The translations under genes and the position numbers were made by a program. DNA of 55,286 nucleotides from Actinomycetota bacterium (lineage in GTDB: Bacteria > Actinomycetota > Actinomycetes > Mycobacteriales > Mycobacteriaceae), in contig JAFDWN010000038.1 in the NCBI GenBank assembly GCA_018268465.1, positions 1 through 55,286 on the forward strand, written 5' to 3'. The notes under the pieces were generated by a model. The model saw only the letters and a list, made by a program, of their open reading frames with translations. It made no database searches and had not been told where the DNA came from. Below are positions 1 to 55,286 of the stretch, in pieces. Within the stretch, counting starts at the first letter, position 1. Every line of letters starts with the position of its first letter.

Positions 1-131
1 AAAACCCGTTACGAAGGTGTTTGCTGGCGCCACGCCGGGCGGACGGCCGATTTGGCGCACGCTCGCGGCCGGTCGGACCCCCGTGCGGGTGGCGCTTGCC
101 ATCGATCAGAGGATGCGGGAAGGGTGAACTC
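1..131. other. leader region before the first gene
   Basis: No gene can be supported here. The acyl-CoA dehydrogenase frame stays open upstream of its ATG, but those codons do not resemble the family N-terminus. A purine-rich GGGAAGGG stretch around 117-125 is the likely ribosome binding site of the gene starting at 132. Whether another gene ends just left of the window cannot be seen. Confidence 0.4.
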
Positions 132-1280
132 ATGGCGCTCACGAACGACGAACAGCAGATCGTCGACCTGGTGACGGAGTTCGTCGACGAACGGGTCAGA
201 CCGCGGGTGCGCGAATTCGAATCGGATGACGTCTATCCCGCGGAGTTCATCGACGAGATGAAGGGCCTCGGCTTCTTCGGGCTGCTGGTGCCGGCGGAGT
301 TCGGCGGTGTGGACGTCAGCACGGCGTGTTTCGCCCTTGTCACCGAGGAACTGGCCCGGGGGTGGATGAGCCTGGCGGGTGCGATCGGCGGTCATTCGGT
401 GATCGCCTACCTGATCACGACCTTCGGCACCGCCCGGCAACGGGCGAGATACCTGCCCGGCATGGCCGACGGGTCGATCAGGGCGACGATGGCACTCACC
501 GAACCCGGCGGTGGCAGTGATCTGCAAGCGATGCGCACCACGGCCGTTCGCGACGGCGCGGCGTGGTCCGTCACGGGTTCGAAGACGTGGATCTCCAACG
601 CGGCCCACTCCGGCCTGTTCGGACTGCTCTGCATCACCGATCGTGATGCCCGCCCGGCGCACACGGGCATGAGTGTGCTGCTCGTGGAACCCGGTGACGG
701 GCTTGTCATCTCGAAGAAGCTGCCCAAGCTGGGCTACCGCGGTGTCGAGGCCTGCGAAGTGGTGTTCGAGGGCCGGCGGGTGGACGATGACGCCGTGCTC
801 GGTGGTGCCCCCGGCGCGGGCTGGGCGCAGATGATGCGCGGCCTGGAGATCGGGCGCATCCAGGTCGCCGCGCGGGCCGTCGGTGTGGGGCAGGCCGCGC
901 TGGACGCGGCCGTGCGCTACGCCCAGGAACGGCAGTCGTTCGGAAAGCCGATCTGGAAACACCAATCGGTCGGGAACTTGCTGGCCGATATGGCCACCAA
1001 ACAGCGCGCCGCGCGGTTGCTGACCCTCGATGCCGCCGCGAAGCTCGACTCCGGCCAACGCGCCGACATGGAAGCCGGCATGGCCAAGCTGTTCGCGTCG
1101 GAGTCGGCGATGCAGATCGCCCTGGACGCGATCCGCGTGCACGGTGGCTATGGGTACTCCAGGGAATTCGACGTCGAACGCTACTTCCGTGACGCGCCGC
1201 TGATGATCGTCGGGGAGGGCACCAACGAGATCCAGCGCAATGTCATCGCCGCCCAGCTCATCGCGCGCAACCCCATCTGA
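132..1280 (+). CDS. acyl-CoA dehydrogenase
   Basis: A 382-residue flavoprotein of the acyl-CoA dehydrogenase family, which oxidises an acyl-CoA to the enoyl-CoA and passes electrons to ETF. The sequence shows the helical N-terminal domain, the mid-domain motif ALTEPGGGSDLQAM, the WISNA segment, and the C-terminal VHGGYGYSREF followed by GEGTNEIQR, where the catalytic Glu is usually found. Length is normal for a short- or medium-chain enzyme. The ATG at 132 gives the usual family start (MALTNDEQQ) and has a GGAAGG-type ribosome binding site. It converges on a LysR gene, so the neighbours do not reveal the substrate. Confidence 0.93.
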   Translation: MALTNDEQQIVDLVTEFVDERVRPRVREFESDDVYPAEFIDEMKGLGFFGLLVPAEFGGVDVSTACFALVTEELARGWMSLAGAIGGHSVIAYLITTFGTARQRARYLPGMADGSIRATMALTEPGGGSDLQAMRTTAVRDGAAWSVTGSKTWISNAAHSGLFGLLCITDRDARPAHTGMSVLLVEPGDGLVISKKLPKLGYRGVEACEVVFEGRRVDDDAVLGGAPGAGWAQMMRGLEIGRIQVAARAVGVGQAALDAAVRYAQERQSFGKPIWKHQSVGNLLADMATKQRAARLLTLDAAAKLDSGQRADMEAGMAKLFASESAMQIALDAIRVHGGYGYSREFDVERYFRDAPLMIVGEGTNEIQRNVIAAQLIARNPI

Positions 1281-1301
1281 CCAGAGCAACCCAGCCGACG
1301 G

Positions 1302-2228
1302 TCACGGCGTCGACCGGGGCCAGTGCTCCAGCGACGGCGGCGCCCCCTCCGGTCGGAGGCGTTCGAGCACCGCGCGCAGCGGCGGCCACATCGAGCGGCC
1401 CCGGCGGACCACCGCGTACGCGGTCATGACCACACTCGGGTCGTGCAGCGGCACCACCGTCAGGCCTTCCCGCGGCGGTCGTCCGACCGGCAGAAGGCCG
1501 ACGCCGTACCTGGCCAGGATCAGGTCCTCGACCAGGTCCAGCGTGTCGATCTGATGGGCGATGCGAGGGTTGAACCCGGCCAGCGCGGCCAGTGTGCGCA
1601 CGGCACCTTCGTCGGCGGTGTTGCGGGAGTTGACGATCCACGTGCGGTCGGCGAACTCCGCGAGGTCGGCGCTGCCGGCGCTGTCCCACGGTACCGCCAG
1701 CCCCCACGGCGTGGACCACAGCGGAACCGCTTCGAGCACCGCATCGGGAGACGCGGGTGCGAGGTTGTAGTCGTAGGTCAGGGCCAGGTCGAGATCGTCG
1801 TCGACGAGCAGCCGGAATGCCTCGCCGGGCTCGTACTCGCTGATGATCACGTCCAGCCCCGGATGGGTGCTGGCCAGTTCGGCGAGGACGGGCAGCAGCG
1901 ATACCCGGATGCCGGTGGCGAATCCACCGACCCGCAGGGTTCCCGCCGGTTCGGCGTCGGGGCGCAGGTCCAGCCGGGCGGCATCGACCGCCGCCAGGAT
2001 CGTGACTGCGTGATCGGCCAACCGGCGCCCCGCCGGGGTCAACCGCACCCGCCTGCCCTCAGGCTCGATCAACGGGGCGCCGGCCTCCTTGGCCAGCGCG
2101 GCGATCTGCTGGGACACCGTGGAGGTCGTCATGGCGAAGGATTCGGCTACCGCCCGCATCGACCCCAGGCGTGAGAGTGCGAGCAGCAGGCGCAGCCGGC
2201 GCGGATCCACACCGAGATTGTTCAGCAT
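1302..2228 (-). CDS. LysR family transcriptional regulator
   Basis: A 308-residue LysR-type regulator. The N-terminus carries a winged helix-turn-helix (GSMRAVAESFAMTTSTVSQQIAALAKE), followed by the LTPAGRRL wing and a periplasmic-binding-protein-like effector domain. I chose the ATG at 2228 because MLNNLGVDPRRLRLLLAL looks like a typical LysR start; another in-frame ATG at 2249 would add seven residues. The gene is divergent from the amidase at 2301 with only about 70 bases between them, so it probably controls that amidase and itself. The effector is unknown. Confidence 0.9.
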   Translation of the reverse strand: MLNNLGVDPRRLRLLLALSRLGSMRAVAESFAMTTSTVSQQIAALAKEAGAPLIEPEGRRVRLTPAGRRLADHAVTILAAVDAARLDLRPDAEPAGTLRVGGFATGIRVSLLPVLAELASTHPGLDVIISEYEPGEAFRLLVDDDLDLALTYDYNLAPASPDAVLEAVPLWSTPWGLAVPWDSAGSADLAEFADRTWIVNSRNTADEGAVRTLAALAGFNPRIAHQIDTLDLVEDLILARYGVGLLPVGRPPREGLTVVPLHDPSVVMTAYAVVRRGRSMWPPLRAVLERLRPEGAPPSLEHWPRSTP

Positions 2229-2251
2229 CGCGCTCGTCGGGGGCGGCATTG

Positions 2252-2268
2252 GTTCAGAAAGGCCGAAC
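2252..2268. promoter_or_regulatory. candidate LysR operator (GTTC-N9-GAAC)
   Basis: An inverted repeat with 4-base arms, GTTC and GAAC, separated by nine bases in the short region between the divergent LysR and amidase genes. It contains a T-N11-A arrangement (2254 and 2266), the classic LysR contact pattern. Short arms make chance occurrence possible, so position is the main argument. Confidence 0.3.
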
Positions 2269-2300
2269 GGTCCGGCCCGGTTGCGGTAGACACAAGACCC

Positions 2301-4034
2301 ATGGCCACACCATTCGACGTCGTGGAAACATCCATCGCCGACCTGCGCGACGCCCTCGACGGCGGTGTCGTCACCGCGGTCGGTCTGCTCGACGCGTATC
2401 TCGCGCGCATCGCCGCATTCGATCGGGATGGCATCCGGCTGAACTCGGTTGTGGTCCTCAACCCCGAGGCCCGTTCCGAGGCGGTGGCGTCCGACGCGCG
2501 CCGCGCCGCCGGCGAAACCCGGGGGCCGATGGACGGCATTCCCTACACGGCCAAGGACAGTTACCTCGCACGCGGCCTGACGGCGGCCGCGGGCAGTCCC
2601 GCATTCGCTGCACTCACCGCGCAGCGCGACGCGTTCACCATCGAACGACTGCGGGCGGCGGGTGCGGTGCTGATCGGGCTGACGAATATGCCGCCGATGG
2701 CCAACGGCGGTATGCAGCGGGGTGTGTATGGACGTGCCGAAAGTCCTTACAATGCGGCGTATCTGACGTCAGCGTTCGGTTCGGGTTCGTCGAACGGGTC
2801 GGGGACGGCGACGGCGGCGTCGTTCGGCGCGTTCGGTCTGGGGGAGGAGACGTGGTCCTCTGGCCGCGCCCCGGCGTCCAACAATGCACTGTGCGCGTAC
2901 ACGCCTTCGCGTGGTGTCATCTCGATGCGAGGTAACTGGCCGTTGGTGCCGACGATGGACGTCGTGGTTCCGCACACCAGGACGATGGCCGACATGTTCG
3001 AGGTGCTCGACGTGATCGTCGCCGACGACACCGACTCCCGCGGCGATTTCTGGCGGGCGCAGCCGTGGGTGCGATTGCCGCGCGCGAGCGAGGTCAGGCC
3101 GCCGTCGTATACGGCCCTGCGCGCTGGTGACGCCGCCGCGGCGCGCGAGGTGCTGGCGGGTCTGCGGGTCGGGGTGCCGCGGATGTACGTCAACGCCGAT
3201 CCCGACGCCGGAACGGCGGAAGCCGGACGCACGCCGGGTATCGGCGGTTCGACCGGTGCCCGCGTCGACACCCGCCCCTCGGTGCTGGACCTGTTCGACG
3301 CGGCCCGCCGAGATCTGGAAGCCGCCGGAGCCGGCACGCTCGAGGTCGACTTTCCTGTCGTCTCCAACTACGAGGGCGACCGGCCGGGCGCGCCAACAAT
3401 TTTCACGCGCGGCCTGGTGAGCGCCGAATACCTGCGCCGGGAGATCGTGGACCTCTCGGCGTGGGCGTGGGACGACTTCCTGCGGGCCAACGGAGATCCG
3501 GCGCTGAGCCGGCTGGCCGATGTCGACGGCGCCGCGATCTTCCCCCATCCCGAGGGTGCGCTGCCCGACCGCTACACCGGGTTCGACGACGACATCGCGG
3601 CCTACCCCGCGTTCGTGCGGGATCACCCGATCGAATCGTTCGCCGAGATCCCGCATCTCGACGAGGGCGTCAACGGATTGGAGCGGACCCGCGAGATCGA
3701 CTTGGAACAGTGGATGGATCGGCTCGGCCTGGACGTGGTCGCCTTCCCCGCGGTCGCCGACGTCGGCCCGGCCGACATGGACGTCAACCCGGCTTCCGCC
3801 GACCTGGGGTGGCGTAACGGTGTGTGGGTCGCCAACGGGAACCTGGTTCCGCGCCATCTCGGTATTCCCACCGTGACGGTGCCGATGGGCACCATGGCCG
3901 ACACCGGTATGCCGGTCGGACTGACGTTCGCCGGCCGTGCCTACGACGACACCCGGCTGCTGCGCATCGCGGCGGCGTTCGAGGCGACCGGCCGGCGCCG
4001 GACGGTTCCACCGCGCACGCCGGCCCTGCGCTGA
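2301..4034 (+). CDS. amidase (amidase-signature family)
   Basis: A 577-residue amidase-signature enzyme, a family hydrolysing amides through a Ser-cisSer-Lys triad. PYTAKDSYLARGL holds the expected Lys near residue 80. GSGSSNGSGTATAASFG followed by GEETWSSGRAPAS is the Gly/Ser-rich signature. The C-terminus ends with the conserved VTVPMG and PVGLTFAGRAYDD segments. The ATG at 2301 is the natural start. No signal peptide is visible, so a cytoplasmic location is expected. The long insertion around residues 290-420 is larger than in minimal family members. The substrate is unknown; control by the divergent LysR gene is likely. Confidence 0.88.
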   Translation: MATPFDVVETSIADLRDALDGGVVTAVGLLDAYLARIAAFDRDGIRLNSVVVLNPEARSEAVASDARRAAGETRGPMDGIPYTAKDSYLARGLTAAAGSPAFAALTAQRDAFTIERLRAAGAVLIGLTNMPPMANGGMQRGVYGRAESPYNAAYLTSAFGSGSSNGSGTATAASFGAFGLGEETWSSGRAPASNNALCAYTPSRGVISMRGNWPLVPTMDVVVPHTRTMADMFEVLDVIVADDTDSRGDFWRAQPWVRLPRASEVRPPSYTALRAGDAAAAREVLAGLRVGVPRMYVNADPDAGTAEAGRTPGIGGSTGARVDTRPSVLDLFDAARRDLEAAGAGTLEVDFPVVSNYEGDRPGAPTIFTRGLVSAEYLRREIVDLSAWAWDDFLRANGDPALSRLADVDGAAIFPHPEGALPDRYTGFDDDIAAYPAFVRDHPIESFAEIPHLDEGVNGLERTREIDLEQWMDRLGLDVVAFPAVADVGPADMDVNPASADLGWRNGVWVANGNLVPRHLGIPTVTVPMGTMADTGMPVGLTFAGRAYDDTRLLRIAAAFEATGRRRTVPPRTPALR

Positions 4035-4050
4035 GCGCCGGTCAGCTCAG
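4031..4050. terminator. hairpin between convergent amidase and rhomboid genes
   Basis: Perfect 6-bp arms CTGAGC and GCTCAG with an 8-base loop. The element includes the stop codons of both convergent genes. There is no T tract, which is common for mycobacterial terminators. It could act in both directions. Confidence 0.4.
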
Positions 4051-4923
4051 GCCGAGGCGTCCACCGAACAGTTCGAGCAGCTCACTGGTACGCCACCAGA
4101 CCAGCCCGACGAGGACCAGCAGCACGACGGCGGAGACACCGGCCTGGACGAGTGTGCGGTGCGCGGGTGGCGCGTATGCGTAGGCCCAGGCCACCAGCGC
4201 GCCGGTGAGCAGGCCGCCCAGATGGCCCTGCCAGCTGATCGACTGCGAGCTGATCAGCGGGAACACCAGCGTGAAGACCACGTTGATGGCGATCAGCCCC
4301 GTCACCCACCGCACGTCGAGTTTGAGCCGTTTGGCGACCACGTACGTCGCCCCGAACAGACCGAACACCGCACCCGAGGCGCCCGCGGTCGCGGAGTTCA
4401 GCGGTGACAGTAGGTAGACGAGCACCGACCCGCCCAGTGCGCTGAGCGCGTAGAGGGCGCCGTAGCGAACTCGGCCCAGCCAGGCTTCCAGCGGCGGACC
4501 GATGACGTACAGCGCCCACATGTTGAACAGGATGTGCGCGACGCCGTAGTGCAGGAAGGCCGAGGTGGCCAGCCGGTAGAGCTGCCCGTCGGCGACGGCG
4601 GGCGGCCACAGCGCGAACCTGGTCTCCAGATCCTTCGACGCCATCTGCAGGATGAACGCCCCGACGTTGAGTGCGATCAGTCCGTAGGTGACCAACGGGG
4701 TCGGCGAGCCCTGGCGGCCACCGAAGTGAGTGCGCGGCGCCCGCACCGTGGCGGCGCCCTCCTTGACACAGTCGACGCACTGGTGCCCGACGGCCGCGGC
4801 GCGCATACATTCGGGGCAGATGGGTCGTTGGCAGCGGGTGCAGCGCACATAGGTGACGCGGTCGGGATGGCGGTAGCACGTCGGCGTCTCGGCCGGTGAT
4901 TCCGGGGGCCTCGGGAAGCTCAT
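4042..4923 (-). CDS. rhomboid family intramembrane serine protease
   Basis: A 293-residue membrane protein with the rhomboid catalytic pair: Ser in GASGAVFGLFG and His in SWQGHLGGLLTG. The core has about six membrane helices, with HILFNMWALYVIG as the conserved HxxxN helix and loop. The first ~45 residues form a Cys/His-rich B-box-like zinc segment (CYRHPDR, CTRCQRPICPEC, CVDC), seen in many actinobacterial rhomboids. I chose the ATG at 4923 because the zinc segment follows directly; upstream in-frame codons look like noise. Substrates are unknown. The gene is divergent from the FGGY kinase. Confidence 0.92.
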   Translation of the reverse strand: MSFPRPPESPAETPTCYRHPDRVTYVRCTRCQRPICPECMRAAAVGHQCVDCVKEGAATVRAPRTHFGGRQGSPTPLVTYGLIALNVGAFILQMASKDLETRFALWPPAVADGQLYRLATSAFLHYGVAHILFNMWALYVIGPPLEAWLGRVRYGALYALSALGGSVLVYLLSPLNSATAGASGAVFGLFGATYVVAKRLKLDVRWVTGLIAINVVFTLVFPLISSQSISWQGHLGGLLTGALVAWAYAYAPPAHRTLVQAGVSAVVLLVLVGLVWWRTSELLELFGGRLGLS

Positions 4924-5057
4924 CTGGGCGGTACCGTTCCGTCGCTGTGTGCCCACCCGCAGGGTGCGGGTGGTCCTCGCCACCGACCATAGTGGCCCGG
5001 CGTTCGCCGGCCGTGGTCCTGCCCATCGGGGACGGTGATCCACGTAGGGTTGACGGC

Positions 5058-6539
5058 GTGCAGTTGCTGCTCGGAATCGATATGGGTACGGGAAGCACCA
5101 AGGGTGTCCTCGTCGACACGTCGGGCTCGGTCATCGCCTCCGAGACCATCGCACACGCGGTGGATCTGCCCCGTCCCGGCTGGGCTGAGGTGGACGCCGA
5201 GGCGATGTGGTGGCGTGAGGTGTGCCGCATCAGCGCGACGCTCATTGGTCAGATGCCCCCCGGCAGCTCGCTGGCGGGGGTCGGTGTCAGCGGTGTCGGG
5301 CCCTGCCTGGTGCTGTGTGACGACGACCTGCGGCCGCTGCGGCCCGCCATCCTCTACGGCATCGACACTCGCGCGACCGACGAGATCGCTTCGCTGACCG
5401 AAGAATTCGGCGAAGCGGAGATCCTCGAGCGGGCCGGAACGCTGTTGTCCAGCCAGGCGATCGGGCCCAAGCTCGAATGGGTTCGCCGCCGCGAACCCGA
5501 GGTGTTCGCACGGGCCCGCGCCTGGTACGGCTCGAACTCCTTCATCGCGGCCAAGCTCACGGGCGAGTACGTGATGGACCACCACACCGCCAGTCAGTGC
5601 GACCCCCTCTATGCCACACGCGAATTCGGCTGGAATGAGGTCTGGGCGCGGCGGATCTGCGGTCATCTGCCCCTGCCGCGGCTGGTGTGGCCCAGCGAGG
5701 TCGTCGGGGCGGTCACCGCGGCAGCGGCATCCGAGACGGGGCTGCCCGTGGGCACCCCCGTGGTGGCAGGCACCGTGGACGCCTATTCGGAAGCGTTCTC
5801 GGTGGGTGTCCGGCGGCCCGGCGATCAGATGCTGATGTACGGCTCGACGATGTTTCTCGTGCAGGTCATCGACGAGTACCACAGCGATCCGACGCTGTGG
5901 ACCACGGCGGGCGTCGAAGCCGGGACCCTGACGCTCGCCGCGGGCACGTCGACCGCGGGCAGCCTCATCGGGTGGTTGCAGTCGGTCACCGGCGGCGCAT
6001 CGTTCGACGAGCTGATGGCCGATGCGCAGCGGGTCCCGCCGGGCAGCGAAGGTCTGCTGGTGCTGCCCTATCTGGCGGGGGAGCGGACGCCCGTGTTCGA
6101 TCCGCGCGCACGGGGTGTGGTGGTGGGGCTGACGTTGCGGCACGGCCGCGGTCATCTGATCCGTGCCGCCTACGAAGGCATCGCGTTCGGGATCCGGCAG
6201 ATCCTGGAGCGCTTCGACGACGCGCACGGCGGCGAGCGAACGGTCGCGGTGGGCGGTGGTCTGCGCAGCCCGATTTGGGCGCAGGCGGTCAGCGACGTGA
6301 CGGGGCGTCCGCAGTTGGTGCCCGAGCAGGCGATCGGCGCCAGCTATGGCGACGCGCTGCTCGCCGCGATCGGGGTGGGATTGGTGCCCCCCGACACGGA
6401 CTGGGCCAGGATCACCCGGGAGATCACGCCGGACCCGGCCAACGGTGCCGTCTACGAAGAGCTGTACGGGATCTGGCGCGAACTCTATCCCGCGACCCGC
6501 GACCAGGTGCACCGCCTGGCCGAGGCGGGGCCCCGCTAG
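5058..6539 (+). CDS. FGGY family carbohydrate kinase
   Basis: A 493-residue sugar kinase of the FGGY family, xylulokinase-like. GIDMGTGSTKGVLVD is the N-terminal phosphate-binding motif, PGWAEVDAEAMWW is the typical substrate-domain strand, and VVAGTVDAYSEAF carries the likely catalytic Asp. LPYLAGERTPVFDPRARG and the C-terminal AVGGGLRSPIWAQAVSDV complete the ATPase fold. The GTG at 5058 gives the usual start just before the first motif. It lies beside the tetritol locus and converges on the SDR dehydrogenase, so a ketose from that pathway is a reasonable but unproven substrate. Confidence 0.88.
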   Translation: MQLLLGIDMGTGSTKGVLVDTSGSVIASETIAHAVDLPRPGWAEVDAEAMWWREVCRISATLIGQMPPGSSLAGVGVSGVGPCLVLCDDDLRPLRPAILYGIDTRATDEIASLTEEFGEAEILERAGTLLSSQAIGPKLEWVRRREPEVFARARAWYGSNSFIAAKLTGEYVMDHHTASQCDPLYATREFGWNEVWARRICGHLPLPRLVWPSEVVGAVTAAAASETGLPVGTPVVAGTVDAYSEAFSVGVRRPGDQMLMYGSTMFLVQVIDEYHSDPTLWTTAGVEAGTLTLAAGTSTAGSLIGWLQSVTGGASFDELMADAQRVPPGSEGLLVLPYLAGERTPVFDPRARGVVVGLTLRHGRGHLIRAAYEGIAFGIRQILERFDDAHGGERTVAVGGGLRSPIWAQAVSDVTGRPQLVPEQAIGASYGDALLAAIGVGLVPPDTDWARITREITPDPANGAVYEELYGIWRELYPATRDQVHRLAEAGPR

Positions 6540-6547
6540 TCTGCGGG
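6532..6547. terminator. short hairpin between convergent kinase and SDR genes
   Basis: Arms CCCGC and GCGGG with a 6-base loop overlap the kinase stop codon and lie just before the convergent SDR stop. Short stem and no T run, so this is a weak call. Confidence 0.28.
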
Positions 6548-6549
6548 CC

Positions 6550-7341
6550 TCAGCCCATGGTGTAGCCGCCGTCGATCGGGATGTCCACCCCGTTGACCAT
6601 GCTGGACGCGTCGGAAGCGAGCCACACCACGGCGTCGGACACCTCGGAGGGGACCGCGAAGCGACCCAACGGGATTCGCGCGATCATCGGCGCGGCTTTG
6701 GATTCCTCGCCCCACACCCGCTGACCCATCTCGGTGAGCACCACGGTCGGGCACACCGAATTGGCGCGGATACCGTGCGGGCCGAGTTCACGGGCCAGCA
6801 CCTTGGTGGCCATCACCAGGCCGGCCTTCGATGCGCAGTAGGCGTAGTGGTCGGGCAGGGGAGCCAGCGCGGCGGCGGAGGCCACGGTGATGATCGAACC
6901 CCCGGTGCCCTGTTCGACCATGGTGGCGCCGACCGCCGCGGCCAGCAGCGCCGGTGCCCGCAGATTCACCGCGATGGTCGCGTCGAACAGTGCGGGGTCG
7001 GTGTCGACGACCGGTTGGGGGTGTGAGATTCCGGCGTTGTTGACCAGCACGTCGAGGCCGCCGAACGCGTCGCATGCGAGACCGGTCAACTCCGCCGGTC
7101 CCTGTGGCGTGGCGAGATCGACTGCGGCGGTGCGCACCTCGACGCCGAATTCGTCACCCAACGCCGACCGGGCCGCGGCCAGTTCCGCCTCGTCGCGGCC
7201 GCTGAGAATCAGGTGGGCGCCCGCAACCGCGAACGCGCGGGCGATATCGGCGCCGATACCCTTGGTGGCGCCGGTGATCAGCGCGCGTTTGCCGGTCAGC
7301 CGCAGACCACCGGCATAGCGGGGTTCGGCGAGTGTTGTCAC
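6550..7341 (-). CDS. dthD: SDR dehydrogenase, probable D-threitol dehydrogenase
   Basis: A 263-residue classical short-chain dehydrogenase. It shows the cofactor motif GATKGIGADIA, the NNAG motif, catalytic Ser in the VASAAAL strand and the YCASK Tyr/Lys pair. The GTG at 7341 has a GAAAGG ribosome binding site and sits 10 bases after the SorC gene stop, so the two are co-transcribed. An SDR enzyme oxidising D-threitol to D-erythrulose is known from M. smegmatis tetritol catabolism. The symbol rests on this context plus family, not on a sequence comparison; another polyol is possible. Confidence 0.72.
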   Translation of the reverse strand: MTTLAEPRYAGGLRLTGKRALITGATKGIGADIARAFAVAGAHLILSGRDEAELAAARSALGDEFGVEVRTAAVDLATPQGPAELTGLACDAFGGLDVLVNNAGISHPQPVVDTDPALFDATIAVNLRAPALLAAAVGATMVEQGTGGSIITVASAAALAPLPDHYAYCASKAGLVMATKVLARELGPHGIRANSVCPTVVLTEMGQRVWGEESKAAPMIARIPLGRFAVPSEVSDAVVWLASDASSMVNGVDIPIDGGYTMG

Positions 7342-7351
7342 GGAAGGCCTT

Positions 7352-8380
7352 TCAGGTGTCGGTGCGGTGGTCGAGCCGGTTGAGGATCGCGGTGGCGGTG
7401 GCCGGATCGGTGACCAGTTGGTTGAAGTATCCCGCCTTGGCGCCCGCGGTGATGGCGTCGATTTTCTCGGCGCCAACCGCGACCCCGATGGTGACCGGAA
7501 TATGCTGCAGCGCTTCGAGTTCCACGGCGATGAGGCGTTCGCGCCCTTCGAAGTCGACCTCGTCGCCGGCCTGATCGTAGAACCGGGAGCACACATCCCC
7601 GACGGCGTCGCGCAGCGAGTTCGACCGGGTCGGCACGAACTGGGGGATGTCGGAGCGCAGCAGCGGCGGCGCGCCGATACCCATCAGCGCACATCTGGCG
7701 TGCGGCCACAGATGTAGAACCCGTTGGATGCTGGGATCTTTGAGCAGCGAGGGGTACAACTCGGGACCCGGCAGCGCGGGTGCGAACAGGTAGTTGGGCC
7801 GTCCGCCCACGCGGTTGGCGACCAGACGGGTGATCTCGTTGGTCTGGAACCATTCGTCGGGTTGGTCGTTGCCGCCCACCATCGGTGCGATCAGTGCGCC
7901 GGGCAGTGGCACCAGTTCGTACTGGGCGACTTGGTAGACCGTCCGGCCCGACGACACCAGCAGGATGTCGCCGGGCAACAGGCCCGCCGCGGAGAGCGCG
8001 CGGCCCACCGCCGGGGCCAGGGTGGCTCCCATGGCATCGGCGACGGTGCGGCCGGGACCCGGCTGGGGGATCGGGTGGCTGAGATACACGGTGGTCAGCG
8101 ACAGTGCGCGGGCCAGCCGGTCGCCGAGGTCGCCGACGGCGAGTTCGGCCGGTGCCACCACCTCGATGCGGACGATGCCGCGCCGCTTGGCCTCGGCCAG
8201 CAGGCGGCTCACGGTCGCGCGGCTGGTTCCCAGCTGTGCGGCGACGTCGGCCTGGGTGGCGTCTTCGGTGTAGTACAGCTTGGCCGCGGCGTAGAGCAGG
8301 GACGCGGAGAAGTGCCCGGCCTCGGTCTCGGCTGCCGTGCCGTCGGCGGGTGTCTGGGTGGACTGTGTGGGGCGCGCCAC
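7352..8380 (-). CDS. SorC/DeoR-type sugar-responsive regulator
   Basis: A 342-residue SorC family regulator. An N-terminal helix-turn-helix (QADVAAQLGTSRATVSRLLAEA, about residues 40-65) precedes a sugar-phosphate-binding domain with VSSGRTVYQVA, IGAPPLL and the C-terminal AVGAEKIDAITAGAKAGYFNQLVTD, all family hallmarks. I chose the GTG at 8380; upstream in-frame codons overlap the probable operators. The gene is divergent from the long polyol operon and heads its own SDR transcript, so it is expected to control both in response to a phosphorylated pathway intermediate such as erythrulose phosphate. That ligand is inference. Confidence 0.9.
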   Translation of the reverse strand: MARPTQSTQTPADGTAAETEAGHFSASLLYAAAKLYYTEDATQADVAAQLGTSRATVSRLLAEAKRRGIVRIEVVAPAELAVGDLGDRLARALSLTTVYLSHPIPQPGPGRTVADAMGATLAPAVGRALSAAGLLPGDILLVSSGRTVYQVAQYELVPLPGALIAPMVGGNDQPDEWFQTNEITRLVANRVGGRPNYLFAPALPGPELYPSLLKDPSIQRVLHLWPHARCALMGIGAPPLLRSDIPQFVPTRSNSLRDAVGDVCSRFYDQAGDEVDFEGRERLIAVELEALQHIPVTIGVAVGAEKIDAITAGAKAGYFNQLVTDPATATAILNRLDHRTDT

Positions 8381-8397
8381 GAGTTGAGTATGACATT

Positions 8398-8450
8398 GAA
8401 CATCTGTTCGTTGCCGAAATTCGGTGAACATTCGTTCTGGACAGATGTGC
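8398..8450. promoter_or_regulatory. three related operator-like palindromes upstream of the polyol operon
   Basis: Three 12-base elements lie between the divergent SorC and dehydrogenase genes: GAACATCTGTTC (8398-8409), GAACATTCGTTC (8426-8437) and GGACAGATGTGC (8439-8450). The first is a perfect 5-bp palindrome. The third matches the reverse complement of the first at 10 of 12 bases. Multiple spaced copies fit a tetrameric SorC regulator. Binding is inferred from position and symmetry. Confidence 0.6.
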
Positions 8451-8532
8451 ACAGAGTTCGATACTGTGACGGCACCCACACCGCACCTCCGCGGGTGAAG
8501 AGCAGCCGTCCCGATGTGGCAGGAGATTGCCG

Positions 8533-9621
8533 ATGACCGATCAGATTCCCGAGAAAATGCAGGCAGTGGTCTGTCACGGACCACACGACTACCGACTCGA
8601 AGAGGTTGCGGTGCCCGAGCGCAAACCGGGCGAGGTGCTCGTCAGGGTCGAAGCGGTCGGCATCTGCGCCAGCGACCTGAAGTGCTACCACGGCGCGGCG
8701 AAGTTCTGGGGTGACGAGAGCCGTCCCGCATGGGCGGAGACGATGGTGATCCCGGGTCACGAATTCGCCGGGCGTGTCGTGGCCCTCGATGACGAGGCCG
8801 CGCAGCGCTGGGGCATCGCCGTCGGCGACCGGGTGGTCTCCGAACAGATCGTGCCCTGCTGGGAGTGCCGCTACTGCAAACGCGGCCAGTACCACATGTG
8901 CCAGCCCCACGACCTCTACGGATTCAAGCGGCGCACCCCCGGCGCCATGGCCAGCTACATGGTCTATCCCGCAGAAGCCCTGGTGCACAAGGTATCCGGG
9001 GAAATTCCCGCACATCACGCCGCCTTCACCGAGCCGCTGTCGTGCTCGCTGCACGCGGTCGAGCGGGCCGGCATCACCTTCGAGGACACCGTGGTGGTGG
9101 CGGGTTGCGGCCCGATCGGCCTCGGCATGATCGCCGGCGCGCGGGCCAAGAACCCTATGCGGGTCATCGCGCTGGACATGGCCCCCGACAAGCTGAAGCT
9201 GGCCGAGCGCTGCGGCGCCGACATCACGATCAACGTCGCCGCGCAGGACGCCGTCGAGGTGGTCAAGGACCTCACCGGCGGTTACGGGGCCGACGTCTAC
9301 CTGGAGGGCACCGGCCATCCGTCGGCCGTCCCACAGGGTCTCAACCTGCTGCGCAAGCTCGGCCGTTACGTCGAGTACGGAGTTTTCGGCAGCGACGTCT
9401 CCGTCGACTGGAGCATCATCAGCGACGACAAGGAACTCGACGTCCTTGGCGCGCACCTCGGACCGTACTGCTGGCCCGCGGCCATCAGGATGATCGAATC
9501 CGGGGTGCTCCCGATGGACGAGATCTGCAGCCACCAACTCCCGCTGACCGAATTCCAGAAGGGCCTCGATTTGGTGGCCAGCGGTAAGGAATCGGTCAAG
9601 GTATCCCTGATCCCGGCCTGA
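8533..9621 (+). CDS. eltD: zinc-dependent polyol dehydrogenase, probable erythritol/L-threitol dehydrogenase
   Basis: A 362-residue medium-chain dehydrogenase. The catalytic zinc region is CASDLKCYHG with GHEFAG, the structural zinc site is CWECRYCKRGQYHMC, and the Rossmann motif is VVAGCGPIGLGMIAGA. The ATG at 8533 has an AGGAGA ribosome binding site seven bases upstream. It is the first gene of the operon that continues with ABC transporter, DhaK-type kinase and RpiB-type isomerase genes. In M. smegmatis a zinc enzyme in this role oxidises erythritol and L-threitol to L-erythrulose. The assignment combines family and context; sorbitol or xylitol dehydrogenase activity cannot be excluded. 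Confidence 0.78.
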   Translation: MTDQIPEKMQAVVCHGPHDYRLEEVAVPERKPGEVLVRVEAVGICASDLKCYHGAAKFWGDESRPAWAETMVIPGHEFAGRVVALDDEAAQRWGIAVGDRVVSEQIVPCWECRYCKRGQYHMCQPHDLYGFKRRTPGAMASYMVYPAEALVHKVSGEIPAHHAAFTEPLSCSLHAVERAGITFEDTVVVAGCGPIGLGMIAGARAKNPMRVIALDMAPDKLKLAERCGADITINVAAQDAVEVVKDLTGGYGADVYLEGTGHPSAVPQGLNLLRKLGRYVEYGVFGSDVSVDWSIISDDKELDVLGAHLGPYCWPAAIRMIESGVLPMDEICSHQLPLTEFQKGLDLVASGKESVKVSLIPA

Positions 9622-9638
9622 TCGAAGGACTGCTGACC

Positions 9639-11072
9639 ATGCGTCGAGAATTCTCGGGGTCCCTCGGACGGACCCAGCTGTCACGACGGAACATGCTGGC
9701 GGCCATGGGCCTTGCCGGCGTCGCGGCAGCCAGCCTGCCGGTGCTGACGGCCTGTGGGGTGGGCGGCCGTCCGCCCGCGCCCAACGGGGCGTCGGAGGTC
9801 ACCGGGGGATTCGACTGGAAGAAGGCGTCCGGTTCGACGATCAACATCCTGCAGACACCGCACCCCTATCAGCTGTCCTATCAGCCGCTGCTGCGCGAGT
9901 TCACGGAGCTGACCGGGATCAACGTGAACGTCGACCTGGTACCCGAGGCCGACTACTTCACCAAACTGAACACCGAATTGGCAGGCGGCACAGGAAAACA
10001 CGACGCATTCATGCTCGGCGCCTACTTCATCTGGCAGTACGGGCCGCCCGGCTGGATCGAGGATCTGGGGCCGTGGCTGCAGAACACGGCGGCCACCAAT
10101 GCCGAATACGACTTCGAGGACATCTTCGAGGGTCTGCGAACGTCGACCCGGTGGGATTTCACCCTCGGCAATCCGCTGGGCACCGGCGGTCAGTGGGCGA
10201 TCCCATGGGGCTTCGAGAACAACGTGGTCGCCTACAACAAGAAGTACTTCGACGAGCACGGCATCACCCGGCTGCCCGACAATTTCGACGACTTCATCCA
10301 GCTCGCCGTCGACCTGACCGACCGGTCGCAGAACCGCTACGGCATCGCCACGCGCGGCTCGAAGTCGTGGGCCACCATCCATCCGGGGTTCATGACGCAG
10401 TACGTGCGCGAGGGTGCGGTCGACTACACGTTCAACGGGGCGGAACTGGTCGCGCAGATGGACAGCGACAAGGCAGTCGCATTCACCGAGAAGTGGATCG
10501 ACATGCAACACAAGGCCGGTCCGACCTCGTGGACCACCTACGACTATCCCAACGCCACAGGCGATCTGGGCGACGGCAAGGCGATGATGGTCTACGACGC
10601 CGACAGCGCGACCTACCCGAAGAACAAGCCGGGGGCCAGCGCCGAGGCGGGCAACCTGGGCTGGTACGCCGGTCCGGCGGGACCCGACGGGAACTACAAA
10701 ACCAACCTGTGGACGTGGAGTTGGGCGATGAACGCCAACTCGCGTAACAAGCTGCCCGCGTGGCTGTTCATGCAGTGGGCGACCGGTAAGGACTCGATGA
10801 ACAAGGCTGTCGAAGGCGGGATCTACGCCGACCCGGTGCGTAAGTCGGTGTTCGACACGACGTTCAAACGGATCGCCGCCGACCAGTACGGCTACCTGGA
10901 GGCCTTCGAGACCGTCATCGGCTCGTCGAAGATCCAGTTCACCCCGCAGACCAAGTTCTTCGACACCACCAAGGACTGGGCGGTGGCCCTCCAGGACATC
11001 TACGGCGGTGACGACGCCGCCTCGCGGCTGCGCAGCCTGGCCAAGACCAACACCTCCAAGGTCAATCTCTAG
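9639..11072 (+). CDS. ABC transporter solute-binding lipoprotein (tetritol type)
   Basis: A 477-residue extracellular binding protein of the sugar (CUT1) class. The N-terminus has a twin-arginine motif SRRNML, a hydrophobic stretch, and a lipobox LTAC, predicting Tat export and lipid anchoring. Aromatic residues are abundant in the mature part (WQYGPPGW, PWGFENNVVAYNKKYF), as expected for polyol binding. The ATG at 9639 follows the dehydrogenase stop by 17 bases with a GAAGGA site. In M. smegmatis the homologous position encodes a D-threitol-binding protein; specificity here is inferred. Confidence 0.86.
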   Translation: MRREFSGSLGRTQLSRRNMLAAMGLAGVAAASLPVLTACGVGGRPPAPNGASEVTGGFDWKKASGSTINILQTPHPYQLSYQPLLREFTELTGINVNVDLVPEADYFTKLNTELAGGTGKHDAFMLGAYFIWQYGPPGWIEDLGPWLQNTAATNAEYDFEDIFEGLRTSTRWDFTLGNPLGTGGQWAIPWGFENNVVAYNKKYFDEHGITRLPDNFDDFIQLAVDLTDRSQNRYGIATRGSKSWATIHPGFMTQYVREGAVDYTFNGAELVAQMDSDKAVAFTEKWIDMQHKAGPTSWTTYDYPNATGDLGDGKAMMVYDADSATYPKNKPGASAEAGNLGWYAGPAGPDGNYKTNLWTWSWAMNANSRNKLPAWLFMQWATGKDSMNKAVEGGIYADPVRKSVFDTTFKRIAADQYGYLEAFETVIGSSKIQFTPQTKFFDTTKDWAVALQDIYGGDDAASRLRSLAKTNTSKVNL

Positions 11073-11086
11073 GAACGGCGGCATTC

Positions 11087-12040
11087 ATGACCACGCAGAC
11101 ACCCAAGGCCCTGCCGGCGTCGCAGCGGCCGGCCGAGGTCCCGCGTCGCACCCTCCCCGAGGTGCCCACGTGGCGACGTAAGCTACGGCCGTACCTGCTG
11201 TCCATTCCGGCGCTGGTGATCGTCATCGGGATCCTCTATCCGTTCGTGCTGGGTGCGTACTACGCATTCCTGAACTACGCGGCGGTCAATCCAGATCCCC
11301 ATTTCATCGGCCTGGACAACTTCCGCTCGGTGCTCGGCGATCAGATCTTCTGGCAGAGCGTGCAGGTGACCGTGACCTTCGCGATCGTCGCGACCGCGGT
11401 CGAGACGGCACTCGGCGTCGGGCTGGCGCTGCTGCTCAACCGGTCCAGCATCATCGGAAAACTGTTCGAGAAGGTGCTCATCCTCCCGCTGATGATCGCA
11501 CCGGTCATCGCCGGCGTGATCTGGAAGCTGATGTTCAACCCGCAGTTCGGCATCCTCAATCACGTTCTTGGACTGGGTAACACGTTCGACTGGCTGTCGA
11601 GCACCAACGCGCTTTGGTCGGTGATTCTGGTCGACGTGTGGATTTTCACACCGTTCGTGGCGATTCTGGTGCTCGCCGGTATCCGCTCCCTGCCCAAAGA
11701 GCCGTTCGAGGCCTCCGAGGTGGACGGTGCGAGCTGGTTCTACATGTTCCGCAAGCTGATGCTGCCGATGCTGTGGCCCTACATCCTGGTCGCCGTGATT
11801 TTCCGGTTCATGGACAACCTCAAGGTGTTCGACCACATTTTCGTGTTGACGGCGGGCGGCCCCGGTGTGGCGACCCGCACCCTGCAGATCGGTGCGTTCG
11901 AGGACTCGATCATCAACCTCGACTATTCGCGGGGCAGCACCTACATGTTGCTGCTGTGGATCATCGTGTTCATCACCGCGCGCTATCTGGTCAGCGTGCT
12001 CGGAAAGGCGCAGCGCCGTGCTGCCGGAGCGGAGTCGTAA
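11087..12040 (+). CDS. ABC transporter permease, MalF type
   Basis: A 317-residue inner-membrane permease. It has an N-terminal cytoplasmic tail, then about six helices starting at YLLSIPALVIVIGILYPFVL, and the EAA loop EPFEASEVDGASWFYMFRKLMLPML that contacts the ATPases. It follows the binding protein by 14 bases and precedes the second permease by three bases, so the two probably form the heterodimeric channel for the polyol. Confidence 0.92.
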   Translation: MTTQTPKALPASQRPAEVPRRTLPEVPTWRRKLRPYLLSIPALVIVIGILYPFVLGAYYAFLNYAAVNPDPHFIGLDNFRSVLGDQIFWQSVQVTVTFAIVATAVETALGVGLALLLNRSSIIGKLFEKVLILPLMIAPVIAGVIWKLMFNPQFGILNHVLGLGNTFDWLSSTNALWSVILVDVWIFTPFVAILVLAGIRSLPKEPFEASEVDGASWFYMFRKLMLPMLWPYILVAVIFRFMDNLKVFDHIFVLTAGGPGVATRTLQIGAFEDSIINLDYSRGSTYMLLLWIIVFITARYLVSVLGKAQRRAAGAES

Positions 12041-12043
12041 GTC

Positions 12044-12925
12044 ATGGCACTCAATCTCAGCCGCGCAGAACTACTACCCGGGCAGAAGCGCTGGTCCATC
12101 GGCGCCGTGGCCGCCGACGTGGGACTGGTCTTCTGGTTCGTGTTCTCGCTGTTCCCGATCTTCTGGATGTTCCTGCTGGCGCTGAAGAACGCCGAACAGC
12201 AGACCACCACCTACTTCGCCTTCAGCCCGACGTGGTCGAACTTCGCGACGGTGTTGTCGGACAAGGGCACCGAGATGACCAGCGTGGACTTCAAGGCGTC
12301 GCTGCTGACCAGCCTGATCAACTGCGGAGGCGCGGTGATCGTATCGCTGGTCATCGGCATCCCGGCCGCCTACGCCGCCGGGCGCTGGCAGTACCGGGGC
12401 AGCAACGACCTGATGTTCCAGATGCTGTCGTTCCGGTTCGCCCCCGAACTCATGGTGATCGTGCCGCTGTTCGTCATCTACAACCAGATCGGGCTGTTCG
12501 ACACCAAGGTCGGCATGATCTGGGTGCTGCAACTTGTCACCATGCCGCTGGTGGTGTGGATCCTGCGGTCCTACTTCCAGGACCTGCCCGAGGACCTGGA
12601 GCAGGCCGCGCTGCTCGACGGATACACCCGCAGGCGGGCCTTCCTGATGGTGGCCTTGCCGATCGTGCGGCCCGGGATCGCGGCGGCCGCGCTGCTGGCG
12701 TTCATCTTCGCGTGGAACAACTACGTGTTCCCCCTCATCCTGGCCGACAGCAACGCGGGCACCGTCACCGTCGCGATCACGAAGTTCCTCGGCGGCGGCG
12801 GCCAGGCGTATTACAACCTCACGGCGGCCGCGGCCATCATCGCCGCGCTGCCTCCACTCGTCCTCGCGCTGACCATTCAGCGGTACCTGGTGCGGGGCCT
12901 GTCGTTCGGGGCGGTGAAGGCCTGA
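12044..12925 (+). CDS. ABC transporter permease, MalG type
   Basis: A 293-residue permease with six predicted helices and the EAA loop EDLEQAALLDGYTRRRAFLMVALPI. Family members pair with a MalF-type subunit. The stop codon shares one base with the ATG of the first ATPase gene (TGATG), indicating translational coupling. The long first periplasmic loop around FSPTWSNFATVL is typical of the MalG subgroup. Confidence 0.92.
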   Translation: MALNLSRAELLPGQKRWSIGAVAADVGLVFWFVFSLFPIFWMFLLALKNAEQQTTTYFAFSPTWSNFATVLSDKGTEMTSVDFKASLLTSLINCGGAVIVSLVIGIPAAYAAGRWQYRGSNDLMFQMLSFRFAPELMVIVPLFVIYNQIGLFDTKVGMIWVLQLVTMPLVVWILRSYFQDLPEDLEQAALLDGYTRRRAFLMVALPIVRPGIAAAALLAFIFAWNNYVFPLILADSNAGTVTVAITKFLGGGGQAYYNLTAAAAIIAALPPLVLALTIQRYLVRGLSFGAVKA

Positions 12926-14049
12926 TGGCCACGGTATCGGTACACGATGTGCGCAAGACGTACGGCAAAACGGTTGCGGTGGATGGATTGTCCGTCGACA
13001 TCGACGACGGCGAATTCTTCGTCATACTCGGCCCCAGCGGTGCGGGTAAGACGACGACGCTGAAGTCGATCTCCGGCCTGGTCGACATCGACTCGGGTTC
13101 GGTGCGCATCGGCGACGTGGACGTGACGATGGTCGAGCCCTATCACCGCAACGTCGCGATGGCGTTCGAGAGCTACGCGCTCTACCCGCAGAAGACGGTG
13201 GCCGAGAACCTGGCCTCCCCGCTGAAATCCGGGCGCACAGGCAAGTACTCGACAGCCGACCAGGCGAGCCGCATCGACCAGGTCACCAGCACGCTGGGGA
13301 TCAACCACCTGCAGAAGCGTTTCCCGCGAGAGCTGTCCAACGGCCAGCGCCAGCGCGTCGCGCTCGGGCGGGTGCTGGTGCGACCGGCCGACATCTACCT
13401 GCTCGACGAGCCGCTGAGCCACCTCGACGCCAAGTTGCGCGCGGCGATGCGGGCCGAACTCAAGCAGCTCGGTGCGATGTCGAACACCACCACCGTCTAC
13501 GTCACGCACGACTACCAGGAGGCGCTGGCGCTGGGTGACCGCATCGCGGTCATGAACGAGGGCCGGCTGGTGCAGATCGGCACGCCCGACGAGATCTGGC
13601 GCAGTCCTGCGGACACGTTCGTGGCGCGGTCGCTGGGGCAGCCGGAGATCAACATCCTCGACGGTGTGGTCGACGACGGCCGCATCCGGCTGGCCGACGG
13701 GAAGCTGGATGTTGCCATTCCGGCGGATGCGACCTGTGTGCGGGGCGACCGCGTTCGGGTCGGCCTGCGGCCCTGCGATATTCACGTCACGAGCGGTCCG
13801 GCATCGCTGCGCGGCAGGGTGCTGCTGGCCGAGCGTCTGGGCCGCAACATCGAACTGACCGTCGACGTGGGCGGTGCGCAGTTGATCGTGCTGACATCCG
13901 GGCGCCACGGGGTTGGCGAGGGCGACGACGTCGCCATGAGGATCGCCGACTCCGACGTCCACGTGTTCGTCGCGGGGCAGGGCGACACGGCCCGCCTCAC
14001 CGCCGCGCGCACCTCACCCGCCGATTCGCATCTGGAGGCCGCACAGTGA
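12925..14049 (+). CDS. ABC transporter ATP-binding protein 1 (Q-loop Glu)
   Basis: A 374-residue MalK-like ATPase. Walker A GPSGAGKTT is at residues 36-44, the signature is LSNGQRQR near 137-144, Walker B is IYLLDEPLSHLD, and the switch His is in VTHD. A C-terminal TOBE/OB regulatory domain follows from about residue 240. The Q-loop reads AFESYALYP, with Glu82 where almost all ABC ATPases have Gln. The start at 12925 overlaps the permease stop; the stop overlaps the next gene by four bases (GTGA). It probably pairs as a heterodimer with the next ATPase. Confidence 0.92.
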   Translation: MATVSVHDVRKTYGKTVAVDGLSVDIDDGEFFVILGPSGAGKTTTLKSISGLVDIDSGSVRIGDVDVTMVEPYHRNVAMAFESYALYPQKTVAENLASPLKSGRTGKYSTADQASRIDQVTSTLGINHLQKRFPRELSNGQRQRVALGRVLVRPADIYLLDEPLSHLDAKLRAAMRAELKQLGAMSNTTTVYVTHDYQEALALGDRIAVMNEGRLVQIGTPDEIWRSPADTFVARSLGQPEINILDGVVDDGRIRLADGKLDVAIPADATCVRGDRVRVGLRPCDIHVTSGPASLRGRVLLAERLGRNIELTVDVGGAQLIVLTSGRHGVGEGDDVAMRIADSDVHVFVAGQGDTARLTAARTSPADSHLEAAQ

Positions 14050-15176
14050 GTGTCACAACGCAACGTCCCGCGGCGACCGCGACTGCGCAGAGTCTCACCC
14101 TGACCGACCTGGTCAAGACCTATGCGTCGCGCGGCCGCGAGCAGGTGACCGCGGTCAAGGGCATCAACCTGGTGATCGAGCCGGGCGAACTGGTCGCCCT
14201 GTTGGGGCCGTCGGGGTGCGGGAAGACCACCACTCTGCGCATGATCGCCGGTCTGGAGACGGTGACCAGCGGCTCCATCATGATCGGCGAGCGTGAAGTC
14301 TCCCAACTGCCGGCGGCGAAACGGGGTATCGGCGTCGGGTTCGAGAGCTACGCCCTCTACCCCCCGATGTCGGTCCGCGACAACCTGCTCTACGGGCTCA
14401 AGGCACGCAAGGTCAAAGGAGCCGACGAGATGGTCGCCTCGATCTGCGACCGGCTCGAGATGAACGACCTGCTCGATCTGCGTCCGGCCGGCCTGTCCAG
14501 CGGACAGAAACAACGGGTGGCGCTGGCCCGGGCGCTGGTGCGCAACCCGCCCGTGCTGCTCCTCGACGAGCCGCTGAGCCACCTCGACGCCTCGGCACGT
14601 AACCGCGTGCGGCGTGAATTAAAGGTGCTGCAGCGCGAATTCGGCTACACCACCATCGTGGTCACCCACGACCAGGTGGAGGCGCTGTCGCTGGCCGACC
14701 GTCTCGCCGTGATGGAGGGCGGGATCGTGCAGCAGTTCGGCACCCCCGACGAGGTGTTCGACGATCCGGCGAACCTGTTCGTCGCGGAGTTCGTCGGTGA
14801 ACCACAGATCAACGTGATGCGGGGTACCGCCCGCGTGGTCGACGGCCGGGTGCGCGTCGAGATCGGCTCGGGTGCGGGATATCTCGACACGGTGGTCAAG
14901 AACGTGGCGGACGGAGTCCGGGTGACGGTCGGCATCCGGCCGCAGGACTGTGCGCTGTCGACCGATCAGACGGCCGGGATCGCCGGCACCGTCGCCTATT
15001 TCGAGCACCTACTCGAATTCGGTCTGGCGACGAGCACCGTCGCGGGGATGGAGGAGGGCATCGTCGTCCAGACACCCGCCGCCGAGGATTACGGGCCGGA
15101 GCAGAAGGTCACCGTGACCGCACCCGCCGAGCGGGTGTACCTGTTCGACGCCGAGAGTGGGGACCGCCTGCGATGA
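14046..15176 (+). CDS. ABC transporter ATP-binding protein 2 (Q-loop Glu)
   Basis: A 376-residue MalK-like ATPase, clearly different from its neighbour. Walker [10 protein letters not shown] is near 54-62, the signature is LSSGQKQR, Walker B is VLLLDEPLSHLD and the switch is VTHD. The Q-loop is GFESYALYP with Glu100 in place of Gln, the same change as in the first ATPase. A TOBE-type domain occupies the C-terminus. It starts with GTG in a GTGA overlap and ends in an ATGA overlap with the kinase gene. Paired ATPases with two CUT1 permeases are known for glycerol and polyol importers. Confidence 0.92.
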   Translation: MSVTTQRPAATATAQSLTLTDLVKTYASRGREQVTAVKGINLVIEPGELVALLGPSGCGKTTTLRMIAGLETVTSGSIMIGEREVSQLPAAKRGIGVGFESYALYPPMSVRDNLLYGLKARKVKGADEMVASICDRLEMNDLLDLRPAGLSSGQKQRVALARALVRNPPVLLLDEPLSHLDASARNRVRRELKVLQREFGYTTIVVTHDQVEALSLADRLAVMEGGIVQQFGTPDEVFDDPANLFVAEFVGEPQINVMRGTARVVDGRVRVEIGSGAGYLDTVVKNVADGVRVTVGIRPQDCALSTDQTAGIAGTVAYFEHLLEFGLATSTVAGMEEGIVVQTPAAEDYGPEQKVTVTAPAERVYLFDAESGDRLR

Positions 15177-16909
15177 CGAAACTCTTCAACGATCCTGCGC
15201 AGTTCACCGAGGACATGCTCGTCGGATTCCTCGACGCCAACGCCCGCTACGTCGCCGGTGTGCCCGGCGGGGTGGTGCGTGCGCACAAGACCCGACCCGG
15301 CAAGGTCGCCGTGGTGATCGGGGGCGGGTCCGGGCACTATCCCGCATTTTGCGGGACGGTCGGCACGGGTTTCGCCGACGGCGCCGTCGTCGGGAACATC
15401 TTCACCTCGCCGTCGGCCGAGCAGGCCGCGTCAGTGGCCAGGGCCGCGCACGGTGATGCCGGTGTGCTGCTGAGCACCGGCAACTATGCCGGCGACGTGA
15501 TGAACTTCGGCCTGGCGGTGACGCAGCTGCGCGGTGAGGGGATCGAGGCGCACTACTTCGCCGTCACCGACGACATCGCCAGCGCCCCCAGCGGCGAGGA
15601 GGCCAAACGGCGCGGTATCGCAGGGGATTTCACCGTCTTCAAGTGTGCGAGCGCGGCGGCCGAGGAGGGCCTCGACCTGGCCGGGGTGATCCGGGTCGCC
15701 GAGGCGTCCAACGCCGCCACCCGGACGCTGGGCGTCGCGTTCGACGGGTGCACCATGCCCGGTGCCGACCACCCGCTGTTCACCGTGCCCGACGGAAAGA
15801 TGGGAGTGGGTCTGGGGATTCACGGTGAGCCTGGGGTGGCCGACGAGCCGATGCCCGCGGCGGCCGACCTGGCCGGAACCCTCGTCGGCGGGGTGCTCGG
15901 GGACCGCCCCGACGTGGACTCGCGGCGTATCGCGGTGATCCTCAACGGCCTGGGCCGCACCAAATACGAGGAGCTGTTCGTGGTGTGGGGTGCGGTGTCG
16001 CGGCTGCTGCGCGAGCAGGGTTACGAAATCGTCGAGCCCGAGGTCGGCGAGCTGGTCACCAGCCTGGACATGGCGGGCTGTTCGCTGACGGTGATGTGGC
16101 TCGACGAGGAACTCGAACGGTATTGGACCGCGCCGGCCGACACCCCCGCCTACCGCAAGGGCGTCACCGCGGCCGCGCAGGCCGGCGAGGTGCGCACCGC
16201 CGCCGCCGACGCGACCGTCGACGCGCCGGCACCGGCCGAGCTGTCCGACGAGGACGGCCGCCGGGGCGGGCAGCGGGTGGCGCGGGCCCTGGCCGCGGTG
16301 GCCGAGATGCTCACGGGGGCCGAGGACGAACTGGGACGCATCGACGCGGTGGCCGGCGACGGCGACCACGGCCGCGGCATGGTGAAGGGCTCCGCGGCGG
16401 CGCGGGCCGCGGCAGCCAAAGCCGTCGACGACGGCGCCGGACAGGGTTCGGTGCTCGCCGCGGCCGGAAGGGAATGGGCAGCCAAGGCCGGGGGCACCTC
16501 CGGGGTGCTGTGGGGTGCGATGCTGTCGGCGCTGGGGGCCCGGCTCGGCGACACCGGCCGGCCGAATTCTCAGACGGTCGCGGCCGGGATGCGCGACGGG
16601 TATGCGGCGTTGATACAGCTGGGCGGGGCGGCGCCGGGCGACAAGACGATGCTCGACGCGCTATTGCCGTTCGTGGAGGAACTGGAACGCCGCACCGGCG
16701 CGGGGGAGCAGTGGCAGGACGCCTGGCGTGCGGCGGCCGAGGTGGCGACGGAGGCCGCCCGGGCCACCGCCGACCTGAGGCCGCGGGTGGGCCGGGCGCG
16801 GCCGCTGGCCGAGCGCAGCGTCGGCACCCCCGACGCCGGCGCGACGTCGCTGGCGATGTGCGCCCGCACGGTCGCCGAATGCTTCACCCTGACCGCGAAG
16901 GGGGACTGA
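15173..16909 (+). CDS. derK: DhaK-DhaL fusion kinase, probable D-erythrulose kinase
   Basis: A 578-residue ATP-dependent dihydroxyacetone-kinase-type enzyme. Residues 1-~330 are the DhaK domain with [10 protein letters not shown] near the N-terminus, [11 protein letters not shown], and His217 in GIHGEPG, the His that binds the ketose covalently in this family. A linker leads to DhaL (about 365-575) with GDGDHGRGM (Asp396, Asp398) for Mg-ATP binding. It overlaps the upstream ATPase and downstream isomerase genes. In M. smegmatis tetritol catabolism such an enzyme phosphorylates D-erythrulose to D-erythrulose 4-phosphate. Dihydroxyacetone or L-erythrulose are alternatives. Confidence 0.8.
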
Positions 16910-17379
16910 TGGCCGGCGACGGGCTGCGGGTGGTCGTGGGTTCCGACGACGCCGGCTACGAGTACAAGGAAGCGCTCAAAGGTGACCTGCGCGGAGACGA
17001 CCGGGTATCGGAGGTCATCGACGTCGGCGTCGGCTCGGACGAGGACACCGCCTATCCGCACGTGGCGGTCGCCGCCGCGCGGCTGGTCGCCGAGGGTAGG
17101 GCCGACCGCGCACTGCTGGTGTGCGGCACCGGGCTGGGCGTGGCGATCAGCGCCAACAAGGTGCCGGGCATTCGCGCGGTGACCGCGCACGACAGCTTCT
17201 CCGTGGAGCGTTCGGTGCTCTCCAACGACGCGCAGGTGCTGTGCCTCGGCCAGCGTGTCATCGGGCTGGAACTCGCGCGGCGGCTCGCGCGCGAATGGCT
17301 GGGCTATCAATTCGATCCGTCGAGCAGGTCGGCGGACAAAGTCGAGGCCATCCGCGGCTACGAGCCGGTGGGCCCGTAG
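16909..17379 (+). CDS. derI: RpiB/LacAB-type isomerase, probable D-erythrulose 4-phosphate isomerase
   Basis: A 156-residue sugar phosphate isomerase of the RpiB fold. [13 protein letters not shown] at residues 11-23 is the N-terminal active-site strand, and [20 protein letters not shown] carries catalytic Cys72. [22 protein letters not shown] follows with the usual His and Asn positions. The ATG overlaps the kinase stop (TGATG). In context it would convert D-erythrulose 4-phosphate to D-erythrose 4-phosphate, which enters the pentose phosphate pathway. General ribose 5-phosphate isomerase activity is less likely given the operon position. Confidence 0.8.
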
Positions 17380-17396
17380 CCGCCTACCGCGGCGGC
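17379..17396 (+). terminator. hairpin at the end of the polyol operon
   Basis: GCCGCC and GGCGGC arms with a 6-base loop begin in the stop codon of the isomerase gene and are followed by a C-rich run, without a T tract. Position at the end of a nine-gene operon supports a terminator role. Confidence 0.4.
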
Positions 17397-17480
17397 CCCC
17401 GGGTGCCGATGACTGCTGACTGAGGAGATGTCGCCGAACGGCACTGCGACGCGGGGTGCTCGGCTTGTAATGGGCTGGTG

Positions 17481-18899
17481 ATGCCGCCGCCAGGGGAGGG
17501 TCCACAGGCCGTCCCGACATTGTTGCCGGGGGAGCTTTCCCACCGGACGACCTCGCTGCGCAAGCTGGCGCGCGAACTGGGTGTCGACACCGAACAGGCA
17601 CGAGCGGCGGTCGTCAATCTGATCACCTGGGGTGGGGCGACGGCCACCGTGGACGTTTCGACGGCCGCCGACCACAAGGTCTTCGAACTGAGCCCGGTGG
17701 GCGGAGCCGTGCCCCCGCCCGCGCTGGATCGGGCCCGCTGGATGCTGCGGACGCGGCAGGAGAACCTGGCCCGGATCTCGGGCCGGCCCGCCGCCGACGC
17801 ACTGGGCGCCGCCAGGCGGTGCGCTGCCCAACGCGCCGACCGAAGCCGCTTCGAGGGCAACGACATTCGGGTCGGGCCCTGGCTCTTCACCCGTGAGGTC
17901 GAAGAGGAACGGTGGGCCCGCACGTTGCACATCGTCGAACGCGCACAACCCGGTCCGTATGAGGACGGCGCCTACCTCGAAACCCTCGCCCGCGAGGCCG
18001 CCGCAATCGAAATGACCTTGGCGCCCGCCGCGGGTGGACCGTCGGTGTTCGGGCGTGCACTCGAGCGCATCGTCCTGGGCACCGTCGACGATCCCACGGG
18101 TCACGCCGGTGTGGCGCGACTCGGCGACGGCGTCGCCGTCACCATCTCGACCGGTCTGGTCGACTTCCTCTGCGCCGCCGCGACTTCGGTGATCCTCGCG
18201 CTGCGCCCGAAACCCTCGCCGGCCGGGGTGCTCACGACGCTGTCGGCGCGGCCCGACGACACCGTCGAGATGCTGGCCGGCGACGACGCGCCGGTCGTCC
18301 ACCTCGAGCACGCGATGGCCGGCTGGCTGCTCCGGGGGAGCGTGCGCGCACATCCCGCGCCGTCGGTCCCCGATGTGTATCGGCCGATGCTCGCCCTGCT
18401 CACGGCGTTCGCGCAGCGATTCGTCGTCGCCCACGAGTACGGGCACGCGCTGGTCGACCGCCTCGGAGTGCGGATGGCCTGGCCCACGGGGCCGTCGCCG
18501 GACGCCATTGACAAGGAGTTCCGGGCGGATCTTCTCGGCGCGCACATGGTGTTCTCCAGCGCCGCTCTGGACCGGGTGAAACCCAACATCGCCCTTCAGG
18601 GTGCCGTGCTCGCCATGAAGAGCCAGGAGCTGATCGAACGCGCCGTCGAGATGGTGCGGGGCGGGGAGAGCGTCGGGGTCGCCCCGCCGTCCACGCATCC
18701 GCCGTTCGCCCTGCGCCTCGAAAACCTCTACCGCTTTTATGCGTATCTGATCCGGGAGACAAACGACCCGCGGCTGGCCGTCGAAGCGCTGGCGGTCCCC
18801 GCCGACACCGCCGAACTGCTCTGGCGGCGCGCCCGGCCGCGGCTTGCCGAATCACTGGTCAATCGGCGTCCCCATCCGATCTGGTGGAGCAAACTGTAG
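17481..18899 (+). CDS. predicted HExxH zinc peptidase, unknown family
   Basis: A 472-residue protein that I cannot place in a named family. The N-terminal ~45 residues look like a winged helix (SLRKLARELGVDTEQARAAVVNLITWGG). The only clear catalytic motif is VVAHEYGHALVD with His318, Glu319 and His322, followed by EFRADLLGA with Glu346 as a likely third zinc ligand, the gluzincin layout. No signal peptide or membrane helix is obvious, so it is probably cytoplasmic. It starts with ATG at 17481 (GTG at 17478 is possible). A small companion gene follows after 28 bases, presumably in the same operon. Confidence 0.75.
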   Translation: MPPPGEGPQAVPTLLPGELSHRTTSLRKLARELGVDTEQARAAVVNLITWGGATATVDVSTAADHKVFELSPVGGAVPPPALDRARWMLRTRQENLARISGRPAADALGAARRCAAQRADRSRFEGNDIRVGPWLFTREVEEERWARTLHIVERAQPGPYEDGAYLETLAREAAAIEMTLAPAAGGPSVFGRALERIVLGTVDDPTGHAGVARLGDGVAVTISTGLVDFLCAAATSVILALRPKPSPAGVLTTLSARPDDTVEMLAGDDAPVVHLEHAMAGWLLRGSVRAHPAPSVPDVYRPMLALLTAFAQRFVVAHEYGHALVDRLGVRMAWPTGPSPDAIDKEFRADLLGAHMVFSSAALDRVKPNIALQGAVLAMKSQELIERAVEMVRGGESVGVAPPSTHPPFALRLENLYRFYAYLIRETNDPRLAVEALAVPADTAELLWRRARPRLAESLVNRRPHPIWWSKL

Positions 18900-18927
18900 G
18901 CGGCCGGGTCGGGGAAAGGACGGGTCA

Positions 18928-19440
18928 GTGGTTGCACACGATCAGGGCGACGGATCGGGTTCCGGCAGCGACGGAGACGTCGCCGAGGACAGGGCGCTGG
19001 TTGTCGTCGGCCCCGACGACCTCGACTACGTGCGTGCCCTCGCCGGTGAGCAGGGTCTCGACGTCGAAGTCGTTGAGCAAGAAGGCTTTCTGCCCGGAGT
19101 CGAGCTGCTGGTCGTCCTCGCGGGAGCCGCGGGCGCGGTCGCGTTCGTGCTGAGCGCCCTCGACCGCCGCAAGGGGGGACAGGTCTTCGATCTTCGTCCG
19201 GGTGCGACCCGGCTGGCCTACCGCACACCCGACGTCGTGTACGGCCTGGTCGTGGTCATCGGCGTCGACGGCACCGTGAAGGTCGAAGTACACCAACCGA
19301 AGGACATGTTCGCCTCCGTGATCGAAGCCGTCCAGAAGGTCATCGCCGACATCGCGTCGCCGGTGGCCGAGGCGCTGGCGGAGGCGGTTCGTAAGGTGGT
19401 GGGCGATGCCGCCGAGGTCGAGGTGGTCGCCGCGGACTGA
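18928..19440 (+). CDS. small EACC1-like companion protein
   Basis: A 170-residue protein starting with GTG behind a GAAAGGA site. It has an acidic N-terminus, a region LDVEVVEQEGFLPGVELLVVLAGAAGAVAFVLSAL combining a strand with a Gly/Ala-rich hydrophobic helix, then VFDLRPGATRL and VDGTVKVEVHQP strands, and an Ala/Val-rich amphipathic C-terminal helix. This strand, hydrophobic helix, basic turn and strand plan resembles the effector-associated constant component (EACC1) of actinobacterial conflict systems, which sits beside protease effectors. That resemblance is by eye only. The hydrophobic helix could also be a membrane anchor. Confidence 0.55.
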   Translation: MVAHDQGDGSGSGSDGDVAEDRALVVVGPDDLDYVRALAGEQGLDVEVVEQEGFLPGVELLVVLAGAAGAVAFVLSALDRRKGGQVFDLRPGATRLAYRTPDVVYGLVVVIGVDGTVKVEVHQPKDMFASVIEAVQKVIADIASPVAEALAEAVRKVVGDAAEVEVVAAD

Positions 19441-19574
19441 GCCGGCGGACGGGGGCTCGGCCTGCCGCGCCTCCCGTGCATGATTGATGAGGTGTCGTCA
19501 GAACACCGACCGAACGTGACGCCGATGTCAAGGGTCACCTCGCCGAGATCGGAACTGCTTTCGCACGGTGCCCG

Positions 19575-20612
19575 GTGCGCGCTGTGACCGAGGCCGGGCG
19601 ACGGCGGCGCTGGTCGTGGATCGTCGCCGGTCTCGCCGGGGTGCTGGTGGTGGCACTGGCAGGAGGGCTGGCGTTTTTCCACTTCGGCCTGCCGTGGTGG
19701 ATGTCCGACGGCGACCGCAATCACGTCTTCGACGGCGACGACGGGCGCCAGCGCTACCAGGTGCACCTACCTCCGCAGTACGACGGGGAGACCGAACTGC
19801 CCGTGGTGATGGCGCTCCACGGCTGCGGAATGACCGGATTCGGTTGGAATTCCATGAAGTCCACGACGCAGTTCAACGCACTCGCCGACCGCGAGGGCTT
19901 CATCGTCGTCTATCCCACACAACGGATGTTCCGCCACGCGGTCAACTGCTGGAACTCCGATGACCCCCGCGATCAGCAACGCACCAGCGGTGAGCCGGCG
20001 CTCCTTGCAGGTGTGGCCCGCCAAGTGATTGACGTCTACAACGGCGACCCCAAGAAGACCCACGTGGTGGGTGCCTCATCGGGCGCAGGTATCGCCGTCA
20101 TCCTGGCGGCGGCATACCCGGACGTGTTTGCGACGGCCACATCGGTTGCCGGAGGCGAATACGGATTGAACCAGGTGGACCCCGACGATCCCGGTGCGAC
20201 ACCGCCCACGTACACGGCGCGGCAGGCATGGGCTCAGATGGGGGATCGCGCCCGGCGCGTACCACTGCTCATCGTGCAAGGTGAGCAGGACACCGTCGTT
20301 CCTCCGATTGTGGCGCGCCGGCTTGTCGAACACTGGTCGGCGGTGCACGATCTCGCCGACGACGGCCTGCTCAACGACAGCCTCGGCCTGGTGGAGCGCA
20401 CGACGGACGTCGCCTCGGTGCCGGGCAGGCACGGGTATACGGTGACCACCGTCGCCGACGCCGAGGGTGTCTCGGTAGTCGAGCTGTACGTCGTCGACAC
20501 CATGGGTCACGCCTACCCCGGACCCTCCGGCGAGGGCCTCTTCACCGACCGCGCCGGTCCGGACGCCAGTGTGCTGGCATGGGAATTCGCGCAGCGGCAT
20601 CCGATGCCGTAG
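19575..20612 (+). CDS. membrane-anchored PHB-depolymerase-like esterase
   Basis: A 345-residue alpha/beta hydrolase of the polyhydroxybutyrate depolymerase/feruloyl esterase type. An arginine-rich start precedes one hydrophobic helix (WIVAGLAGVLVVALAGGLAFF), so the enzyme is probably exported and anchored or cleaved. ALHGCGMTG forms the oxyanion region, VVGASSGAGIAV carries the nucleophile Ser168, VQGEQDTVVPP the acid and DTMGHAYPG the His. Conserved CWNSDDP resembles the family's second Cys. The start is GTG at 19575 or 19584. Its substrate, perhaps an ester or surface lipid, is unknown. Confidence 0.82.
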   Translation: MRAVTEAGRRRRWSWIVAGLAGVLVVALAGGLAFFHFGLPWWMSDGDRNHVFDGDDGRQRYQVHLPPQYDGETELPVVMALHGCGMTGFGWNSMKSTTQFNALADREGFIVVYPTQRMFRHAVNCWNSDDPRDQQRTSGEPALLAGVARQVIDVYNGDPKKTHVVGASSGAGIAVILAAAYPDVFATATSVAGGEYGLNQVDPDDPGATPPTYTARQAWAQMGDRARRVPLLIVQGEQDTVVPPIVARRLVEHWSAVHDLADDGLLNDSLGLVERTTDVASVPGRHGYTVTTVADAEGVSVVELYVVDTMGHAYPGPSGEGLFTDRAGPDASVLAWEFAQRHPMP

Positions 20613-20676
20613 TTCGAACCGTTCGTGAATCATGAACGGTATGTCCACAAATAACACGTGGACGTGAACGGTTTCG

Positions 20677-21561
20677 ATGCCGTTCAATCAGGTCATGGTC
20701 ACGACGAATGCACGCGCCGGCACCGCGATGGCGCTGGTCTCGATGCTGTGCGTGCAGACCGGGCTGGCTGTCGCCATCGGACTCTTCGATCGAATCGGCG
20801 TCGAAGGTGCGGTGTGGCTGCGGCTGGTGTGGGCGGGTGTGCTGCTGCTGGTGATCGTGCGTCCCCGTCCCGCGGCGTTCACGTGGCGCACCTTCCGGGT
20901 GTGCGTGCTCCTGGGTGTGGTCACGGCGACGATCACCTTGCTGTTCATGGCGGCGGTCGCGCGGATCCCGCTGGGGACGGCGAGTGCCCTGGAATTCCTC
21001 GGCCCGCTGGGCGTGGCGGTGCTCACCGGACGGGGCCGCAGGCGCCTGCTGTGGCCGGGCCTGGCCGCGATCGGCGTGGTGTTGCTGACCGAGCCGTTCA
21101 CCGGCGGCATCGATCCGGTCGGCGTGATGTACGCCCTCGTCGCCGGGGTGGCGTGGGGCTGCTACATCCTGCTCACCCAGCGTGTCGGTGACGAGGTTGC
21201 CGGTATCAACGGACTCGCCGTGTCGATGCCCGTCGCGGGCATCGTGGCCACCCTTGTCGTCGGCCACACCGCCATCCCGCGGATGACACCCGAGATCCTG
21301 CTCATCGGGCTCGGTTTGGCGATCCTGCTACCGGTGGTGCCGTTCGCACTGGAGCTGATGGCGTTGCGCCGACTGACCACGGCCGCGTTCGGCACGCTGA
21401 TGAGTCTGGAACCGGCCTTCGCCCTGCTCGTCGGATTTCTGCTGCTGCACCAGGTGCCGGGCGCGGCGGGCGTGATCGGCATCTGCCTGGTGGTCGCGGC
21501 GGGCATCGGCGCGGCGCGGCGCGGGGCGAGACCCGCACCGGTGCCGGTCGAAGTCGGCTGA
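20677..21561 (+). CDS. EamA family transporter (RhtA-like)
   Basis: A 294-residue membrane protein with ten hydrophobic segments in two EamA repeats, typical of the drug/metabolite transporter superfamily. FLGPLGVAVLTGRGRRRLLWPGLA and the second-repeat SLEPAFALLVGFLLLHQ match the RhtA branch, which exports threonine/homoserine-like compounds. Start at 20677 or the in-frame ATG at 20695; neither has a strong ribosome binding site. It converges on the polyamine permease gene. The substrate is not predictable from sequence. Confidence 0.85.
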   Translation: MPFNQVMVTTNARAGTAMALVSMLCVQTGLAVAIGLFDRIGVEGAVWLRLVWAGVLLLVIVRPRPAAFTWRTFRVCVLLGVVTATITLLFMAAVARIPLGTASALEFLGPLGVAVLTGRGRRRLLWPGLAAIGVVLLTEPFTGGIDPVGVMYALVAGVAWGCYILLTQRVGDEVAGINGLAVSMPVAGIVATLVVGHTAIPRMTPEILLIGLGLAILLPVVPFALELMALRRLTTAAFGTLMSLEPAFALLVGFLLLHQVPGAAGVIGICLVVAAGIGAARRGARPAPVPVEVG

Positions 21562-21595
21562 GGACCCGACACCCGCCGCTTGTTCTGCCCAGAGT

Positions 21596-21638
21596 GACGT
21601 TTTGCAGAGAAAAGCCGAGTGGGTATCTGCAGAACGTC
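21596..21638. terminator. long inverted repeat between convergent EamA and potC genes
   Basis: Arms of 13 bases, GACGTTTTGCAGA (21596-21608) and TCTGCAGAACGTC (21626-21638), pair at 12 of 13 positions around a 17-base loop. It lies exactly between two convergent genes, so bidirectional termination is the simplest role. A related TTTTGCA-cored repeat lies on the other side of the pot operon at 26094-26127. Confidence 0.5.
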
Positions 21639-21685
21639 GATCTCGGGGTGCAACGAACTCCGGGCGGCGTGCTTTCCGCAGCGAA

Positions 21686-22549
21686 TCAGACGTCGATGCG
21701 CTTGCGCCGGTACAGCGTGCCGATGCCGATGAGCAGGAGACTGATCAACAGGATCGCGGTGGCCAGCACGTTGATCTGCGGGGGGACCGCCGCCTTGACC
21801 GCGGCGTTGACGTACAGCGGATAGGTGACGGTCGAGCCGCTGACGAAGTAGGTGATGATGAAGTCGTCGAGCGATAGCGCGAACGACAGCATCGCCGCGG
21901 CGACGATACCCGGGACGATCAGGGGCAACGTCACCTTGAAGAAGGTCCGGGTCGGGCTGGCGCCGAGGTCCATCGACGCATCCTCCAGCGTCCAGTCGAA
22001 TCCGCGCACCCGGGCGCGGACCGTCATGGCGATGAAGCTGACCTCGAAGGCGATGTGCGCGATCAGGATCGTGGTGTAGCCGGTGGCCCAGCCGAAATCG
22101 AGGAACAAGGTCAGCAGCGAGGCGCCCATGACCACCTCGGGCGCAGTCAGCGGCAGCACCAGGAACGTGTCGACGGCCCTGCTGCCGCGGAACCGCTGCC
22201 GCACCAGCGCGATGGCCACCAGCGTGCCCAGCACCAGGGCGATCGCCGTCGACACCGCCGCGACGTTCAGGCTCAGCTTCAATGCGTCGGTCAGCGCCGG
22301 GTACTTGAACGGATCGGCCCAGTTCTTCAGGGTGAAGCCCTGCCAGGTGTAGTTGAACTTGCCCTGCGGGTCGTTGAACGAGAACAGGATGATCACGAAG
22401 ATCGGCAGAAACAGATAGAGCAGCACCAGCGCGGCGACGATGCGCAGTGATCTGTCGCCCAGTTTCAGCCGGGCCAGCAGACTCGGCCGCGGTGGCGGCG
22501 TCTCGCCGACGTGCGCGTTGGCATCGGCGATCCGATCCTGGATCGTCAT
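21686..22549 (-). CDS. potC: polyamine-type ABC permease PotC
   Basis: A 287-residue permease, second channel subunit of a spermidine/putrescine-type importer. About six helices, and an EAA loop DASMDLGASPTRTFFKVTLPLIVPGI. The LSFALSLDDFIITYFVSG segment is typical of PotC. It starts with ATG at 22549 inside the end of potB (four-base overlap), the last gene of the operon. Confidence 0.9.
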   Translation of the reverse strand: MTIQDRIADANAHVGETPPPRPSLLARLKLGDRSLRIVAALVLLYLFLPIFVIILFSFNDPQGKFNYTWQGFTLKNWADPFKYPALTDALKLSLNVAAVSTAIALVLGTLVAIALVRQRFRGSRAVDTFLVLPLTAPEVVMGASLLTLFLDFGWATGYTTILIAHIAFEVSFIAMTVRARVRGFDWTLEDASMDLGASPTRTFFKVTLPLIVPGIVAAAMLSFALSLDDFIITYFVSGSTVTYPLYVNAAVKAAVPPQINVLATAILLISLLLIGIGTLYRRKRIDV

Positions 22550-23421
22550 ACCAGGTCCTCGGTTCCCAGAGCCCTGGTGTAGAGCAGGACGCCGACGAGG
22601 ATGAGCGCCATCAGGATGAAACTCAGCGCCGCCGCGGCGGGATAGTCCTTGACCACCAGGAACTGTTTCTGAATGACGTTGCCGATCATGGTCGTCTGGG
22701 TGCTGCCCAGATAGTCGGCGTTGATGAAGTCGCCGACGGCGGGGATGAACACCAGCATGCTGCCGGCCAGCACCCCCGGCAGGGCGAGCGGCAAGATGAC
22801 CCGGGTGAACGTGCGGCGGTTGGGGGAGTACAGGTCGCGCGAGGCCTCCAGCAACCGCGGGTCGATCTTCTCCAGGCTCACGTACAGCGGCAGGATCATG
22901 AAGATGATCCAGTTGTAGGTCAGACCGCCGATCACCGCCCAGCTGGTCGACAGCAGTCGGCCCTCACTGGGCAGCAGCCCGATCGATCCCAGCGCGCTGA
23001 CCACCCAGCCGTCGTCGGCCAGAATCGTCTTCCACGCCAGCGTGCGAATAAGGAACGTCACGAAGAACGGCAGGATCACCAGGCCCAGCAGCAGGTTCTT
23101 GTAGCGGCCCGCTTTGAACGCGATCACGTACGCCAGCGGGAATGCCAGCAGCAGACACAGCACCGTCGCGGTCAGCGCATAGGTGAACGACCGCAGGATC
23201 TGGTCCTGGTAGGTGCTGATGGCGTCGGCGAAGTTGCCGAAGTTCCAGTCGAAGGTGAGGGTCGGCAGGAACACCGACCCTTCCATCGACGACAGCGACG
23301 TGCGGGCCAGCGAGAAGAACGGCACCACGAAGAAGATCGCGAGGTACACCATCGCGGGCAGGATCATCAGGTAGGGAGCGATCTTGCTCCGCTGCCTGCT
23401 GCTGGATGCGACGCCGGCCAT
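22546..23421 (-). CDS. potB: polyamine-type ABC permease PotB
   Basis: A 291-residue permease with six predicted helices. The conserved loop LEASRDLYSPNRRTFTRVILPLALPGV contacts the ATPase, and VFIPAVGDFINADYLGS is characteristic of PotB-type subunits. Its start overlaps the potD stop and its end overlaps potC, so expression is coupled. It should pair with PotC. Confidence 0.9.
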   Translation of the reverse strand: MAGVASSSRQRSKIAPYLMILPAMVYLAIFFVVPFFSLARTSLSSMEGSVFLPTLTFDWNFGNFADAISTYQDQILRSFTYALTATVLCLLLAFPLAYVIAFKAGRYKNLLLGLVILPFFVTFLIRTLAWKTILADDGWVVSALGSIGLLPSEGRLLSTSWAVIGGLTYNWIIFMILPLYVSLEKIDPRLLEASRDLYSPNRRTFTRVILPLALPGVLAGSMLVFIPAVGDFINADYLGSTQTTMIGNVIQKQFLVVKDYPAAAALSFILMALILVGVLLYTRALGTEDLV

Positions 23422-24620
23422 CAGCTACCGGTGACCGCGGCGTAGGCGGTATTGAACTCCTGCGTCTGCTCGTCGGTGAGGGCGGTCCAGGACTTGAGCT
23501 TGCTCTCGATGTCGGCAGGCGGGTTGATCAGCGGGTTGGCCGCCAGTGCCGGGTCGATCTTGCCGAGTTCGTCGGTCATATCCGACAGCACCGGGACGTA
23601 CTGGACGTGGGCGACGAGTTTGGCGTAGTTCGGCCGGTCGTAGACGTAGTTGATCCACTCTTCGGCGGCCGGCTGGTTCTGCGTGGTGTAGGGGATCACC
23701 ATGGTGTCGATGAACCACGTCCCGCCACCCTCGGGCACCACGAACTCCAGGTCCGGGTTGTCGGCCTGCAGCTGCACCACGTCGCCCGAATACGCCTGTG
23801 CGATCGCGATATTGCCCGCGGCGAGGTCGTCGGCGTAATCGTTGCCGGTGAACCGCCGGATCTGGCCCTTGTCCTTCTGCTCCTTGACCAGATCGACGGC
23901 CTTCTGGACCGTCTCGGTGGTCGGATCGCTGAGCGAGCTGCCCTGCGACAGCATGATCATGCCCAGCCCGTCCTGCATATCGGCCAGCAGACTCACCTTG
24001 CCCCTGAACGCCGGGTCCCACAGATCGTCGATCTTGGTGATCGGGCGGCCCGTCGCGGTCTTGTTGTACGCGATGCCCGTCATACCCGACATGTACGGGG
24101 CGGTGTACTTGCGACCGGGATCCGACGAGTCGTTGAGCAGGTCCGGGCGCAGGTTCTGGCGGTTGGGCACACGGGTCTCACCGATCTCGTTGAGCCAGCC
24201 CAGTCCCTTGAGCCGCAGCGCCATGAATTGGGTGGGGACCACCAGGTCGGCGCCGATGTCCTGCTTGCGCTGCAGGGGTTCCTTGTTCTTGGCGAACCAT
24301 TCCTCGTTGTCGTTGAAGTCCTCTTTGTAGTCCACACTCAGGCCGGTCGCGGTCTGGAACGCCGCGACGAATCCGTCAGCCATGTAGAGCGGCCAGTTCG
24401 AGATCCGCAACGTGCCGGTCGCGGGGCCACCGGTGTCGGCCGCCGTCGTCGTGGTCGAGGTCGAGCTGTTCGATCCGCACGCCGCGAGGAACGACGGGCC
24501 CAGCACCATTGCCGCCGCGGCGGCGGCGCCGCCGCCGATGAAACGCCGTCGGCTGGTGCGGTTGGCGGCGAATCGGGTGAACAGCCGGGGGTCGATCTCC
24601 TGAGGCATTTCACGGGACAT
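23421..24620 (-). CDS. potD: spermidine/putrescine-type binding lipoprotein PotD
   Basis: A 399-residue binding protein. The N-terminus has a twin-arginine motif (SRRRFIGG), a poly-Ala hydrophobic stretch and lipobox LAAC, predicting Tat export and lipidation. LRISNWPLYMADGF starts the mature fold, and YSGDVVQL, EGGGTWFIDTMVIP and AEEWINYVYDRP match the PotD/PotF type. Acidic and aromatic residues expected for amine binding are present, but the exact ligand cannot be read. Its ribosome binding region lies in the 60 bases behind potA. Confidence 0.88.
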   Translation of the reverse strand: MSREMPQEIDPRLFTRFAANRTSRRRFIGGGAAAAAAMVLGPSFLAACGSNSSTSTTTTAADTGGPATGTLRISNWPLYMADGFVAAFQTATGLSVDYKEDFNDNEEWFAKNKEPLQRKQDIGADLVVPTQFMALRLKGLGWLNEIGETRVPNRQNLRPDLLNDSSDPGRKYTAPYMSGMTGIAYNKTATGRPITKIDDLWDPAFRGKVSLLADMQDGLGMIMLSQGSSLSDPTTETVQKAVDLVKEQKDKGQIRRFTGNDYADDLAAGNIAIAQAYSGDVVQLQADNPDLEFVVPEGGGTWFIDTMVIPYTTQNQPAAEEWINYVYDRPNYAKLVAHVQYVPVLSDMTDELGKIDPALAANPLINPPADIESKLKSWTALTDEQTQEFNTAYAAVTGS

Positions 24621-24680
24621 GGCTGCTGTGCCTTTCGTTCCGGGGACTGGAGGGGGGCAGATGGGACGGCGGCTGAAACG

Positions 24681-25877
24681 TCAGGAGTCGTCGAGCATCT
24701 CCTCAAGATCCTCGGTGGTCGGGATGTCGGCGGCGGGTAGCACCAGCGAGGCGTTGGGCGACCAGCCGACGTGCACCTGGTCACCCGGTCGCAGCAGCGG
24801 AAGGTCCTGTTCGGCACCGACGTGCGCCAGGATCGTCGAGCCGTCTGGCGCCGCCATCGACAATCGCAGGACGGGACCCTGGAAGGTGAGGTCACGCACG
24901 GTTGCGGGGACGGTCGCGACATCGCCGGTCAAGGGTTCCATGGAGACCCGCACGCGTTCCGGACGGACCATGAGCGTGGCCTGCCCGCCCGCCTCGATGG
25001 TGGTCTCGCCCGGCCGGGACTTCAGCTTGCTGCCGAGCACCTCGACCTCGACGTAGTCGCGGTTGGTCCGGCCGGTCTGACGCCCGTTCCACAGGTTGGC
25101 CTGTCCGATGAAGTTGGCGACGAACACGGTTGCCGGCCGGTCGTAGATCTCGGTCGGGCTGGCGATCTGTTCGACATTGCCGGCGTTCATGACCGCGATG
25201 CGGTCGCTCATCGTGAGCGCCTCTTCCTGGTCGTGCGTCACGTAGATGAACGTGATGCCGACCTCGCGCTGAATACGCTTGAGCTCGAACTGCATAGCGT
25301 GGCGCAGCTTGAGATCCAGGGCCCCCAGCGGCTCGTCGAGGAGCAGCGCGCTCGGGTAGTTCACCAGCGCACGCGCCAGCGCCACCCGCTGTTGTTGACC
25401 GCCGGAGAGCTGTCCGGGTTTGCGCTTGGCGAAGTCGCTGAGTTTGACGATCTCCAGGAGCTCGTCGACGCGGCGCTTGACCTCGTCTTTGTCCTTCTTC
25501 ATGCTGCGCGGCCCGTAGGCCACGTTGTCCCACACCGTCATGTGCGGAAAGAGCGCGTAGTGCTGGAACACCGTGTTGACATTGCGTTTGTGCGGCGGCA
25601 CGCGGGAGACGTCCACACCCTCCAGCCGGATCGCCCCCTCCGTGGGGGTTTCGAAGCCGGCGATCATGCGCAGGGTGGTGGTCTTCCCGCAGCCCGACGG
25701 TCCGAGCATCGAGAAGAACTCGCCGGACGCGATGGAGAAATCCGCGTCGGCGACAGCCACGTAGTCGGCGAACCGCTTCGTGACATGATCGATCTCGATG
25801 ACGGGGCCGCCCTTTGCGGCAGGCGTCCCGTCACGTCCCGTGTTGTGGTCAACCGCGGTGGTATGTGTGCCGGTCAG
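24681..25877 (-). CDS. potA: polyamine-type ABC ATPase PotA, apparent CTG start
   Basis: A 398-residue ATPase: Walker [11 protein letters not shown]-loop [15 protein letters not shown] with the normal Gln, signature LSGGQQQR, Walker [12 protein letters not shown], switch THDQEEAL, then a TOBE domain. The family N-terminus ([21 protein letters not shown]) lies upstream of the nearest in-frame GTG at 25763, so translation must begin further up. The frame has a stop just before a perfect AGGAGG at 25890-25885, and seven bases later a CTG at 25877-25875 is the only suitable codon. A CTG start is therefore proposed. First gene of the potADBC operon. Confidence 0.85.
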
Positions 25878-25922
25878 AGCAGATCCTCCTCATGTACCGC
25901 GTCGAGGTTGTCGTTAAACAAT

Positions 25923-25956
25923 CGCGGATTCCGCGGGCCTGCGCAAGCGATTCCGC
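25923..25956 (-). promoter_or_regulatory. candidate operator upstream of the pot operon
   Basis: A perfect palindrome CGCGGATTCCGCG (25923-25935) contains GATTCCGC, which occurs again at 25949-25956, 22 bases or about two helical turns further upstream. Both sites lie 46-80 bases before the potA start, in AT-richer DNA with a TGTTAAAT box nearby. This fits a regulator binding to one DNA face. The rest of 25878-26201, a gene-free stretch of about 320 bases, holds only the repeat at 26094-26127. Confidence 0.4.
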
Positions 25957-26093
25957 AACGATTTAACATTTCTACAATGGAATCCTTCGTCACAGCCCGA
26001 GTGAAGCGCGGGATTCGGCGACGGCGCACGTCGCCTCCCGCCGCCGGGGCGATGCCGGCGGGCAAGGTGGGATCGGGGGACGCTGCGTAGCCA

Positions 26094-26127
26094 GTTTTGC
26101 AGTCCTGGGCGCGGGAAGGTGCAAAAC
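26094..26127. repeat. perfect 8-bp inverted repeat, GTTTTGCA / TGCAAAAC
   Basis: Perfect arms GTTTTGCA (26094-26101) and TGCAAAAC (26120-26127) with an 18-base loop. It lies between the start of the pot operon and the end of the MFS gene, both on the minus strand. As it follows the MFS stop, it may terminate that transcript. Its core matches the repeat at 21596. Confidence 0.5.
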
Positions 26128-26201
26128 GGAGACCCCGACGGCGTCCCCAGCAAAGGCTCAGTGGATCGGGAGCCAAGGCGCAGTCAATCGGAAGCCGACG
26201 C

Positions 26202-27656
26202 TCAGCCCCACTCGTGGTTCATGGCGCGCGATTCCTCCCGCGCCAGTGCGGAATCCGAAGTTCGCCCCGGCGAACCTGCGGCGGCGATCAGCACGAGCGC
26301 CAGCAGGGCGGTGACCGCACCGCCGAGGAATATGACGGTGAAACCGTGTTCGGTGGGCGACCCGGTGCGCCCGAGCAGCACGGCGACCGCCGCCGCGGCG
26401 ATCGCGCTGCCGACGGTGCGGGCGATCGCGTTCATTCCGGTCGCCACGCCCGTTTCGCCCGCGTCGACCTCGCCGACGACCAGCACCGGCAATGCGCCGT
26501 AGCCCAGGCTGATGTAGGCGTTGGTCAGGATCCCGGCGACGACCACTTGCCAGGGCTGGGAATGGGCGAACGCGAGGCAGAGGAATCCCGCGATGCCGGC
26601 GACCGCGGCGACGGCGAGGACCTTCCTGGCGCCGAACCGGTCGATGAAACGTCCGCTGGCCAGGGCGACGACGAAGCCGGTCAGCGCGCCCGGGAGCAGG
26701 AACAGCACGCTGGCCCGCAACACGCTCGCCCCGAACCCGATGTCCGGGTTCTGGACGAACTGCGTCAGTCCGAGGAACGCGAAGTACAGACCCATGCCGA
26801 CGAACAATGTGGCCAGGTTGGTCAGCAGTATCGGCCGGCGGGCCAGCATCGCGGTGGACACCAGCGGCTGCGCGGCACGCCGTTCCCACAGCCACCAGGC
26901 GGTCAGCACCGACACCGCGCCGGCCGCACACGCCAGCGTCGGCCAGGATGTCCAGCCCCAGGCGTTGCCCTGGGTGATCGCCAGCAGGGCCACCGAAAGC
27001 CCGGCCGCCAGTCCGGCTGCGCCGAGCCAGTCGATCCGCCCGTCGGCGGAGCGGCGGCGACGCGGCACCACCAGTGCGACGACGGTGAGGACCACGAGTG
27101 TGAACACCGTCGTCAGCCAGAACACCCGCTGGTATCCGGCGTCTCCGGTCATCAGGAGCCCGGTCACCACCAGGCCGGTGCCGCCGCCGAAACCCAGCGT
27201 CCCGGACAGTATCGCCATCGCGCCGGCGAGCCGTTCGGGCGGCAGCTCGTCGCGCAGGATCGCCACGCTGATCGGATAGAGCGCGAACGAGGCGCCCTGA
27301 AGGACCCGTCCGGTGATCAGTGCCGCCAATGACGATGTCGTCGCCGCCAGCACCGAACCGGCGAGCACCAGCACCAGCACGCCGAGTAGGACGCGGCGCT
27401 TGCTGTGCAGATCCGCGAGGCGGCCGAGCAGCGGCGTGGCGGCCGCCGCGGCTAGCAGGTTGGCGGTCACGGCCCAGCTCACCGCGACCCCGGAGGCGCC
27501 GAGTTGGTCGGCGATCGTGCCGAGTACCGGGACCACGGCGGTCTGCAGCACCGCGACCGTGAGGACCACGACGCTCAGTGCGGCGAGCAGCAGGCGCGGA
27601 CGGACCGACTCGGCAGCCCCGGATGCGGCCGCCCGTGTCCGGTCGGGCTTGACCAC
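26202..27656 (-). CDS. MFS drug exporter, DHA2 type (14 helices)
   Basis: A 484-residue major facilitator protein with about 14 hydrophobic helices. GRLADLHSKRRVLLG is the motif-A loop between helices 2 and 3, TGRVLQGASFALYPISVAILRDELPPERLA the motif-B region, and LGFGGGTGLVVTG the antiporter motif C, together pointing to proton-coupled export of a drug or metabolite. GTG start at 27656. No adjacent regulator is evident. The substrate is unknown. Confidence 0.88.
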   Translation of the reverse strand: MVKPDRTRAAASGAAESVRPRLLLAALSVVVLTVAVLQTAVVPVLGTIADQLGASGVAVSWAVTANLLAAAAATPLLGRLADLHSKRRVLLGVLVLVLAGSVLAATTSSLAALITGRVLQGASFALYPISVAILRDELPPERLAGAMAILSGTLGFGGGTGLVVTGLLMTGDAGYQRVFWLTTVFTLVVLTVVALVVPRRRRSADGRIDWLGAAGLAAGLSVALLAITQGNAWGWTSWPTLACAAGAVSVLTAWWLWERRAAQPLVSTAMLARRPILLTNLATLFVGMGLYFAFLGLTQFVQNPDIGFGASVLRASVLFLLPGALTGFVVALASGRFIDRFGARKVLAVAAVAGIAGFLCLAFAHSQPWQVVVAGILTNAYISLGYGALPVLVVGEVDAGETGVATGMNAIARTVGSAIAAAAVAVLLGRTGSPTEHGFTVIFLGGAVTALLALVLIAAAGSPGRTSDSALAREESRAMNHEWG

Positions 27657-27698
27657 GTCACGCTCCGATCGTTAGCACACCTTCGTAGAGGTACGACG

Positions 27699-28853
27699 CT
27701 AACGCAACAGTGCGAGCAGTCGGTCGCGGGGCAGCGCAGGGGAGCGGTGTCCGTCGCGTCCGGTCATGTCCGCGTTGACGACCAGCGCGTTGAGCACCGC
27801 CTCCTCGACCCCGTACACGACCGCGGCATACAGGTCGTCCATCCGGCCCCACGGGATGAAGGTGAGCGTGCCGAACTCGTCGTCGCGCACCGGTCCGATC
27901 GGGAAGGCGCTGGCCAGCCCGGGGACCTCGGCGGTGGAGAACGCCAGGAAGATGTCGCCGGAGAAGTGGCTGCCGGTTGTCCCGGTGCGCGCCAGCCCCA
28001 ACGGCACTCGCCGCGCCAGCGCCTTGCACTGCCCGGGCAGCAGGGGTGCGTCGGTGGCCACGACGGCGATGACCGAACCGGCACCGGCGGGCGGCCGTGC
28101 ACCGCCGAGGTCGGTCTCGAACCAGTCGCCTGCCATCGGATTGTCCTCGGCGAGTACGCGTCCGACGGCGTTTCCGGCCACGGTCAGCTCGTGCCGGGAG
28201 CCGAAGTTGGCCTGGACGAAGACGGCGACGGTATAGCTGTGGCTGCCGTAGCGGACCAGCCGGGACGCGGTGCCGTTGCCGCCCTTGAAGTCGTAGCAGT
28301 TCATCCCGGTGCCGCCGCCTGCGGAGCCCTCGGCCACCGGACCGGTTCGCGCGGCGTCCAGCGCCGCTTCGACGTGGCCGGGCTGGACGTGTCCACCGTT
28401 GATGTCGTTGAGGTAGCCGTCCCACGTCTCTGCGCACACCGGTAGCAACCACTGCCGGGCAAGGCGCCGATGGACCCGGTTCACCCAACTCACCACGCCG
28501 GTGTGACATGCCCCCACGGCGTGTGTATTCGACAGCAGCACAGGAAGATTGAACGAGCCGGTCTCCTCGATCCAGGTCGTCCCGGTCATCTCGCCGTTGC
28601 CGTTGAGCGAATACCAGCCCGCCGCGCAGGGGGTGCCGACACCGCCGCGGCCGCGCGGCAGTATCGCGGTCACCCCGGTGCGCACCGGGCCCGCGCCGAC
28701 CACCAGCGGGCCGTCACCGTGAATCAGCGTCGTCATGCCGACTTCGACGCCTGCGACGTCGGTGATGGAGTTGAGTGGGCCCGGTTCGCCGGGAAGTTCG
28801 ATACCCAGCGCACGGGCGCGCGGCCTGCCGTCGGAGGTGAGGGTGCTGGTCAT
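27699..28853 (-). CDS. P1 family (DmpA/BapA-like) peptidase
   Basis: A 384-residue Ntn-type hydrolase of peptidase family S58/P1, which includes L-aminopeptidase/D-esterase DmpA and beta-aminopeptidases. Such enzymes cut themselves before a catalytic Ser. GSVIAVVATDAPLLPGQCKALARR contains the likely new N-terminal Ser, and NGNGEMTGTTWIEETG, GGGTGMNCYDFKGGNGTASR and VQANFGSRHELTVAG are family blocks. I use the ATG at 28853, with AGGA upstream, rather than the longer frame to 28880. It is divergent from an NCS1 permease, 60 bases away. Substrate unknown. Confidence 0.88.
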   Translation of the reverse strand: MTSTLTSDGRPRARALGIELPGEPGPLNSITDVAGVEVGMTTLIHGDGPLVVGAGPVRTGVTAILPRGRGGVGTPCAAGWYSLNGNGEMTGTTWIEETGSFNLPVLLSNTHAVGACHTGVVSWVNRVHRRLARQWLLPVCAETWDGYLNDINGGHVQPGHVEAALDAARTGPVAEGSAGGGTGMNCYDFKGGNGTASRLVRYGSHSYTVAVFVQANFGSRHELTVAGNAVGRVLAEDNPMAGDWFETDLGGARPPAGAGSVIAVVATDAPLLPGQCKALARRVPLGLARTGTTGSHFSGDIFLAFSTAEVPGLASAFPIGPVRDDEFGTLTFIPWGRMDDLYAAVVYGVEEAVLNALVVNADMTGRDGHRSPALPRDRLLALLR

Positions 28854-28913
28854 CCCTGCATCCTCGCAAGCGGGCGACACGCCGGGGGCGCCGACGCATG
28901 GTCGAATGGACGG

Positions 28914-30311
28914 ATGTCACACGAGACGGCATCGGGTGCGCTGAACGCGTCCAGTTTCAGCGGCAGGCGTCCGACCGCCGCCGGTGATCTGTCCGTCGAG
29001 ACCCATGGCATCGCACCGCTCGGTGAGGACCAGCGCTACGGGCGACCGGCGCGGCTGTTCACCGTCTGGTTCGCGCCGCAGGTCAACATGACCGGCGTGT
29101 TCACCGGAACTCTGGCAATCGTGCTTGGCCTCGGGTTCTGGCTGGGCCTGCTGGCGATGGTCATCGGGACGGTGCTCGGATCGCTCGTGGTGGCGTACCT
29201 GTCGACGTGGGGTCCGCGCACGGGCACGGGCCAATTGCCCAACTCCCGGATGGCGTTCGGCGGTGCGGTGGTGCTGCCCGCGGCGCTGCAATGGGTGTCG
29301 TCGATCGCGTGGGATGCGCTGGTCGGCCTGTTCGGCGGCGAAGCGCTCTCGGTGCTGCTGGGCATCCCGTTCTGGCTGGCCGTGCTGATCGTGCTCGGCG
29401 TCCAGGGCGTGGTGGGGGTCTTCGGCTACGAGCTGATCCACCGGCTGCAGGCCGTGCTGACGGTGGTGCTGTTCGCGACCTTCCTGGTGTTCGCGGTGAA
29501 GCTGGTCGGCGGGCACGACGTCGTCACACCGGCCGTCGTGGTGGGCTCCGATCTCGCGGGCGCCTTCGTCCTGGAGGTCACGATCGCGTTCAGCCTGGCG
29601 GTCTCCTGGGCCAGCTATGCCGCGGACTTCAGCCGCTACCTGCCCGCCGACTCGCCGCGCGCCCAGGTGTTCGGCTATACGCTGGCCGGGATCGTGACGG
29701 CGTACGTCTTCGTGCAGGGCATCGGCATCGCGGCGGGTGACGCGCTGGCCGAACACACGGCCGAGGGGGTTCGCACCGTCATGGGTGGTGGTGCGCTGGG
29801 CGCGGTGGCGCTGCTCGTCATCGCGCTGGCATCGGTCGGCTCGGGGGTGATGAACGACTACAGCGGGTCCCTCGCGCTACAGACGATCGGCGTCCGGGTG
29901 CGCAGGCCGGTGTCCGCTGTCCTGGTGACGGCGATCGCGTTCGCGCTCATCCTGTGGCTGCACGCCGCCGACACCGCCACCCGGTTCACCGACGTGCTGT
30001 TACTCGTCAGCTACTGGATCCCCGCCTTCGCGGCGATCATCGTCATCGACTGGCTCATTCGCAGCCGCGGCCGCCCGACCCTCGACCCGGCACTCGAATA
30101 CACCGATCGCGCCGACGCCGGTGCCGCGCTCGGCATCTTCGTGGTGGCCTACCTGGCGGCGATCCCGTTCATGAACACCACCCTGATCCAGGGTCCGGTC
30201 GCGCGCGCGTGGCACGGCGCGGATATCGCCTACTTCGTGAATCTCGTTGTCGCCGCGGCACTGTACGGCGGATACCGCGCGTGGCGTCAGCGGGCGTCGC
30301 GCGGAACGTGA
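28914..30311 (+). CDS. NCS1 family permease (purine/cytosine type)
   Basis: A 465-residue membrane transporter with about 12 helices, of the nucleobase:cation symporter-1 family. APQVNMTGVFTGTLAIVLGLGFW is the conserved first helix, and VSWASYAADFSRYLP is the characteristic mid-protein motif. LILWLHAADTATRFTDVLLLVSYWIPAFAAIIVIDW matches the C-terminal region. The ATG at 28914 begins the usual hydrophilic tail. Its last 25 bases overlap the convergent regulator. Likely substrates are nucleobases or related heterocycles; a role with the divergent peptidase is possible but unproven. Confidence 0.9.
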   Translation: MSHETASGALNASSFSGRRPTAAGDLSVETHGIAPLGEDQRYGRPARLFTVWFAPQVNMTGVFTGTLAIVLGLGFWLGLLAMVIGTVLGSLVVAYLSTWGPRTGTGQLPNSRMAFGGAVVLPAALQWVSSIAWDALVGLFGGEALSVLLGIPFWLAVLIVLGVQGVVGVFGYELIHRLQAVLTVVLFATFLVFAVKLVGGHDVVTPAVVVGSDLAGAFVLEVTIAFSLAVSWASYAADFSRYLPADSPRAQVFGYTLAGIVTAYVFVQGIGIAAGDALAEHTAEGVRTVMGGGALGAVALLVIALASVGSGVMNDYSGSLALQTIGVRVRRPVSAVLVTAIAFALILWLHAADTATRFTDVLLLVSYWIPAFAAIIVIDWLIRSRGRPTLDPALEYTDRADAGAALGIFVVAYLAAIPFMNTTLIQGPVARAWHGADIAYFVNLVVAAALYGGYRAWRQRASRGT

Positions 30312-31789
30312 ATCCCGTACTGGGAGATCTTGCGGTAGAGCGTCGCCCGGCTCATGCCGAGTTCGTGGGCGGCTTCGGCCATGGTGCGGTGGCCGTCCGG
30401 CGCGGCATCGTCGTCCGTCGTGAGTACGCGCACGATCTCGCCCCGTTCGAAGGCCTCGATTCGGGAGAGTCGCCGTGACCCGCTCGCCAGCACCTCCGGC
30501 GGAAGGTTGGCGACGTCGACGACATCGCCGCGGTGGGCGGCCTGCGAGACGACGCGCGACAGTTGGTCGACGTTGCCGGGCCATTCGAAGCCCCGCAGCG
30601 CGCGCACCGCGGCCGGGCTGAAGCGGACTTCGCGGCCGCGCGCCCGCGCCGCTATGTGGACGGCCAGGGGCACCACGTCGTCGGGGCGTTCCCGCAGCGG
30701 AGGCACCGTGACCAAGGTATCGATCAGGCCCGCCAGGGACGGCGGAACGTCTTCGAACCGCTCGGCCGTTACGGCGAACGGCACCGCGGCACCCCCGGCG
30801 CCGCGCTCCACGAGTTCCCGCAGCCGCCCGGCCACCCAGGCGGGCAGCATGTCGACGTCGCGGACGACGACGGTCGTGTGATCCTTGCCGAGTTCCGGTG
30901 CCCACAGGCCCAGCCATGCCTCGACGTCGGTGGCGCCCGGCGCCGCAGCCGACAGGATCCGGTCGCGGGGATGGGCGTGCCGCGCAGCCTGTCCCAGCAG
31001 CGTGGCACGCCCCGATCCGGGTTCGCCGATCGCGGCCGCCACTTTGCCCGCGGCCATCGCCTGGTGTGCGCGCTGCACCGCGCGGTTCCACACCGGTGAC
31101 AGGTCACGCAGCGTGCCCGAACCTCGTTGCTCACGCGGCATCTCGATGCGGAACACCCGACCTCGCGGCGTCGGGCGCGGCCGCCGGCCGTGGGCGCGGG
31201 CCAGCATCAACGCGGCGGTGTTGCTGGCCGCCGAGCGCGCCAGCGCCAGGAGGAGATCGCTGGACGACGACGACCATGTCGTGAGGTTGACGCAGCCTTC
31301 CAGGCGGCCGGTCGTCGATTCGAGCACCGGGACAGCCGCGCAGGTGAAGGCGCACAGGTTCATGGCGTAGTGCTGATCGGCGCGGACCAGGGTCGGCGCA
31401 CGGTCGGCAAGGGCGAGGCCGAGGCCGTTGGTGCCGACGTCACGTTCCGAATAGGCGAAACCCGGTGCGAGATGGACGTCGTCGAGCGCACTGACGAGGC
31501 TGTGGTCACCGGTCAGCCGGTTCAGGACGATACCGTCGGCGTCGGTCAGCATCAGGCTGACGGGTTCGTTGGCCAGTGTCCGGTGTAGGTCGGCCAGCAC
31601 CTCGCTGCCGCATTCGTAGAACAGTGAATCCAGGCCATCGGTGCCGGTGAACACGGGTTCGATGGTTTCCAGGGGTATGCCGTAGTCCTCGCTGCGCTGC
31701 CACGAGTCCAGCAGCCGCCGCGGCAGCTCCGCGGTGTCGCCGGGGGATGTCCGGTGAAGCCGGACGCGGTCAGGTAGGCCTTCAGGCAC
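30287..31789 (-). CDS. GAF-AAA-Fis transcriptional activator, MimR/PrmR/AcoR-like
   Basis: A 500-residue regulator with a GAF-type sensor region (about 50-200; GFAYSERDVGTNGLG, CAFTCAAVPVLESTTGRLEGCVNLT), a degenerate AAA+ domain (GEPGSGRATLL, VRDVDMLP, PPLRERPDDVVPLA, GFEWPGNVDQLSRV) and a C-terminal Fis-type helix-turn-helix (HRTMAEAAHELGMSRATLYRKI). The GAFTGA loop that touches sigma-54 is absent, as expected in an actinobacterium without sigma-54. The frame extends to 31822, but GTG at 31789 has AAAGGAGG upstream and leaves the inverted repeat at 31801 outside the gene. It faces the amidohydrolase-ADH operon. Confidence 0.85.
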   Translation of the reverse strand: MPEGLPDRVRLHRTSPGDTAELPRRLLDSWQRSEDYGIPLETIEPVFTGTDGLDSLFYECGSEVLADLHRTLANEPVSLMLTDADGIVLNRLTGDHSLVSALDDVHLAPGFAYSERDVGTNGLGLALADRAPTLVRADQHYAMNLCAFTCAAVPVLESTTGRLEGCVNLTTWSSSSSDLLLALARSAASNTAALMLARAHGRRPRPTPRGRVFRIEMPREQRGSGTLRDLSPVWNRAVQRAHQAMAAGKVAAAIGEPGSGRATLLGQAARHAHPRDRILSAAAPGATDVEAWLGLWAPELGKDHTTVVVRDVDMLPAWVAGRLRELVERGAGGAAVPFAVTAERFEDVPPSLAGLIDTLVTVPPLRERPDDVVPLAVHIAARARGREVRFSPAAVRALRGFEWPGNVDQLSRVVSQAAHRGDVVDVANLPPEVLASGSRRLSRIEAFERGEIVRVLTTDDDAAPDGHRTMAEAAHELGMSRATLYRKISQYGIHVPRDAR

Positions 31790-31800
31790 CGTCCTCCTTT

Positions 31801-31824
31801 CCGTGTGATCCACGTTACACACGG
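31801..31824. promoter_or_regulatory. perfect 7-bp inverted repeat, CCGTGTG-N10-CACACGG
   Basis: Perfect arms CCGTGTG (31801-31807) and CACACGG (31818-31824) just upstream of the activator's likely start, in the region between divergent genes. Suited to binding by a dimeric Fis-type regulator, perhaps the neighbouring activator itself. Confidence 0.5.
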
Positions 31825-31880
31825 TCGCCCCGTCGGCTGTGTGGGATGGCGGGGCGCGGTGCGGGCCGCGCCCCGCGATG

Positions 31881-31960
31881 TCTCACATTGAGACGCCGTC
31901 GGGCTGCTGGCGGGGCGTCCGCGACCTTAGGCTCGGGCCTGCAAATGTGACACGCGTCAC
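31881..31960. promoter_or_regulatory. two palindromes upstream of the amidohydrolase operon
   Basis: TCTCACATTGAGA (31881-31893; 5-bp arms, 3-base centre) and GTGAC-N4-GTCAC (31947-31960) both lie upstream of the amidohydrolase start. The second sits 19 bases before the ATG, so it could act as a repressor site or be a transcript hairpin. They may be activator sites; no consensus is known to me. Confidence 0.35.
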
Positions 31961-31978
31961 GTGAGAGAAGGACCAGAC

Positions 31979-33037
31979 ATGTATCGCAAGGACGGCGACA
32001 GTTTCTTCATCGTCGATGCCCACGTAGCCCTGTGGGACGGTCGGCCGGAGAACCAGCGCAACATCCATGGCAAGCAGTTCATCGACTGCTTCTACGACTA
32101 CCACCGCAACCTCTCGCCGGAGTCGGAGGTGTGGAGTTACGAGGACTACCTGTATCAGGGCGGCGAGCGGCTGATGAAGGATCTGTTCACCGACGGGTAT
32201 GTGGACCACGCGATCTTCCAGCCCGCCTATCTCGGCGAGTTCTACTACAAGGGGTTCGGGCAGACCGACGAGGCGTTCGAGCTGTCCCGCAAGCATCCTG
32301 ACAAGCTGACCTACAACCACAACTTCGACCCCCGCAACGGCGAGGTCGGACTGGACCAGTTGCGCGTCGACGCCGCCAAGTACGGACTCAAAGGCGTCAA
32401 GCTCTACACCGCCGAATGGCACGGCGAATCCCGCGGCTGGAAACTCGACGACCCCTGGGCCTACCGGTACTTCGAGGCGTGCCGCGAACTGGGTATCCGC
32501 AACATCCACGTGCACAAGGGTCCGACCATCCGGCCACTGGACCGCGACGCGTTCGACGTCGCCGATGTCGACAAGGTCGCCACCGATTTCACCGACCTGA
32601 ACTTCATCGTCGAGCACTGCGGTCTGCCCCGGCTGGAGGATTTCTGCTGGATCGCCACCCAGGAGCCCAACGTGTACGCCGGCCTCGCCGTCGCGCTTCC
32701 GTTCATCCACACCCGGCCCCGGTATTTCGCGCAGATCATGGGCGAGCTTCTGTACTGGGTGGGCGAGGACCGGATCTTCTTCTCGTCGGACTACGCGCTG
32801 TGGACGCCGCGCTGGCTCATCGAGAAGTTCGTCGACTTCCAGATTCCCGAGGACATGACCGAGTACGCGCCGATCACCCTCGAGCAGAAGAAGAAGATCC
32901 TCGGGCTCAATGCCGCCAAGATGTACGACATCCCAGTGCCCGCCGAACTGCGGTTGCCCTCGGCGGATGCTCCCGCGGCCGGGCCGCGCGGTGCCGACGA
33001 CACCGTTCAGGGCGCGGGCGACCTGGTCGGGGCGTGA
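31979..33037 (+). CDS. amidohydrolase-2 family protein (propane monooxygenase accessory type)
   Basis: A 352-residue TIM-barrel protein of the amidohydrolase-2 type, in the position of the gene that follows prmABCD/mimABCD in actinobacterial propane/acetone monooxygenase operons. HGKQFIDCFYDYHRNLSPE, LKGVKLYTAEWHGESRGW, FIVEHCGLPRLEDFCW and RIFFSSDYALW are visible, the last with the conserved Asp. The usual N-terminal HxH metal motif reads DAHVALWD, with Ala at the second His. The ATG at 31979 has a GAGAAGGA site. Its biochemical role is unknown, and the monooxygenase genes are absent here. Confidence 0.8.
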   Translation: MYRKDGDSFFIVDAHVALWDGRPENQRNIHGKQFIDCFYDYHRNLSPESEVWSYEDYLYQGGERLMKDLFTDGYVDHAIFQPAYLGEFYYKGFGQTDEAFELSRKHPDKLTYNHNFDPRNGEVGLDQLRVDAAKYGLKGVKLYTAEWHGESRGWKLDDPWAYRYFEACRELGIRNIHVHKGPTIRPLDRDAFDVADVDKVATDFTDLNFIVEHCGLPRLEDFCWIATQEPNVYAGLAVALPFIHTRPRYFAQIMGELLYWVGEDRIFFSSDYALWTPRWLIEKFVDFQIPEDMTEYAPITLEQKKKILGLNAAKMYDIPVPAELRLPSADAPAAGPRGADDTVQGAGDLVGA

Positions 33038-33768
33038 CGGTGGCCGGCAGGTACGACGAGGCCTACACCGCACTCGGCGCGGTGATGGACCCCGAGCTCG
33101 ACGAACCCATCACCGGGCTCGGTTTCGTCCGGTCGCTGGTGGTGACGCCCGCCGGTAACGTCAAGGTTCATCTGCGGTTGCCGACGTCGTTCTGTTCGCC
33201 CAACTTCGCCTACCTAATGGCTTCGGATGCCAAAGACGTTCTCACGGAACTCGATTGGACGCGCCATGTGGTGGTCGAGCTGGACGACCATCACGATTCG
33301 CAGATCATCAACGCCGGTCTGGCGGCGGACGCCGGCTATCGGGGGACCTTTGCGCACGAGGCGGAGCGTTCGCTGGACGAATTGCGTGAGACGTTCCGAC
33401 GCAAGGCGCACACCGCGGCGATGGAACGCTGTCTGACCGCCCTGTTGCGGGCGCAGCCCGACCGCACCGAACCATCCCTGGCGAAGGTCCGGATCGCCGA
33501 CCTGCCCGCGGCCGACACCACGACGGCATTGCTGCGGCGCCGCGCGGCGCTCGGACTGTCCACGGCACCAGACGCTTTGGTGATGGTCGACGGCAAGGGT
33601 TGTGCGTTTGCGCCCGACGACGTGTCACTGGCGTTGCGGCGCGCCCGGTCGACCCGCATCTCCATCGAGGGCAACGCCCACTTCTGCCGCGGGCTGCTGC
33701 GCACCCGCTACGGAGACGACGACGCCGACCCGACCTTCATCCCCCTGTCCGCACTCCTGCCGGCGTGA
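33034..33768 (+). CDS. DUF59/MIP18-type hypothetical protein of the same operon
   Basis: A 244-residue protein beginning with GTG in a four-base overlap with the amidohydrolase stop. Its first ~75 residues (AYTALGAVMDPELDEPITGLGFVRSL, LPTSFCSPNF) are a DUF59/MIP18-like domain, a family linked to iron-sulfur or metal cofactor delivery. A helical middle and a C-terminal region with DALVMVDGKGCAFAPDDVSLALRRAR and EGNAHFCRGLL follow. It accompanies diiron monooxygenase operons in related bacteria, where a cofactor assembly role is suspected. Function here is unproven. Confidence 0.78.
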   Translation: MTVAGRYDEAYTALGAVMDPELDEPITGLGFVRSLVVTPAGNVKVHLRLPTSFCSPNFAYLMASDAKDVLTELDWTRHVVVELDDHHDSQIINAGLAADAGYRGTFAHEAERSLDELRETFRRKAHTAAMERCLTALLRAQPDRTEPSLAKVRIADLPAADTTTALLRRRAALGLSTAPDALVMVDGKGCAFAPDDVSLALRRARSTRISIEGNAHFCRGLLRTRYGDDDADPTFIPLSALLPA

Positions 33769-33805
33769 GAAGCGCCGAGGCAAAACCACAGAAGGAGCAT
33801 CGTCG

Positions 33806-34840
33806 ATGAGCACCATGCGAGCCGTCCAGGTGGTCGGCTACCACAAGAACCTCGAGATGACGGAGATGCCCGCCCCCGAGCCCACCGGTCCGTTCGACGT
33901 CGTGGTCAAGATCGGCGGTGCCGGGGTGTGCCGCACCGATCTGCACATCCTGGAGGGTCAGTGGGCGGAGAAGACCCAGGTGCAGTTGCCGTACACGATC
34001 GGCCACGAGAACGCGGGCTGGGTGCACGCGACCGGCTCGGCGGTCACCAACGTCAAAGAGGGCGACAAGGTGATCGTGCATCCGCTGATCACCTGCGGGT
34101 TGTGCCGGGCGTGCCGGTCGGGTGACGACGTGCACTGCGAATCCAGCTCGTTTCCCGGCATCGACACCAACGGTGGCTACGCCGAGTACCTCAAGACCTC
34201 GGCGCGCAGTGTGGTCAAGATCGACGACGCACTGGAACCGTCGGATGTGGCGGCCCTCGCCGATGCGGGCCTGACGGCCTATCACGCCGCGGCCAAGGCG
34301 GCCAGGCGGCTGACGCCCCGCGACCGCTGTGTGATCATCGGCGCGGGCGGCCTGGGCCACATCGGCATTCAGGTGCTCAAGGCATTGTCGCCGGCGGAAC
34401 TGATCGTGGTGGACCGCAATCCCGACGCGCTCAAACTCGCCGAGGCGATCGGCGCCGACCACGGTGTCGTCGCCGACGGCACTCAGGTCCGGCAGGTCCT
34501 CGACCTCACCGGCGGTCACGGTGCCGAGACCGTCGTGGACTTCGTCGGCGAAGGCGGCGCCACCGGCGAGGGTGTCCAGATGCTGCGCCGCGCAGGGGAT
34601 TACCACGTCGTCGGCTATGGGGAAAATATCAACGTCCCGACCATCGACGTCATCTCGACCGAGATCAACTTCATCGGCAACCTGGTCGGGTCCTACAACG
34701 ACCTGTGCGATCTGATGGCCCTCGCCGCACGTGGGGCGGTCCACCTGCACACTCAGAAGTACCGGCTGGACGACTTCCAGTCCGCGATCGACGATCTCAA
34801 CTCGGGCAACGTTCGGGGACGGGCGATCCTGACGCCGTGA
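33806..34840 (+). CDS. zinc-dependent alcohol dehydrogenase
   Basis: A 344-residue medium-chain alcohol dehydrogenase. CRTDLHILEGQW and GHENAG give the catalytic zinc site, CGLCRACRSGDDVHC the structural zinc site, and IIGAGGLGHIGIQVLKAL the NAD(P) fold. The ATG at 33806 is preceded by GAAGGAG; the open frame upstream runs into the previous gene and is not coding. In propane monooxygenase operons an enzyme at this position oxidises 2-propanol or similar alcohols. With no oxygenase present, the physiological alcohol is uncertain. Confidence 0.9.
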   Translation: MSTMRAVQVVGYHKNLEMTEMPAPEPTGPFDVVVKIGGAGVCRTDLHILEGQWAEKTQVQLPYTIGHENAGWVHATGSAVTNVKEGDKVIVHPLITCGLCRACRSGDDVHCESSSFPGIDTNGGYAEYLKTSARSVVKIDDALEPSDVAALADAGLTAYHAAAKAARRLTPRDRCVIIGAGGLGHIGIQVLKALSPAELIVVDRNPDALKLAEAIGADHGVVADGTQVRQVLDLTGGHGAETVVDFVGEGGATGEGVQMLRRAGDYHVVGYGENINVPTIDVISTEINFIGNLVGSYNDLCDLMALAARGAVHLHTQKYRLDDFQSAIDDLNSGNVRGRAILTP

Positions 34841-34917
34841 CCATGGCCGGACCGGGGCGGCCACCGCGGGATTCACCTGCCCGGCGGTTGGGTACAGCTC
34901 AGTCGGAAGGAGGCCAG

Positions 34918-34956
34918 ATGACCGAACCCGCCCCGGCCGCGTCCCGCCGGCCATGA
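34918..34956 (+). CDS. 12-codon leader ORF coupled to the PsiE-like gene
   Basis: A tiny ORF encoding MTEPAPAASRRP behind a strong AAGGAGG ribosome binding site five bases from its ATG. Its TGA stop overlaps the ATG of the next gene (ATGA at 34953), while that gene has no good site of its own. The arrangement suggests translational coupling rather than a functional peptide. There are no rare-codon runs or amino acid repeats that would suggest classical attenuation. Confidence 0.5.
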   Translation: MTEPAPAASRRP

Positions 34957-35498
34957 ATTCAGGCACCGCTGAGCACGAGCGGCAGCGCTTCGCCGACCGC
35001 GTCCTGGGCTTGGTCGAGGACGCGGTCTACTGGGCGATCGCGGTGGTTCTGGTGGTCGGGTCGATCGCGCTGCTGGTGGCGCAGTTCAACACGATGCTGC
35101 GGCTGCGCAACACACCGGCATCGACGATCATGCTGGAGATCCTCGACGGACTGTTGCTGATCTTCATCTTCGTCGAACTGCTCTACGCGGTGCGGTCGTG
35201 CCTGCGCTCGCGCGAGATCGTCGCCGAACCATTCCTCATCGTGGGCATCCTGGCCGGCATCAAGGAGATCGTCGTCCTGTCGGTGGAGGCGGCCACCCTG
35301 CTCGAGCGCGGACCCGAATTCGCCAGGGCGGTGGTCGAGATCGCCGTGCTGGGTGCGGTCGTGCTGGTGCTGGCGGCGGCCGCGTACGTGCTGCGTGAAC
35401 GCCGACGCGACACCGGCGATCCGGCGGAGCGGGGGAATGCGGCTCCACCTGACCCCCAGCCGGTTGGAGGATCGGGACCCGCCGCCGCGGGATCCTGA
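34953..35498 (+). CDS. PsiE-like membrane protein
   Basis: A 181-residue protein with four hydrophobic helices (about 22-45, 62-85, 95-115 and 128-148) and a charged, Pro-rich tail. The core VFVELLYAVRSCLRSREIVAEPFLIVGILAGIKEIVVLSVE matches the phosphate-starvation-inducible PsiE family, whose function is unknown. Start codon overlaps the leader ORF stop. It converges on a cupin gene. Confidence 0.75.
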   Translation: MNSGTAEHERQRFADRVLGLVEDAVYWAIAVVLVVGSIALLVAQFNTMLRLRNTPASTIMLEILDGLLLIFIFVELLYAVRSCLRSREIVAEPFLIVGILAGIKEIVVLSVEAATLLERGPEFARAVVEIAVLGAVVLVLAAAAYVLRERRRDTGDPAERGNAAPPDPQPVGGSGPAAAGS

Positions 35499-35502
35499 CC
35501 GT

Positions 35503-35522
35503 CGCCGGCGGCTCACCCGGCG
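35503..35522. terminator. hairpin between convergent psiE-like and cupin genes
   Basis: CGCCGG and CCGGCG arms with an 8-base loop, located between the two convergent stop codons and overlapping the end of the cupin gene. GC-rich, no T tract. Confidence 0.33.
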
Positions 35523-35869
35523 GTGGGGGTGAGGTAGACCTTGCGCAGCGTCTCGGTGACGGTCCACACGGTCTCGGCGCCTTCGGCGAGCCGCACGACG
35601 TCGCCGGGCCGCAGGGTCAACGTCGGGCTGCCATCGGCGAATTCGACTGTGGCCGAACCGGTCAGCACGACGAAGATCTCGTCGGCCTCGACGTCGCTCA
35701 TGGTGCCCGGCGACATCTCCCACACCCCCACCTCCACACCGGCCAGTTCGCCGACGTCGGCCGCGCCGGTGGTGGGCGCTCCAGAGAGTGACTGCCCGGC
35801 GGGCACCGGGACATGGTCGAGGTTCAGGGTGACCGCGGGTACGGCGCTGTTGGGTGTCAACTGACTCAC
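35513..35869 (-). CDS. cupin domain protein (DUF861-like)
   Basis: A 118-residue single-domain cupin. GVWEMSPGTMSDVEADEIFVVLTGSATVEF and LRPGDVVRLAEGAETVWTVTETLRKVYLT match the small DUF861/ureidoglycolate-like cupin group. The typical metal His residues are not obvious, so it may bind a small ligand instead of catalysing. Divergent from the P-type ATPase gene. Function unknown. Confidence 0.82.
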   Translation of the reverse strand: MSQLTPNSAVPAVTLNLDHVPVPAGQSLSGAPTTGAADVGELAGVEVGVWEMSPGTMSDVEADEIFVVLTGSATVEFADGSPTLTLRPGDVVRLAEGAETVWTVTETLRKVYLTPTAG

Positions 35870-36054
35870 GTCGGCATCTCCTGGCGGTTGTGGTGGGGCG
35901 TCAGCCGCACTTTAGTGGCGTGTGGAGGTTCGGCGTGGCCCGCTGCGTCTCGCGGATCGTGGCGGGTTGGGGTCTTTCTGCTCTACTGCCGACCAGTGGC
36001 GCTGACGACGATGACACCGTCGGGGCGGCGGACGGTCAGCGGGAGTGCACGCAC

Positions 36055-38685
36055 GTGGGGATATCGACGAATGCCGCGGCCGTCGCGCCGAGCGCCGGGC
36101 GGGTCGCTGCCGGATCGGTGCAGGACGTTGCGGATTGGCTGGACAGCTCCCCGCTGGGACTGACGGGTCCGGAGGCGGCGCGGCGGCTCGAGCGACATGG
36201 GCCCAACGCCATCCGGACCCACCGGGTCAGTGCGGCCGCGGTGCTGTGGCGCCAACTGCACAGCGCGGTCCTTCTCCTACTCGCCGGGACCGCCGTCGTG
36301 TCGTTCTTCCTCGGCGACAGCACACAGGCCGTGATCATCGCGATCATCCTCGTGGCCAGCATCGGCCTGGGCTTCTTCAACGAGTACCGCTCCGAGCGGG
36401 CCGCCGCGGCGCTGCACTCCTCGATGCGCCATACCGCGCGGGCCCGGCGCGACGGGAACTTCGCCCAGGTCGACGTCGCCACTCTGGTGCCCGGCGACGT
36501 GGTTCAGCTGTCGTTGGGCGACGCGGTGCCTGCCGATGTGCGGCTGATCGACACCACCGGTTTGGAATGCGACGAGAGCATCCTGACCGGCGAATCGGTG
36601 GCGGCGGAGAAGTCCCCACTGCCCGTACTACCGGGCACCGAACTGGCCGACTGCGCCGATCTGGCATTCATGGGCACGATAGTCAGCGCGGGCGAGGGCG
36701 TCGGCCTGGTCTACGCCACCGGGCCGGATGCCGAATTCGGCCGCATTGCGGCCGGCCTGGGCGAGCGGGAACCCGAAACCGCGTTTCAGGCGGGATTGCG
36801 CCGATTCTCCTATCTGCTGCTGCGTGTCGCCGCCGCCCTGACCGTGTTCATCCTGAGCAGCAATCTGCTGCTGCACAAGCCGGTGATCGACTCGCTGTTG
36901 TTCTCCTTGGCCATTGCGGTCGGCATCACCCCGCAACTGCTGCCCGCGGTGGTCAGCGCCAGCCTGGCGACGGGCTCACGCCGGCTGGCCGAACTCAAGG
37001 TGCTGGTCAAACGTCTCGTCTGCATCGAGGATCTCGGCGACATCGATGTGCTGTTCACCGACAAGACCGGGACGCTGACTGAGGGCCGCATCAGCTTGGT
37101 CGACGCGGTCTGCGTCGAGGGAGAACACAGCGACCCCGTCCTGCGCCTGGGTCTGTTGGCCACCGATGTCGACCCGGATGCGGGCGAGGTGAGCGGAAAC
37201 CCGCTCGACGCCGCGCTGTGGGGGCACCCGGGCGCGGCCGACCTGGCGCTCGGTGCGCGGCGCGTGGCAGTGCTGCCGTTCGACCACACCCGGAGGGCGA
37301 CGTCGGTGCTGATCGACGACGACGACGGCGGGCGGCGGCTCATCGTCAAGGGCGCACCGGAGCAGGTGCTCGCCCGGTGCGACGCTACGGCCGCGCAGGC
37401 CGGCGCCACCCTCGCCGCTCTGTTCGCCGCGGGCCGGCGGGTGGTCGCGGTGGCGACCCGGGCCGCACCGGATGTGCGGTCCATCACGGCCGACGACGAA
37501 CGCGCGCTGACGTTGTCGGGGTTTCTGGTGTTCGCCGACGAACCCAAGCCGGTCGCGCGACAGTCCCTGGAACAACTCGCCGCGCTCGGTATCGAGGTGA
37601 AGGTCGCGACCGGCGACAATCCGATCGTCGCCGAAAAGGTGTGCGCGGAGATCGGGCTGGTCTGCAAGGGCACCGTGACCGGCGCCCAGCTGGACGGGCT
37701 CGACGAGGAGGCCTTCGCGAGGGCCGCGGCCGACAACACCGTCTTCGCGCGTGTCTCACCCGAGCAGAAGGCGGCGCTGATGGTCGCGGCCCGTCGCACC
37801 GGCCGCTCGGTGGGTTTCCTCGGCGACGGTGTCAACGATGCGTTGGCGTTGCATGCAGCCGATGTGGGCATCTCGGTCGACAGCGCGACCGACGTCGCCA
37901 AGGATGCCGCCGACGTGGTTCTGCTGGAAAAGGACCTCGGCGTGCTCGCGACGGGCGTGGCCGAAGGCAGGAGGATCTTCGCCAACACCATCAAATACGT
38001 GTTGATGGGCACGTCGAGCAACTTCGGCAACATGTTCAGCGCCGCGGCCGCGTCGGCCATGTTGCCGTTCCTGCCGATGTTGCCGAGCCAGATCCTGCTC
38101 AACAACCTGCTCTATGACAGTTCGCAGCTGGCTATTCCGACCGACCGGGTCGACCCCGAACAACTGCATGCCCCTGCGCATTGGAATGTCGCCTTCATCC
38201 GGCGGTTCATGATGGTCTTCGGCCCGATCAGTTCGCTTTTCGACTTCCTCACGTTCGGCCTCATGTTGGGTGTGCTGGATGCCGGTGCCGTCGAATTCCG
38301 GACGGGCTGGTTCGTGGAATCGCTGGCCACCCAAACTCTGATCATCTTCGTGATCCGCACCCGCAGAGTTCCGTTCGTGCGCAGCCGCCCCGGCGGATGG
38401 CTGACCCTGGCGAGTGTGACGGCCGTGGTCGCAGGTGTGCTGATCACCGTTTCCCCGCTTGCGGCCACCCTGGGATTCGGCCCGTTGCCGTGGCAGTTCT
38501 ATCCGGCGCTGGCCGCGTTCGCGGTGGTGTACCTCGTGACGGTCGAAATGGCCAAGAAGGTGTTCTACGCCGAGCCGATCCGGGTATTCGGTGTCCCGCA
38601 CCGTGTCCGCGGTACGAGCCACCGAATCCACCGGCGCGCAGCACGTTTCAGCCACCCGGCGGCTACGCGGAAAGCGCGCCGGTGA
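36055..38685 (+). CDS. mgtA: magnesium-translocating P-type ATPase
   Basis: An 876-residue P-type ATPase of the MgtA/MgtB class. Order: N-terminal cytoplasmic part, LTGPEAARRLERHGPN, helix pair, actuator TGES motif (ILTGESVAAEKSP), PxxL-type membrane segment (VGITPQLLPAVVSASLATGSRRLA), phosphorylated Asp336 in DKTGTLTEGR, KGAPEQVLARC, and the hinge GDGVNDALALHAADVGISVD. The open frame extends to 35854, but GTG at 36055 with GGGAG nearby better fits family length. Its 3' end overlaps the convergent aminotransferase gene by 23 bases. Mg2+ import is the expected function. Confidence 0.85.
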   Translation: MGISTNAAAVAPSAGRVAAGSVQDVADWLDSSPLGLTGPEAARRLERHGPNAIRTHRVSAAAVLWRQLHSAVLLLLAGTAVVSFFLGDSTQAVIIAIILVASIGLGFFNEYRSERAAAALHSSMRHTARARRDGNFAQVDVATLVPGDVVQLSLGDAVPADVRLIDTTGLECDESILTGESVAAEKSPLPVLPGTELADCADLAFMGTIVSAGEGVGLVYATGPDAEFGRIAAGLGEREPETAFQAGLRRFSYLLLRVAAALTVFILSSNLLLHKPVIDSLLFSLAIAVGITPQLLPAVVSASLATGSRRLAELKVLVKRLVCIEDLGDIDVLFTDKTGTLTEGRISLVDAVCVEGEHSDPVLRLGLLATDVDPDAGEVSGNPLDAALWGHPGAADLALGARRVAVLPFDHTRRATSVLIDDDDGGRRLIVKGAPEQVLARCDATAAQAGATLAALFAAGRRVVAVATRAAPDVRSITADDERALTLSGFLVFADEPKPVARQSLEQLAALGIEVKVATGDNPIVAEKVCAEIGLVCKGTVTGAQLDGLDEEAFARAAADNTVFARVSPEQKAALMVAARRTGRSVGFLGDGVNDALALHAADVGISVDSATDVAKDAADVVLLEKDLGVLATGVAEGRRIFANTIKYVLMGTSSNFGNMFSAAAASAMLPFLPMLPSQILLNNLLYDSSQLAIPTDRVDPEQLHAPAHWNVAFIRRFMMVFGPISSLFDFLTFGLMLGVLDAGAVEFRTGWFVESLATQTLIIFVIRTRRVPFVRSRPGGWLTLASVTAVVAGVLITVSPLAATLGFGPLPWQFYPALAAFAVVYLVTVEMAKKVFYAEPIRVFGVPHRVRGTSHRIHRRAARFSHPAATRKARR

Positions 38686-39838
38686 CCCCGGTGAGCACCC
38701 GGTCCAGGACGGCCTGCGATGTGGCGAAGTTGACGCGGATGAATGCCCGCGAGTCCGGCCCGAACGCCTCCCCGCCGTCAACGAGGACGTGCCCGTCCCG
38801 GCGGACCACCGCGACCGGGTCCTCGAGTCCCGTCGCCGATACGTCCAGCCAACTCAGATAGGTCCCTTCGGGCAGGTGATGGCCGACCGTGGGAAGTGCT
38901 GTGGTGAGAGCGTCGTGCACGCGTCGGCGGTTGCGGTCCAGCACGTCGAGCAGCTCCCGTTGCCAGCGGTCCCCGTGTCGCCAGGCCGCCAGCGTCGCCA
39001 CCACGCCGGGAACCGACACCGTGCCGTAGAGGTCCGGCGGCTCGGAGTCGCGGCGCGCCAGCAGCTCCTGCGGTCCGAAATGTGATACCGCACAGCGGAA
39101 TCCCGCCAGGTTGAACGACTTGCTCGCGGACGTGAGGGTGACGGTGCGCGCCGCGGTTGCCGGGCCCAGCGAGGCGAACGGCACATGTTGATGAGGTGCG
39201 TAGACAAGTTCGGCATGGATCTCGTCGCTGATGACGAGCATGCCGAACTCCTCGGCCAGTTCGGCGATGCGTTCCAGTTCGGCCCGCGTGTGCACCCGGC
39301 CGGTCGGGTTGTGCGGGTTGACCAGGATCAGCACCGCGGGCCGCTGCTGCCGCAGCAGTCGCTCGAACTCGGCGAAGTCCAGCTGCCAGCCGGTGGGGGT
39401 GTCGCGGTACGCGAACGGCACCGTGCGCAAACCCATCGACGCGACGGTGGCCAGGAACGGCGGATAGTTCGGCGTCTGGATCGCGACGGCGTCACCGGGC
39501 TGGGTGGCCAGCCGCAGGATGAGTTGCAGCGCCGCGATGAGATCGGTGTGCTCGCGGACCGACTCGGGGTCGGGCTCCCAGCCGTAGCGCAGCGACATGC
39601 GGCGTGCGAACTCCTCCCGCAGCGGCGTCCCCTGCAACCAGTTGGGGTAGCCGACATCCCCGGTGCGCACGACATCGGTGACGGCGTCGCGGATCTCCGC
39701 GGCCAGGAGGAAGTCCATGTCCGCAACCCACGCCGGGATCGCTTGTGCGGCAACGGCGCGTGCCCACTTGACCCCTTGTCGCGCGGACAGCTCCGTCAGC
39801 TGCAGATCGTCGAATCCGGGGTGCGCCACCGCGGTCAC
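38663..39838 (-). CDS. PatB/MalY-type PLP aminotransferase (C-S lyase)
   Basis: A 391-residue fold-type I pyridoxal phosphate enzyme. NPHNPTGRVHT and VISDEIHAELVY are the cofactor strands, SASKSFNLAGFRCA carries the Schiff-base Lys240, and the C-terminal FIRVNFATSQAVLDRVL has the carboxylate-binding Arg. The group includes cystathionine beta-lyases that release sulfur, pyruvate and ammonia from cysteine conjugates. Its start codon overlaps the stop of the DinB-like gene, so the two are co-transcribed. Confidence 0.9.
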   Translation of the reverse strand: MTAVAHPGFDDLQLTELSARQGVKWARAVAAQAIPAWVADMDFLLAAEIRDAVTDVVRTGDVGYPNWLQGTPLREEFARRMSLRYGWEPDPESVREHTDLIAALQLILRLATQPGDAVAIQTPNYPPFLATVASMGLRTVPFAYRDTPTGWQLDFAEFERLLRQQRPAVLILVNPHNPTGRVHTRAELERIAELAEEFGMLVISDEIHAELVYAPHQHVPFASLGPATAARTVTLTSASKSFNLAGFRCAVSHFGPQELLARRDSEPPDLYGTVSVPGVVATLAAWRHGDRWQRELLDVLDRNRRRVHDALTTALPTVGHHLPEGTYLSWLDVSATGLEDPVAVVRRDGHVLVDGGEAFGPDSRAFIRVNFATSQAVLDRVLTGVTGALSA

Positions 39839-40314
39839 GACGCGGCCCGCGCGGTGGCGTCCAGCACATCCCGTGACACCTGGACCTGGCCGTGGTGCTG
39901 GGCCAGTTCCTCCAGCACGTGCAGCAACACTCCGCCGGCGCTCAGGGTGCGGCTGGGTCCCTCGTAGGCGGCCGGGGGAGTGTGGCGCAGCGGCGCGTCG
40001 GGGTCGAAATCGGCCAGATCGTCGCGCAGGGTGACGCGCAGTGCGCCGATCCGGCCCGCGAGTTCTGCGACGGTTCCGGTGGTGGTGAACTCACCGGCCC
40101 GGTCGCGTTCGCTCGGGCGACCCCCGATGAGATGCCCGATCCAGTAGTCGGCGACTTCGGCGCAGTGATGGGTGATCGCCCACGGGGAGTTGGCTCCCTC
40201 GAGCGGGGGTGCGTGGTTGGCGCGGTCGTCGCCGAGCTCGCGCAGGACCGCGAGCATGCCGTCGAACGCGCGGTCGACGAAGTAGAGGTATTCGTCAGGG
40301 TCGAAGTGGTGCAT
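39835..40314 (-). CDS. DinB-like (DUF664-type) protein
   Basis: A 159-residue four-helix protein of the DinB superfamily, whose actinobacterial members include mycothiol-dependent enzymes. Metal-type His residues occur at HHCAEVADYWIGHL and in the C-terminal HVLEELAQHHGQVQVSRD. The ATG at 40314 has a GAGGAAAG site. It is coupled to the PatB-type gene by a four-base overlap; a thiol or S-conjugate detoxification role would fit both, but that is inference. Confidence 0.82.
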   Translation of the reverse strand: MHHFDPDEYLYFVDRAFDGMLAVLRELGDDRANHAPPLEGANSPWAITHHCAEVADYWIGHLIGGRPSERDRAGEFTTTGTVAELAGRIGALRVTLRDDLADFDPDAPLRHTPPAAYEGPSRTLSAGGVLLHVLEELAQHHGQVQVSRDVLDATARAAS

Positions 40315-40343
40315 GGTGATGTCTTTCCTCTCGTGTGGTGTGG

Positions 40344-41732
40344 TCAATGGATCTGTTCGAGCACGGTGTGTTTGGTCTCGGGCAGCCGGGTGAGGACGAT
40401 CACCGCGCCGATCGCGAACAGCACCGCGCTGGTGCCGAAGACGAGCCCGGTGCCGCCGGCGGCCAGCAGCGCGGGGACGGCGATGGGGCCGAACACCGAC
40501 CCCAGCCGGCCCAGCGCCGTGGAGGAACCGACGCCCGCACCCCTGCTTGCGGTCGGGAACAGCTCCGGCGTGTAGGCGAAGATGGCCGAGAACATGCCGA
40601 AGAAGCAGAACTGCAACACCGAACCCGAGGCGATGAGTTCCACCGTGCCCGAACTCTGGCCGTAGGTATAGGCGGCGATGCCGGATCCGATGGTGTAGCC
40701 GGCCAGGCAGAACCGGCGACCGACGCGTTCGATGAGGTAGGCAGCCGAGAGGAAACCCGGGATGCCCCACAGCGCCATGGCCAGGATGAATCCGATGCTC
40801 TTGGCCACGTCCAGTCCGCTGTCGGTGAGCAGCTTGCCGATCCAGGTGGTCAATCCGTAGTACCCGGTCATCAGGCAGAACCAGACCGCCCACACCGTCA
40901 GCGTCCGTGACCGCAGGCCGGGTTTGAGCAGGGCGCGCAACCCGGTCGCGCCGGCCGGCGGCTGGGTCGAGGCCAGCGGTTGCGGTTCGGGAAGCGGACG
41001 TCCGATGGCGAGTTCGACGGATTCCTCGATCGCGGTCAGGGTGCGGTCGGCGGCCTCGGTGTGTCCTCGCGAGGCCAGCCAGCGGGGCGATTCGGGCAGG
41101 TTACGGCGCACGATCAGGGCGACGACGGCAAGGCCGGCTTGCATGGCGAAGAACCCCCGCCACCCCAGTGTGGTGGCGATCAGCAGGTAGGACACCGCCC
41201 CGGCGGTGATGAAACCCAGCGGCCAGGCGCCTTCCAGCAGTGCGGCGTACCGGCCGCGCTTTGCCGAGGGCATGAACTCGGCGAGAATAGCTGCTGCGAC
41301 CGGGAATTCGGCACCCATGCCGATGCCCAGCAAGAAGCGGAACGTCAGCAGCGACTCGAGATTCCAGGCGAATGCGAGTCCGATGCTCGCCAGGCCCCAG
41401 ACCACGATGCTGTATTTGAACACCCGCTGGCGGCCGAATCGGTCGGCCAGCGAACCTGCCGCGACGGCGCCGAAGAACATCCCGGCGAAGCTCGCGCTGC
41501 CGAGCAGTCCGGTCTGGGCCGCGCTGAGGCCGAATTCCTTGCTGATCGGCGAGAGCAGGAACGTCATCGCCCCCAGGTCGATGGAGTCGAAGAACCATGC
41601 GGTCGCGATGACCAGGAACAGGGTGCGCTGGACCCGGCTCCAGGGCAGTCGTTCCATTCGGCCGGCGATCGAGGCCACCGAGGTGGGCACTGGTGGAGAC
41701 GCGGCGGCGCTGAGGTGGTGGTTGGGCGACAT
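40344..41732 (-). CDS. MFS importer, sugar/aromatic acid:H+ symporter type
   Basis: A 462-residue 12-helix major facilitator protein. It has WFFDSIDLGAMTFLLSPI at helix 1, GSLADRFGRQRVF (motif A), FLLGIGMGAEFPVAAAILAEFMPSAKRGR, and a matching GRRF after helix 8. This pattern is shared with the sugar porter and aromatic acid:H+ symporter groups. I chose the ATG at 41732 with AAGGAGAG upstream; the open frame extends to 41807. Divergent from the CGNR gene. Confidence 0.87.
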   Translation of the reverse strand: MSPNHHLSAAASPPVPTSVASIAGRMERLPWSRVQRTLFLVIATAWFFDSIDLGAMTFLLSPISKEFGLSAAQTGLLGSASFAGMFFGAVAAGSLADRFGRQRVFKYSIVVWGLASIGLAFAWNLESLLTFRFLLGIGMGAEFPVAAAILAEFMPSAKRGRYAALLEGAWPLGFITAGAVSYLLIATTLGWRGFFAMQAGLAVVALIVRRNLPESPRWLASRGHTEAADRTLTAIEESVELAIGRPLPEPQPLASTQPPAGATGLRALLKPGLRSRTLTVWAVWFCLMTGYYGLTTWIGKLLTDSGLDVAKSIGFILAMALWGIPGFLSAAYLIERVGRRFCLAGYTIGSGIAAYTYGQSSGTVELIASGSVLQFCFFGMFSAIFAYTPELFPTASRGAGVGSSTALGRLGSVFGPIAVPALLAAGGTGLVFGTSAVLFAIGAVIVLTRLPETKHTVLEQIH

Positions 41733-41850
41733 GGGCGGAGCTCTCCTTGCGTTGTCTGTCGAGGTGGGTGAATCCGCCGACGAACGGGCGTCGCTGTCCA
41801 TCGTCACCGGTTTAGGGGGTTACTCGATTGGAGAAGTTTGGACCCGGGAG

Positions 41851-41873
41851 CGTCACCTGTCAAGATGGTGACG
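41851..41873. promoter_or_regulatory. perfect 7-bp inverted repeat at the CGNR gene start
   Basis: CGTCACC (41851-41857) and GGTGACG (41867-41873) form a perfect inverted repeat with a 9-base spacer. The right arm ends on the first base of the CGNR start codon. It lies between the divergent MFS and CGNR genes and is a good candidate for autoregulation. Confidence 0.5.
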
Positions 41874-42463
41874 TGACTACTTTCGTGTTCGTCAGCGGCA
41901 GGTCGTGCCTCGACTACGCCGGCACGATGCTGTGGCGGCGAACCCTTCGAACCGAACTACTCACCACCCCAGTCGATTTGAGTGAATGGTCCCGGCAGGC
42001 CGGGCTGCTCGACGCGATGGCGCCGCCGTCGCCCGCCGACCTCGAGCAGGCCGTGGCGGCTCGCGAAGCCATCTATGCCGCGGTGATATCGGCACACGAG
42101 GGGGGCCCGCGGCCCACCCCCGAGCAGATCGGGCTGCTCAACGACGCGGCGCGCGGACCGTTGCCGGCGCTCACGCTGTCCGCCGACGGCGTGACCCGCA
42201 GCTCCGGAATCGCCGCCAACGTCGTGAGCCTGGTCGTCCGCGACGCCATCGACCTCATCGGGTCGGCGGACCTGGCGAAGGTCAAGGAGTGCTCGAATCC
42301 GGATTGCACCAGGCTTTTCGTGGACCATTCGCGGGGCTTCTCCCGCCGCTGGTGCGGGATGGCCGAATGCGGCAACCGCAACAAGGCCGCCGACTACCGC
42401 AGGCGGAAGAAGACGGCAACGTCCAAGCCACGCCCGTCACGAGTCGACGGTCGACCGTTGTAG
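41873..42463 (+). CDS. CGNR zinc finger protein, putative regulator
   Basis: A 196-residue protein with an N-terminal stress-induced ABATE-like domain ([25 protein letters not shown]) and a C-terminal CGNR zinc finger: [12 protein letters not shown], then [23 protein letters not shown]. The family is thought to bind DNA. GTG start at 41873. Its position divergent from an MFS importer suggests it controls that transporter. Confidence 0.88.
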
Positions 42464-42539
42464 GTTGGGCCGGATGCGTGCGGAGCCGGCCGGCGGCGCA
42501 CGCGAAAGTCCGCGAAAGTCGAGGAAGGGCAGTGACGTG

Positions 42540-43235
42540 ATGACAGGCGCGGAGCCGACCGCAGCCACGGTGGCGCAGATGATCGACCACACGCTGCTCA
42601 CACCGGAGGCGACCGGCGGCGAGGTCGCGGCACTGGTGCGGGAGGCGATCGAGCTGGGCGTCTACGCGGTGTGTGTGTCCCCATCCATGCTGCCGGTCGC
42701 CAAACCGGCGGGGGCCGGACTCAAGGTCGCCGTCGTGTGCGGATTCCCCAGCGGTAAGCACACCACCGCCGTGAAGGCCGCCGAGGCGGCCGAGGCCGTC
42801 CGGTCGGGTGCTGACGAAGTGGACATGGTCATCGACATCGGCGCTGCCAAGGAGGGCAGATTCGGCGATATCGCCGCGGATATCGCCGCGGTGCGCGCCG
42901 CGGTGCCGGCTCCGGCCGTCCTGAAGGTGATCATCGAATCGGCGGCACTCACCGACGACGAGATCGTGCAGGCATGCCTCGCCGCCGTGTCGGGTGCAGC
43001 GGATTTCGTGAAGACGTCGACCGGATTCCACCCGGCCGGAGGCGCGTCCGTGCACGCGGTGACGCTGATGCACCAAACCGTCGGACCGCACGGGCTGGGT
43101 GTCAAGGCGTCGGGCGGGGTCCGGACGTTGGCGCAGGCGCAGGCGATGATCGGGGCCGGCGCGACGCGGCTGGGCGTCTCCCGGTCCCGTGAGCTGCTCA
43201 GCGGTGGAGCGGGAGCCGCTGGCGGGACCTACTGA
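42540..43235 (+). CDS. deoC: deoxyribose-phosphate aldolase
   Basis: A 231-residue class I aldolase that splits 2-deoxyribose 5-phosphate into glyceraldehyde 3-phosphate and acetaldehyde. [11 protein letters not shown] near the start, [36 protein letters not shown] (Schiff-base Lys), [15 protein letters not shown] and VKASGGVRT are all present. A GAGGAAGGG site precedes ATG 42540 by 10 bases; an in-frame GTG at 42537 is also possible. It follows the CGNR gene in the same direction. Confidence 0.95.
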
Positions 43236-43256
43236 CCGGAGCGCCGCTCGCCGGTC
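43234..43256. terminator. hairpin after deoC
   Basis: GACCGG and CCGGTC arms starting in the deoC stop codon, with inner partial pairing. Located between convergent deoC and the His-rich protein gene; probably bidirectional. Confidence 0.48.
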
Positions 43257-43268
43257 GGTGCGGTCGCG

Positions 43269-44000
43269 CTACTGCAGGTCGCGGTCGGCGTTGCGGTAGA
43301 ACTCGACCCCTGGGTGCACGGTGACGGCGGCGTCCCCGCCGGGGCCGTGCAGGGTCGCGGGGACGCCGCGGCCGTTCTCTTCCAGCCGTTCGGCGAGAGT
43401 GTTCTGCCGGTCGGGGATCGTCAGCGTCAGCCCGTCGGCGCGGCCGGCGAGGTCGCCCTCGACGGCCACCCGGAGAATCTGGTCGAAATCCGGCGGCCGG
43501 GTGATGGTATGCGCCAGGTACGTTTCCGTGCCGTCGCCGAAGACGGCGTACTCGAGGCTGCCCAACGCTGTGGCGTCGGGGTCGTAGCGACGGGCATAGA
43601 CGACGCGGGTGATCCGTACATCCAGTCCGCGCGCGATGCGTGCCCGTTCGGGGTTGTCCTTTTCGACGTGGTCGCGGTACAGGTCGGCGGTGAGCGAGGA
43701 TCGCCGCGCCGGCTGGGAGTCCGTGGGCAGGATGTCGGAGAGCACGAACACGTCGGGGTCGAGTGTGTAGAGGCGTTGCCGCGGGTGCGCACCGCGGTCG
43801 TCGGCGTAGGCGGTCGACGGTCTGCCGTCGCCGTCGAAGAATTCGGCCTCCACGATGAGTTGAACGGCGTGTTCGGGCATGGCGAACATCGACAGGTGCG
43901 AAAGGTAGATCCTGTCGGTCCCGAAGACGACCCAGCGGTGGACGGTCTCCGGTTCGGTGGCGGTGTGGCCGCCGTGGCCGGCGTGGGCGTGTGGATTCAT
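43269..44000 (-). CDS. unknown protein of the LodA-type operon
   Basis: A 243-residue protein I do not recognise. It begins with a His/Gly-rich tail (MNPHAHAGHGGHTATEPE), which could bind a metal, followed by a mostly beta-strand region (VHRWVVFGTDRIYLSHLSMFAM, VQLIVEAEFF, VYARRYDP, LEYAVFGDGTETYLAHTI). No signal peptide or membrane helix is seen. It overlaps the LodB-type gene by four bases (ATGA), so it belongs to the operon and may assist maturation or act on the same substrate. Confidence 0.7.
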   Translation of the reverse strand: MNPHAHAGHGGHTATEPETVHRWVVFGTDRIYLSHLSMFAMPEHAVQLIVEAEFFDGDGRPSTAYADDRGAHPRQRLYTLDPDVFVLSDILPTDSQPARRSSLTADLYRDHVEKDNPERARIARGLDVRITRVVYARRYDPDATALGSLEYAVFGDGTETYLAHTITRPPDFDQILRVAVEGDLAGRADGLTLTIPDRQNTLAERLEENGRGVPATLHGPGGDAAVTVHPGVEFYRNADRDLQ

Positions 44001-45106
44001 CGGTCCTCCTTGCGAGATGTGGATGTGGACGTCTGGTGTCCGGCGTCGTGCCTGCGGGCCCAGAACGGTGCGTCCGGCCAGCGGGATTCCTGCCGGTAGT
44101 GGATGCGCCGCTGCCGCTGGTCGTCGGCGAACTGGGCCGACGCGGCGGCGGCGTATCCGTGCAACGCCGAACGGCGGTGTGCGCTGCCGAGCGCTCTGGC
44201 GATCGCGATACCGTTCGACAGGGCGCGCTCGACCCCGCGGCCGGCCAGCGGATCGATCGTGGCGGCCGCGTCACCGATTGCGGCCCAATCGATCCCGCAG
44301 ACCTTCGGCAGCCGCGAGGTGCTGGCCGAGGCGACCCGGGTGGTGGACCCGACGGCGGTGAGCTCGGCGATCCTGGTATGCGTGACGGGTGCCGAGGGCA
44401 GCCGCGCCCGCCAGAGATCCTGCGGCGGCAGGCCGGACCGGGCGACGTGGGCGGCGTCGGTCAGGAACGCCGCGGTGTGGCGATCGCCGTCGATACGGGC
44501 CGAATACCACCAGCCGTCCGGGCACGACTCGATCAACGCGCGACGGTCCGAAGTGACCGGGCGTCCTGTCGCGACGATTCCGACGAGACGGTCCTCCATC
44601 GTGCGCCGCAGGCCGAGAGCCCGCGCCAGCCAGGCCGACCGTCCGGTGGCATCGAGGGCGAAATCGGCCTGCAGGCACCAAGGTTCGCCGTCGCGGGCGA
44701 AGCGCCAACCACCGGCGCGGCGGTGCCGCGCGTTCAACCGCACCCCCGTGTGAATGACGGCGCCGGCGCGCGTGGCGGCGGTCTGCAGGAAGCGGTCGAA
44801 CCGGTCACGGTCGACGTGCCAGCCGCTGCCGTAAGGGCTGAACGCGAAGTCGTTGGCGTGCGGTGTCGCCGAACCCCACACGACGATCATTCCCGGTGAG
44901 CCGACGTGGCCGTCGGCGGTGAACGGATCCCACAGGCCGAGGTGCCCCAGCGGCACGCGGATCTCCGGAGGCAGCGATTCGCCGCGCGTCGCCGGCGCAA
45001 TCGGTCGATGCAGGACGGCGACCCGCGCACCGGCGCGGGCCAGCGCGATGGCGGCGGCGCATCCGGCCGGTCCGGCACCGACGACGGCGACATCGACGTG
45101 GTCCAT
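43997..45106 (-). CDS. LodB-type FAD-dependent monooxygenase
   Basis: A 369-residue flavoprotein with the Rossmann motif VDVAVVGAGPAGCAAAIALA, a DALDATGRSAWLARA-like mid-motif (DFALDATGRSAWL) and IGDAAATIDPLAGRGVERALSNGIAIARAL at the FAD-ribityl site, resembling tryptophan-halogenase/PHBH-fold enzymes. It starts 10 bases after the LodA-type gene. LodB proteins are needed to build the cysteine tryptophylquinone cofactor of LodA-type oxidases, so a maturation role is the best inference. Confidence 0.8.
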   Translation of the reverse strand: MDHVDVAVVGAGPAGCAAAIALARAGARVAVLHRPIAPATRGESLPPEIRVPLGHLGLWDPFTADGHVGSPGMIVVWGSATPHANDFAFSPYGSGWHVDRDRFDRFLQTAATRAGAVIHTGVRLNARHRRAGGWRFARDGEPWCLQADFALDATGRSAWLARALGLRRTMEDRLVGIVATGRPVTSDRRALIESCPDGWWYSARIDGDRHTAAFLTDAAHVARSGLPPQDLWRARLPSAPVTHTRIAELTAVGSTTRVASASTSRLPKVCGIDWAAIGDAAATIDPLAGRGVERALSNGIAIARALGSAHRRSALHGYAAAASAQFADDQRQRRIHYRQESRWPDAPFWARRHDAGHQTSTSTSRKEDR

Positions 45107-45116
45107 GGCGGGTTCG

Positions 45117-46592
45117 TCAGTCGGCCGGTTCGGGGAGCAGGCGCTCGGCTTCGACGAACACGGGCCGCCCCGCGGGGCCGGGTCTCTCGACGACGACCCC
45201 CAAACGGTCCCAGCTGGCCACCATGCCGGCCGCGCCGGTGACGCCGCGCGCCCACGGGACCAATCGTCCGTCCACGTCGGTGGGGTCGCGGTGGACATGG
45301 TCGGGACGTTGTGAGGGCCACCAGCCCCGCCCGTTCTGCTGCCGGCAGGCGATGAAGTCGGCCTGCCACGGCAGGGCGCAGCCTTCGGTGACGGAGCCGG
45401 GCGCCAGCACGCCGGGATCGAGCCGATATGCCTCGCGGTAGCTGACCGGGTCGGCGAGCACCGAACTGGCCTCGATCCCCGGGAAGAAGGCGCCGCCGGA
45501 TCCGGCCTGCAGCGCCACCCGGTCCAGTGCGTCGGGCACCGGCTCGTCCGGGCCGGTCGCGCTTCCCCAGTCGCCGATGAATTCCCCTGCAGCCCAACGG
45601 GTGAGAATCTCGTACTGGGTCGCCGACGGCGGCAGGACGTTCTTTTCGGTGTCGTCGTTGAGCCTGGGCATCCGGCCCGAGGCGGCCGGGTCGCCCGGCT
45701 TGCGCAACGCCGAGAGCAGACGGTGCCGATCGTCGGCATCGCCGTCGGGGTCCGCCAGGCGCGCCCAGCGTGACGACGTCGGCCCCCACGCGCGGTGTTC
45801 ACGCACCGCCAGTTCAGTGACCCACGAGTACCCGTACGGGCGCGCCAGAATCGGGTACACGTCGCGGGTGAACGACGGCCGCGGTGGTATCCGGCGCCAT
45901 CCCCGCGCGACGGCCGCGTCGAGGGCCACGTCGTAGAGGGTGACGAAGTTCAGGATGGGCGGCGCGAAGTCGGGCGGGGCCACGATCACCCACGCGGGGA
46001 CCGCGTCGTGCTCGGTGCCGTCGGGGGTGTGCACGACGGCGGAGACCGGACCGTCGGACGTGTCATCCCACCAGTTGTCGTTGTTGGCGAAGTGCTCGAT
46101 GCCGGTCTGCGGTTCGGACCCGGCTCTGCCCGAACCGCCCGCGACGCAGAGGCGACCGTCGCTGTCGATGACGATCTCGCCGAGTGGGACGGAGGTGTTC
46201 CTGAACCGGCCGCCGCCGAGGCGGGCGGTGCCGCCCGGACCCGACACCGACCGTGGGCCGGGATCGATGACCAGCCGTTCCCGATCGGTCTCCTCAGGGT
46301 TGCGCAACGCGCCAAGGAAGCCGGCCGATGCCGCCTTCCGGTTCACCAGGTGGACAGTCCATGTGATATCGGCTGCGCCCGCGCCGGTCTCGCGCGCCGC
46401 CACCAGCGTGCCGTCGGCGTCGCGCTGACATTCGTAGACGCGGAAACGCGCCGCCTGGCGTAGCAGTGCGCCGTGTTCGTCGCGGTATCGGGCCGGGCCC
46501 GGTTCGCCCGGTTCGGGCCCGATGAACCACGTGGGGCTCGACCCGACACGCGCGATGCCGATCGCGGGGTGGATCTCGAATCGGGTGGTCAT
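45117..46592 (-). CDS. LodA/GoxA-type CTQ-dependent amino acid oxidase
   Basis: A 491-residue protein of the LodA family of quinoprotein amino acid oxidases, which release H2O2. FEIHPAIGIARVGSSPTWFIGPE is the N-terminal family motif, PPPFAPPI-like and FTRDVYPILARPYGYSWVT match the centre, and PWQADFIAC (Cys416) with GRGWWPSQRP (Trp424/425) are the likely source of the cysteine tryptophylquinone. It is much shorter than LodA (about 700 residues). The ATG at 46592 starts just before the family motif. No signal peptide. Substrate unknown. Confidence 0.8.
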   Translation of the reverse strand: MTTRFEIHPAIGIARVGSSPTWFIGPEPGEPGPARYRDEHGALLRQAARFRVYECQRDADGTLVAARETGAGAADITWTVHLVNRKAASAGFLGALRNPEETDRERLVIDPGPRSVSGPGGTARLGGGRFRNTSVPLGEIVIDSDGRLCVAGGSGRAGSEPQTGIEHFANNDNWWDDTSDGPVSAVVHTPDGTEHDAVPAWVIVAPPDFAPPILNFVTLYDVALDAAVARGWRRIPPRPSFTRDVYPILARPYGYSWVTELAVREHRAWGPTSSRWARLADPDGDADDRHRLLSALRKPGDPAASGRMPRLNDDTEKNVLPPSATQYEILTRWAAGEFIGDWGSATGPDEPVPDALDRVALQAGSGGAFFPGIEASSVLADPVSYREAYRLDPGVLAPGSVTEGCALPWQADFIACRQQNGRGWWPSQRPDHVHRDPTDVDGRLVPWARGVTGAAGMVASWDRLGVVVERPGPAGRPVFVEAERLLPEPAD

Positions 46593-46611
46593 GACGTCAG
46601 TCGACGACGGG

Positions 46612-47757
46612 TCACCAGTACATGAGGGTGACGGTGCCGCGGGCGCCCTTGTAGACCACCCGAAGTCGGACGTGGTAGGTCCGGCCCGGCCGCAGCCGGT
46701 AGGTGATGCTCGCGGTGCGATCACCGCCGCTGTCGTCGTCGCCGGCCAGGAACCGTGCCTCCCCGTCGACGTCCTCGAACAGGGTGAGCAGGGTGTCCGT
46801 GGCGCCGAAGGTGCCGATGGTGTAGCTCCCCGTATTGTCGACGGTGAGCTGGTAATCGATCTGCTCCCCGCCGGAGACGTCCACGGTGACCGGTTCGTTG
46901 ATCCGCAGTGTGGGCTCCGACCCGCTGTCGCCGGTCGCGGGGTACCAGGTCCTGGCCCAGGTCAGGTCGAGCGCCGACAGCGTGCCAGGGGGGAAGATCC
47001 CGTTGCGGTACGCGGCGGGTGCGTCGATGAGCCCGGCGGGAAACTGGTATTCCATGATGGAGTCGGGATCCCAGTTCGAGCCGGTGTAGTCGGATTTGTC
47101 GAGTTTGCGTAACACGTTGTGGTACGTGGTTTCGCGGGGCCAGTTGTTCGGAGGACCGCCGAGGTGCTGGTAGACCGCGGCCTCGTTCCAGACGATTCCG
47201 GCGAACGGGTTCTGGTGCTCGTGGGGCATCCCCAGGGTGTGGCCGATCTCGTGGACGGCGGTGGTCAGGCCGTAGGCGTCGCGATCGAGTCGCCAGCCGA
47301 AGCTCATCGTCCGCTCGTTCAGCGGACGGTCGAGGATGTCGCGGCCGAGGTAGGACCACGACCCGTCGCCCAGGAGGTAGCCGATGCGGATCTCGGCCTC
47401 GCGGGTGTCGGTCACCTCCGCGAACTGGACGCCGATCGGGACCTCCTGCCAGACCTGAAAGGCCTTGCGTATCACTGCGGCCTGCTCCTGGGGCACCGCC
47501 CACGGTCCGGTCGCGAAGAACGCGTAGTGCAGGATCGTGCGGTTCACCCACTTTCGCTTCGTCGCGATGATGGCGCGTTCCCGATCGGAGTTGACGGCGA
47601 CGCCGGGTGGCAGCGCGACTTCGGGTGCGGGCGGCGCCGAGCAGTAGTGCAGCGGCGCGGCCTCGACGTACTCGTCGCCGCCGTCTCCGTTGGCCGTCTT
47701 GCCCGCCGCGGCGGGTTTCGCCGCTGCCGTCGGTTTGCCGGGAGCCTTGGTGGTCAT
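46612..47757 (-). CDS. astacin-like metzincin protease with PPC domain
   Basis: A 381-residue predicted zinc endopeptidase. An Ala/Lys/Pro-rich N-terminus without a signal peptide precedes the catalytic domain (about 70-275) with HEIGHTLGMPHEHQ (His169, His173, His179) and the Met-turn SIMEY (Met235), the metzincin pattern of astacins. The last ~95 residues (VTVDVSGGEQIDYQLTV to VTLMYW) form a PPC-type beta domain. The ATG at 47757 has GAGGGGG eight bases upstream. First gene of the operon containing the LodA-type oxidase, 19 bases away. Confidence 0.86.
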   Translation of the reverse strand: MTTKAPGKPTAAAKPAAAGKTANGDGGDEYVEAAPLHYCSAPPAPEVALPPGVAVNSDRERAIIATKRKWVNRTILHYAFFATGPWAVPQEQAAVIRKAFQVWQEVPIGVQFAEVTDTREAEIRIGYLLGDGSWSYLGRDILDRPLNERTMSFGWRLDRDAYGLTTAVHEIGHTLGMPHEHQNPFAGIVWNEAAVYQHLGGPPNNWPRETTYHNVLRKLDKSDYTGSNWDPDSIMEYQFPAGLIDAPAAYRNGIFPPGTLSALDLTWARTWYPATGDSGSEPTLRINEPVTVDVSGGEQIDYQLTVDNTGSYTIGTFGATDTLLTLFEDVDGEARFLAGDDDSGGDRTASITYRLRPGRTYHVRLRVVYKGARGTVTLMYW

Positions 47758-47970
47758 TGCATTACCCCCTCGTGTCGAGTCGGCGGACATGCGCCGTGTT
47801 CTCGACGCTAGATCGCGGGGGGCCGGCGCACCCGAGTACCGCACTACCCGATTGCGGCGGCGGGGCTGGACGGGCCGGTGAGTGCCACATCTCCGACCGG
47901 GCACGCCCGGCCGGAGACGAGTAGGTCGCTACTCACGACGGTGCTCGTGGCGCCCGCCACACTGGGACGG

Positions 47971-48885
47971 GTGAACCCGCCGACACCGCACCCGGGCCCG
48001 CCCGACAGTGCGCGGGTGTCCGGCACACCGCTGCCTGTCATCGGCACTGTTACCACGATCGCGGCCACGGTCGACGCGATCGATGCGATCATCGCGTGGT
48101 CGATCGCCAACGCGAGCAGACTGGGCTACTTCGCGGCCTTGTACAAGCGGATCACCCTGGCCGTCGGTGCGGCGGTGTCCGACGGCGTGTTCGACGACGG
48201 CCCGCGCATGGAGCGGTTCGACGTCGCGTTCGCCGGGCGGTACTTCGCCGCACTCAACGGCTACTTTCACCCGGGCCGCTTCCCGCCTGCTCCGCAGTCC
48301 TGGCTGGTCGCGTTCGACGCGGCAGTGCGGCACGACCCGATTGTCCTGCAGCACATGCTGTCCGGCATCAACGCGCACATCGACCTCGACCTCGGCATCG
48401 CGTCCCATGAGGTCGCCCCCGGCGCACGCCTGCACACGCTGCACGGTGACTTCGACCGGATCAACGCGGTGCTGGCCGGCCAGGTCAACGCCACCCTCGA
48501 CGGCATCCACGAGATCTCACCCGCCCTGGCCGACCTGTACACCGTCCTGGCGCAGAGCGAGACGTTCCTGATCGACGTCGCCGTAAGGAATCTGCGCGAC
48601 AGTGCGTGGCGCTTCGCGACCGTGCTGGCCGCCACCCCGCGGTTCAGCCACGGCGTGTGGATCTGGGCCCGCGACCGGCACGTCGCGGCACAGGCGGAGG
48701 CGATCTATCGACCGCCGAGCCTGGCCGGTGTCATCGACGAGGTGATCGCCGAGATTGCCGCGCGCGAGAGCCGCGACGTGGTCGCCAACATCCGCATCCT
48801 CGACCGGATCGCCGCGCGCCCCGCGCCGATCATGACCACATTGCGCACCACGGGCGGCCATCCGTCGGGCGCCGGCATGCGATAG
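47971..48885 (+). CDS. DUF5995 family protein
   Basis: A 304-residue mainly helical protein. RMERFDVAFAGRYFAALNGYFHPGRFPP, HDPIVLQHMLSGINAHIDLDLGIAS and ISPALADLYTVLAQSE match DUF5995, a family of unknown function found in actinobacteria and other bacteria; the INAHIDLDLG segment is its most conserved part. Start uncertain: GTG at 47971 or 47878 in the same frame. Divergent from the metzincin operon and convergent with upp. Confidence 0.75.
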   Translation: MNPPTPHPGPPDSARVSGTPLPVIGTVTTIAATVDAIDAIIAWSIANASRLGYFAALYKRITLAVGAAVSDGVFDDGPRMERFDVAFAGRYFAALNGYFHPGRFPPAPQSWLVAFDAAVRHDPIVLQHMLSGINAHIDLDLGIASHEVAPGARLHTLHGDFDRINAVLAGQVNATLDGIHEISPALADLYTVLAQSETFLIDVAVRNLRDSAWRFATVLAATPRFSHGVWIWARDRHVAAQAEAIYRPPSLAGVIDEVIAEIAARESRDVVANIRILDRIAARPAPIMTTLRTTGGHPSGAGMR

Positions 48886-48894
48886 CGCATCGCC
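48874..48894. terminator. hairpin between convergent DUF5995 and upp genes
   Basis: GGC-ATGCG and CGCAT-GCC arms with one bulged base and a 4-base loop, overlapping the DUF5995 stop codon and lying just before the convergent upp stop at 48908. Confidence 0.42.
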
Positions 48895-48907
48895 GAGGAG
48901 CGGCGCC

Positions 48908-49537
48908 CTACTTGGTTCCGAAGATGCGGTCTCCCGCGTCGCCGAGTCCGGGCACGATGTACCCGTGCGCGTCGAGTTCCCGGTCGATCGCGGCGGTGTA
49001 GATCGGCACGTCGGGGTGCGCGTCCTGCATCGCGGCGACACCTTCGGGGCAGGTCAGCAGGCACACGAACTTGACGGACTTCGGTGCGCATTCTTTGAGC
49101 CGGTCCACGGCGGCCACGGCCGAGTTGCCGGTGGCCAGCATCGGATCCACCACGACCACGTCGCGTTCATGCAGATCACCCGGCATCTTGAAGTAGTACT
49201 CAACGGCCACAAGGGTTTTGGGGTCACGATAGAGTCCGATATGCCCGACGCGCGCGCCGGGCACCACCGAGAGCATGCCGTCCAGGATGCCCGTTCCCGC
49301 ACGCAGGATGGAGACGAACACCAGCTTCTTGCCGTCGATGACACGGCCGGTGGTGTGTTCCAGCGGTGTGTCGATCTCGATCTCGTGCATCGGGATGTCC
49401 CGGAGCACCTCGTAGGCCATCAGCGCCGAGATTTCGTTGACGAGGCGGCGGAAGCTGTTGGTCGACGCCTCTTTTCGCCGCATCAGCGTCAGCTTGTGCT
49501 GCACCAGTGGATGTTCGACCAGGTGTACGTTTCCCAT
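48908..49537 (-). CDS. upp: uracil phosphoribosyltransferase (URC operon)
   Basis: A 209-residue uracil phosphoribosyltransferase converting uracil and PRPP to [17 protein letters not shown] is the N-terminal signature, [14 protein letters not shown] and [19 protein letters not shown] the PRPP site, and [18 protein letters not shown] the uracil-binding C-terminus. Third gene of an operon with URC4- and URC1-type genes, where such an enzyme (URC6-like) takes part in uracil breakdown instead of, or as well as, salvage. Confidence 0.93.
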
Positions 49538-49545
49538 GGATTCCC

Positions 49546-50798
49546 TCAGAAGACCGTGCCGTCGCTGTGGATGGTCAACGGCGGCAGGCCGCCGCGCAAC
49601 TCCTGCGCGGTGGCGCGGCCGGCGGCCCAGGTTCCGCCCTCGAGCACGCACGCCAGCGGCATCGTGTCGGCGTCGACGCCCAGTTCGGCCCTGATGAGCG
49701 GGGCGAGTTCGTCGAGCAGAGCCACGGTCAACGCGCGCCACTCCACGATCATCTCGTCGTCCACCGCCCACACGTGAGCGGACATCGCGGGGTCGCGCAC
49801 CCGCAGGATTCCGGTGTCGAGCAGCAGACCGCCGTTGCGGTATTCGGGCAGGGCGGTGAGTCCGTCGCGGCCCACGACCCGTACCCCGGCCCATTCGAAC
49901 GGTTCGAGCAGTGAGTAGCTCAGCCACTGCGAGAGTTTGTGGAAGGGCATCCAACCCGCCGTCAGGCCCGGACCTGAGACGGCCGGATGCCGCCAGCAGT
50001 CGCCGAGCGGCAGGCCGCCGATGGCGTTGGCCGCGGGCCAGATGGCCGACATCGAACTGAGTAACTGCGACAGGATATCCTGCGCGGCAATGGTTTCGGT
50101 GTGCGCGCACAGTGCGTCGAACAGTCCGCCCGGCCGGGCGTCGTGACCGAACACCTCGGGCTGCTCGGTCAGGACATCGGCGAGCCGGTGCAGCACCCGC
50201 ACGCGGCCGTCGAGGCCGACCAGCGGAGCCGACGGGCCGGCCTGGAACGCCTGGGCCAGGGTGGCGGCGTCGAGCCGACGCAGGCCGACGGCGTCGACTT
50301 GGAGCGGATGGTCGATGTCGCCGGAGAAGAGGCCGCCGACGAAGGCGTGCCAACTCGCCACCCCGAGGCCCTCCGAACGGGCGAAGCGCAGTCCGGTGCC
50401 GGGTTCGTCGAAATGCCAGTCGGGACCCGCGCCCGCGTCGAGCAGCACGCTGACCACCGCCAGGTCGATCGTCACGCGGGCACGGTCCCGCACGCTCGCC
50501 GACACCAGCCGGGCGTCGAGGTCGGCGGTGCGGTCCACACCGCCGGCCTCGAAGTGACGCCAGCGACTGTGGTAGGGGATGGCGAGGTCGGGATACCGGG
50601 ACCGGGTGACCGCGGCCACGGTGGCTGCCGCGGCAGGCAGGGCGGCATCGTGCACGCTGAACCACGGTGAGGCGCCGGCGCGGGCCCGGTCCAGCAGCTG
50701 GCGCGCCCGCTCGCGCACCGCCGCGGTGTCCCGCAGCGCGGCGGCAGCGCCGTCTGGCCGTTCGGTGTCGGGTAGGGAAGTCATGCCGGCCGGGCTCA

Positions 50799-50799
<1 letters not shown>
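49546..50799 (-). CDS. URC4/DUF1688 uracil catabolism protein
   Basis: A 417-residue DUF1688 protein, the family of yeast URC4 and bacterial equivalents needed for uracil use as nitrogen source. [55 protein letters not shown] and [16 protein letters not shown] are the conserved blocks. Its chemistry is not established. The ATG shares one base with the upstream stop (TGATG) and upp follows after eight bases. Confidence 0.88.
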
Positions 50800-52076
<1,277 letters not shown>

Positions 52077-52344
52077 GGTCCTTCCTCACTGGAGACTGCC
52101 CCGTGACGCGGCACCGCGGTCATCGGAAGGCGCCAGCATAACGACTCGGTGGATTCGACGCCGGGTCTCGACGCGCGCCGGGCCCCCGTGCCGCTCGTGG
52201 CGTGCCGGTGACCTGCGAACGTTGGCCCGACCAGGCATGAACCCAGCGTAGGAGTTTCGTGGGGGTTCGGCACCATCGCACCGCGAGCCCGTCGATCTCG
52301 ACGTGCCGCGGCTCGGATGTGCGCCGATGGCGATAATGGCCGGC

Positions 52345-53082
52345 ATGAGTCAGGTGGTCGTGGTCACAGGAGCCGGCAGCGGATTGGGTCGCGAGACCGC
52401 ACGTGAATTCTTGGGCAGGGGCCATCGCGTGGTTCTCGCCGGGCGCCGCCGCGAAACCCTCGTGCAGGCCGCCGGCGAGCATCCGCAGGCGCTGGTCGTA
52501 CCCACCGACGTCACCGACCCGTCGTCGGTGGAGGCATTGTTCGCCGAGACGGTCCGGGTGTTCGGGCGGGTCGACGTCCTCTTCAACAACGCCGGGGTGT
52601 TCGGCCCGTCCGCGTCCGTCGCCGAGCTGTCCGACGACGGATGGCGCACGACCTGGCAGACCAACGTCGACGGCTCGGTCTTCTGTGCCAGGGCGGCGGT
52701 GAAGGTCATGTTGGCCCAGACCCCACGCGGCGGGCGGATCATCAACAACGGATCCATCTCGGCGCACCGGCCCCGGCCGAACAGTCTGGCCTACACCGTC
52801 ACCAAACACGCCATCAGCGGGTTGACCGCCTCGATGGCGCTGGATCTGCGCGATCTGGACGTCGCGGTCACGCAGATCGACATCGGCAACGCCGCCACCG
52901 CGATGACCGCGAACATCGGAGTCGAGGCACTGCAGGCCAACGGAACCCGGATGGCCGAACCCACCATGGACGCCGCCCATGTCGCCCGGACGGTGGCGCA
53001 CATCGCCGAACTCCCGCTCGACGTGGCGGTGCCGACGATCACCGTGATGGCCAGGGCGATGCCCTACGTCGGCCGCGGATAG
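52345..53082 (+). CDS. SDR family oxidoreductase
   Basis: A 245-residue classical short-chain dehydrogenase: VVTGAGSGLGRETA cofactor motif, LFNNAGVFGP, catalytic Ser in the NGSISAHRP strand and Tyr/Lys in YTVTKHAISGL. Several in-frame ATGs lie close together (52327, 52336, 52345); I take 52345 because it directly precedes the first strand. The substrate is unknown. The ~270 bases upstream show no gene. Confidence 0.87.
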   Translation: MSQVVVVTGAGSGLGRETAREFLGRGHRVVLAGRRRETLVQAAGEHPQALVVPTDVTDPSSVEALFAETVRVFGRVDVLFNNAGVFGPSASVAELSDDGWRTTWQTNVDGSVFCARAAVKVMLAQTPRGGRIINNGSISAHRPRPNSLAYTVTKHAISGLTASMALDLRDLDVAVTQIDIGNAATAMTANIGVEALQANGTRMAEPTMDAAHVARTVAHIAELPLDVAVPTITVMARAMPYVGRG

Positions 53083-53164
53083 TCCGCCGCGCTCGAAGCG
53101 CGAAATCGCGCGCGCACCCATACGCTGGACGTACGGTGCGGCGAGCCGAACGGAGGAACATCGT

Positions 53165-54331
53165 TTGAAGGCGGTCATCATCGGCGCGGGCATGGGCGGT
53201 ATGAGCGCCGCTATCGCGTTGCGGCAGATCGGGATTGACACAGAGGTCTACGAACGGGTCACCGAGAACAAACCGGTGGGCGCCGCGATCTCGGTGTGGT
53301 CAAACGGGGTGAAATGCCTGAACTACCTCGGCCTGGAAGAGAAGACCGCCGAACTCGGCGGCATCGTCGAGACGATGAGCTACCTCGACGCCCGCAGCGG
53401 AGAAACGATGTGCCGGTTCTCGTTACAGCCGCTCATCGACGAGGTCGGCCAACGGCCGTATCCCATCGCCCGCGCCGAATTGCAGCTGATGCTCATGGAG
53501 GCCTACGGCGTCGACGAGATCAACTTCGGGATGAAGATGATCTCGGTGCAGGACGGTCCCGACCTGGCGACGGCGACCTTCGCCGACGGATCCACCGTCA
53601 CCGCTGACGTCATCATCGGTGCGGACGGGGCCAGTTCGATCACCCGCGAGTACATCCTCGGCGGCCCCGTGACACGGCGCTACGCCGGCTATGTGAACTT
53701 CAACGGACTCGTCGATGTCGACGACGCGATCGGTCCTGCCACCGAGTGGACCACGTATGTGGGTGAGGGGAAACGGGTTTCGGTGATGCCCGTCGCCGGC
53801 GGCCGGTTCTACTTCTTCTTCGACGTGGTGGAGCCGCAGGGCGAGCCGTACGAAAAGGGAAGTGCGCGCGAGGTGCTGCGCAGCCATTTCGCGGACTGGG
53901 CGCCCGGAGTGCAAGCGCTCATCGATCGTCTCGACCCGATGACCACCAACCGGGTCGAGATCCTCGACCTCGATCCGTTCCACACCTGGGTCAAGGGTCG
54001 CGTCGCGGTCCTCGGCGACGCCGCCCACAACACCACGCCCGACATCGGCCAGGGCGGCTGTTCTGCGATGGAAGACGCCGTGGCGCTGCAGTGGGCGTTC
54101 AAGGATCACCCCGACGACGTGGCCGCCGCGTTGGCCGCATACCAGTCCAGCCGTGCCGAGCGGGCGGGCGACCTGGTGCTGCGGGCCCGCAAACGGTGCG
54201 ACGTCACGCATGCCAAGGATCCGCAGACCACGGCCGCCTGGTATGAGGAACTTCGAAAGGAAGACGGTTCCAACGTTATTCGCGGGATCGTCGGCAACAT
54301 CATGGGCGGGCCGCTGACGCCCGTGAGCTGA
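53165..54331 (+). CDS. hpxO: FAD-dependent urate hydroxylase, HpxO type
   Basis: A 388-residue flavin monooxygenase. GAGMGGMSAAIALRQIG is the FAD motif, GADGASS the conserved mid-motif and VLGDAAHNTTPDIGQGGCSAMEDAV the ribityl-binding motif. Arg204 and Tyr216 fall at the same residue numbers as the catalytic pair of Klebsiella HpxO, which hydroxylates urate to 5-hydroxyisourate. The TTG at 53165 is the start: GGAGGA lies seven bases upstream and the protein begins directly with the FAD strand. It suggests purine ring degradation, although other purine genes are not next to it. Confidence 0.85.
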   Translation: MKAVIIGAGMGGMSAAIALRQIGIDTEVYERVTENKPVGAAISVWSNGVKCLNYLGLEEKTAELGGIVETMSYLDARSGETMCRFSLQPLIDEVGQRPYPIARAELQLMLMEAYGVDEINFGMKMISVQDGPDLATATFADGSTVTADVIIGADGASSITREYILGGPVTRRYAGYVNFNGLVDVDDAIGPATEWTTYVGEGKRVSVMPVAGGRFYFFFDVVEPQGEPYEKGSAREVLRSHFADWAPGVQALIDRLDPMTTNRVEILDLDPFHTWVKGRVAVLGDAAHNTTPDIGQGGCSAMEDAVALQWAFKDHPDDVAAALAAYQSSRAERAGDLVLRARKRCDVTHAKDPQTTAAWYEELRKEDGSNVIRGIVGNIMGGPLTPVS

Positions 54332-54352
54332 CCGGCCGTCGGGTTCGGCCGG
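54332..54352. terminator. strong hairpin between convergent hpxO and DODA genes
   Basis: Perfect 7-bp arms CCGGCCG and CGGCCGG with a 7-base loop, extended by TGA/TCA pairing with one bulge. It lies directly after the hpxO stop and just before the convergent stop at 54354. Confidence 0.6.
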
Positions 54353-54353
54353 C

Positions 54354-55232
54354 TCAGATGTTGCACTGATCGGCGGGCAGATCGCTGTCGGACGGCGCGG
54401 CGCCGCCCGCATCGGACGTCTCCACGGCGGCAGGCATGCCGACGGTGTACGAGGTCATCGACAGCGAGCCGTAGGAGTGGCCGCCGACGAGCACGTCGAG
54501 CGCATCGGTGGCGGCCGCGGCCGTGCCCGCGACGTAGAGCATCGGGATGAAGTGGTCGGGGGTGGGCACGGCGGCCTGGTAGTCGCGATGGCCAAGCAGC
54601 TGCAGGGCGTCGGTCGGATCGCTGGTGAGCACGTCGCGCGCGGCGTCGTCGAATCGGGCGGCCCAGTCGAATCCGGTGTCGCCCAGTTGCCAGCTCATGG
54701 CGGCCAGGTTGTGCACGATGTTGCCGCTGCCGACGATGAGTACGCCGCGTTCGCGCAGCGCCGAGAGCCGCGCACCGAGGTCGAGGTGGTAGTCCAGCGG
54801 CTTGTAGGCGTTGATGGACAGCTGAACGACGGGGATGGTGGCATCCGGGAAGGTGTGTGTCAGCACCGACCAGGTGCCGTGGTCGATACCCCAGCTGTCC
54901 ATATCGGCGCCCACCCACGTCGGCTTGACGATCTCGGCGATCTCGTCGGCCAGTTCCGGAAGGCCGGGTGCGGGATACTCGACGTCGAACAACTCCTGGG
55001 GGAAACCGTAGAAGTCGTGAATGGTCCGCGGCCGGGGCATGGCAGTCACCGCCGTCGCGTTGATGTACCAGTGCGCGCTGACGACCAGAATGGCGCGCGG
55101 ACGCGGCACTGCTTCGCCGAATGCCCGCCATGCGGCGGTGTACCTGTTCACCTCCAGCGCGTTCATCGGGCTGCCGTGGCCGATGAACGCGGCGGGCATC
55201 GTCGCCGTCGGCTGAGCGGACTGGTCGGGCAT
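54354..55232 (-). CDS. LigB-type extradiol dioxygenase (DODA/YgiD-like)
   Basis: A 292-residue class III extradiol ring-cleavage dioxygenase of the 4,5-DOPA dioxygenase/YgiD type. FIGHGSPMNALE, VVSAHWYI, IDHGTWSVL, GSGNIVHNL and TPDHFIPMLY carry the His residues expected to bind the metal. An AAGGGAG site lies six bases before the ATG at 55232. The family cleaves catechol-like rings; the natural substrate is unknown. Confidence 0.9.
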   Translation of the reverse strand: MPDQSAQPTATMPAAFIGHGSPMNALEVNRYTAAWRAFGEAVPRPRAILVVSAHWYINATAVTAMPRPRTIHDFYGFPQELFDVEYPAPGLPELADEIAEIVKPTWVGADMDSWGIDHGTWSVLTHTFPDATIPVVQLSINAYKPLDYHLDLGARLSALRERGVLIVGSGNIVHNLAAMSWQLGDTGFDWAARFDDAARDVLTSDPTDALQLLGHRDYQAAVPTPDHFIPMLYVAGTAAAATDALDVLVGGHSYGSLSMTSYTVGMPAAVETSDAGGAAPSDSDLPADQCNI

Positions 55233-55286
55233 TCCGACTCCCTTCTGGACTCGCTCAACCTTAACCTCGATCCACGGATCGGCTGT

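Follow-up and report, generated by a model that had tools for sequence, protein, structure and literature searches.

The closest described systems to the operon studied here are LodA/LodB of Marinomonas mediterranea and GoxA/GoxB, in which an oxidase with the cysteine and tryptophan of a cysteine tryptophylquinone (CTQ) is accompanied by a neighbouring flavoprotein gene. The accessible portions of the published work name LodB as the dedicated partner of LodA-type enzymes, and relatives of LodA are described as producers of H2O2, some of them antibacterial (PMC4417212). In QHNDH biogenesis the CTQ subunit is trimmed by QhpE, a subtilisin-like protease that removes a leader (PMC7876137). The Psilocybe decarboxylase PcncAAAD is a PLP enzyme with a C-terminal double beta-barrel domain (PDB 6ebn); according to the part of PMC13062060 available to us, which cites earlier work, removal of this domain abolishes activity and co-expression of the domain rescues it partially. 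Here we analysed a stretch of 55,286 nucleotides from a mycobacterial genome (the window), in which four ORFs on the minus strand, at positions 47757-43269, encode a metzincin, a LodA-type oxidase, a LodB-type flavoprotein and a protein that we call D.

All four ORFs of the operon described in the initial annotation are present and tightly spaced. The metzincin and lodA genes are 19 nt apart, lodA and lodB 10 nt, and the stop of lodB and the start of D share a 4-nt ATGA overlap (43997..44000, minus strand, read from the window ORFs), and this arrangement suggests a single transcript for the four genes. None of the four proteins shows a signal peptide when its first 45 residues are scanned for hydropathy, in agreement with the initial annotation. 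Composition of the window compared with 20 other contigs of its own genome gave correlations of 0.81-0.83 against 0.72-0.85; because the window matches its own contigs, contamination from a distant organism is disfavoured on composition, but a close relative as the source is not, as a stretch from another species of the genus also gave 0.81. In the region 47959-52076 a DUF5995 gene (Pfam) is divergent from the operon, and beyond it lie frames with UPRTase, DUF1688 and GTP cyclohydrolase domains, which we take to be perhaps a uracil-catabolism cluster. DUF5995 was considered as an operon partner and rejected: it gave no matches in LodA loci (the best 80 of 586 matches listed) and was found in 3 of 31 relatives, own genome included.

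The oxidase (45117..46592, minus strand, 491 aa) has the Pfam domains LodA_N (1.3e-60, 205.4 bits, cut-off 26.3) and LodA_C (2.3e-21, 76.5 bits, cut-off 25), while its scores against the NCBIfam LodA and GoxA equivalogs, 157.4 of 600 and 225.7 of 750 bits, are below both cut-offs. HMMER alignment with LodA places Cys416 (codon 45345..45347, minus strand) on LodA C516 and Trp425 (codon 45318..45320, minus strand) on W581, and both residues are invariant in 30 aligned rows, the window among them, which were hand-picked from the best 80 of 586 matches listed and are mostly unfused LodA. The two domains, the CTQ residues and the adjoining lodB-like gene point to membership in the LodA/GoxA family, as initially annotated, and the modelled fold agrees with LodA/GoxA over 463-473 residues. 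The window protein differs in size (491 residues versus 726 in LodA or 816 in the GoxA chain), in the Cys-Trp spacing (9 residues versus 65 in LodA) and in having both D and a metzincin in its operon, unlike LodA/LodB and GoxA/GoxB. Its shortness had been seen as an oddity, a view that we abandon: the aligned relatives lack the same inserts, compact relatives are common among the 30 hand-picked rows, and a member of 481 aa is described in the available text of PMC4417212. At three other loci (L019-L021) compact LodA genes lie beside multicopper-oxidase, tyrosinase or galactose-oxidase-like genes.

The flavoprotein (43997..45106, minus strand, 369 aa) is the presumed CTQ maturase. It matches FAD_binding_3 and Trp_halogenase in Pfam, the NCBIfam models NF038171 (2.7e-54) and QhpG NF049967 (7.9e-50), both under cut-off, and in the PDB the peptidyl tryptophan dihydroxylase 7ctq (6.3e-22); at 184.6 of 400 bits for the equivalog, it is a homologue and not the named equivalog. 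The resemblance to QhpG by NCBIfam and PDB, and the presence of a peptidase-type gene in both operons, bring the locus close to QHNDH biogenesis, with the difference that the window has a metzincin in place of subtilisin-like QhpE and shows no leader.

The fourth gene, D (43269..44000, minus strand, 243 aa), matched no family in Pfam or NCBIfam, and neither did 23 members of its family convincingly (best values 0.027-0.099), so the operon does end in an unnamed family. The description of D as His-rich fits mainly its N-terminus, with 12 His in 243 residues overall. The first relatives came from an Embleya megaplasmid, where D is the gene immediately after lodB, and from Pseudoalteromonas, where 16.5 kb fetched around D held no LodA. 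With a three-row profile, 394 genomes of the class gave three with D, among them the window's own genome and one weak match, and a profile of four rows found D in 37 of 345 Streptomycetaceae genomes. LodA_N was present in 54 of the same 345 genomes, and both D and LodA in 29 (Fisher p 2.6e-20, with relatedness ignored). Within the window's genus a 23-row profile matched three of 148 genomes, namely the window's own, G111 (weakly) and G041, in which a D relative 42% identical to that of the window follows a P450 gene (L227, 4103-6137) on a 12.6-kb contig where LodA was not found.

When 40 D regions were fetched (L108 and L183-L221), LodA was near D in 28 and the order lodA-lodB-D on one strand was seen in 25. 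The ATGA overlap of lodB and D recurs in 21 of the 25 Streptomycetaceae lodA-lodB-D operons (20 by script and L200 read from the bases), in addition to the window and Embleya (L013). D is thus a recurrent partner of LodA and LodB. Locus L198 has the order D-lodA-lodB and a compact LodA that is the closest to the window's among D-linked ones, while L183 and L220 have LodA near D with no LodB detected, L214 has LodB without LodA, and neither was seen at 11 of the 40 loci. The operon at L183 (7167-10059) is of the Embleya type: its LodA and D resemble those of L013 at about 90%, and LodB was not detected between them. L214 (8409-10184), where LodB is matched in two separate frames next to D, looks decayed. 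Just before D, L209 (7666-9228, 520 aa) and L218 (7089-9188, 699 aa) have ORFs without a Pfam match; the 520-aa ORF was dropped as a nameable partner of D, having no PDB match either. The idea that D might also exist fused into long LodA proteins was likewise rejected, as a search of 7,138 ORFs returned only the window's and Embleya's own D.

The linkage is not universal in either direction. D occurs without LodA in 8 of the 37 Streptomycetaceae D genomes, and LodA without D in 25 of the 54 LodA genomes; D was also found in none of 80 LodA loci (the best 80 of 586 matches listed; tblastn and profile over their ORFs), and it follows that many LodA enzymes manage without D. These loci were matched by one peptide pattern, and closer LodA genes may exist, L198 being one. 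Identities of LodA and of D correlate at 0.91 over 27 loci, which is weak evidence because shared descent alone can yield the same. In one genome of the window's class (G562) LodA is 91% identical to the LodA of an Embleya record, which suggests an actinobacterial host for the window. In a LodA tree built from 119 rows, 29 of them D-linked (quick method with SH-aLRT support, excluding 12 D loci that lacked a 380-residue stretch of LodA and including one locus twice, as L002 and L109), the D link required 5 state changes against 26.2 for shuffled labels, and the starred branches force at least five. D-linked LodA is found at three distant places, the window, L198 and a Streptomycetaceae clade, and the Cys-Trp spacing across these types is 9, 5 and 20-22 residues. 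D may have been recruited repeatedly to unlike LodA types, and losses could account for part of the pattern. At loci such as L016, L066, L072 and L094 the LodA falls inside the D-linked clade and no D was found nearby.

The alignment of D comprises 40 of 43 relatives (the fragments L200, L220 and L221 were dropped), and H21, H35, Q47 and H164 are identical in all 40 members and H44 in 38. The 23-member profile matched residues 715-905 of 6ebn_A with an E value of 7.9e-8, and the only other PDB match up to E 10 was at 0.28; an earlier three-row profile had the same chain as its sole match, at 0.83. The 6ebn segment scored 38.4 bits against the profile, compared with at most 11.2 for 20,000 shuffles of the same composition, and a profile of the 19 LodA-linked rows only gave 24.1 bits versus 11.6 for shuffles. 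Searching in the opposite direction, from the 6ebn segment by itself to the D ORFs, gave a weak result, the best E being 0.0002, to the unlinked Pseudoalteromonas D. The four invariant residues H21, H35, Q47 and H164 align with H723, H738, Q750 and H849 of PcncAAAD. By this profile match and the four kept residues, D is related to the C-terminal appendage domain of PcncAAAD. The initial label of unknown family still holds as far as Pfam and NCBIfam names go, and it undervalued D, which now has a relative in 6ebn.

There are also differences. The appendage domain is fused to a PLP decarboxylase, whereas D is free-standing and linked to a quinoprotein. PcncAAAD binds calcium at sites A and B according to the part of PMC13062060 at hand; the site B ligands E824 and D825 are other residues in the D of the window and of Embleya, and D971 of site A lies outside the match. 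Since the site B ligands are absent, calcium activation is not to be assumed for D. A single-sequence model of D had a pLDDT of 39.8 and was unusable, and a beta-barrel-type fold is suggested for D by its likeness to 6ebn.

We propose, by analogy with PcncAAAD, that D acts in trans as a partner of LodA or LodB. We find it somewhat probable that the locus is, as a whole, a lodA-lodB-D core with LodA as oxidase, LodB as its maturase, D as a trans-acting stabiliser and the metzincin as a lineage-gained accessory. LodA, as a compact quinoprotein oxidase, would deaminate an amino acid or amine and release H2O2 and ammonia, after LodB, its dedicated flavoprotein, has presumably completed the CTQ. 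D would be translated in step with LodB and, as a separate beta-barrel-type partner, could bind LodA, alone or together with LodB, and stabilise either the oxidase or its precursor, in the way that the appendage domain, its homologue, serves PcncAAAD. That D is also found away from LodA operons points to a general accessory domain and speaks against a CTQ-specific role.

The main rival to stabilisation in trans is, in our judgement, that D delivers copper, or is a metal-binding protein, and helps the CTQ tryptophan through its first hydroxylation, ahead of LodB. This step in LodA is apparently copper-dependent (as stated in the available part of PMC7876137), and the invariant polar residues of D, together with an N-terminus that is His-rich in several members, would suit such a task. 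However, the accessible text of PMC13062060 does not list the aligned PcncAAAD residues as metal ligands, D is also found without LodA, and LodA genes inside the D-linked clade, such as those at L016, L066, L072 and L094, have no D found nearby, and we consider metal delivery unlikely.

The metzincin, the first gene of the operon (46612..47757, minus strand, 381 aa), is of the AbsR1/SCO6992 kind. The hallmarks of metzincins are the HExxHxxGxxH motif and a Met-turn, and both are intact in the window protein, by which it is classed as a metzincin: a motif scan placed the zinc-binding HEIGHTLGMPH at residues 169-179 (47221..47253, minus strand), and SIMEY, the Met-turn, is at residue 233. It matches Matrixin (5.7e-11) and Astacin (4.5e-8) in Pfam, and its best PDB relative is myroilysin (5gwd, 8.9e-27). 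The AbsR1 model NF050131 covers it almost end to end (residues 37-381) with 380 bits, below the equivalog cut-off of 650. A PPC domain had been annotated in this protein, which we could not reproduce, as Pfam called none and gave weak DUF7927/DUF7507 matches only, and the C-terminal 96 residues had no match in the PDB. SCO6992 of Streptomyces coelicolor is reported to bind zinc and to have beta-glucuronidase activity but no protease activity on skim milk or azocasein, and no neighbouring lodA is mentioned in the part of PMC9705864 that was available. As SCO6992 is without protease activity in that account, the label of protease is unsafe for the window metzincin, and any part in feeding or processing is speculative.

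Neither the 80 LodA loci (the best 80 of 586 matches listed; tblastn, with a best value of 0.33 at E up to 10) nor the 40 D loci fetched (tblastn, with a lax repeat at E up to 10) yielded the metzincin, flanks being below 10 kb where locus contigs were short, and we reject it as a conserved partner. The initial annotation had joined metzincin, oxidase and His-rich protein into one self-contained module; the link to D is borne out by the 25 lodA-lodB-D loci, and the metzincin drops out. The metzincin has homologues in 7 of 148 genomes of the genus; one of these is the window's own genome, and in the remaining six the identity is 31-39%. It seems that the metzincin is a local, lineage-gained addition to the operon.

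The genes upstream of lodA were surveyed at 84 loci (the best 80 of 586 matches listed and four plasmid loci), taking from each up to two same-strand ORFs of at least 140 aa whose ends lie close to where the LodA match begins; not every locus yielded one, and the 95 ORFs obtained may include spurious ones. Among the Pfam matches listed (25 of 55 families) there were 14 Ferritin-like PF12902, 5 Peptidase_S8, 4 Tyrosinase and 1 Pro-kumamolisin. The gene upstream of lodA thus varies across loci, and the window metzincin is one more variant. Three of the five Peptidase_S8 ORFs were traced: in three Actinoplanes loci (L029 and L054 by Pfam, L034 by similarity to L029) a subtilase is immediately before lodA, with lodB on the opposite strand, and in Paraburkholderia an S53 peptidase is upstream.

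These peptidases, the QhpE precedent (PMC7876137, as far as available), the shared operon and the intact zinc motif would fit a metzincin that is a working part with LodA or D as the protein it processes, comparable to the trimming of the QHNDH CTQ subunit by QhpE. Yet the metzincin is missing from both sets of loci, SCO6992 is reported to be without protease activity, and the window LodA has no visible leader, aligning with GoxA/LodA from residue 3 or 4, all of which makes processing quite improbable. That the metzincin supplies amino acids as substrates to a peroxide-making antibacterial device, an idea encouraged by the H2O2 formation and occasional antibacterial action of LodA relatives, is very unlikely, as the four proteins have no signal peptide by the hydropathy scan, the metzincin link is not seen in the other LodA and D loci, and protease activity in its subfamily is putative.

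A literature search of titles and abstract openings returned no third conserved gene of lodA operons like D, a family without a name to search by, and no bacterial relative of the PcncAAAD domain. With 6ebn, this unnamed bacterial family gains its first relative of known structure, and D offers small free-standing bacterial homologues for studying trans activation by the appendage domain of PcncAAAD. A third, translationally coupled partner would alter how LodA-type oxidases are expressed and studied. It is possible, although we put this forward tentatively, that many actinobacterial LodA systems have D as an obligatory third component, a free-standing activating subunit from the family of the PcncAAAD appendage domain. 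If true, one small domain would have been recruited, in trans or fused, to activate two unrelated amino-acid-consuming enzymes.
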